DNA of 35,000 nt from Blautia argi (GTDB lineage Bacteria > Bacillota > Clostridia > Lachnospirales > Lachnospiraceae). Both the position numbers and the translations under genes were made by a program. Within the stretch, counting starts at the first letter, position 1, and each line of letters opens with the position of its first letter. The notes beneath the pieces were generated by a model. It ran no database searches. It was not told where the DNA came from and saw nothing but the letters and a program-made list of their open reading frames with translations. Location: assembly GCF_003287895.1 (NCBI RefSeq), contig NZ_CP030280.1, positions 1 through 35,000 of the forward strand. Direction: 5' to 3'. Below, one piece after another: positions 1 to 35,000 of this stretch.

Positions 1-262
1 TCAAAATAGTTTTCTGATAAAACTCCTGGGTAATCTGCATCTTACTGCTGTAATTATAATAATCATCTACCTGAATCAGAAAAAAACGATTGGGAAGCGT
101 ATCCAGGTTTACAGTCGCCAGGGCTTCCTTCACCTTATCCGGACGGATATTATTATAAATCAGGCTGTAGGAAAGCTCACACGCCAGCACATTATGCATG
201 GTAATATAATCCTTCCAGTAATCCAGTTCCTTGTATGACAATTCTTCTTTGCTTTTATCCAT
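1..262 (-). CDS. N-terminal part of a leftward gene, probably a transcriptional regulator (cut by window edge)
   Basis: An open frame of 87 codons runs from ATG at 262 to the window edge without a stop. A GGGAGG ribosome site lies about 10 bases upstream. The visible residues begin MDKSKEELSYKELDYWKDY and contain the stretch LPNRFFLIQVDDYYNYSSKM. That stretch resembles, from memory only, the N-terminal part of AraC-type regulators common in Lachnospiraceae; no DNA-binding domain is visible because the C-terminus lies outside. It is divergent from the symporter at 487 and so could regulate it. That the gene is real is fairly secure; the family call is weak. Confidence 0.6.
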   Translation of the reverse strand, partial: MDKSKEELSYKELDYWKDYITMHNVLACELSYSLIYNNIRPDKVKEALATVNLDTLPNRFFLIQVDDYYNYSSKMQITQEFYQKTIL

Positions 263-374
263 ACCATAAGTTCCTCCCCTCTGTTTTATCTGACTATTTT
301 ATGATGATTTTATCAAAAAGAGTAGTTTTATACAATATCTCATTTTTTTTAAATAAAATATCAATATTATGGAA

Positions 375-402
375 TTACTTTCTCGCTTTATCATATTATA
401 AT
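375..402 (+). promoter_or_regulatory. Probable promoter of the symporter gene
   Basis: A perfect -10 hexamer TATAAT (397-402) has a weak -35 TTACTT (375-380) 16 bases upstream in an AT-rich stretch. It would give a leader of about 80 bases. That leader ends in a small hairpin, CCATGG (448-453) pairing with CCATGG (464-469), placed directly before the ribosome site. Confidence 0.4.
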
Positions 403-486
403 TCTACTAAGTTTTTTCTATGCCGTAAAGAAATGAAAAGAAAAAGTCCATGGTTTACAAAACCCATGGCAGGAAGGAGTATTCTT

Positions 487-1893
487 ATGAACCAAGCAAT
501 GATTCCCACCATTATTGTGGTACTTGTGATTTACTTTGCCGCAATGGTATTTATTGGCTGGCTGGGACGAAGCAAAGCAAGCAACTTTGAGGGGTATTTA
601 AGTATGGGACGTTCCGCAGGCGTACTGCTGTTAATGGGCGGCGCCATTGGCGGACAGATTGGAAATGGATTTGTAGTAGGGGGCGCTGCAGAAGGCTCCG
701 TATCCGGTCTTGCCGGCTCTGCCTATGGTATTGCATGCGCCCTGTCTACCGTAATGGTTGCCATTTTCCTGAACAACTTTATTTACAACAATGGCTATAT
801 GTCCATGGCAGATTACACCAGAGCCCGTTATCGCAATGAGATTCCCGGAACCATTTATGATCTGAGTACCGCAGTTTCCTCTATCGGACTGATTGCAGGA
901 CAGATTATGGCAGGAAAAGCCCTGTTTGAATCTTTAGATCTTCCGGGAAATGTAGGCGCCATCGCCATTGCCGTGGTTGTCCTTCTCTATTCCCAGTTGT
1001 CAGGACTCTGGGGCGCTTTTGCCACCTCGGTTATCCAGACCGGCGTTATCTTAGTCGGTCTTGTTTCTACCACCTTTGTCCTTTTCTCCAGAGGCGCTGT
1101 AGGTGATATGAGCGCTGCTATCGAAGCTGGCACACTGGCAAAATCCTCTCTGGATATGAGCGGTCTTTCTGCTGCAGGTTTTGCAGGCATGATGCTGCCT
1201 CTGCTTTTCGGTATGGTTACAGACCAGCCTACATACCAGCGTGTCAACTCTGCAAAGAGCGCGAAGATTTCCCGGATTGCCTGTTATCTCTCCTGTCTGG
1301 TAATGATTCCGCTGGCTCTGATGCCTGCGTTTATCGGCTCCTATGGCGCTTATAAATACAACGCAAGCGGAAACAGCGCATTCTTTGACGTTATTTTAAA
1401 TGAACTTCCGGCTATTGTATGCGCTTTGATTATTGCAGCCGTACTCGCTGCCGTTATGTCAACCATTGACTGCGGACTGATTACCATGTCAACTGTTCTT
1501 ACAAGAGATATCTGGCAGGGCGCTTTAAAGAAAAATCCGTCTGAGAAGCAGCTGAAAAAGATTACTCTGGTTGTGAACATCGGCTTTATGTTTACTTCCA
1601 CTGCGCTGGCGCTCTCTGCAAGCAGTATTCTGGGACTTTTAAATTCTGTTTATTCCTTCCTGGCAGCCGCATGTTTTGTTCCGTTTGTAGGCGGTATTGT
1701 ATGGAAAAAAGGAGATGCCAGAAGCGCTGTGGCAGCTTCCATCGTAGGTGTGCTTACCGTATTAATCAGCTGGATTCCGGGCGTTGTCTTCCCGTTTGGA
1801 AACATCATTCCTGCAGGGTTGTTCCCGATTATCCCTTCTGCAGTGGCATACTTCCTGGTGAGCCTGCTGCCTCATTCTGAAAAAGCGAAATAA
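487..1893 (+). CDS. Sodium:solute symporter (SSS family), substrate unknown
   Basis: 468 residues with about 13 hydrophobic spans, as expected for SSS (SLC5-like) Na+-coupled permeases. The N-terminal part contains the Gly-rich stretch MGGAIGGQIGNGFVVGGAAE, typical of the substrate and sodium region of this family. The frame is open further upstream to 235, but the ATG at 487 is chosen because AAGGAG (474-479) sits about 8 bases before it and the membrane protein begins there. It is a single-gene unit followed by a strong terminator. It differs clearly from the second SSS protein at 12007-13518, which sits in the sialic acid operon, so a shared substrate should not be assumed. Sugar, sugar acid or amino acid are all possible. 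Confidence 0.85.
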   Translation: MNQAMIPTIIVVLVIYFAAMVFIGWLGRSKASNFEGYLSMGRSAGVLLLMGGAIGGQIGNGFVVGGAAEGSVSGLAGSAYGIACALSTVMVAIFLNNFIYNNGYMSMADYTRARYRNEIPGTIYDLSTAVSSIGLIAGQIMAGKALFESLDLPGNVGAIAIAVVVLLYSQLSGLWGAFATSVIQTGVILVGLVSTTFVLFSRGAVGDMSAAIEAGTLAKSSLDMSGLSAAGFAGMMLPLLFGMVTDQPTYQRVNSAKSAKISRIACYLSCLVMIPLALMPAFIGSYGAYKYNASGNSAFFDVILNELPAIVCALIIAAVLAAVMSTIDCGLITMSTVLTRDIWQGALKKNPSEKQLKKITLVVNIGFMFTSTALALSASSILGLLNSVYSFLAAACFVPFVGGIVWKKGDARSAVAASIVGVLTVLISWIPGVVFPFGNIIPAGLFPIIPSAVAYFLVSLLPHSEKAK

Positions 1894-1940
1894 ATCTTTC
1901 TTTGATTTTACATTACAGGAAAGCTAACTTTCCACAAACA

Positions 1941-1979
1941 AAAGACTCCGGGGCATGCACCCGCCCCGGAGTTTTTTTC
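1941..1979. terminator. Bidirectional intrinsic terminator
   Basis: A 9-bp stem ACTCCGGGG (1945-1953) and CCCCGGAGT (1964-1972) with a 10-base loop is followed by a T run on the plus strand. On the minus strand it is followed by TCTTTTGTTT. It can end both the symporter transcript and the convergent sucrose operon. Confidence 0.85.
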
Positions 1980-1994
1980 TGTCTGTTTTTTACA

Positions 1995-3836
1995 TTATCC
2001 CCGCTTCGCCCAGATAAAACCATGTCCGGGTATCCGCACATCTCTCATTTCCATGGATTTTCCTGTCAAAAGATTCTGATACACGCCCTCCTCCTGTATC
2101 CACGCAGTTTTGTCCTGACTGCTGAAATTAAAGATTCCGAAGAATTTCTCTCCGTTTCTTTCTCTCAGAATACAAAGTATGGAATCCTCATGCACATCAT
2201 AAGTATACACATCAGCCTGTGCGTCAAACACCGGCTCCTGTCTGCGGATTTTCTCCAGTTTACCCAGACCTTTGAACAGTTTTCCCTCTACCGTATCCGG
2301 CTGATTCCGTTTTTCTGCCAAATCCCAGCAAAATGCTCCTCTGTGCAGATATCTGGAATCCTGACACTTTAACGGATTCTCCTTATAAGTGTAATCATTC
2401 ACCTGACCGATTTCATCTCCACTATAGAGCATGGGAATCCCGGACTGGGTGAGCATATAGGCATGAAGCATCAGATCCAGTTCCACTGCCTTTTCTATTT
2501 TTTCCGGATTCTGTTCAAATCCTGCGCTCTCTACACCACACATGGAAGCCGTTGTTCCACAGAATCTGGCATCCTGTGTCACCGGGTCATCGTTATAAAG
2601 TTCTCCCCTGCTTACGCTGCCCTCATATTTCCCGGTAAAGAAATCATTTAAGTACCGTTTATGAGGAATTTCCTCCATTCCCCAGTCCTTCAGGGTATCG
2701 AAATCCAGTCCCCAGCCAATGTCGTCATGGCACCTCAGGTAATTGAGAAACGTATACTCCTTAGGCAGGGCATTCACCACGTCCATCTGCTTTTTCAGCA
2801 AGCGGATATCCTGTGTTGCCAGACTGTGCCAGGTGGTTGCCATGGTGGTTACGTTATAAAGCATATGACACTCCGGCTTTTCCACGGTTCCGAAATAAGG
2901 CGCCACCTTTTCCGGCTCCATCACCACTTCTCCCAGCAAAATCACACTGGGACACACAATCTCCCCGATAATCCGCATCATTCTCACAATGGTATGTACC
3001 TTTGGCAGATTTCTGCAGGAAGTCCCCAGTTCCTTCCAGATATAAGGCACTGCGTCAATGCGGATAATATCCATTCCCTGATTGGCAAGATACAGGAAAT
3101 TATACATCATTTCATTAAAGACTCTGGGATTCTGATAATTCAGATCCCACTGGTACGGATAAAAGGTTGTCAGCACATAATGGTTTAATTCCGGCAGATA
3201 AGTAAAATTTCCCGGGGCAGTTGTGGGAAATACCTGCGGCACGGTTTCCTCATATTTCTTCGGTATCTCATCACTGTCATAAAAGAAATAACGGCTCATA
3301 TACTCCCCGTCGCCCTGTCTGGCTTTCTTTGCCCATTCATGGTCTTCTGAGGTATGATTCATAACAAAATCCATACACACATTCATATTCTTTTTATGGC
3401 ATTTTTCCGTAAGTTCTGCCAAGTCCTCCATGGTGCCAAGCTCCGGATTTACTTTCCGAAAGTCTGCCACTGCATATCCGCCGTCTGACCGCCCTTTGGG
3501 AGAATCCAGAAACGGCATGAAATGCAGGCAGTTGACATTGCAGGACTTCAGATAATCCAGCTTTTCCTCAACGCCCTTTAACGTTCCTGCAAAATTATCA
3601 ATATAAAGCATCATACCCAGCATGTCGTTTCTCTTAAACCACTCCGGGTCTTCCTCCCGCTTTTTATCCCTGTTTTTCAGACTGACTTTTCTCGCCTTAT
3701 AGTATTCATACATCTGACCGATCAGTTCTGCAAACATTTCTCCGTTCCCGTACAGTTCCATATAAAGCCATCTCAGCTCGTCCTCATATTTTTCCAGTCT
3801 TTTCCTGAAAACACCGTCATTCTTTTTCATTTTCAT
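1995..3836 (-). CDS. GH13 subfamily 4 amylosucrase-like enzyme
   Basis: 613 residues, close to the length of amylosucrases, which transfer glucose from sucrose onto an alpha-1,4-glucan and release fructose. The whole sequence follows the amylosucrase pattern: an N-terminal helical part (1-75), then the catalytic barrel with DGGYAVADFRKVNPELGT (118-135) and DFVMNHTS (156-163). The nucleophile is Asp261 (RIDAV), the acid/base Glu303 (LLGEVV), and His370-Asp371 (RCHDDIGW) supplies the transition-state stabiliser. A small C-terminal beta domain follows. There is no signal peptide, so it acts inside the cell. The start overlaps the end of the GH32 gene by 20 bases, suggesting coupled translation. 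It is the last gene of the operon. Sucrose hydrolase is the main alternative, since the two activities are not separable by sequence reading. Confidence 0.82.
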   Translation of the reverse strand: MKMKKNDGVFRKRLEKYEDELRWLYMELYGNGEMFAELIGQMYEYYKARKVSLKNRDKKREEDPEWFKRNDMLGMMLYIDNFAGTLKGVEEKLDYLKSCNVNCLHFMPFLDSPKGRSDGGYAVADFRKVNPELGTMEDLAELTEKCHKKNMNVCMDFVMNHTSEDHEWAKKARQGDGEYMSRYFFYDSDEIPKKYEETVPQVFPTTAPGNFTYLPELNHYVLTTFYPYQWDLNYQNPRVFNEMMYNFLYLANQGMDIIRIDAVPYIWKELGTSCRNLPKVHTIVRMMRIIGEIVCPSVILLGEVVMEPEKVAPYFGTVEKPECHMLYNVTTMATTWHSLATQDIRLLKKQMDVVNALPKEYTFLNYLRCHDDIGWGLDFDTLKDWGMEEIPHKRYLNDFFTGKYEGSVSRGELYNDDPVTQDARFCGTTASMCGVESAGFEQNPEKIEKAVELDLMLHAYMLTQSGIPMLYSGDEIGQVNDYTYKENPLKCQDSRYLHRGAFCWDLAEKRNQPDTVEGKLFKGLGKLEKIRRQEPVFDAQADVYTYDVHEDSILCILRERNGEKFFGIFNFSSQDKTAWIQEEGVYQNLLTGKSMEMRDVRIPGHGFIWAKRG

Positions 3837-5160
3837 TCCACCCTGTCAAAATCCTCTCCACCGGACCACTCAGACTGTTCTCCAATCCATAGACTACATG
3901 GCTTATGACGTATTCTCCCTGATTTACAAAAATCTCGATGAGATTTCTATCCACCACAATGTCGAGTTCATATCGTCCCTGCAGCTTCGGTGTGCAGCTC
4001 ACCAGTCTGTATTTTTCCATTCCTTCAAAAACCCGACTTCTGTCTGCCTTGATGCAGTCCTCTTCCACATAGATTTCATATCCGCCGATATCCAGCATTT
4101 CTCCATTTTCCAGAGTTGTCTTGATGCGAAACGGCTTGTTGTAATCTATCTGTGTTCTGTCAGAAACTTCCCTGGACAAATAGCGGTCTGCTTCCGGGTG
4201 CATACGGAAATAAACGTGTCCGTTCTGCAGTTCCATCACCCTTGGCGTACACATCATGCCGTTCCACACGCCCCTTTCGCCGTCCTCCTTTACAGGCAGC
4301 GGCATACGGAGCCAGCCTATCATCACCCGGTTTCCGTCCTTGTCTGCATTGGTCTGAGGCGCATACAAATCCAATCCGTAATCCACAAACTGATAGGAAT
4401 CTGAAAGACTTAATCCACATTTCTCTTCCTGAAAATCCACCAGGGTGCAGATGGACTGACTGGTATACTCTGTATTCCCCGGCGTAATCTCCATAGGAGA
4501 TGCCTGCAGCACATACTGTCCCTGAAGTTCAAACAAATCCGGGCATTCCAGAATGGTTCCAAAGTTCTTATGGCTGTACTGATTTGCATATTCCCAGTTT
4601 ACACCGTCTGCACTTTTATAGAACAACACACGTCCCACCTTCCCGGATTTGGTGCTTCCCAGAACCATGTAATACCAGTCCCCGGATTTCCACACCTTGG
4701 GGTCCCTGGTATGGGTGGCGTCTGCCAGTTCTTCGTCCCGGATAACCGGCAGAATCTGTTTCTTTGCCCCCATATTATCAAAGGAAAATCCATCCTCTGA
4801 AATCACCATGGCCTGACTGGTTTCAAAAGCGTCATTTTTTGCATGATGAATGTCTTCCGCCTCTGTTTCCAGATATTTCACGGCTGAATAATACAGATAC
4901 AATTTTCCGTCCTTTTCCAGGGCGCTTCCTGAAAACACCCCGTTTCGGTCATAGTCCTTTGAGGGATAAAGCGCCACGCCCAGATGTTCCCAGTGCAGCA
5001 AATCCTCGCTTACCGCATGTCCCCAATGCATGGTTCCCCATTGGGGAGCATATGGAAAATACTGATAAAACAAATGGTACTTTCCCTTATAATAAATAAA
5101 TCCGTTGGGGTCATTAATCCAGTTTCCGGGCGCCCTTAAATGTAAAGTGTCTTTTATCAT
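3817..5160 (-). CDS. GH32 beta-fructosidase (sucrose or fructooligosaccharide hydrolase)
   Basis: 447 residues. The three GH32 signatures are intact: WINDPNG (14-20, nucleophile Asp17), RDP (152-154, stabilising Asp153) and ECP (205-207, acid/base Glu205). A beta-sandwich C-terminal domain follows. No signal peptide is seen, so the enzyme is cytoplasmic and cleaves the terminal fructose of imported sucrose or short fructans. A TTG codon lies 21 bases upstream in frame, but the ATG at 5160 is preferred because AAGGGAG lies about 9 bases before it. The gene lies 24 bases after the second permease. Because ABC import does not phosphorylate the sugar, plain sucrose rather than sucrose-6-phosphate is the likely substrate (inference). 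Confidence 0.9.
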   Translation of the reverse strand: MIKDTLHLRAPGNWINDPNGFIYYKGKYHLFYQYFPYAPQWGTMHWGHAVSEDLLHWEHLGVALYPSKDYDRNGVFSGSALEKDGKLYLYYSAVKYLETEAEDIHHAKNDAFETSQAMVISEDGFSFDNMGAKKQILPVIRDEELADATHTRDPKVWKSGDWYYMVLGSTKSGKVGRVLFYKSADGVNWEYANQYSHKNFGTILECPDLFELQGQYVLQASPMEITPGNTEYTSQSICTLVDFQEEKCGLSLSDSYQFVDYGLDLYAPQTNADKDGNRVMIGWLRMPLPVKEDGERGVWNGMMCTPRVMELQNGHVYFRMHPEADRYLSREVSDRTQIDYNKPFRIKTTLENGEMLDIGGYEIYVEEDCIKADRSRVFEGMEKYRLVSCTPKLQGRYELDIVVDRNLIEIFVNQGEYVISHVVYGLENSLSGPVERILTGWNENEKE

Positions 5161-5184
5161 AACCAGATACTCCCTTTCCAAATG

Positions 5185-6045
5185 TTATTTCACTGCTCCT
5201 GCTACCACGCCGCTGATAATCTGTTTCTGCAGCACCACATACAGAATCAGAATCGGAATGACACAGAGCAGAAGTCCTGCCATAATGGTTCCGTAATCTG
5301 CTGAATACGTACCGTAAAAGCTATAAGTAGACAGCGGAAGAGTCAAAAGTTTCTTATCCGTCAGCACCAGAGAAGGCAACAGGAAATCATTCCAGAATGC
5401 CAGAGAATTCAGGATTGCCATGGTAGAAATAATAGGCTTTAACAGCGGAAAGACAATCTTAAAAAAGGTCTGAGCACGGGTACATCCGTCAATATATGCT
5501 GCCTCCTCCAAAGCTATGGGCATACTTCCCCTGATAAATCCATGGAACATAAACACAGACATGGCCATGGAAAATCCGGTATGCATAAAAATCAAGGTTA
5601 CTCTGTGATTCAGTACATTTAAAGTACCGCCATAAATACTAACCAGCGGAATCATGATTGCCTGGAAAGGAATAATCATGGAAGCCACCATTAAAGAAAA
5701 GGTCAGCTTGGAAATCTTATTGTTATGACGCACAATATAATACGCCAGCATGGAAGCAAACAGAGTTACCAGCAAGGTAGCGCTCACGGTTACAATCAGA
5801 GAATTTCCGAAAGCACGGGGAAAGTCCATCTGGGTAAATGCTTTTACAAAGTTGTCAAAGGACAGCCCCTTAATGGTAAACAGCCAGGAAAACGGACTTT
5901 TGATAATATCCCGCTTCTGTTTCAGGGAGTTGATAACCACCATGACAAAGGGAAACATATAAGCCACAAATAATACCAGAAGCACTGCCATGGAAAGAAT
6001 GTTCGTTATTTTTTTCTTTGTTCCGCCAATCTTTGTTTCCTTCAT
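5185..6045 (-). CDS. Sugar ABC transporter permease, MalG type
   Basis: 286 residues with six predicted membrane spans and the permease loop EEAAYIDGCTRAQTFFKIVF that docks the ATPase. The end ISGVVAGAVK is typical of the MalG/CUT1 group. Its ATG overlaps the stop of the preceding permease (TAATG), giving translational coupling. With the upstream permease and binding protein it forms a CUT1 importer, inferred to carry sucrose or fructooligosaccharides from the enzymes encoded next to it. No ATPase gene lies in the window, so an MsmK-like ATPase encoded elsewhere is probably shared. Confidence 0.93.
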   Translation of the reverse strand: MKETKIGGTKKKITNILSMAVLLVLFVAYMFPFVMVVINSLKQKRDIIKSPFSWLFTIKGLSFDNFVKAFTQMDFPRAFGNSLIVTVSATLLVTLFASMLAYYIVRHNNKISKLTFSLMVASMIIPFQAIMIPLVSIYGGTLNVLNHRVTLIFMHTGFSMAMSVFMFHGFIRGSMPIALEEAAYIDGCTRAQTFFKIVFPLLKPIISTMAILNSLAFWNDFLLPSLVLTDKKLLTLPLSTYSFYGTYSADYGTIMAGLLLCVIPILILYVVLQKQIISGVVAGAVK

Positions 6046-6917
6046 TATGCTTCAACCTCCTTTTTCTTTGTGAAATATACCTGCGCGCCGCTGATGCAGG
6101 CTACAATAATAAACAAGATAAACGCTTCTGCCTGACCTACGCCAAACTGTCTGGACGTAAACGCCTTTTCATACACATGCATGGCTGCCATTTCTGTTGT
6201 TCCGTAAGGTGCGCCTGCTGTCAGAGAAAGGTTGACATCGTACACCATAAACGCTCTTGATAAAGTCAGGAACAGACAAATGGTAATGGAAGACATCATA
6301 AGGGGCATAATAATGTGTTTTAACTTCACCCAACCGGAAGCCCCGTCAATGCTGGCTGCTTCCATAACGTCTTCGCTCAGTCCCATAAACCCGGCCACAT
6401 AAATAAGAATCATGTAACCGGAAAGCTGCCATACAGAAACCAGAACCAAAGCCAGAAAAGCCTTGTTCGGCTCAGACAGCCAGGAAATCTCAAAGAAAGA
6501 CCAGCCCGTGCTTTCTCCGATATTAACAAATACTCTGGAAAATACAAACTGCCAGATATAACCCAGGACAATACCGCCAATTAAGTTAGGAGTAAAAAAG
6601 CCTGCACGGAAAAAGTTCTGTCCCTTGATTCCCCTTGTAAGCAGATAGGCAATGGCAAATGCCAGAACATTTACCAATACTACAACTGCAATCACATATT
6701 TAAAAGTCAAAAACAGGGAACTCCAGAACTGCGCGTCCTTCATCACGCCTGCAAAATTTTCCAGTCCGATAAAATTCTTTACCTTTGATACGCCGTTCCA
6801 GTCTGTTAAGGTCAGATACACGCCATATATAAACGGTACAATCACCACTGCAAAGAAGCAAAACATGCCGGGTAATGCAAATATACAGAAGTCCTTTTTC
6901 TTATTCTTTGATTTCAT
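6045..6917 (-). CDS. Sugar ABC transporter permease, MalF/UgpA type
   Basis: 290 residues with six membrane spans. The first span follows a lysine-rich start (MKSKNKKKDF), and the ATPase-docking loop reads MEAASIDGASGWVKLKHIIM. It is the heterodimer partner of the next permease, with which it overlaps by one base. It starts 23 bases after the stop of the binding protein gene, with AAGGCGGA as ribosome site. Confidence 0.93.
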   Translation of the reverse strand: MKSKNKKKDFCIFALPGMFCFFAVVIVPFIYGVYLTLTDWNGVSKVKNFIGLENFAGVMKDAQFWSSLFLTFKYVIAVVVLVNVLAFAIAYLLTRGIKGQNFFRAGFFTPNLIGGIVLGYIWQFVFSRVFVNIGESTGWSFFEISWLSEPNKAFLALVLVSVWQLSGYMILIYVAGFMGLSEDVMEAASIDGASGWVKLKHIIMPLMMSSITICLFLTLSRAFMVYDVNLSLTAGAPYGTTEMAAMHVYEKAFTSRQFGVGQAEAFILFIIVACISGAQVYFTKKKEVEA

Positions 6918-6940
6918 TCATTCCGCCTTCTTTCTTTTCT

Positions 6941-8317
6941 CTATTTCTGTTCTGCCCAGTATTTCTCAATATCCTTTGTCAGCTCTTCTCTGTCGCTTCT
7001 TCCTGCCAGATATTTCTGCATAGACGCGCCCAGCACTGCCCAATGGTCGTTTGGTACAATGGCAGAGGCGTTAAAGGTCTGTCCCTCATGGGCTTTGTTA
7101 TAAATATCCCTGCTTAAAGGGTCTGTGGGTTCGCAGGGATTGTTCTGAAACGGTGGAATCAGATTCGCAGTTTTTACAATCATCTGCTGCCCGATTTCAC
7201 TGTACACAATCCAGTTCAGAAATTCCTTTGCTGCTGCCTGCTGCTTCTCATCTGCAACCTGTCCATCTATCATTACCTGCTTGGAAGGAGAAGCCTGAAT
7301 CTTGGAATTGACAAAATCCTCTGTATCATTGTTCATAAAGTACGGCAGAAAGCCATATTCATCTTCTGTTTCCGCTCCTGCTTCCTCCAGATTCGACCAT
7401 GCCCAGTTTCCGTTAAACCAGAATGCGGTCTTTCCGTCTGCCAAATCAATGGCCATTTCATCATAATCTGCACCCAGGGGGTCGCCCTTTGCCACATTGT
7501 ATTCCCTCAGCACATCAAACATATCCAGAAACTGGTCAAGGCGGTCATACTCTGCAAGGTCAAGGCTTCCGTCCTTAATCTCTTCAATTACCTTCTGGGC
7601 TCCCGGTGAGGTTCCGTCCTCTGTTTCATAAATATACTGAAGCTGATGCGCGCCTAAAGACCAGTCTTCTTTTGCCATGGAAACCGGTCGCTCCATACCG
7701 GCATCTGCCAGTTCCTGAAGCAAATCCTGAAATTCCTCTAAAGTTGTGACAGAAGCTGGGTCAAACTCTCTTCCCAGAGTTTCCTCAAGTACTGTCTTGT
7801 TATAAATAATTCCTCTGCCTTCAATACACAATGGAAAGCTGTAGACTTTGTCATTTACCCTTGTCACATATTCTTCTGCCTCTGTAATCCACTTCTCAGA
7901 AGACAAATCCAAAGCCTTCTCCTCTGCCAGAGCAATGACGTCTGTGGTATCCAGAATCGCCATGGTAGGCGGTGTTCCTGAGTTGTACATGCTTACCACC
8001 TTGGTATAAGGAGAATCTCCGTCTGTCACAGGCATAACCTCAATGTTTATCCCTGCCTTTTTCTCAAACTGCGCCGCCATCTTCTCCAGCGCATTTTGAA
8101 TCTCTGCCTTAGAATTTAACAGGGTAATCTTTGTTCCCTCCAGAGAAGAATCGTACGCAAACGTATCCTTTGAGGTATCAATGGGTATCTCCTTTTTTGT
8201 TTCATTTGGGTCGTCCGGGTCACTGGCAAATCCAAAGGTACACCCAGTAAGCGTTGATACGCCTAACACTCCCGCAAGAGCTGCCGCCAACATTCTTGCC
8301 ACCGCTTTTTTCTTCAT
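6941..8317 (-). CDS. Sugar-binding lipoprotein of the ABC importer
   Basis: 458 residues. A lipoprotein signal peptide with lipobox LTGC puts the lipidated Cys at residue 26, followed by an Asp/Glu-rich linker. The mature part is an extracellular solute-binding protein of the CUT1 (family 1) type with the usual C-terminal TANLIPP and WAVLGAS segments. A GGAGG site precedes the ATG. It is the first gene of the five-gene operon read from the promoter at 8431-8459. The ligand is inferred to be sucrose or a fructooligosaccharide from the GH32 and amylosucrase genes; the protein sequence alone does not show this. Confidence 0.92.
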   Translation of the reverse strand: MKKKAVARMLAAALAGVLGVSTLTGCTFGFASDPDDPNETKKEIPIDTSKDTFAYDSSLEGTKITLLNSKAEIQNALEKMAAQFEKKAGINIEVMPVTDGDSPYTKVVSMYNSGTPPTMAILDTTDVIALAEEKALDLSSEKWITEAEEYVTRVNDKVYSFPLCIEGRGIIYNKTVLEETLGREFDPASVTTLEEFQDLLQELADAGMERPVSMAKEDWSLGAHQLQYIYETEDGTSPGAQKVIEEIKDGSLDLAEYDRLDQFLDMFDVLREYNVAKGDPLGADYDEMAIDLADGKTAFWFNGNWAWSNLEEAGAETEDEYGFLPYFMNNDTEDFVNSKIQASPSKQVMIDGQVADEKQQAAAKEFLNWIVYSEIGQQMIVKTANLIPPFQNNPCEPTDPLSRDIYNKAHEGQTFNASAIVPNDHWAVLGASMQKYLAGRSDREELTKDIEKYWAEQK

Positions 8318-8403
8318 GCTCTTCTTTCCTCCTGTTGCTCTCTCACCGATATTTCCGGTTTTTTTCGCACATTTTTTACTTGCTGCGTCCTTTTTGTAAC
8401 CGG

Positions 8404-8423
8404 TAAAGTAACCGGTTACTTTA
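8404..8423. promoter_or_regulatory. LacI-family operator O1 (perfect 20-bp palindrome)
   Basis: TAAAGTAACCGGTTACTTTA is a perfect palindrome with the central CCGG typical of LacI-family sites. It begins just downstream of the -10 of the leftward operon, so a bound repressor would cover the transcription start. A second, imperfect copy overlaps on its left (8394-8408, TTGTAACCGGTAAAG). That copy also matches most of the CcpA cre consensus except its last two defined positions. Confidence 0.85.
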
Positions 8424-8430
8424 TAGTTTC

Positions 8431-8459
8431 ATACTAGCACACAACCCCTTTTCCGTCAA
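8431..8459 (-). promoter_or_regulatory. Promoter of the sucrose/fructoside operon
   Basis: Reading leftward, -35 TTGACG (8459-8454), a 17-base spacer and -10 TAGTAT (8436-8431). The expected start is near 8424, at the edge of operator O1. Confidence 0.8.
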
Positions 8460-8534
8460 TATTTTTGCAGAGTTTTCAAAAACTTCGTAAAAATTGTACG
8501 ATTTGACGCTCCCGGATTTGGAAACCTTTCACAA

Positions 8535-8554
8535 AACCGGTTACTTAACCGATT
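8535..8554. promoter_or_regulatory. Second LacI-type operator O2 (imperfect)
   Basis: AACCGGTTACTTAACCGATT forms an imperfect inverted repeat, with 8 of 9 positions matching in each arm around a 2-base centre. It contains the half-site GGTTACTT that is identical to the right half of O1. It lies just upstream of the -35 of the regulator gene and about 125-131 bases from O1. It could support autoregulation or a repression loop. Confidence 0.6.
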
Positions 8555-8559
8555 CTTTC

Positions 8560-8588
8560 TTGTTCTTCTCTCTGACTTCTGCTATACT
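8560..8588 (+). promoter_or_regulatory. Promoter of the LacI-family regulator gene
   Basis: -35 TTGTTC (8560-8565), a 17-base spacer and -10 TATACT (8583-8588), about 33 bases before the ATG at 8622. Confidence 0.7.
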
Positions 8589-8621
8589 GTTTTTCAATAA
8601 TAAAGGATTAAAGAGGCGCTT

Positions 8622-9659
8622 ATGAAACAGAAAAAAAACGTAACCTTCAATGATATTGCCAAATATACCGGATTTTCCAAGACTACTATTTCCAGATATT
8701 TCAACAATCCGGATTCCCTCACCCTGGAAAATCAGGAAATCATCTCAAAGGCACTGGTGGATTTGGATTATAAAGAAAATAAAGTGGCAAAAATCCTTGC
8801 TAACGGACAGACGGAATTTATTGGAGTTATTGTACCAAACCTGCACAATCACTATTATTCTGAAATGCTGAACCAGATTTTACAGACTTATGAACAATTC
8901 GGCTACAAATTTCTGGTTTTTGTGGGAAATGAACATGCGGATACGGAGCGAAAATATATCGAAGAACTGATGTCCTATAAAATCGAAGGACTGATTATTC
9001 TCAGCTTTACCATTCCTTCCAGAGAATTGGCAGACCTGCATCTTCCCATTGTCACCATTGAACGGGAAGACAAATATGTGTGCAGTGTAAATACAGACAA
9101 CTACATGGGCGGCGTACAGGCAACCAGTCTGCTTGCCAGCCACAACTGCGATATCCTGATTCATATCAATACGCCCACCTCTCCGGAAATTCCTGCTTAT
9201 GGACGTATTGCCGGCTTTGAGGACGTATGCCGGGAAAAAAATTTAAGACACAAAGTTATTTACAGAGATTTGGGAAGTACCTATGATTCCATGAAAAAAT
9301 CCCTGAGCGAAATCTTAGACGAGTTGGAAAAAGACTATCCAACAGAAAAGAAAGGACTGTTTATTTCCAGCGACACCCATGCCAATGTATTCCTGAACCT
9401 GCTGATTCAGAGATACGGAACTCTGCCAAGGGATTACTATCTGGTAGGATTTGACGATTCCCCCATTTCCACAGAAGCAGTCATTCCTATCAGCACCGTT
9501 GGACAGCACATCGACCAAATTGCATTTGAAGCAGTGAGCCTTTTGGTGGAGCAGATGAATGAACGCAAAAAACGCAGACCTGCGCCATTGGAAAAAACCG
9601 TACATAAGGTCATCACTCCTTATCTCATACGCCGCGAAACAACAGAAAAGGATTCCTAG
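8622..9659 (+). CDS. LacI-family transcriptional regulator of the sucrose/fructoside operon
   Basis: 345 residues. The N-terminal helix-turn-helix and hinge helix occupy about 7-60 (TFNDIAKYTGFSKTTISRYF), followed by a periplasmic-binding-protein-like effector domain beginning EFIGVIVPNLHNHYY and ending with the FDDSPIS segment typical of the family. It is divergent from the sugar operon, and palindromic CCGG-centred operators lie in the shared 304-base control region. It is therefore the likely local repressor, with sucrose, fructose or a phosphorylated derivative as inducer (inference). Its last codons, stop and terminator are shared with the convergent RpiR gene through a perfect palindrome at 9644-9671. 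Confidence 0.93.
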   Translation: MKQKKNVTFNDIAKYTGFSKTTISRYFNNPDSLTLENQEIISKALVDLDYKENKVAKILANGQTEFIGVIVPNLHNHYYSEMLNQILQTYEQFGYKFLVFVGNEHADTERKYIEELMSYKIEGLIILSFTIPSRELADLHLPIVTIEREDKYVCSVNTDNYMGGVQATSLLASHNCDILIHINTPTSPEIPAYGRIAGFEDVCREKNLRHKVIYRDLGSTYDSMKKSLSEILDELEKDYPTEKKGLFISSDTHANVFLNLLIQRYGTLPRDYYLVGFDDSPISTEAVIPISTVGQHIDQIAFEAVSLLVEQMNERKKRRPAPLEKTVHKVITPYLIRRETTEKDS

Positions 9660-9671
9660 GAATCCTTTTCT
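9644..9671. terminator. 28-bp perfect palindrome: shared 3' ends and probable bidirectional terminator
   Basis: The bases 9644-9671 are perfectly self-complementary around CCTAGG, centred between 9657 and 9658. The central CTAG supplies a TAG stop on both strands, at 9657-9659 for LacI and 9658-9656 for RpiR. Either transcript can fold into a 12-bp hairpin with a CTAG loop. The U-rich side of the stem (CCTTTTCT) replaces a long U tail, so termination strength is uncertain. Confidence 0.65.
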
Positions 9672-10477
9672 AACACCTCTAATGTATATTCATGCAGGGT
9701 TTCTCTGCGGAAATAATCCATACGCAGCATGCGGGAATACAGCATGTCTACCATAACCAATATGGGAAACTGAGGGGAAATCGCTTTTCCTTCTTCCAGA
9801 TTGGCCTTTACTGCAAACAGCATAATCTCATCACAGAAATTCTGGAATCGCTTCTCCACATGCGAAGTCATAAGAATCACGGCTGCTCCGCATTTTTTTG
9901 CTGACTTCAGAGAATTTATCACAGCCTCTGTTCTACCGCTGACACTGATACCAATAGCCGCACACTCCGAATCCAGCAGTACAGAATTCATTTTCATAAT
10001 GTCCACGTCTGTAATAGCCTCAATGGTTACACCAATTCGCATAAACCGCAGCTTCATCTCCATAGCCGCCAGCCCGGAACTTCCCTTTCCGTACACATAA
10101 ATCCGTTTTTTCATGGAAATAATTTCTGCAATCCGCTCAATCTGATCTTCGTCCATAAGGGAATAACTTTTGTTCAAAAGTTCCTGATAATCACTGAGCA
10201 CCATTTTAATGTGGTCACTGGCAGGTCTGCGGCTTGCCGTGCTTCCTCCCTGCTCATAGCAGAAAATAAACTCCCGGTATCCCTTATACCCGCACTTTTT
10301 TGCAAATCTGGACAGAGATGCCTCGGAAACAAACAAATGCTTCGACACATTTTTTGAAGATAAATCGGTCTTTTCTTCATTATGAATAAAGAAATCCGCT
10401 ATGGTCTTTTCCAGTGGTGTAAAATTGTCATAGATGGCCTCAATATGAGGAACAATATTTTTTTCGTATTCTTCCAT
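9656..10477 (-). CDS. RpiR-family regulator with SIS domain, probable sialic acid regulator (NanR-like)
   Basis: 273 residues. The N-terminal HTH_6 domain (about 1-75) contains FTPLEKTIADFF and the recognition region SEASLSRFAKKCGYKGYREF. The C-terminal SIS domain (about 115-250) contains YVYGKGSSGL and ISVSGRTEAV, a phosphosugar-binding pocket. It is the last gene of the nan operon, 41 bases after nanK, with GGGAGG before its ATG. RpiR proteins of this kind (NanR, MurR) usually sense ManNAc-6-P, GlcNAc-6-P or similar. The three TGAAA-N4-TTTCA boxes at 15269-15395 are its likely targets (inference). Confidence 0.88.
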   Translation of the reverse strand: MEEYEKNIVPHIEAIYDNFTPLEKTIADFFIHNEEKTDLSSKNVSKHLFVSEASLSRFAKKCGYKGYREFIFCYEQGGSTASRRPASDHIKMVLSDYQELLNKSYSLMDEDQIERIAEIISMKKRIYVYGKGSSGLAAMEMKLRFMRIGVTIEAITDVDIMKMNSVLLDSECAAIGISVSGRTEAVINSLKSAKKCGAAVILMTSHVEKRFQNFCDEIMLFAVKANLEEGKAISPQFPILVMVDMLYSRMLRMDYFRRETLHEYTLEVLEKDS

Positions 10478-10518
10478 ACTGCCTCCCTGTCCCTTCCCTT
10501 CATATACAGATTTTTTCC

Positions 10519-11403
10519 TTAGTGTCTTTTCTTAAAGTGGCAGAAAGCCCCAAGCATACCTGCCTGATTCTGGTTCTGTGCAAACTCCAGACGGGTATGC
10601 TGTGCCACAGAAGGTAAAAGATATTTTTCCAGACTTTTCCTCAACATATCTCTTAAGTACTCCTTCTGCGCCATAATCCCGCCGCCTAAAACTACCACCT
10701 CCGGGTTTATCACATAGCAGATATTAGCAATTCCCATACCCAGCACATCGCACATTTCTTCAATAGCACGGATACAGTCTGCATCACCTTTCTTTGCATT
10801 TTCAAATACATACTTACCATTTATGCTTTCCGGACTGATTTTCTTATATTCTGCCGTCTTTTTCACCAGAATGCTGCTGGCACCCATATCCTGAAATTCA
10901 CCGCCGGGCAGATGCATATACCCTACCTCGCAGCCGCTTCCTGAAAAACCATGAAACACCTTTCCGTCAATGAGAATCGCACCGCCGATTCCGGTTCCTA
11001 CAGTCAGACACACACTGATTTTACTTCCCTTTGACGCTCCATTGAAATTTTCTGCAAGTCCGGCACAATTCACATCATTTTCCACTTCGCAGGGAAGATG
11101 AAATTTCTCCTCCAGTGTTTTCTTTATCTCTGTCCCTGTGTAATTGGGAATCAGAGGCGCTGCATAGGTAATCTGTCCCGCCTCGCAGTCCACCATTCCT
11201 GCTGTGGATACACAGATTCCTTCAGGCTTATATTCCTTTAAGAACCCTTCTACAATGCTTTCTGCTTTTTTCATAATACCGGGGCCACCGTATTTCATAG
11301 CCTCTGTAGGCATTTCCCCGGTTGTCAGAAAATTGCCGTCCTCCTGAATCATACCGTACTTAATGGAAGTTCCTCCGATATCAATACAGATATACTTTTT
11401 CAT
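10519..11403 (-). CDS. nanK: ROK-family N-acetylmannosamine kinase (NanK)
   Basis: 294 residues. It phosphorylates ManNAc to ManNAc-6-P, the step between NanA and NanE. The ATP-binding motif is IDIGGTS (8-13 region), the catalytic Asp110 lies in ENDVNCAG, and TVGTGIGG spans 135-142. The usual ROK zinc site (ExGH followed by a CxCGxxGC cluster) is missing: the region reads EVGYMHLPGG with no cysteine cluster after it. The ATG at 11403 is preferred over the upstream GTG because GAGG lies 9 bases before it. It starts 18 bases after the yhcH stop. Operon position supports ManNAc kinase; glucokinase or allokinase activity cannot be excluded by sequence alone. Confidence 0.85.
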   Translation of the reverse strand: MKKYICIDIGGTSIKYGMIQEDGNFLTTGEMPTEAMKYGGPGIMKKAESIVEGFLKEYKPEGICVSTAGMVDCEAGQITYAAPLIPNYTGTEIKKTLEEKFHLPCEVENDVNCAGLAENFNGASKGSKISVCLTVGTGIGGAILIDGKVFHGFSGSGCEVGYMHLPGGEFQDMGASSILVKKTAEYKKISPESINGKYVFENAKKGDADCIRAIEEMCDVLGMGIANICYVINPEVVVLGGGIMAQKEYLRDMLRKSLEKYLLPSVAQHTRLEFAQNQNQAGMLGAFCHFKKRH

Positions 11404-11421
11404 CTTTTCATTCCTCACCGA

Positions 11422-11874
11422 TTATTTTATCTTAATCTTAAAGATTGCCTTTTTAATCATCACCGGCTCTTTTACCTGCACTGCAGTTCTATGGGCGTCT
11501 TTTGGATAGCATAAAAGGAAATCCCCCTCTGTCAGCACCACATGGCTGTTTGTTTCTCCCTCCAGGGGCAGGAAATCATCTTTTTCCACAAATTCCTTCT
11601 GCTCCATGTTATCAATAAAGTTTACATCAATCTGCTCTGGTCCTCTTAACATCAGATGCAAATCCAGGTACTGACGATGTGCTTCCCAGAATCTTTCCTC
11701 CGGTGTTGTTGTCTTATATTCTACAATATTCACAAACAGGTTGTCACCCTCTATTTCATGACTTCCCTTTTCAAAATTCAGTAAATCATGTGTCTTTGCA
11801 TATTCAAAGCACTTTAAAACTTCTTCCTCTAAATATCCGTAATCCTTTAAATCTCTTATATTTCCAAATACCAT
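11422..11874 (-). CDS. yhcH: YhcH/NanQ-family sialic acid anomerase (DUF386), first copy
   Basis: 150 residues, a full-length DUF386 (YhcH/YjgK/YiaL) cupin-like protein. E. coli YhcH (NanQ) speeds the interconversion of Neu5Ac anomers so that the lyase receives its preferred form. The likely metal residues are visible: Glu64 and His66 in FWEAHRQYLDLHL, His73 in the same strand, and His128 in KDAHRT. A strong AAGGAG site precedes the ATG. It lies between the transporter and nanK in the nan operon. A second member of the family is at 16704-17159 and differs at position 73 (Gln instead of His). Confidence 0.85.
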   Translation of the reverse strand: MVFGNIRDLKDYGYLEEEVLKCFEYAKTHDLLNFEKGSHEIEGDNLFVNIVEYKTTTPEERFWEAHRQYLDLHLMLRGPEQIDVNFIDNMEQKEFVEKDDFLPLEGETNSHVVLTEGDFLLCYPKDAHRTAVQVKEPVMIKKAIFKIKIK

Positions 11875-11922
11875 AACAAAAATCTCCTTTTTTTATATTC
11901 CTGCATTGAAATTGAATAAGAA

Positions 11923-11981
11923 GGCTGCCGCCCAAAGTGCATGTCCAGAAGTCTTCTGTTTGCTGTTTTGGTACGGCAGCC
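11923..11981. repeat. Hairpin-forming inverted repeat between transporter and yhcH
   Basis: GGCTGCCG (11923-11930) pairs with CGGCAGCC (11974-11981). Nested inside are CCAAA/TTTGG and a small CAGAAG/CTTCTG hairpin. A T run follows on the plus strand, where no gene needs a terminator. On the minus strand the following bases TTCTTATT form only a weak tail. It may moderate readthrough or transcript stability within the nan operon. Confidence 0.5.
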
Positions 11982-12006
11982 CCGTTTTTTGCTGCAGTAA
12001 ATTTTA

Positions 12007-13518
12007 TCAGTTTTTATAAATTGTTGTATACTGTGCAGGCTTTGATGTGTCGCCCTTCACCTTTCTCCAGATAATACTTGCCGGAATACCTACTACTAAG
12101 GATACGGCAATTGAGATAATGGAGTAAGACCAGATAGATACTTCACTTGCAGGTACAAAATATTTGATGTAAATCATCACTGCAGACGCTGCAATGAAAG
12201 CCATGGTTGCACCAAAAGTATTTGCCACTTTGGTAAATGCACCCAGAATAAAAGTACCAATCAGAATACCCAGTACAAGACCCATGAATCCGTTGAACCA
12301 TTCATATGCAGATTTTACTCCGCCGTTTGCCAGAACCATAGCGACTGCAATAGAGAAAATACCTACAATCAGAGATACATACTGACCAATCTTTGTCTGC
12401 TTCTCAAAGCTTAATTTCTTCTTAGACAGACGTTCCTGAATATCCAGAGTCCAGCTTGATGCCACAGAGTTTAAGCCTGTAGAAAGCGTAGACTGTGCTG
12501 CTGCATAAATCGCTGCCAGAAGAAGACCTGTAATACCTACCGGAAGCTCAAATGCAATCCAGGAAGCAAAAATCTGATCCTGCTGCGCTGCCGGAGGAAG
12601 AGCATTTCCCTGTACCTGATAGAACACATACAGACCTGTTCCAATCAGATAGAATACGGTTGCAATAAAGATAGACAACGCGCCGTTTGCCAGCATCATT
12701 TTGTTTAATTTCTTTGTGTCTGTAGTTGTTGTAAAACGCTGTACAATATCCTGACTGGATACATAGGAGCCCATAGTGTTGAAGCCGGCGCCTACAATTA
12801 ACAGAAATACACTGTCCTTTAAAATATTTGCATCGAAAATCGGCTGATTTTCTGCCAGGAATTTGTGGTTTGCTGAAAACTCGTGGAAGATTGCCCCGAT
12901 TCCGCCGTCAATGTTGGAAATCAGGAAAATCAGGCCAAAGGTTACACCTATCAGCAATACAGAACCCTGAATAAAGTCTGTCCAAAGTACAGATTTCAGA
13001 CCTCCTGTATAGGAGTAAATAATTGCAATCACACCCATGATAATAATCAGAATGTTTACATTGATTCCAATCAACTCTGCCAGAACCATACATGGCAGAT
13101 ACATAATAATAGACATACGTCCAATCTGATATACAATAAACATCACAGCGCCCAGCACACGAAGTCCCTTGCTGTTAAAACGCAGTTCCAGATAATGATA
13201 AGCAGTATCAATATCCAGCTTACTGTAAATTGGCAGGAAAAAACGAATTGTAACCGGAATTGCCAGCAGCATACCAAGCTGTGCAAACCACATAATCCAT
13301 GTTCCCGCATATGAGTTTCCTGCCAAAGACAGGAAGGAAATCGGACTTAACAGTGTTGCAAAAATGGATACAGAAGTTACCCACCACGGCACTGTACCAT
13401 CCCCTTTAAAGTATTCTTTCCCCTTCATCTCTTTCTTTGCGAAATGAAGTCCGGCAAACAAAACAGCTGCCAGATAAACAATTAAAATGACTAAGTCAAT
13501 GACTGTAAATCCCTGCAT
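12007..13518 (-). CDS. Sodium:solute symporter of the nan operon, probable sialic acid transporter
   Basis: 503 residues with about 13 membrane spans. SSS family features include the N-terminal FKGDGTVPWWVTSVSIFATLLSPISFL region and SYTGGLKSVLWTDFIQGSVL, the conserved TGGL-xxVxxTDxxQ motif of SSS proteins. Proteus mirabilis SiaT and staphylococcal NanT are SSS-type Neu5Ac transporters, and the place of this gene between nanA and yhcH points to the same job. It starts 36 bases after the nanA stop region, with GAGGGAG before the ATG. Substrate (Neu5Ac versus 2,7-anhydro-Neu5Ac) is inferred from context only. Confidence 0.85.
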   Translation of the reverse strand: MQGFTVIDLVILIVYLAAVLFAGLHFAKKEMKGKEYFKGDGTVPWWVTSVSIFATLLSPISFLSLAGNSYAGTWIMWFAQLGMLLAIPVTIRFFLPIYSKLDIDTAYHYLELRFNSKGLRVLGAVMFIVYQIGRMSIIMYLPCMVLAELIGINVNILIIIMGVIAIIYSYTGGLKSVLWTDFIQGSVLLIGVTFGLIFLISNIDGGIGAIFHEFSANHKFLAENQPIFDANILKDSVFLLIVGAGFNTMGSYVSSQDIVQRFTTTTDTKKLNKMMLANGALSIFIATVFYLIGTGLYVFYQVQGNALPPAAQQDQIFASWIAFELPVGITGLLLAAIYAAAQSTLSTGLNSVASSWTLDIQERLSKKKLSFEKQTKIGQYVSLIVGIFSIAVAMVLANGGVKSAYEWFNGFMGLVLGILIGTFILGAFTKVANTFGATMAFIAASAVMIYIKYFVPASEVSIWSYSIISIAVSLVVGIPASIIWRKVKGDTSKPAQYTTIYKN

Positions 13519-13554
13519 GAATTTTCTCCCTCTTATTCTTTCGTGTCCAGTATT

Positions 13555-14481
13555 TTACAGATATTTCGCCTTTGCAGCATTTACCATATCTGCTGCTTCC
13601 TTTGCAATCGCCTTATCAGCTTCCTGGAGATTTTCCAGAGGAAGACGAACACCGCCCAAATCCAGATTTTCGTTAATACGAAGAATCTCTTTTGCCACTG
13701 CATACATATTTGCATGGCTGGAACACATTTTGTAGATGATTTCGTTGATGTCATACTGTAATTCTGTCGCTTTTTCTCTTTCACCTGCTGCAATCAGGTA
13801 ATTTAATTTCAGAAACAGTTCCGGCATAACACCATAAGTTCCGCCAATACCGCCATCAGCCCCAATGGCACGTCCTGCTACAAACTGTTCGTCCGGTCCG
13901 TTAAATACAACAAATTCACCTTTTGCTGCTTTTCCTGCTGCTTTGAACATCTGAATATCCTGTGTTGGCATGGAGGAGTTCTTTACAGCTACCACTCTCG
14001 GATTTTTCATCATTTCTGCAAACAGGCTCATTGTCAGAGCAGTTCCGGCAAGCTGAGGAATGTTGTAAATAATAAAATCTGTGTTTGGCGCAGCTTCGCT
14101 GATGGCATTCCAGTAAGCAGCAATAGAGTATTCCGGCAAACGGAAATAAATCGGAGGAATGGAAGCAATGGCGTCAACGCCTACGCTCTCAGAATGTTTT
14201 GCCAGTTCCACGCTGTCCTTTGTGTTGTTGCATGCAACGTGGTTGATAACAGTCAGCTTTCCTTTTGCAACTGCCATAACGTTTTCGATAATAACCTTAC
14301 GTTCTTCCACGCCCTGGTAAATACATTCTCCTGAAGAACCGTTTACATAAACACCTTTCACACCTTTGTCAATGAAATACTGTGTCAGTGCGCGTACACG
14401 CTTCGGGCTTACATTGCCTTCCTCATCATAGCATGCGTAGAAAGCCGGAATAATTCCTTTGTACTTGTCTAAATTTCCCAT
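13555..14481 (-). CDS. nanA: N-acetylneuraminate lyase (NanA)
   Basis: 308 residues, the usual length of the DapA/NanA aldolase family. It cleaves Neu5Ac to ManNAc and pyruvate through a Schiff base. The key residues are present: GSSGE at 48-52 (carboxylate binding), Tyr139 in IIYNIPQLAG, and the Schiff-base Lys167 in VAVKNSS. AGGAGG precedes the ATG. It sits 39 bases after nanE and before the SSS transporter. Family motifs plus the neighbours NanE and NanK make the lyase call much more likely than dihydrodipicolinate synthase. Confidence 0.95.
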   Translation of the reverse strand: MGNLDKYKGIIPAFYACYDEEGNVSPKRVRALTQYFIDKGVKGVYVNGSSGECIYQGVEERKVIIENVMAVAKGKLTVINHVACNNTKDSVELAKHSESVGVDAIASIPPIYFRLPEYSIAAYWNAISEAAPNTDFIIYNIPQLAGTALTMSLFAEMMKNPRVVAVKNSSMPTQDIQMFKAAGKAAKGEFVVFNGPDEQFVAGRAIGADGGIGGTYGVMPELFLKLNYLIAAGEREKATELQYDINEIIYKMCSSHANMYAVAKEILRINENLDLGGVRLPLENLQEADKAIAKEAADMVNAAKAKYL

Positions 14482-14520
14482 AACCTTTTCCTCCTTGACG
14501 TTTCGTCTTTAAACTTTAAC

Positions 14521-15219
14521 TTAAATCTCTGCTTTCGCCATTTCCTCTGTGAAAGATTTTGTGATTAACTGGGGACGGGTAATAATAGAACCTACCACTA
14601 CGCTATAGCAGCCAAGCTCCACTACACGTCTTGCTTTCTCAGGGGTATTGATATTTCCTTCTGCAATCACATGATGTTTTACGTTTTTCAGAATTGTACG
14701 GATAATTTCAAAATCATTCTCCTCAATTCTATCTCCCTTACTGTGGTCTGTATATCCCACAAGGGTTGTTCCTATAAAGTCAAAACCAAGCTTGTCTGCA
14801 TGAAGTGCCTCTTCCACGGTAGAGCAATCCGCCATTAATAACTGATTTGGGTATTTTTTACGAATCTCGTGGTAAAATTCGTCCAAAGTCACACCGCCGG
14901 GACGTAATTCAATGGTAGCGTCAATGGCAATAATCTCCGGTTTCACTTCCATTAATTCGTCTATTTCCTTCATAGTTGGGGTGATGTATACCTTGCTGTC
15001 CTCGTAATCCCTTTTTACAATGCCAATAACCGGAAGGTCCACATTCTTCTGAATCTCCTCAATGTCTTCCTTTGTATTGGCACGGATTCCCATAGCGCCG
15101 CCTTCCTTTGCTGCCTTAGCCATTCTTCCCATAATAAAGGAGGAATGTAATGGTTCATGGGGAAGCGCCTGACAGGATACAATCAAATGCCCTTTCAGCT
15201 GCTCTAATTTCTGTTCCAT
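14521..15219 (-). CDS. nanE: N-acetylmannosamine-6-phosphate 2-epimerase (NanE)
   Basis: 232 residues, a complete TIM-barrel NanE. It converts ManNAc-6-P to GlcNAc-6-P. The catalytic Lys69 in IGIVKRDY and Glu187 in [10 protein letters not shown] match the known NanE pair, and the C-terminal phosphate site reads [10 protein letters not shown]. It is the first gene of the leftward nan operon, about 35 bases downstream of a promoter overlapped by an operator-like box (15269-15282). AAAGGAG precedes the ATG. Confidence 0.95.
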
Positions 15220-15255
15220 AATGCTCTCCTTTCTGCTTGCGCTTTTCTGGGGATT

Positions 15256-15283
15256 AGTATAACACTATTGAAACTTTTTTCAA
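15256..15283 (-). promoter_or_regulatory. Promoter of the nanE-nanA-transporter-yhcH-nanK-rpiR operon
   Basis: Reading leftward, -35 TTGAAA (15283-15278), a 16-base spacer and -10 TATACT (15261-15256). The first TGAAA-N4-TTTCA box covers the -35 and the upstream part of the spacer, so a bound regulator would block polymerase. Confidence 0.75.
15269..15282. promoter_or_regulatory. RpiR/NanR-type operator box 1
   Basis: TGAAA-CTTT-TTTCA, extended to 8-bp perfect arms at 15266-15285. It overlaps the nan promoter. The architecture TGAAA-N4-TTTCA recurs in boxes 2 and 3. Confidence 0.75.
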
Positions 15284-15298
15284 TATTTTATCAGATTC

Positions 15299-15312
15299 TG
15301 AAATAATTTTCA
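15299..15312. promoter_or_regulatory. RpiR/NanR-type operator box 2
   Basis: TGAAA-TAAT-TTTCA. Its centre is 30 bases, about three helical turns, from the centre of box 1, upstream of the nan -35. Confidence 0.7.
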
Positions 15313-15381
15313 CCTCATTTGTCATTTTGTATAGTTTTTCCGTTTTTTATGCCTCTATTTTTTAGTAACATGCACAGGCGA

Positions 15382-15395
15382 TGAAAGTTCTTTCA
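15382..15395. promoter_or_regulatory. RpiR/NanR-type operator box 3
   Basis: TGAAA-GTTC-TTTCA. It lies 16 bases upstream of the nagA -35, which itself contains a TGAAA half-site. Confidence 0.7.
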
Positions 15396-15411
15396 CTTTT
15401 TAAACTATTGA

Positions 15412-15440
15412 TTGAAATAAATTCTGTTAAGAACTATAAT
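15412..15440 (+). promoter_or_regulatory. Promoter of nagA
   Basis: -35 TTGAAA (15412-15417), a 17-base spacer and a perfect -10 TATAAT (15435-15440). The expected leader is about 55 bases. Confidence 0.8.
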
Positions 15441-15501
15441 GAAAACAAATGAATTTCACGCTTGAATAAAACAGAAAAATCAAACACAAGGAGAACCTAT
15501 T

Positions 15502-16605
15502 ATGATTATGAAAAACGGCCTGGTATTCCAGGAAGACGGAACTTTTTGCCAAAAAGATTTATATGTGGAAAACGGCAAATTTGTGGCAACAGAGGCAGAA
15601 GTCACAGATAAGACAGAATTTGACGCCTCCGGTTTAAAAATTATTCCCGGTCTGGTAGATGTACACAGCCATGGAGCTTTTGGCCATGATTTCTGCGACG
15701 CAGACCCGGAAGGCTTAAAAGTAACTTTAAAATACGAGAAAGAACACGGCATTACTTCCTACTGTCCCACTTCCATGACTCTTGACAAAGAACGACTTCT
15801 GGATATCTTCGCAACTGCCGGTAAGGTAGAAGAAAGCCCGGAACTTGCCCGTATCATCGGAATCAACATGGAAGGTCCCCTCATTGATATTAAGAAAAAA
15901 GGCGCGCAGGCTGGAGATTATATCCGTGTTCCGGACGCTTCTTTTTTCCGCAAATGCAATGAAGCCTCAGGAAACCGCATCAAGCTGGTTACTCTGGCTC
16001 CAAATGTGGACAAGGCTTTTGAATTTATTGAGGAAGTAAAAGACGAGGTTATGGTTTCCATTGGACATACCACTGCCAATTATGACTGTGCCAAAAAAGC
16101 CATGGACTTAGGCGCAAAGCATGTCACACACCTCTACAATGCCATGCCTCCTTTTGCCCACAGAGATCCAGGCGTTGTAGGCGCTGCCTGCGATACCCCG
16201 GACTGCATGGTTGAACTTATCTGTGACGGCTTCCACATTCACCCGTCCACAATCCGTACCACCTTCAAAATGTTCGGCGATGAACGAGTGGTGCTTATCA
16301 GCGACTCCATGATGGCAACCGGTATGCCCAACGGCAAATACGAGCTGGGCGGACAGGAAGTAACCATGAAAGACCGTTTCGCAGCCCTTGCAGACGGCAC
16401 CATTGCCGGTTCTGCAACCAATCTCTTTGACTGCATGAAAAATGCCATGAAATTCGGCATTCCCGAAGCAGCCGCTATCTTTGCCGCAACCAGAAACCCG
16501 GCAAAAAGCATTGGCGTATACGATAAAGTAGGTTCTCTCACACCGGGAAAATATGCCGATATGGTGCTGGTAGACGAAAATTATGAGATTAAGCAGGTAA
16601 TTTAA
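15502..16605 (+). CDS. nagA: N-acetylglucosamine-6-phosphate deacetylase (NagA)
   Basis: 367 residues, an amidohydrolase that removes acetate from GlcNAc-6-P to give GlcN-6-P, the last step visible here. Metal and active-site residues are present: His55 and His57 in VDVHSHG, Glu124 in NMEGPLI, His189 in SIGHTTANYD, His210 in THLYNAM, His244 in DGFHIHP and catalytic Asp267 in LISDSMMATG. AAGGAG lies 8 bases before the ATG. It is divergent from nanE, with shared operator boxes between them. The next enzyme, GlcN-6-P deaminase (NagB), is not in the window and must be encoded elsewhere. Confidence 0.95.
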   Translation: MIMKNGLVFQEDGTFCQKDLYVENGKFVATEAEVTDKTEFDASGLKIIPGLVDVHSHGAFGHDFCDADPEGLKVTLKYEKEHGITSYCPTSMTLDKERLLDIFATAGKVEESPELARIIGINMEGPLIDIKKKGAQAGDYIRVPDASFFRKCNEASGNRIKLVTLAPNVDKAFEFIEEVKDEVMVSIGHTTANYDCAKKAMDLGAKHVTHLYNAMPPFAHRDPGVVGAACDTPDCMVELICDGFHIHPSTIRTTFKMFGDERVVLISDSMMATGMPNGKYELGGQEVTMKDRFAALADGTIAGSATNLFDCMKNAMKFGIPEAAAIFAATRNPAKSIGVYDKVGSLTPGKYADMVLVDENYEIKQVI

Positions 16606-16621
16606 TTTGCAAATGTAATAC

Positions 16622-16656
16622 GAAAGCCCCTGAAGATTGCAGCTTCAGGGGCTTTC
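16622..16656 (+). terminator. Intrinsic terminator after nagA
   Basis: A perfect 14-bp stem, GAAAGCCCCTGAAG (16622-16635) with CTTCAGGGGCTTTC (16643-16656), 7-base loop. The tail is TATATCAAATTTTTT. It lies between convergent genes and may also act on the leftward unit ending at 16704. Confidence 0.85.
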
Positions 16657-16703
16657 TATATCAAATTTTTTAAGAGGGAGCTTATCTCTCGACCGCCTGT
16701 CTT

Positions 16704-17159
16704 TTATTCTTCTACTGCCACTTTAATGACACATTTCTTTAATCTGCGGTCATCACCTGCTGCTGCACTGGGAAGATGCGGCTCTTGTGCCATACATACA
16801 ATAAATCTTCCCGAACCCATAACCATACGGGCGCTCTTTTCTGCTGTGCAGCTTCCAAAATCTTTTTCCGGTGAAAACGGTTCGTTTTCTTTGAATCCAT
16901 TCAGACCAATAAGAATTTCTTCCGTACCCTCAATATCTACCTGAATGTCCATATATTTTTTATGGATTTCAAAGCTTAACTCGTTCTCAGCCTTTGCCTG
17001 CGCTTCCATAACATTAGCGAATACCTTATCTCCCAGAATCTCTGTTTTTCCAAGGGGCAGACTATTTAAATCTGTCTTTTCCAGAAAATCAATAGCAGTA
17101 TCCAGATTTTTGGAGATTCCACGGTATCGTTCTATGTTTTTGATTTCATCATATATCAT
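16704..17159 (-). CDS. YhcH/NanQ-family protein (DUF386), second copy
   Basis: 151 residues, full-length DUF386. The conserved Glu64 and His66 appear in FEIHKKYMDIQ and His128 in QEPHLPSAA, aligned with the first copy at 11422-11874, but position 73 is Gln here and His there. It follows the NanOx-type gene after 2 bases and is the last gene of the second sialic acid unit. Likely role: anomerisation of Neu5Ac, or of the sugar released by the oxidoreductase. Two diverged copies in one locus suggest they serve different intermediates, which is inference. Confidence 0.8.
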   Translation of the reverse strand: MIYDEIKNIERYRGISKNLDTAIDFLEKTDLNSLPLGKTEILGDKVFANVMEAQAKAENELSFEIHKKYMDIQVDIEGTEEILIGLNGFKENEPFSPEKDFGSCTAEKSARMVMGSGRFIVCMAQEPHLPSAAAGDDRRLKKCVIKVAVEE

Positions 17160-17161
17160 AG

Positions 17162-18271
17162 TTATTTTCCTATAATTTCACTTAACGCTACTTTTCTGTT
17201 TTCAAATCTTGACTTGGTGCAGGCATCAGCTGTAGCAATGGCTGCCCTTGCAGCTTCACCTGTCAGAAGTGGTCTGAATTCGTCAGAGGGTTCCATTCCA
17301 TGCATTAATTCATTGAGGTATTTCATCTCTTTATTCATAACACCCTGCAGCCACAGTGGTGGGATTTTATCCGGATTACCATACTGGATTGCACCGTCCA
17401 TTTCTGTTCCGTGATAGATACTTGTTCGGTTATCATCTTCTTCTTTTGTTTCGTGGAGCAGGAAATGTTCTTCCTTTCCATCAACCTTTAAAGTACAACC
17501 GGCATCAAACATATCCAATTTGATTGCACCCTTTGTTCCCTGAATTAACAGATAATGCTCTGGCCAGTGGAAAGCAGAACCCCATTCCATGACTGCGAAG
17601 CGATTATCAGAAAACTCTGCGTTGATGAACAGCATATCGTCTTCATCACCAAAATTTTCTCCCACATGAGCTACATTGCCGCCTGTCATGGTAACAGCTT
17701 CCGGCATACCGCCCATAATAAACTGCACACAGTCCAATTCATGAATGTGATGATACAAGTGTCCGCCTGATTTCTCTCTGATTTTTTTCCATGATACAGA
17801 CGGTTGTACATCTTCCCAACCATTCCTTGCAGAATGACAATATAAAACTTTTCCGATTACCCCTTCATTAATTAACTCTTTTGCTCTCTGTACTCCATGG
17901 AAAAAGTTCATAATATGTCCTGCCATAAAAGTCACTTTATTTTCATCACAAGCTCGAACCATTTCATCGCAATCCTCATAACAAAGGGCAATGGGTTTCT
18001 CACAGAATACATTCTTTCCATGCTGTGCTGCCTTAATAACCGGCTCTTTATGTAAATAATTTGGTGTAGCGACTACAACTGTATCTACATCTTCTCTTGC
18101 TACCAGTTCGTCTAAGGAAGCTGCCGCCTCACAGCCAAGTTCATCGGCAATTTTCTGACCATTATCCGGGTCATATACAACTGTCACTTCTGCATCGTCC
18201 AGTTTCTTTAAAATTCTTGCCAACTCCGCTCCAAAATATCCTACACCTACTACTCCATATTTTACTACCAT
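17162..18271 (-). CDS. nanOx: Gfo/Idh/MocA oxidoreductase, probable NanOx (2,7-anhydro-Neu5Ac to Neu5Ac)
   Basis: 369 residues. The N-terminal Rossmann fold has GVVGVGYFG (6-14) and the family EKP motif at 91-93 with Lys92. The C-terminal domain carries the His-rich stretch SGGHLYHHIHELDC (168-181). E. coli YjhC and R. gnavus NanOx are proteins of this family and size that use NAD(H) to turn 2,7-anhydro-Neu5Ac into Neu5Ac without net redox change. Position after a sugar importer, before a YhcH anomerase and next to nanA/nanE/nanK supports that function. AAAGGAG precedes the ATG. Another dehydrogenase of the family, acting on a different sugar, remains possible. Confidence 0.8.
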   Translation of the reverse strand: MVVKYGVVGVGYFGAELARILKKLDDAEVTVVYDPDNGQKIADELGCEAAASLDELVAREDVDTVVVATPNYLHKEPVIKAAQHGKNVFCEKPIALCYEDCDEMVRACDENKVTFMAGHIMNFFHGVQRAKELINEGVIGKVLYCHSARNGWEDVQPSVSWKKIREKSGGHLYHHIHELDCVQFIMGGMPEAVTMTGGNVAHVGENFGDEDDMLFINAEFSDNRFAVMEWGSAFHWPEHYLLIQGTKGAIKLDMFDAGCTLKVDGKEEHFLLHETKEEDDNRTSIYHGTEMDGAIQYGNPDKIPPLWLQGVMNKEMKYLNELMHGMEPSDEFRPLLTGEAARAAIATADACTKSRFENRKVALSEIIGK

Positions 18272-18299
18272 GATAAAAATCTCCTTTCTTATTCTGTTA

Positions 18300-19134
18300 T
18301 TATTTCACTGCACCTTCTGATAACCCGCCTGCAATTTTATTCTGAATCAGACAGAAGAAAATAATAGAAGGTATTACTACTAATGCCGATGCTGCCATCA
18401 TATCGCCCCAGTCAAGAATTTCTGCACCATCTAAGGAACGAAGAGCGACAGCAACTGTCATCTTTTCTGTATCATTAATCAAAATCAAAGAATACAAGAA
18501 CTCATTTCCATGCATTAATAAAGGTATAAATTGCTGTTGCAACAATACCCGGTGCAACCAGAGGAAGTACTACTTTGCCAAATACCATAATCTTATTTGC
18601 ACCATCTATACGGGCTGCTTCCTCTATTCCAATCGGAACGCTTTTGAAGAATCCTACCAACAGCCATACGGCATATGGAATACTGAAGGATAAATAAACA
18701 ATAATCAAACCAACTCTTGTATTCGTCAGTCCCAGCTTTGCCATAACAATAGAATATGGAATCGCAAGCAAAATTGGCGGGAATATATATGTTGTCACAA
18801 GAAATCTGGACATAATCGCCCCAACTCTTGGGAAAAACCGCACAATTCCATATGCTGCCATAGATGCAATCGTAATTGCTATTACAGTTGTAATCAGGGA
18901 AATAATAATACTATTTTTAATATTTGTGATAAATCCCAAATCATGAATAACGTGTTCAAAATAATCTAACGTCACTGTTTTTGGGAGAAATCCTGTAGGA
19001 TTCCCTGTCAGCTCGCCTTTCCCTTTAATCGATGAAATCAAAATCCATAAAAGAGGAAATACCGCAATACTCGTCAGAATAAGTAAATAGACATGACATA
19101 CTGCATTTCCAATTTTTCCCTGTCTGCGCTTCAT
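18300..19134 (-). pseudogene. Sugar ABC permease, MalG type, interrupted by a 1-base frameshift (SatC-like)
   Basis: The first part (19134 to 18502) encodes 210 residues with the ATPase-docking loop EEAARIDGANKIMVFGKVVL, then stops in AWK-stop. The missing C-terminus continues in the neighbouring frame as NEFLYSLILINDTEKM to LSEGAVK, ending at 18300. The family motif NAWNEFLY is restored if one base is removed from the TTT at 18505-18507 (AAA in the sense strand). Repaired, the protein would be 277 residues, normal for the family. The rest of the gene is intact. It may be a recent mutation, a sequencing error, phase variation or +1 frameshifting at AAA-UGA. It pairs with the permease at 19134-20021, with start and stop overlapping by one base. 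Confidence 0.85.
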
Positions 19135-20021
19135 TACTTATCCTCCTTTTCCCAACGTCCGATAATTGCAAAGTATCCAATGCATATAATCATCATAAAG
19201 ATAAACAATAGAACGGTTACTGCCGATGACTGTCCTAATAATTTTGTTCCCCAGCCCATATCATATGCATATAAAGGTACTGTCTGTGTGGAGCCTGCCG
19301 GTCCGCCTCCGGTAATCAGATAAATAATATCAAAGTTATTAAATATCCATACAGTACGGAGAACTACAAGAAGTCCCATAACAATCTTGATATGAGGCAC
19401 CGTAATATAAAGGAATGACTGCCATTTTTTTGCACCGTCAATCTCTGCCGCCTCATATTGGTCTTGCGGAACCGTCTGCAATGCCGACAACACATTAACC
19501 ATAATCATGGGTGCACCAAACCATATGTTTATCAAAACCAGCACCACAAATGCCAATGTTTTTTCTGTTAAAAACTGAGGTGTTTCATCACAGATTCCCC
19601 ATTGTACTAAAAGATTTGGCAAAATCCCATATACACCGTTTAAAATCCATTTCCATGAAAAAGCAATAACAATAGATGGAAATGCCCATGGTATAATCAA
19701 TAAAGTCTTATATACACCTTTTAAGTGCTTTACCCTGTTCAATGCCAGAGCTGCTGTAAATCCTACCAGAAGCTGTCCTGCCAAAGAGAAAATTGTCCAT
19801 TTTAATGAGTTAAAAAATGAGTTCCAAAACGCTTTATCTGTAAGAATTGTGACATAATTGTCAAATCCCACAAAACTGTAGGTTGGTCTTATCAGATTCT
19901 TATTTGTAAAACTGTAAAAAACACTTGAACAAATAGGATAAAGGAATAAGGCGCATACAACAATAATAGCCGGTAATACAAATAGCCATCTTGTTAAATC
20001 TCTCTTCCCTGTATGTTTCAT
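19134..20021 (-). CDS. Sugar ABC permease, MalF type, of the sialic acid importer (SatB-like)
   Basis: 295 residues with six membrane spans and the docking loop YEAAEIDGAKKWQSFLYITV. It lies between the binding protein gene and the frameshifted partner permease. Gene order binding protein, permease, permease, NanOx matches the R. gnavus SAT importer locus, which is specific for 2,7-anhydro-Neu5Ac; that assignment is by context. AAAAGGAG lies 9 bases before the ATG, just after an intercistronic hairpin. No ATPase gene is linked. Confidence 0.88.
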   Translation of the reverse strand: MKHTGKRDLTRWLFVLPAIIVVCALFLYPICSSVFYSFTNKNLIRPTYSFVGFDNYVTILTDKAFWNSFFNSLKWTIFSLAGQLLVGFTAALALNRVKHLKGVYKTLLIIPWAFPSIVIAFSWKWILNGVYGILPNLLVQWGICDETPQFLTEKTLAFVVLVLINIWFGAPMIMVNVLSALQTVPQDQYEAAEIDGAKKWQSFLYITVPHIKIVMGLLVVLRTVWIFNNFDIIYLITGGGPAGSTQTVPLYAYDMGWGTKLLGQSSAVTVLLFIFMMIICIGYFAIIGRWEKEDK

Positions 20022-20039
20022 ATACGTTATCTCCTTTTA

Positions 20040-20085
20040 GAGGTTGTTACCTGGAATCTATATCATATGCCTTGGCAACAACCTC
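20040..20085 (-). promoter_or_regulatory. Intercistronic hairpin between binding protein and permease genes
   Basis: In the leftward RNA, GAGGUUGUUGCC pairs with GGUAACAACCUC (12 bp, one G-U pair) around a 22-base loop. It is followed directly by AAAAGGAG of the next gene and has no U run. Such stems usually protect the binding-protein mRNA so that it is made in excess over the permeases. Confidence 0.65.
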
Positions 20086-20094
20086 ACTTTATTC

Positions 20095-21441
20095 TTATTG
20101 TGCGGCTGCCTTAAATAAGGTATTTAATTCCTCTTCTGCTGCCTTTGCCGCTGTTTCCACATCAGTTCCATTGGTAATAATATCCTGGAACATTTCTTCT
20201 ATAACATGCTGATTTACAATCAATCCTGCCTGAAGATTCGGACCATGTTCAAATCCAATTGCTGTTCCTCCTGGAATCTGAGAACTGATAACTTCCTCTG
20301 CATGCTGGAACTGCTGAATGGTTTCATTGTTTTTGTATGCATCTAAATCTTCAATACCCGAAATGGATGGAAGCATACCTACTGGCTGAGATGCCAGGAA
20401 ATCCAAGTAATTTTCTTCTTCGTACAAAGTCTTGATAAATTCTTTACAAATATCCGGGTGTTTTGAATTTTTCCATACTACAATCGGCTGATTAGAGGTT
20501 GTAATTCCTTTTTGTTCGCTTCCGTCTATAGTAGGAATTGGGTAACAGTCCACATACTGTAATAAATCAGGAGAGTTCTGCTGAACACCGCCAATCTGGA
20601 AACCTGAATTAAAATCAAAAGCTGTTTTTCCCTGATAATATAAGGTTGCCTGGTCTAAAACATCATAATTTACAGAATCTTTTGGTGAACAGTCTTCATA
20701 AACCTTCAACCAATAGTTAATTCCTTTAATTGCCAAGTCACTGGTTAAGTTTGCTGTCAAATCATCATTTAAAAGGCTTCCACCACCGCTTCTGACATAG
20801 AAATTCAGGAAGTTTGTTGCCTGAAAATCATTGGAACCGCACGGGAAGGATAAACCGTAAACACCGTCCTTTGTCAGCTTTTTGGCTGTTTCATACAACT
20901 CGTCCCATGTTTTAGGAACTTCCAGCCCATTTTGTTCCAGCAAATCCTTTCTTACCCACATAACCATTGCATGAGAATATAATGGAATGGAATAATTGTT
21001 GCCGTCTACCGTACCTTCATTGATTGCGTTTTCTGAAAACTTATCTCTTCCGATATCATCAATTAAATCATTCAAAGGAACTAATGCATCTGAATTAATC
21101 ATCTCTGTTACATGTCCAACTAAGGCAGTACTCATATCCGGTACATTTCCTGACGCGAGTCCTGTTGTCCATTTTGTATAAAAGTCATTCCAGGAAAAGG
21201 TTTCAATCTTAATATTTACTTTCGGGTTTTCTTCCATAAACTTATCTGCTGCTGCCTGAATGGTATCTAATCTTCCACCCTGCGTAAAGGAATGCCAAAA
21301 CGTAATATCACCCTCCAGCTCTCCATCTGCATTTACAGAGCTTTTCGGTTCTTCGTTTCCATTTCCTGAATCACCTCCGCAGCCTGCAAAAGACCCTAAT
21401 GTTAAAATTCCGGCTAACAATAATGCAAGTTTCTTTTTCAT
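20095..21441 (-). CDS. Solute-binding lipoprotein of the sialic acid ABC importer (SatA-like)
   Basis: 448 residues. The lipoprotein signal has lipobox FAGC with Cys21, followed by a Gly/Asn/Ser-rich linker. The mature part is a CUT1-type extracellular binding protein (ITFWHSFTQGG near the mature N-terminus, then GKTAFDFNSGFQIGG). It is the first gene of the importer-nanOx-yhcH unit. By gene order it corresponds to the R. gnavus SAT binding protein that captures 2,7-anhydro-Neu5Ac; the ligand cannot be read directly from the sequence. AAAGGAG precedes the ATG. Confidence 0.88.
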   Translation of the reverse strand: MKKKLALLLAGILTLGSFAGCGGDSGNGNEEPKSSVNADGELEGDITFWHSFTQGGRLDTIQAAADKFMEENPKVNIKIETFSWNDFYTKWTTGLASGNVPDMSTALVGHVTEMINSDALVPLNDLIDDIGRDKFSENAINEGTVDGNNYSIPLYSHAMVMWVRKDLLEQNGLEVPKTWDELYETAKKLTKDGVYGLSFPCGSNDFQATNFLNFYVRSGGGSLLNDDLTANLTSDLAIKGINYWLKVYEDCSPKDSVNYDVLDQATLYYQGKTAFDFNSGFQIGGVQQNSPDLLQYVDCYPIPTIDGSEQKGITTSNQPIVVWKNSKHPDICKEFIKTLYEEENYLDFLASQPVGMLPSISGIEDLDAYKNNETIQQFQHAEEVISSQIPGGTAIGFEHGPNLQAGLIVNQHVIEEMFQDIITNGTDVETAAKAAEEELNTLFKAAAQ

Positions 21442-21763
21442 AATCTTACTCCTTTCGTTTGTAATTTTTCATCATTTTTTATAACACTTTTCACAATTTC
21501 CGTCCTATATTTGTGTCTTTTGTTTTTTATAACTAGATTTTACCTTTTTATACTGTACAATACCACGGACTATCCATTCATTAATAGCACAAAACAGCGC
21601 TTTTACTTCCATATTGGTGTATTCTCTATTTTTCCACAAAAAAATCTCTTTTTCCACTTCCTGAAAAAGAGATTTTTAGTCATTTTATATAGTTTCAATC
21701 TGTATATCTTCATAAAATTATATATTCTGTATGCTATTCCTCACTTTATAGGACTAATCAACA
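21442..21763. other. 322-base control region between AraC gene and binding-protein gene
   Basis: AT-rich. It holds the terminator of the upstream araC gene (21636-21680) and the leader of the importer operon. The leftward strand offers GTATAAAA and GTTATAAAA as weak -10-like sequences without a good -35, as expected for an activator-dependent promoter. No TGAAA-N4-TTTCA box is present, so this unit is probably controlled by the AraC protein rather than by the RpiR regulator. Confidence 0.5.
21636..21680 (-). terminator. Intrinsic terminator after the AraC-family gene
   Basis: Reading leftward, a 13-15 bp stem (AAATCTCTTTTTC with GAAAAAGAGATTT) around an 8-base loop runs into TTTTTTTGTGG. Arms lie at about 21663-21677 and 21640-21653. 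Confidence 0.8.
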
Positions 21764-22621
21764 CTATTCCTTAGATATTTTCCTATACTGATTTGGAGTC
21801 ACACCAAAATATTTTTTAAATACACGGATAAAAAAATTAACATCTTCATACCCTACACTATATGCAATATCACTGACACTTTCTGCTGATAAAAGCAGTC
21901 GTCTTCCTGCTACCATCATACGCATATCTCTAAGATATTCTCCCGGGCTTTTCCCAGTCTGTTCTTTAAAAAGCTTGCGAAATCTGGTTTCTCCCAGACC
22001 TGCCATATCACATAACCTTGCAGTTGTATAATTTTCTGTAGGATGCAGTACCATAAAGTCCACAACTCGCTGGATTCTCTGATCCATTTGCTCTGTTCTG
22101 ACTTCTGCACCACCCACTACTTCCCGTTCTATTTGTTTCTCATGTTTTCCTGCCCTTCCGATAATTTTCCCAATCAACAGTTCCAGATATCCTCGAACCA
22201 GAAACATTCTCTCTGCTCCATCAGAATGTATAGCCCCATAAATCCTGTCAAAATATTCTTTTTCTCCCTTATCTTCCAATACTTCCGGCATCTGATAATA
22301 ATCTCTCAGAAAATCCCCTCCATCATAGGAAACAGACATATTAAACCGTATGCTTGTAAAAGAGAATGTATCTCCCAAAGCATGACAGGACAGCACGCAG
22401 CCCCTTGGAAGATAAACAACCTGGTTTTTCTCCACCACAAGTTCCTTCCCATCAATAATAAAAATCGCCTTTCCTGCCGTAATATAACGCAGCATACTAT
22501 AAGGGATTTTACTCTCCGGCATATACCAGGCTCTGCCAAATGAATATTTATCTACATAAAGGAAATTAATTCTTACCCCTTCAATATACGTTTTTTCGGT
22601 TCCTTCTCCGCCCTTTTTCAT
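21764..22621 (-). CDS. AraC-family transcriptional regulator of the second sialic acid unit
   Basis: 285 residues. The N-terminal cupin-like sensor domain (about 15-110) contains [19 protein letters not shown]. The C-terminal double helix-turn-helix (about 185-285) contains [20 protein letters not shown] and the AraC signature [20 protein letters not shown]. It lies directly upstream of, and in the same direction as, the importer-nanOx genes, but is separated from them by its own terminator. It is therefore likely an activator responding to the imported sialic acid derivative (inference). Its ATG overlaps the stop of the GIY-YIG gene (ATGA). Confidence 0.88.
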
Positions 22622-22872
22622 ACCTTCTTCCCGCCTCTCTCTATCAGCCTGTCCTTTTCCTTCCTGCTCATTTTTTTTATCCCTGCCTCCCGGCTCATAG
22701 CCTCCTGCTTTGTCAGAAACTCCTCATAATACACCAGCTCCACCGGAAGCCGCACCCTGGTATATTTTGCCCCTTTCCCTGCATTATGGCAGGCAATTCG
22801 TTTCTCCAGACAGTTTGTCCACCCTGTATAAAGTGTACCGTCGCCGCACCGTACAATATATGTATAGTTCAC
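22618..22872 (-). CDS. GIY-YIG domain protein (UPF0213/YhbQ type)
   Basis: 84 residues, the single-domain length typical of this family. The GIY-YIG core reads [18 protein letters not shown] (3-20), with Arg25 in [10 protein letters not shown] and Glu47-type acidic residues in ELVYYEEF as catalytic candidates. Members are small putative endonucleases of uncertain cellular role. The start is a GTG at 22872 with AAAGGA 9 bases before it. It overlaps the AraC gene by 4 bases, so the two are co-translated, probably without shared function. Confidence 0.88.
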
Positions 22873-22948
22873 CTGTTTTTTCCTTTCTGTTCAAGGTTAT
22901 GTAGCGGACGCCTCATCTGCTCTGTCAAGCCAAACAGGACGCCCTCTC

Positions 22949-23063
22949 TATAATAAAGCTGCCGATTAAGAAGTATTTCACACCATACCGGAGGCTGCGC
23001 CTCTCATACAAAGACTGTAAGAAGAAAATCGGCTGCGAATTATCTTTCGCATACTTTATTATA
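22949..23063. repeat. 115-base palindromic intergenic element
   Basis: It is bounded by perfect 10-base inverted ends, TATAATAAAG (22949-22958) and CTTTATTATA (23054-23063). Inside are GCTGCCGATT (22958-22967) against AATCGGCTGC (23027-23036), a GAGGC-GCA-GCCTC hairpin, and GCGAA/TTCGC near the right end. There is no coding frame. It resembles a small MITE or REP-like element. Similar CTGCCGnAT arms occur at 24990-25051. Confidence 0.55.
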
Positions 23064-23092
23064 CTCTGGAAGAATGCATTTGTGAATGATTC

Positions 23093-23920
23093 TTACGGTA
23101 AATATTCCATAGGGTCAAGGGATACGCCATCCTTACTTAATGCAAAGTAAAGATTTGCCCCTTCCTCTGTATAATATTTGGTAGGCTCATTGATATACCC
23201 AAGGACAGCTCCTGCTGTCACATATTCTTCTGCCTGGAACGGTACGTCCTTTAACTGTCCGTACACTGCCTGATAACCATTTCCCATATCTACAGTCACT
23301 GTTGTGCCTGTTTCTTCATTTTCCAGTACAGATACAATTTTTCCATTGGCAACAGCGGCTACCGGAGCGCCAACTTCTGCTGAAATTGCCACAGCCGGAT
23401 TCAGCTTGTACACATTCAACGTAGGAAAGTAAACAGTATTGTCCATGTTATAATCCAGCACAACCTGTCCGTTTACCGGCCACTCCATAAGAGAGCTTTC
23501 CGTAAAATTAATATCCGGCGCTGCTGCCACACCTGCCTGATTCTGTGCCTGCGCTGCCACGTCCTGGGCTACCTGCGCCTCTGCGTCTGTTTCTGCCTGT
23601 GCTTCTTCTGCTGACTCTTCCTTGTCTGTATCCTCTGGCAAAGCTTCCTGCTCTGCTGAATCTTCTGTTGCAGTATCCTGTTCTTCCTCTACTGTCTTTG
23701 TTCCTTCCACATCAGATGTATTCACATCTTCGGTTTCTTCTTCGTCCCGTTCTTCTGTTTTTATTGCCTGGTCAACAGAATCCTCCTGGTTCTCCTTAAC
23801 AAATTCTTTCTCATTCGGTGTGCTTTTACTCCCGGACTGATATACAGTCACACAGGTAACTACCAGTGTCAGTGCCAGTAACCCTCCCAGGGCGGCACGA
23901 ATTTTCCCTTTTTTACTCAT
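23093..23920 (-). CDS. spoIIQ: SpoIIQ-like protein with degenerate LytM/M23 domain
   Basis: 275 residues: a single N-terminal membrane segment (about 8-27), a Glu/Asp-rich linker (about 37-117), an Ala/Gln stretch, and a C-terminal LytM fold (about 145-275). The M23 zinc ligands are not present: the usual YGHL position reads VYGQLKD, and HxH reads ANLYFALSKDG. It is thus probably a structural forespore protein that partners SpoIIIAH across the septum rather than an active peptidase. A gene for SpoIID lies upstream on the same strand, a pairing common in clostridia. The ATG at 23920 is chosen because GAGG lies 8 bases before it. A generic non-sporulation M23 homologue is the alternative. Confidence 0.68.
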   Translation of the reverse strand: MSKKGKIRAALGGLLALTLVVTCVTVYQSGSKSTPNEKEFVKENQEDSVDQAIKTEERDEEETEDVNTSDVEGTKTVEEEQDTATEDSAEQEALPEDTDKEESAEEAQAETDAEAQVAQDVAAQAQNQAGVAAAPDINFTESSLMEWPVNGQVVLDYNMDNTVYFPTLNVYKLNPAVAISAEVGAPVAAVANGKIVSVLENEETGTTVTVDMGNGYQAVYGQLKDVPFQAEEYVTAGAVLGYINEPTKYYTEEGANLYFALSKDGVSLDPMEYLP

Positions 23921-23977
23921 ATTCTTCACCTCTGCCTATAATTGGAACACTTCTGCCCCTTTTCTTGTTTTCAATTA

Positions 23978-24006
23978 TAGGATTGCCGGAATATGAAAAC
24001 TTATAC
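23978..24006 (-). promoter_or_regulatory. Possible forespore (sigma F/G-like) promoter of the SpoIIQ-like gene
   Basis: Leftward GTATA (24006-24002), a 14-base spacer and GGCAATCCTA (23987-23978) match most of the sigma F/G consensus. The spacer is slightly short, so this is tentative. Confidence 0.3.
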
Positions 24007-24075
24007 ACACAAAAGAATAGCTTTCCGGCCTCTTTCATGATAAAATATTTTTATCAAACACGGAGGTTCTTGCAT

Positions 24076-24948
24076 ATGAAAAAATATCTTTTCTTTTTGT
24101 TTATGGCAGTACTGCTGCTTTTGGACGGATTTGTCCTGATTTTCTTTTATCAGACCACAGCAGCGCCCCCTTCCTATTATATTTGTTTTTGGGCAGTTCT
24201 TGCCGTTACTCTGCTTTTTCTGCTATACTGGATTTTTTTCAGAAAAAAACTCCGTGCAGACATAAAACGCTATATTCCCTTTTGCTGTACCCTTGCCATA
24301 CTGCTGCTCAGTCTTCTTCCTCTTTACAGCGGTATCCGCGACCTTACCGCCAAATCAAATCCCGAAGAAGCGACATTGACACAAGTAGAGTTTTCCAAAA
24401 CAAAGCATACCCTGTTTGGAATTTCCCTTGGCAACACCTATTGCATGGAAGGCACTGACCCATGGGACAAGAAAGTCAGCATTGCAGTTACCAAAAAAGA
24501 ATTTGACACTTATTCCTATCTGCAGCCAAAAGGAAGTCTGGACAAAGACAGCCCGGAGATCCGATACAAATACGCACCGGATTCCAAATTTATCGTAAAA
24601 TATCTGCCCGTATCCAAAAAAGCCGTTCATGTATTGGAAACCACCCCTTCTCCGCTGACCTACAAAACTAATGTTTCCAAAGAAATTCAGGCAGAAATTA
24701 CAAAAATCACAGACAGTTCTACCATAGAAGCCTCCATCACTGCTGACAATGACGCTTATGGGCTGAAAAAGGGAGATGCCGTCATACTGAATGGAAGTAT
24801 GACAATCCTGTATCCCTACAATGTGCAGGGCTTTTATGAATTCAAAGAAGGCGACCAGATTTATTTCAATACCGAAAGCATAGAAGACGGGGACACTCCC
24901 ATTCTGCATGTTTCTGTCCTGAATCTTCAGACAGAAGATGCGAAATAA
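24076..24948 (+). CDS. Membrane protein of unknown function
   Basis: 290 residues. No family is recognised. Three hydrophobic segments fill the first 100 residues (about 4-26, 35-53 and 68-86), with a basic stretch RKKLRADIKR between the second and third. The remaining 190 residues are soluble, rich in Lys, Thr and Ser, and probably outside the membrane. The frame is open upstream to 23866, but the ATG at 24076 has GGAGG 9 bases before it and starts a clear hydrophobic segment. It lies on the opposite strand between the two sporulation genes. Confidence 0.75.
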   Translation: MKKYLFFLFMAVLLLLDGFVLIFFYQTTAAPPSYYICFWAVLAVTLLFLLYWIFFRKKLRADIKRYIPFCCTLAILLLSLLPLYSGIRDLTAKSNPEEATLTQVEFSKTKHTLFGISLGNTYCMEGTDPWDKKVSIAVTKKEFDTYSYLQPKGSLDKDSPEIRYKYAPDSKFIVKYLPVSKKAVHVLETTPSPLTYKTNVSKEIQAEITKITDSSTIEASITADNDAYGLKKGDAVILNGSMTILYPYNVQGFYEFKEGDQIYFNTESIEDGDTPILHVSVLNLQTEDAK

Positions 24949-24989
24949 CAGCTTTCTGCTTTAATCAAACAGCAAAAATAAAGTTCCAA

Positions 24990-25051
24990 CTGCCGCATAA
25001 GAAAGAAACTCAGCGAAACAGCCCAGCGCAGAAGTCTTACTCATGCGGCAG
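24990..25051. repeat. Inverted repeat between convergent genes
   Basis: CTGCCGCAT (24990-24998) and ATGCGGCAG (25043-25051) are perfect 9-base arms around 44 bases. The left arm is preceded by AATAAAG and followed by AAGAA, as at the left arm of the 22949-23063 element, suggesting relatedness. There is no T run, so it is a poor terminator. Confidence 0.5.
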
Positions 25052-25093
25052 ATTACTTCAACAGTATAATATCTCTCCTCTGCCATGCACTCC

Positions 25094-25963
25094 TTACGGA
25101 GTTTCCTTTCCCACATCTTCCACTTTCATTTCCGGAAAAAAATATCCTAAAATTTCCTTATAATTTTTCCCTTCCAATGCCATCTGATGTGCCGTGTACT
25201 GGCTCATACCCAGCCCATGTCCCACGCCTTTACACAAGAACCGCACCTGCTCCTCTATTTTCTGTATGGTGAAGCAGGAGGACGGCAGCTTCAAAATTTC
25301 CCGTACCTGCTCCCCCTGAAATACCTGATTTCCAATCTGTATCTCCATGACATATCCTGCTCCGTCTGCAGATTTTATTTCCACAATTCCCTCTCCCATC
25401 TGAAAGCCGGGATAGAGCGCCTTCAATTCTTTTTCCAGCTCTTTTTGCGTAAAATAACAGCCCTCCACATAAAGAGGACTGTTTATATCCTTTGTTGTTT
25501 CCACAGACGGCACATAAGAAAAACGTTCCCCTAAAACCTCTTTTCCGTCCCTTGTTTTTCCTGCGCTCAGGGCATGATACGGCATTTCCCGGAGTTCTCC
25601 GTTTTTCTTTAGCACCTGTCCTTTTGTTTCTCGGGCTGCTCTTTGAAAGCGCTTATATTGCTGCAGCCTCTCCCCATTCATATGCTTCTTTTTAATATAC
25701 CGGGCAGCGTTTTGTATCATTTCTTCCTGTTCATCAGGGTTTGCATACAAATTCGTTCTGGCAAGAACCACCTGCGCGCAAATGGCTTCCTCCCCATATT
25801 CCCAGGAAATCTGCGACGCTGCCACAGGTGCAGCATACGCTTCTATATCCGGCTTTTTACTGAATGGACATGCCTCCCGTCCCAGGAGAATAACCGTAAA
25901 AATCCAGGGCAGTACAGGAAACAGCACTGCTGCGAAAATACATGATTCCTTTTTTTTGCTCAT
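25094..25963 (-). CDS. spoIID: Stage II sporulation protein D (SpoIID, lytic transglycosylase)
   Basis: 289 residues. An N-terminal membrane segment (about 8-28) is followed by the SpoIID/LytB domain. The catalytic Glu59 lies in EEAICAQVVLARTNLYA, equivalent to the EALKAQAVAART motif. The C-terminal signature VGHGLGMSQYTAHQMALEG and ILGYFFPEMKV is typical. SpoIID cleaves glycan strands so that the mother-cell membrane can migrate around the forespore. A partner SpoIIQ-like gene lies downstream on the same strand. It starts 56 bases after mnmM with only a weak ribosome site, so it probably has its own sporulation promoter. Confidence 0.88.
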   Translation of the reverse strand: MSKKKESCIFAAVLFPVLPWIFTVILLGREACPFSKKPDIEAYAAPVAASQISWEYGEEAICAQVVLARTNLYANPDEQEEMIQNAARYIKKKHMNGERLQQYKRFQRAARETKGQVLKKNGELREMPYHALSAGKTRDGKEVLGERFSYVPSVETTKDINSPLYVEGCYFTQKELEKELKALYPGFQMGEGIVEIKSADGAGYVMEIQIGNQVFQGEQVREILKLPSSCFTIQKIEEQVRFLCKGVGHGLGMSQYTAHQMALEGKNYKEILGYFFPEMKVEDVGKETP

Positions 25964-26019
25964 ATCTTCACAAAACCTGTATTTTCCTTACTGTTATCCT
26001 ATGCCTGCCCTGTCCTGTC

Positions 26020-26586
26020 CTATCCCTTTTTCACTACAAATGCCGGAATCGGCGGGTTATTTTCCCGATTATAATACTGATTCACAATGACAATATACTT
26101 TCGGCTGTCCAGGTTTTTCAGAAATTCCAGAATCCGGTCTTTTTCTTCAAATCCTGTATCTCCGCCGCTATAGATGCAAAGAGCCATAACACCGCCCTTT
26201 TTTAAAAGCTTCAGCCCTGATTCCACTGCCAGAACACTGGTGTCTGCCTTGGTTGCCAGCTCATGTTTTCCACCGGGAAGGTATCCGAAATTAAAGTAAA
26301 TCCCGTCCACGGTTTCTGCCTCTACATAATTTTCCATATGAATATGGCTGTCCAAAACCAGACCGGCGCGCTCCCGAAGCCCTGCTTCCAAAAGCCGCTT
26401 CTCCGTAGTTTCAAGCGCCTGTTCCTGAATATCAAAAGCCAAAACTTTTCCTGTTTCTCCTGCCAGTTCACACAAAAACTGTGTGTCGTGTCCGTTTCCC
26501 ATAGTCGCGTCAATATAGGTTCCGCCCGGTTTTACCTGCAAACGAAAAAGTTCATGACTCCACTCTGTAATCTGATATGACCTCAT
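26020..26586 (-). CDS. mnmM: Class I SAM methyltransferase, probable tRNA methyltransferase MnmM (YtqB family)
   Basis: 188 residues, a complete small Rossmann methyltransferase. SAM motif I is DATMGNGHDT (26-35), an acidic residue ends strand 2 (AFDIQ), and the family signature NFGYLPGGKH is at 99-108. YtqB-family enzymes (MnmM) methylate nm5s2U to mnm5s2U at the wobble base of certain tRNAs in Gram-positive bacteria. It begins 2 bases after the metY stop, so the two are likely co-transcribed. The older name rRNA methylase-like is the alternative annotation. Confidence 0.82.
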   Translation of the reverse strand: MRSYQITEWSHELFRLQVKPGGTYIDATMGNGHDTQFLCELAGETGKVLAFDIQEQALETTEKRLLEAGLRERAGLVLDSHIHMENYVEAETVDGIYFNFGYLPGGKHELATKADTSVLAVESGLKLLKKGGVMALCIYSGGDTGFEEKDRILEFLKNLDSRKYIVIVNQYYNRENNPPIPAFVVKKG

Positions 26587-26588
26587 CT

Positions 26589-27878
26589 CTATTTCTCACT
26601 GGCTGCAAGCGCCTGCTCCAAATCCTCCAAAATATCCTCAATATGTTCAATTCCTACAGACAGACGAATCATTCCCGGAGATACTCCTGCTGCCACAAGC
26701 TGCTCATCATTCAACTGTCTGTGGGTATGGCTTGCCGGGTGCAGAACACTGGTCTTTGCGTCAGCTACATGGGTAACAATGGACGCCAGTTTCAGGCTGT
26801 CCATGAATTTCACAGCCGCTTCTCTTCCACCCTTTAACTCAAAGGAAATAACGCCGCAGGTTCCCTTTGGCATATATTTCTGTGCCAGTTCATAATACTT
26901 ATCTCCCGGAAGTCCCGGATAGTTTACCTTGCTTACCAGAGGGTGCGCTTCCAGGTATTCCGCTGTTTTCTGTGCATTATAGCAGTGTCTTTCCACTCTC
27001 AGCACCATGGATTCCAATCCCAGATTCAAAATAAAGCAGTTCATCGGAGATGGGATAGAACCCAAATCTCGCATAAGCTGTGCATTAATTTTTGTAATAT
27101 AAGCCGCTTTTCCAAACTGTTTGGTATATACAACTCCATGATAAGATTCGTCCGGCTGTGTCAGTCCCGGGAATTTTTCTGCGTGTGCTTCCCAGTCAAA
27201 ATTTCCGCTGTCCACAATGGCGCCGCCTACCTGTGCTGCATGTCCGTCCATATATTTTGTGGTAGAATGTGTGATAATATCTGCTCCCCACTGAAATGGA
27301 TTACAGTTTACCGGTGTAGCAAAGGTATTGTCCACAATCAGCGGAACTCCATGACTGTGAGCCAGGTTCGCCATTTTCTCTATATCCAGAACTACCAAAG
27401 AAGGGTTTGCAATGGTTTCTGCCACAACCGCCTTTGTATTTGGACGGAAAGCTTTTTCCAGTTCTTCTGCCGGTGCATCTACGTCAATAAACGTACATTC
27501 AATTCCCATCTTCTTTGCCGTAACACCCAATACGTTCAAAGTACCGCCGTAAATGGCTGAAGCGCAGATAACATGATCTCCTGCCTCACAGATGTTAAAC
27601 ACTGCGTAGAAATTGGCAGCCTGACCGGAAGAAGTCAAAACAGCAGCCACGCCGCCCTCCAAATCTGCAATTTTTGCTGCAACAAAATCATTGGTAGGAT
27701 TCTGGCAGCGTGTATAAAAATAACCGTTATCCTTTAAGTCAAACAATCTGCCCATTTCATCTGTAGTATCATACTTAAAGGTGGTACTCTGATAAATCGG
27801 CATCTGTCTTGGTTCGCCTTTTTTCGGTTTCCAGCCGGACTGGATACATTTTGTTTCAATACGATATTCTCTGCTCAT
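26589..27878 (-). CDS. metY: O-acetylhomoserine sulfhydrylase (MetY), PLP-dependent
   Basis: 429 residues, the typical length of MetY and longer than cystathionine gamma-synthase. It makes homocysteine from O-acetylhomoserine and sulfide. PLP-site residues are visible: YFYTRCQNPT (53-62), SSGQAAN (83-89), and the Schiff-base Lys208 in HSTTKYMDGH. The C-terminal SHTHRQL and GMIRLSVGIEH segments bind the substrate carboxylate. AGGAGAGG precedes the ATG. It is followed closely by mnmM. Confidence 0.93.
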   Translation of the reverse strand: MSREYRIETKCIQSGWKPKKGEPRQMPIYQSTTFKYDTTDEMGRLFDLKDNGYFYTRCQNPTNDFVAAKIADLEGGVAAVLTSSGQAANFYAVFNICEAGDHVICASAIYGGTLNVLGVTAKKMGIECTFIDVDAPAEELEKAFRPNTKAVVAETIANPSLVVLDIEKMANLAHSHGVPLIVDNTFATPVNCNPFQWGADIITHSTTKYMDGHAAQVGGAIVDSGNFDWEAHAEKFPGLTQPDESYHGVVYTKQFGKAAYITKINAQLMRDLGSIPSPMNCFILNLGLESMVLRVERHCYNAQKTAEYLEAHPLVSKVNYPGLPGDKYYELAQKYMPKGTCGVISFELKGGREAAVKFMDSLKLASIVTHVADAKTSVLHPASHTHRQLNDEQLVAAGVSPGMIRLSVGIEHIEDILEDLEQALAASEK

Positions 27879-27902
27879 TTTGTCCTCTCCTGTTCTTAAA
27901 AT

Positions 27903-28055
27903 TTATCTTACTATAAGCTTCTGTCCCAACATCACTGCTGCCAGACAGATTCCCACACTAAGCGCCATATAAACTGCTTCTGCTACTGCTTTTCCCTGCT
28001 TCATCAGGGAAGAACTCTCCAGTGCAAAGGTTGAAAAAGTAATAAATCCACTCCT
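27903..28055 (-). pseudogene. fluC: Remnant of a fluoride channel gene (FluC/CrcB C-terminus)
   Basis: About 50 codons, open leftward from the stop of the DUF3784 gene, read VRSGFITFSTFALES, then two more short segments ending AVMLGQKLIVR. The phrase GFxTFSTFALE with a following helix rich in Gly, Ala and Val is the diagnostic second half of FluC (normally about 120 residues). The first half is absent and no credible start exists. It appears to be a decayed gene truncated at the DUF3784 end. Confidence 0.7.
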
Positions 28056-28366
28056 TACCTTCTGTAATACTTCTGCCCAAACAGCAGAATTCCGACAAAT
28101 AACACAATTCCGACTCCCAGAATTGCCAGTGTCACTTCCTGGCTGATATGATATTTTACACTCAGTCCAACTAACAGCAGCATATCCAATCCAATCACGC
28201 ACACAGCGCCTCCAACAGTTCTCATAAATTTTCTCTCATTCTCCGGGGATACACCGCTTCCAAACCGTTCTCTTATCATCGAAGATTTTCCCTTTACCGC
28301 CAGAAAAACCCCACCTCCGATAATCAGAACGCCCAGAAGCACCATAATCATTTCACTGGTATTCAT
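28055..28366 (-). CDS. DUF3784-type small membrane protein
   Basis: 103 residues with three hydrophobic segments (about 5-24, 48-68 and 77-97) and basic, polar connections. The size and the pattern MVLLGVLIIGGGVFLAVKGK to LLFGQKYYRR fit DUF3784, a family of unknown function common in Firmicutes. Its ATG overlaps the MATE stop by four bases (ATGA), so it is translationally coupled to the exporter. Confidence 0.7.
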   Translation of the reverse strand: MNTSEMIMVLLGVLIIGGGVFLAVKGKSSMIRERFGSGVSPENERKFMRTVGGAVCVIGLDMLLLVGLSVKYHISQEVTLAILGVGIVLFVGILLFGQKYYRR

Positions 28367-29736
28367 ACAGACCTTCCTTTCATTTCCTTATAATTTTTAT
28401 AGAATTTCCTGAATACAAGAGCAAACCATACCGGAAGTACGGTTCCCTTTAATACGCAGGAAAGGCTAAGCGCCCACCAAACTCCGTTTAATTCCAGAGC
28501 AGTTGCAGAAAGCAGCATGGCTGTAGGAATACGCAGAGTATTAAACACAATTCCTGTCACAGAAGGCGGAACCGTTTTTCCCATACCCTGGAACGCTCCG
28601 GTTGCCGCTCCTTCCAGACACATAAAAATTTCAGAAATTCCTATAATCCGGAGGTAATCCACACCCATAGGAATAACCTCTTCCTCGGTAATAAAAATGC
28701 GGAAGAAAAATTCCGGAAACACCAGAAGCAAAAAGCTGGTAAATGCGCCCCACACCGCCATAATCACCAGGGCTGTGCGGTATCCCTTCCGAATTCTCTC
28801 GCCTTTTCCCGCACCATAGTTCTGTGCAATAAAGGCATTGACCGCAGTAGAAAATCCTCCTGCCATCATCCAGGAAATGGACTCAATCTGGCTTCCCACC
28901 TTCTGCACCGCAACGGCGGCATCACCCCAGCCTGCAATCAGACGGGCAATGACCATGGAAATAGAGGAAAACAGGGAATCCTGTATTGCCGGCGGAAATC
29001 CTATTTTCACCATTTCCTTTACATATTCTTTTCTGGTTTTCACAAACAAATGCAGGTTGGCAAAAATAACCGGTTCATGCCATACTGCCCGCAAATACAA
29101 CACAAATACAATCACCTGTGCCAGGACAGTTGCCATAGCGGCTCCGGCTACCTCCAGCCTCGGAATCGGCCCCACTCCAAATATCAGTACAGGATCTAAA
29201 ATCAAATTAATCAACAAACCTATGGTGGTTACCCGAAAGGTTGTAACCGTGTTTCCCATAGCTGCCAGAATTCCTCCAAGCACCTGGTCTAAAAAGGAAA
29301 ACACTACCAGACCGCAGGTAATCATCAGATACAATCTGGCGTCCCAGATAACCTTTAGACTATTTAACTGAAAAAATGCAATCAACTGGTTATTCAGAAG
29401 CAAACTGATAATTCCGTATAGAATTCCCAGAAACGCTCCCATTCTGAGCGCTCCTCTTGCATATTCTGCTGCTGCCGCTTTATCTCCTGCGCCCAGCTTA
29501 TGCCCCACGGTCACTTGTCCGCCAATCCTGGGAATCGTAGTCACGCCGTTTGCCAGCCACATAAACATACCCGCCGCGCCAACTGCCGCTACCGCACCGC
29601 TTCCCAGTCTTCCAATCCATATCATATCAACCAGGTTATACCCCATTTGTATGAAAGAAGTCCCCATAATAGGAAACGCCAGCCTTGCCAGAGTTCCTGC
29701 TATAGGGCCATTTAACAAATCTATTTTCTTTTTCAT
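28363..29736 (-). CDS. MATE-family multidrug or metabolite exporter
   Basis: 457 residues with twelve membrane spans. The N-terminal MATE pattern is GPIAGTLARLAFPIMGTSF, and internal segments follow the usual twofold repeat (MGTSFIQMGYNLVDMIWIG in the first half). MATE proteins export cationic compounds using Na+ or H+. The frame is open to 29847, but the ATG at 29736 is chosen: GGAG lies 7 bases before it, and the extra 37 residues are non-hydrophobic and unlike the family. The substrate is unknown. The neighbour downstream is the coupled DUF3784 gene. Confidence 0.9.
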   Translation of the reverse strand: MKKKIDLLNGPIAGTLARLAFPIMGTSFIQMGYNLVDMIWIGRLGSGAVAAVGAAGMFMWLANGVTTIPRIGGQVTVGHKLGAGDKAAAAEYARGALRMGAFLGILYGIISLLLNNQLIAFFQLNSLKVIWDARLYLMITCGLVVFSFLDQVLGGILAAMGNTVTTFRVTTIGLLINLILDPVLIFGVGPIPRLEVAGAAMATVLAQVIVFVLYLRAVWHEPVIFANLHLFVKTRKEYVKEMVKIGFPPAIQDSLFSSISMVIARLIAGWGDAAVAVQKVGSQIESISWMMAGGFSTAVNAFIAQNYGAGKGERIRKGYRTALVIMAVWGAFTSFLLLVFPEFFFRIFITEEEVIPMGVDYLRIIGISEIFMCLEGAATGAFQGMGKTVPPSVTGIVFNTLRIPTAMLLSATALELNGVWWALSLSCVLKGTVLPVWFALVFRKFYKNYKEMKGRSV

Positions 29737-29921
29737 AACAACTCCATATTTTCTTATAAAACTCTTTCTATATAGTTTATCAGACTGACAATACCTGTGT
29801 AAACACTTAATTTCAGTAATTTTGTCATTATTCCTGTATTTGCCCATTCCCCTTCTTTTCTTTATTTTTCTTCTGTGGTAATCTTATATTATATCTTTTT
29901 AAATTTAAAGGAGCGAAGCAA

Positions 29922-30695
29922 ATGAAAGAAAAAATTTACACAATCCCTCTTATGGACGCTTTCCGCGCCCAGGACGAATGTCCCTTCTGCTTTATTGAGC
30001 GGAATCTGGAACAGCACGCCATAGATTTTGTGCTGGGTTCCGGTGCTTCTTATATGGAAGACGATGTCCGTGCCGAAACAGATAAAATGGGGTTTTGCCG
30101 CACACATTATAAAAAAATGTTTGACTATGGAAACCGTCTTGGCACAGGTCTGATCCTCACCACCCATTTCAAAAAGAAAAACGAAGAGCTGAAACAGCAG
30201 ATAAAAATGTTCTCCCCTGCCAAGGCTTCCATGCTGGGGCATTTCAAAAAAACAAAAGTAGATTCTGAGAACCCTCGTACCAACATTGGCGCCTGGGTAA
30301 AAGAACAGACCTCCACCTGCTATATCTGTGATTATTACCGCAGTACCTACAACCGTTATCTGGATACCTTCTTTGAACTCTATCGCAAGAATCCGGAGTT
30401 CCGGGAACTCTTTCAAAATAGCAAAGGTTTCTGTATCCCCCATTTTGCAGATTTAGTAGAAACAGGGGATACGCTTCTTTCAGACAAAGAAAAGCAAAGC
30501 TTCTATACTGACCTTTTTGCTCTTATGACCGAAAACCTTCAGCGGGTGACCGATGACCTGGAGTGGTTCTGCGACAAATTTGACTATAAAAACAAAGATG
30601 CGGACTGGAAAACCTCCAAAGATGCAATCCAGCGCGGTATGCAAAAAGCAGCCGGCGGCTATCCTGCAGACCCGGTATACAAAGCTGAAAAATAA
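29922..30695 (+). CDS. DUF6062-family protein with two Cys/His modules
   Basis: 257 residues, soluble, no signal peptide. It matches from memory the DUF6062 family of Lachnospiraceae, whose function is not known. Two equivalent metal-binding-like modules are visible: Cys20, Cys23, Cys59, His62 and Cys133, Cys136, Cys171, His174. Both follow CxxC, about 35 residues, GFCxxH, which suggests internal duplication of a zinc-binding unit. AAAGGAG precedes the ATG. It is divergent from the MATE gene, stands alone, and is followed by the tandem RNA-like units. Confidence 0.78.
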   Translation: MKEKIYTIPLMDAFRAQDECPFCFIERNLEQHAIDFVLGSGASYMEDDVRAETDKMGFCRTHYKKMFDYGNRLGTGLILTTHFKKKNEELKQQIKMFSPAKASMLGHFKKTKVDSENPRTNIGAWVKEQTSTCYICDYYRSTYNRYLDTFFELYRKNPEFRELFQNSKGFCIPHFADLVETGDTLLSDKEKQSFYTDLFALMTENLQRVTDDLEWFCDKFDYKNKDADWKTSKDAIQRGMQKAAGGYPADPVYKAEK

Positions 30696-30776
30696 TCAAA
30701 TAAAAAGGAATTATAAAAAAAGCATAAATCAGAATTTACCTTTTTCATTTTTCTTTTAGTTTTTTGTCATAAATTG

Positions 30777-30884
30777 TCCTTATTTACATTGTATAGTATT
30801 ACTTGTAAAAGCCAATAAGACTTTTTTCAAAATCTTTTTCTTTTCATATTACTGGCAATGAGTTGCCAGTAACTCCTTCTTTTT
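30777..30884 (+). ncRNA. Candidate small RNA unit A (first of two tandem copies)
   Basis: It shares with unit B a GTATAGTAT box (-10-like, 30791-30799), then ACTTGTAAAAGCC(A/G)ATAAGAC, a T/C-rich run, CAT, a hairpin and CTCCTTCTTTTT. Unit A's hairpin is ACTGGCAA/TTGCCAGT (30851-30870). The first segment can also fold (TTG-AAAAG with CTTTT-CAA). No coding frame is conserved. No good -35 is seen, so the promoter is uncertain. Strand is assigned from the terminator tails. Confidence 0.5.
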
Positions 30885-30896
30885 TATGAAATAAAA

Positions 30897-30943
30897 CAGG
30901 AGCAGGAATCTATCCCCCTCGGATTCCTGCTCCTGTCTTTTTA
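30897..30943 (+). terminator. Intrinsic terminator of unit A with C-rich loop
   Basis: A perfect 14-bp stem, CAGGAGCAGGAATC (30897-30910) with GATTCCTGCTCCTG (30922-30935). The loop is TATCCCCCTCG and the tail TCTTTTT. The CCCCCTC loop is shared with the unit B terminator although the stems differ. Confidence 0.85.
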
Positions 30944-31006
30944 TATCCCTCTTTATTTTCTGCTTTTTTCTTTTATTAAGACTTCTTTTATGATTTCATC
31001 ACAGTT

Positions 31007-31113
31007 TTATCACATTTACCCTGTATAGTATAACTTGTAAAAGCCGATAAGACTTTTTCAAAAATCTTTTTCTTTTTCATATGCCGGTATGAAAACCGGC
31101 TCTCCTTCTTTTT
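31007..31113 (+). ncRNA. Candidate small RNA unit B (second of two tandem copies)
   Basis: A direct repeat of unit A about 232 bases downstream. GTATAGTAT lies at 31023-31031, ACTTGTAAAAGCCGATAAGAC follows, and the hairpin is GCCGGT/ACCGGC (31083-31100), then CTCCTTCTTTTT. The hairpin sequence differs from unit A while its position and flanks are kept, as expected of a structured RNA. Confidence 0.5.
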
Positions 31114-31136
31114 AATATTATAAATATCAAAAAAAA

Positions 31137-31183
31137 GGAACCAGAATCAACCTTCCCCCCTCATTGATTCTGGTTTCTTTTTT
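31137..31183 (+). terminator. Intrinsic terminator of unit B with C-rich loop
   Basis: A 14-bp stem (one G-T pair), GGAACCAGAATCAA (31137-31150) with TTGATTCTGGTTTC (31164-31177). The loop is CCTTCCCCCCTCA, followed by TTTTTTTATT. Confidence 0.85.
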
Positions 31184-31189
31184 ATTACT

Positions 31190-31391
31190 TTAAATTCCGT
31201 AAAAGGATACCCTTTAAAAAGGAAATAACAATTCTTTTTATCCTCACTATACATTCACTTTTTCGTTTTTTGTGGATAACTCCTGCATATTTTTTCTGTT
31301 TTGGGGATATTCAGAGATGTCATTAGAATATCAAAACTATCTCATCGGCATTTCTATAATATGGATTGGCATATAGATACATTTTATATAG
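31190..31391. other. AT-rich spacer without recognised gene
   Basis: About 200 bases between unit B and the terminator of the tRNA cluster. No open frame with a ribosome site, no repeat and no clear promoter were seen. Confidence 0.5.
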
Positions 31392-31393
31392 AC

Positions 31394-31428
31394 AAAAAAA
31401 TTGACCCAAATCCTAATGGATTTGAGTC
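31394..31428 (-). terminator. Terminator of the rRNA-tRNA operon
   Basis: Reading leftward, GACTCAAATCC (31428-31418), loop ATTA, GGATTTGGGTC (31413-31403), then AATTTTTTT. The stem is 11 bp with one G-T pair. It lies 12 bases after tRNA-Lys. Confidence 0.9.
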
Positions 31429-31439
31429 ATATTTCTTAG

Positions 31440-31512
31440 TGAAGCATCGGGGATTCGAACCCCGGACAACTTGATTAAAAGTCAAGTGCTCTACCGACTG
31501 AGCTAATGCTCC
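31440..31512 (-). tRNA. tRNA-Lys (anticodon TTT)
   Basis: A 73-base cloverleaf: acceptor GGAGCAT/ATGCTTC (one G-T pair), D arm GCTC/GAGC, anticodon stem CTTGA/TCAAG with loop CTTTTAA, T arm CGGGG-TTCGAAT-CCCCG. No CCA is encoded. Last tRNA of the cluster. Confidence 0.97.
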
Positions 31513-31520
31513 ATAGAAAA

Positions 31521-31593
<73 letters not shown>

Positions 31594-31599
31594 ATTGAG

Positions 31600-31673
31600 T
31601 AGCGGGGACAGGATTTGAACCTATGACCTTCGGGTTATGAGCCCGACGAGCTTCCAGACTGCTCCACCCCGCG
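31600..31673 (-). tRNA. Initiator tRNA-fMet (anticodon CAT)
   Basis: 74 bases. Acceptor CGCGGGG/CCCCGCT leaves positions 1 and 72 unpaired (C-T), and three G-C pairs (GGG/CCC) flank the CTCATAA loop. Both are initiator hallmarks. The T loop is TTCAAAT. CCA is not encoded. Confidence 0.96.
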
Positions 31674-31683
31674 ATAATATCTA

Positions 31684-31756
31684 AGCCGATGATCGGACTC
31701 GAACCGATAACCTGCTGATTACAAATCAGCTGCTCTGCCAATTGAGCCACATCGGC
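31684..31756 (-). tRNA. tRNA-Thr (anticodon TGT)
   Basis: 73 bases. Acceptor GCCGATG/CATCGGC, anticodon stem CTGAT/ATCAG with loop TTGTA-containing TTTGTAA, T loop TTCGAGT, discriminator T. CCA is not encoded. Confidence 0.96.
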
Positions 31757-31779
31757 GTGATGTGGTATTCAATTTTAAA

Positions 31780-31861
31780 TGGGCGATGGTGGATTCGAAC
31801 CACCGAAGGCGTTGCCAGCAGATTTACAGTCTGTCCCCTTTGGCCACTCGGGAAATCGCCC
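31780..31861 (-). tRNA. tRNA-Tyr (anticodon GTA)
   Basis: 82 bases with the long variable arm of class II tRNAs. Acceptor GGGCGAT/ATCGCCC, anticodon loop CTGTAAA, T arm GGTGG-TTCGAAT-CCACC, discriminator A. CCA is not encoded. Confidence 0.96.
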
Positions 31862-31882
31862 TTATTTTATTTTAAGAGTAAA

Positions 31883-31955
31883 TGGGACCTATAGGGCTCG
31901 AACCTATGACCCTCTGCTTGTAAGGCAGATGCTCTCCCAGCTGAGCTAAGATCCC
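31883..31955 (-). tRNA. tRNA-Val (anticodon TAC)
   Basis: 73 bases. Acceptor GGGATCT/AGGTCCC (one T-G pair), anticodon stem CTGCC/AGCAG-type with loop CTTACAA, T loop TTCGAGC, discriminator A. CCA is not encoded. Confidence 0.96.
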
Positions 31956-31985
31956 ATAAATCTTGCTACCTTCTTTTGAAGGTAA

Positions 31986-32059
31986 CGACCCAGAAGAGAC
32001 TCGAACTCTCGACCTCCGCCGTGACAGGGCGGCGCTCTAACCAACTGAGCCACTGGGCC
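31986..32059 (-). tRNA. tRNA-Asp (anticodon GTC)
   Basis: 74 bases. Acceptor GGCCCAG/CTGGGTC, anticodon stem CCGCC/GGCGG with loop CTGTCAC, discriminator G as expected for Asp. First tRNA after the 23S gene. CCA is not encoded. Confidence 0.96.
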
Positions 32060-32286
32060 ATTCCTGAAGATATATATCTTCAAAACCGCATACACAAAAC
32101 CAAACCATTTCCAACTTACCGTTTTATGGAGTCTTCGGCTTCTTCCGTTCCGAAGCGGTCATTCCTAAATGCTCCGCATTTACTCATGTCCTTTGCTTCG
32201 CAAATGACTCCGGTGCCACTTCCACGTTTCGGAATGTAAACATTCCTCTCCGTTCCAGTTTCACCTCCGCCGCTTTCTCCACTATT
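32060..32286 (-). other. Hairpin-rich spacer between 23S rRNA and tRNA-Asp, no 5S gene
   Basis: 227 bases with at least four short perfect hairpins: CTTCGG/CCGAAG (32133-32155), TAAATGC-TCC-GCATTTA (32166-32182), a TTTGC/GCAAA stem inside 32188-32207, and GGAATG/CATTCC (32231-32246). The conserved 5S core sequences are not found on either strand. The hairpins may be RNase processing sites of the rRNA precursor. Confidence 0.65.

Positions 32287-35000
<2,714 letters not shown>

Follow-up and report, generated by a model that had tools for sequence, protein, structure and literature searches.

The window analyzed here is a stretch of 35,000 nucleotides of Blautia argi (positions 1 to 35,000 of contig NZ_CP030280.1), which carries on its plus strand two units, with a DUF6062 gene (29922-30695) on one side and, on the other, a tRNA/rRNA operon that converges on them. 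A terminator-like hairpin on the minus strand at 31402-31429 presumably marks the end of that operon. The preliminary description of this DNA had reported two direct repeats 232 bases apart, and these are confirmed, with GTATAGTAT at 30791 and again at 31023. The succession of boxes given for each unit, namely ACTTGTAAAAGCC(A/G)ATAAGAC, a pyrimidine tract, a hairpin, CTCCTTCTTTTT and a terminator, was found as placed; the hairpins pair in the way that had been claimed (ACTGGCAA/TTGCCAGT in unit 1 and GCCGGT/ACCGGC in unit 2), and the terminator loops read CCCCCTC and CCCCCCTC, respectively. What the present study adds are promoter sites with an 11-bp period, an anti-start arm, a third copy in the genome and the spread of the units over the whole family. 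The features are as follows.

30744-30782, plus strand: unit 1 promoter half-sites (-48 TTCATT, -37 TTTAGT, -26 GTCATA, -15 TCCTTA; the proximal one degenerate), placed by the register of the family promoter alignment
30792-30797, plus strand: unit 1 -10 box TATAGT, from the sequence and the family promoter alignment
30805-30942, plus strand: unit 1 predicted small RNA, with its start put about 7 nt past the -10 box and its end at the terminator
30833-30848, plus strand: unit 1 anti-start arm TCTTTTTCTTTTCATA, maskable by the downstream TATGA, from sequence and folds
30849-30872, plus strand: unit 1 central hairpin, from folds, with two-sided change in 2 of 7 aligned stem pairs over 11 sequences
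30873-30880, plus strand: unit 1 anti-Shine-Dalgarno (anti-SD) arm CTCCTTCT, from sequence
30896-30942, plus strand: unit 1 terminator with loop TATCCCCCTC, from folds, the loop invariant in 11 of 11
30976-31014, plus strand: unit 2 promoter half-sites by register (TTAAGA, TTTATG, ATCACA, ATCACA), from the alignment, the two proximal ones also found with one mismatch in a pattern search
31024-31029, plus strand: unit 2 -10 box TATAGT, from the sequence and the family promoter alignment
31037-31185, plus strand: unit 2 predicted small RNA, from promoter and terminator; the match of covariance model R2 (see below) spans promoter and body
31065-31081, plus strand: unit 2 anti-start arm TCTTTTTCTTTTTCATA, from sequence
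31083-31100, plus strand: unit 2 central hairpin GCCGGT/ACCGGC, from folds and covariation
31102-31109, plus strand: unit 2 anti-SD arm CTCCTTCT, from sequence
31131-31185, plus strand: unit 2 terminator with C-rich loop CCCCCCTC, from folds, the loop invariant in 13 of 13
20095-21441, minus strand: solute-binding lipoprotein gene with the start AAGGAGTAAGATTATGAAAAAGAAA, a candidate target by predicted pairing only

Both units fold better than all 200 dinucleotide shuffles, with z-scores of -7.4 for unit 1 and -6.0 for unit 2. The repeat is not a chance arrangement, for the tandem pair occurs in 11 of 19 other genomes of the genus. A further 5 carry a lone unit in a comparable location (in one genome unit 1, at the end of a contig, and in four the unit-2 kind), and in the other 3 of the 19 no locus of the tandem-unit kind was found. 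Within the retrieved pieces, tRNA-Lys is present in 12 of 16 same-genus loci and was not seen in those of L005, L010, L011 and L014.

For the comparative analysis, covariance model R2 was built from 28 genus units (alignment A3), with the unit-1 sequences left out and the structure set by hand from single-unit folds; RNAalifold returned no pairs on the mixed alignment A2, because MAFFT had misplaced the unit-1 hairpins there. Over the 28 genus units the central hairpin is paired in 98.8% of cells, and 4 of its 6 pairs show two-sided change. When both helices are taken jointly in the genus alignment, three of the five measures exceed all 500 shuffles, while the numbers of pairs with two-sided change and of further pair types do not (155 and 177 of 500). 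In the 32 family matches this hairpin is 98.9% paired with two-sided change at all 6 pairs, and each of the five measures exceeds those of all 500 shuffles and of six slid registers, in an alignment which favours structure because it was fitted to the R2 model. The 5' helix is weaker, being 69% paired in the genus units, which are partly misaligned, and 83% paired in the family matches. In addition, the terminator stems of window-type units vary with compensation around a constant loop CCCCC(C)TC, in all 11 unit-1 and all 13 unit-2-type sequences, these sets excluding a small number of truncated or almost identical copies. Genome comparison thus supports the original view of small-RNA-like units with compensatory stem changes and unpaired anti-SD segments.

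A covariance-model search and a count of copies per genome had been suggested at the outset, and R2 recovers the family with three strong matches in the Blautia argi genome (30755-30884, 30987-31113 and 278579-278707, the last on the minus strand). All 20 genus genomes are matched, with 1-6 strong matches each; among the 69 matches at E <= 0.01, 66 are strong (E < 1e-5), and the three weak ones sit at a second element described below. At E <= 0.001, R2 matches 59 of 200 family genomes (58 of 199 genera) under strict filters by which weak matches are lost. Among 196 genomes of the order 5 match, all of them belonging to the same family, Lachnospiraceae; 22 listed genomes of this set are of the same family, 3 are others, and the remaining 171 gave no match. 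A scan of a wider collection gave at least 117 stretches; on 80 of these R2 was run and matched 24 loci, which are labelled as Blautia, as other Lachnospiraceae, as Eubacterium or as Clostridia/Firmicutes without closer resolution. Nine R2 matches each were observed in two genomes of another genus (G308 and G403), and one genome of the same family has three consecutive copies (L086:1144-1632, minus strand).

The promoters of the family carry a code of their own. When 32 members are aligned on the -10 box, TTCA(C)A-like signals appear at -48, -37, -26 and -15, that is, with a period of 11 bp, and no -35 box is evident in this alignment. The conservation at -48 (e.g. A at -45 in 30 of 32) was not built in by the model, since it lies outside the R2 columns. 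Two patterns made of promoter letters only found 36 and 57 sites in the 20 genus genomes and 0 in the control, and 29 of the 36 and 50 of the 57 precede the R2 family, as judged by overlap with R2 matches. The other 7 sites, identical for both patterns, are assigned by promoter likeness to a second sRNA-like element, four of them having been read; among the sites read, no protein gene was seen starting directly behind the promoter. Neither promoter in the window is caught by the two patterns, both being weak matches; that of unit 2 was found with a shorter one. In all 13 unit-1 sequences examined the proximal half-site is without CACA, and therefore unit 1 may not respond to the regulator in the way that unit 2 does. 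Judged from sequence, half-sites joined to a -10 box without a -35 box are as expected of a putative activator, probably of the OmpR/PhoB type. The Pho regulon was considered as well and rejected, for the Blautia argi pstS promoter has TTTACA/TTTAAC-type repeats which by eye are unlike the family half-sites. These repeats stand before a TATAGT box upstream of pstS (L047, ~2047-2300, minus strand) and form a possible Pho box.

The second sRNA-like class, with the same kind of promoter, was observed in other genomes of the genus at L130 (from 1501), L137 (from ~1554, minus strand), L118 and L122 (minus strand, same register). It has a GAAGACAG(C/T)GGCTGC...CTTCGCC element followed by a U/C-rich tract, after which L130 and L137 show letters of the CCCTC type and a hairpin resembling a terminator (GCCGGTAC), and L137 holds two in tandem. 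The loci L118, L130 and L137 have no match in Rfam.

Turning to the unpaired segments, a UUUUCUUUUUCAUA-like arm precedes the hairpin and a CUCCUU arm comes after it; taken together, the two arms make up the reverse complement of AAGGAG...AUGAAAAAGAAAA, which the hairpin divides. In 27 of the 28 genus members and 28 of the 32 from the family, the hairpin is preceded by a pyrimidine tract with CAU at its end, and CUCC follows the hairpin in 28 of 28 and 26 of 32, where the family counts are biased because R2 includes the arm columns; the promoter-only patterns serve as an independent check. The conserved unpaired anti-SD segment first proposed for the units is thus supported, and the proposal is to be extended in that this segment makes only half of a two-part anti-start-site element. 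One may still suppose a small RNA that works by anti-SD contact alone, through CUCCUU and the C-rich loop as in LhrC, with the U-rich tract and its CAU serving RNA-chaperone binding or stability. The invariance of the C-rich loops in window-type units speaks for it, as do the ability of unit 1 to hide its CAU arm and the second class, which has C-rich anti-SD-like tracts and, in the four cases that were read, no CAU arm; however, the CAU behind the pyrimidine tract is kept at the genus and family counts just given, and we regard this explanation as unlikely, if the most serious of the alternatives.

With regard to possible targets, AAGGAG-N3-10-ATGAAAAAGA occurs 5 times in the Blautia argi genome and 0 times in the control. 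The five genes encode three solute-binding proteins, one GH85 enzyme and one protein without a Pfam match, and all five products have by eye a signal-peptide-like start. MKK starts are typical of exported proteins in general, and hence a target set of exported proteins is a consequence of the arm and no independent proof. Cofolds were computed for these five genes and pstS, six targets per RNA, and in them both arms are paired with the target while the hairpin stands at the junction. The start of pstS, the sixth test target, reads AAAAGGAG...ATGAAGAAGAAA. The observed pairing beats all 100 arm shuffles at 4 of 6 targets for unit 2, 3 of 6 for the third copy and 1 of 6 for unit 1. The mean pairing of unit 2 is -12.8 kcal/mol with 28 start regions of the window, which were chosen for having an SD, and -4.7 kcal/mol with 168 internal stretches; with shuffled arms the start regions still give -9.6 kcal/mol (p 0.0075 vs real arms), so the attraction to start regions is mostly C/U composition and in smaller part arm order. 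The top predicted unit-2 duplex of the 28 lies at the gene start at 22621 (minus strand), with -25.5 kcal/mol.

These shuffles bear also on the suggestion that the RNA is bound by protein, as a decoy or sponge for a CU-rich-binding protein and not as an antisense RNA. Multiple copies per genome, unpaired CU-rich tracts and a conserved hairpin would suit such a role, but shuffling the arms at constant composition weakens their fit to start sites, and the order of anti-SD and anti-AUG and their placement flanking the hairpin are kept, which makes it quite improbable. A switch in which CUCCUU pairs with the AGGA of the next terminator arm, raised in the preliminary description, is possible in both units of Blautia argi, and AGGA is found in 8 of 11 unit-1 arms, though at no constant position; only 1 of 13 unit-2 arms has it and the terminator stems are the predicted stable fold, so the switch was rejected as a conserved feature and we give it hardly any credit. 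Least credible of all is a minus-strand gene for a small protein starting MKKK, for although that strand shows AAGGAG, hairpin and ATGAAAAAG in gene order and a ~30-codon frame is similar in most unit-2 copies, the frames of 58 members run from 3 to 48 codons with nothing common past the MKK start and the promoter and terminators face the opposite direction, in accordance with the earlier remark that no coding frame explains the repeats.

We therefore consider it probable that the two units belong, as genes in tandem, to a small-RNA family of Lachnospiraceae that is multicopy and trans-acting, is driven by a regulator, probably of a stress type, and blocks the start of translation at two-arm sites. 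According to this model, a response regulator of the OmpR/PhoB type would bind the 11-bp-spaced TTCACA-like repeats and recruit RNA polymerase to the -10 box, which has no evident -35, and the unit would then be transcribed. The RNA would offer two single-stranded arms at the foot of the covarying hairpin, of which UUUUCUUUUUCAUA would pair in the cell with the start codon and the Lys codons (AUGAAAAAGAAAA) and CUCCUU with the Shine-Dalgarno AAGGAG. Both arms would occupy one translation start region together, with the hairpin sitting at the spacer of the target, and ribosome entry would be blocked by this pairing. A second anti-SD contact would come from the C-rich loop of the terminator in the window copies. 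The targets would be mRNAs with AAGGAG-N-AUGAAAAAG starts, largely of exported proteins and perhaps mainly those starting with MKK, whose production is perhaps lowered. As to unit 1, it looks like a weaker variant; in predicted folds its CAU arm can be hidden by UAUGA, and unit 1 may act via CUCCUU and the C-rich loop only.

Regarding novelty, a match to a known Rfam family had been named as evidence against such a reading, and in Rfam 15 none was found at gathering score for the window, 15 family loci and two genus loci. The best sub-threshold match, Plastid-psbA-2 (33.4 bits, gathering 55.8), covers bare terminator stems on both strands and was dismissed as chance. Rfam includes LhrC, and no LhrC-named family occurs among the 57 sub-threshold matches or at gathering score; none of the 57 is csRNA-named either. 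A csfG-like sporulation RNA was the first candidate to be considered. In the literature on small RNAs of Lachnospiraceae and Blautia, covered with few subscription papers, no such sRNA family was found, and the main text of two structured-RNA surveys mentions neither Blautia nor Lachnospiraceae.

The family is thus apparently a new and undescribed one, which in the best reading would work like the csRNAs and LhrC. The streptococcal csRNAs of the CiaRH regulon block translation start (PMC4507080, PMC3091779), are encoded by several related genes in one genome, partly in tandem (PMC3091779, PMC4507080), have promoter direct repeats of 11-bp period with the -10 box at a matching distance (CiaR geometry, PMC3091779) and contain unpaired sequences complementary to SD and AUG. 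Several related sRNA genes per genome, as predicted genes, and such complementary sequences are likewise found in the Blautia family, whose promoter geometry also resembles that of CiaR. The csRNAs belong, however, to another bacterial family, and the CiaR repeat is given as NTTAAG-N5-TTTAAG (PMC3091779), whereas the Blautia half-sites are TTCACA-like; moreover, csRNAs hold anti-SD and anti-AUG in unpaired regions, whereas the Blautia family splits them by a covarying hairpin and extends its arm over Lys codons. Listeria LhrC1-5 are also multicopy and controlled by a two-component system, a control that would hold for the Blautia family by inference, and they block translation start through UCCC sites, their C-rich anti-SD sites being redundant and located both in an unpaired stretch and in the loop of the terminator (PMC4132741). 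In contrast, the description of LhrC, in the sections cited, includes no anti-start arm, and its regulator is LisR, with an element described differently (PMC4132741). UCCC-type sRNAs such as RsaE and FsrA, named in PMC4132741, resemble the Blautia family in having C-rich unpaired segments, which in these sRNAs bind Shine-Dalgarno sequences; they differ in architecture, and the Blautia family has no match in Rfam. What sets the Blautia family apart is its hairpin, which separates the anti-start arm from the anti-SD arm.

A wider scenario, which we put forward tentatively and hold somewhat less likely to be right than wrong, is a Lachnospiraceae regulon made up largely of small RNAs: one response regulator would drive several sRNAs, whose hairpin-split arms would clamp AAGGAG-N-AUGAAAAAG starts, and one signal, perhaps that of envelope stress, would thereby lower exported lipoproteins as a class, with the hairpin as a built-in spacer for the SD-AUG gap. 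With its clear promoter code, covarying structure and two-part antisense site, the family allows sRNA control in Lachnospiraceae to be tested directly, together with the question whether a single anti-start-site is able to select an entire class of proteins. It would be an independent counterpart, in major gut bacteria, of the streptococcal and Listeria systems.
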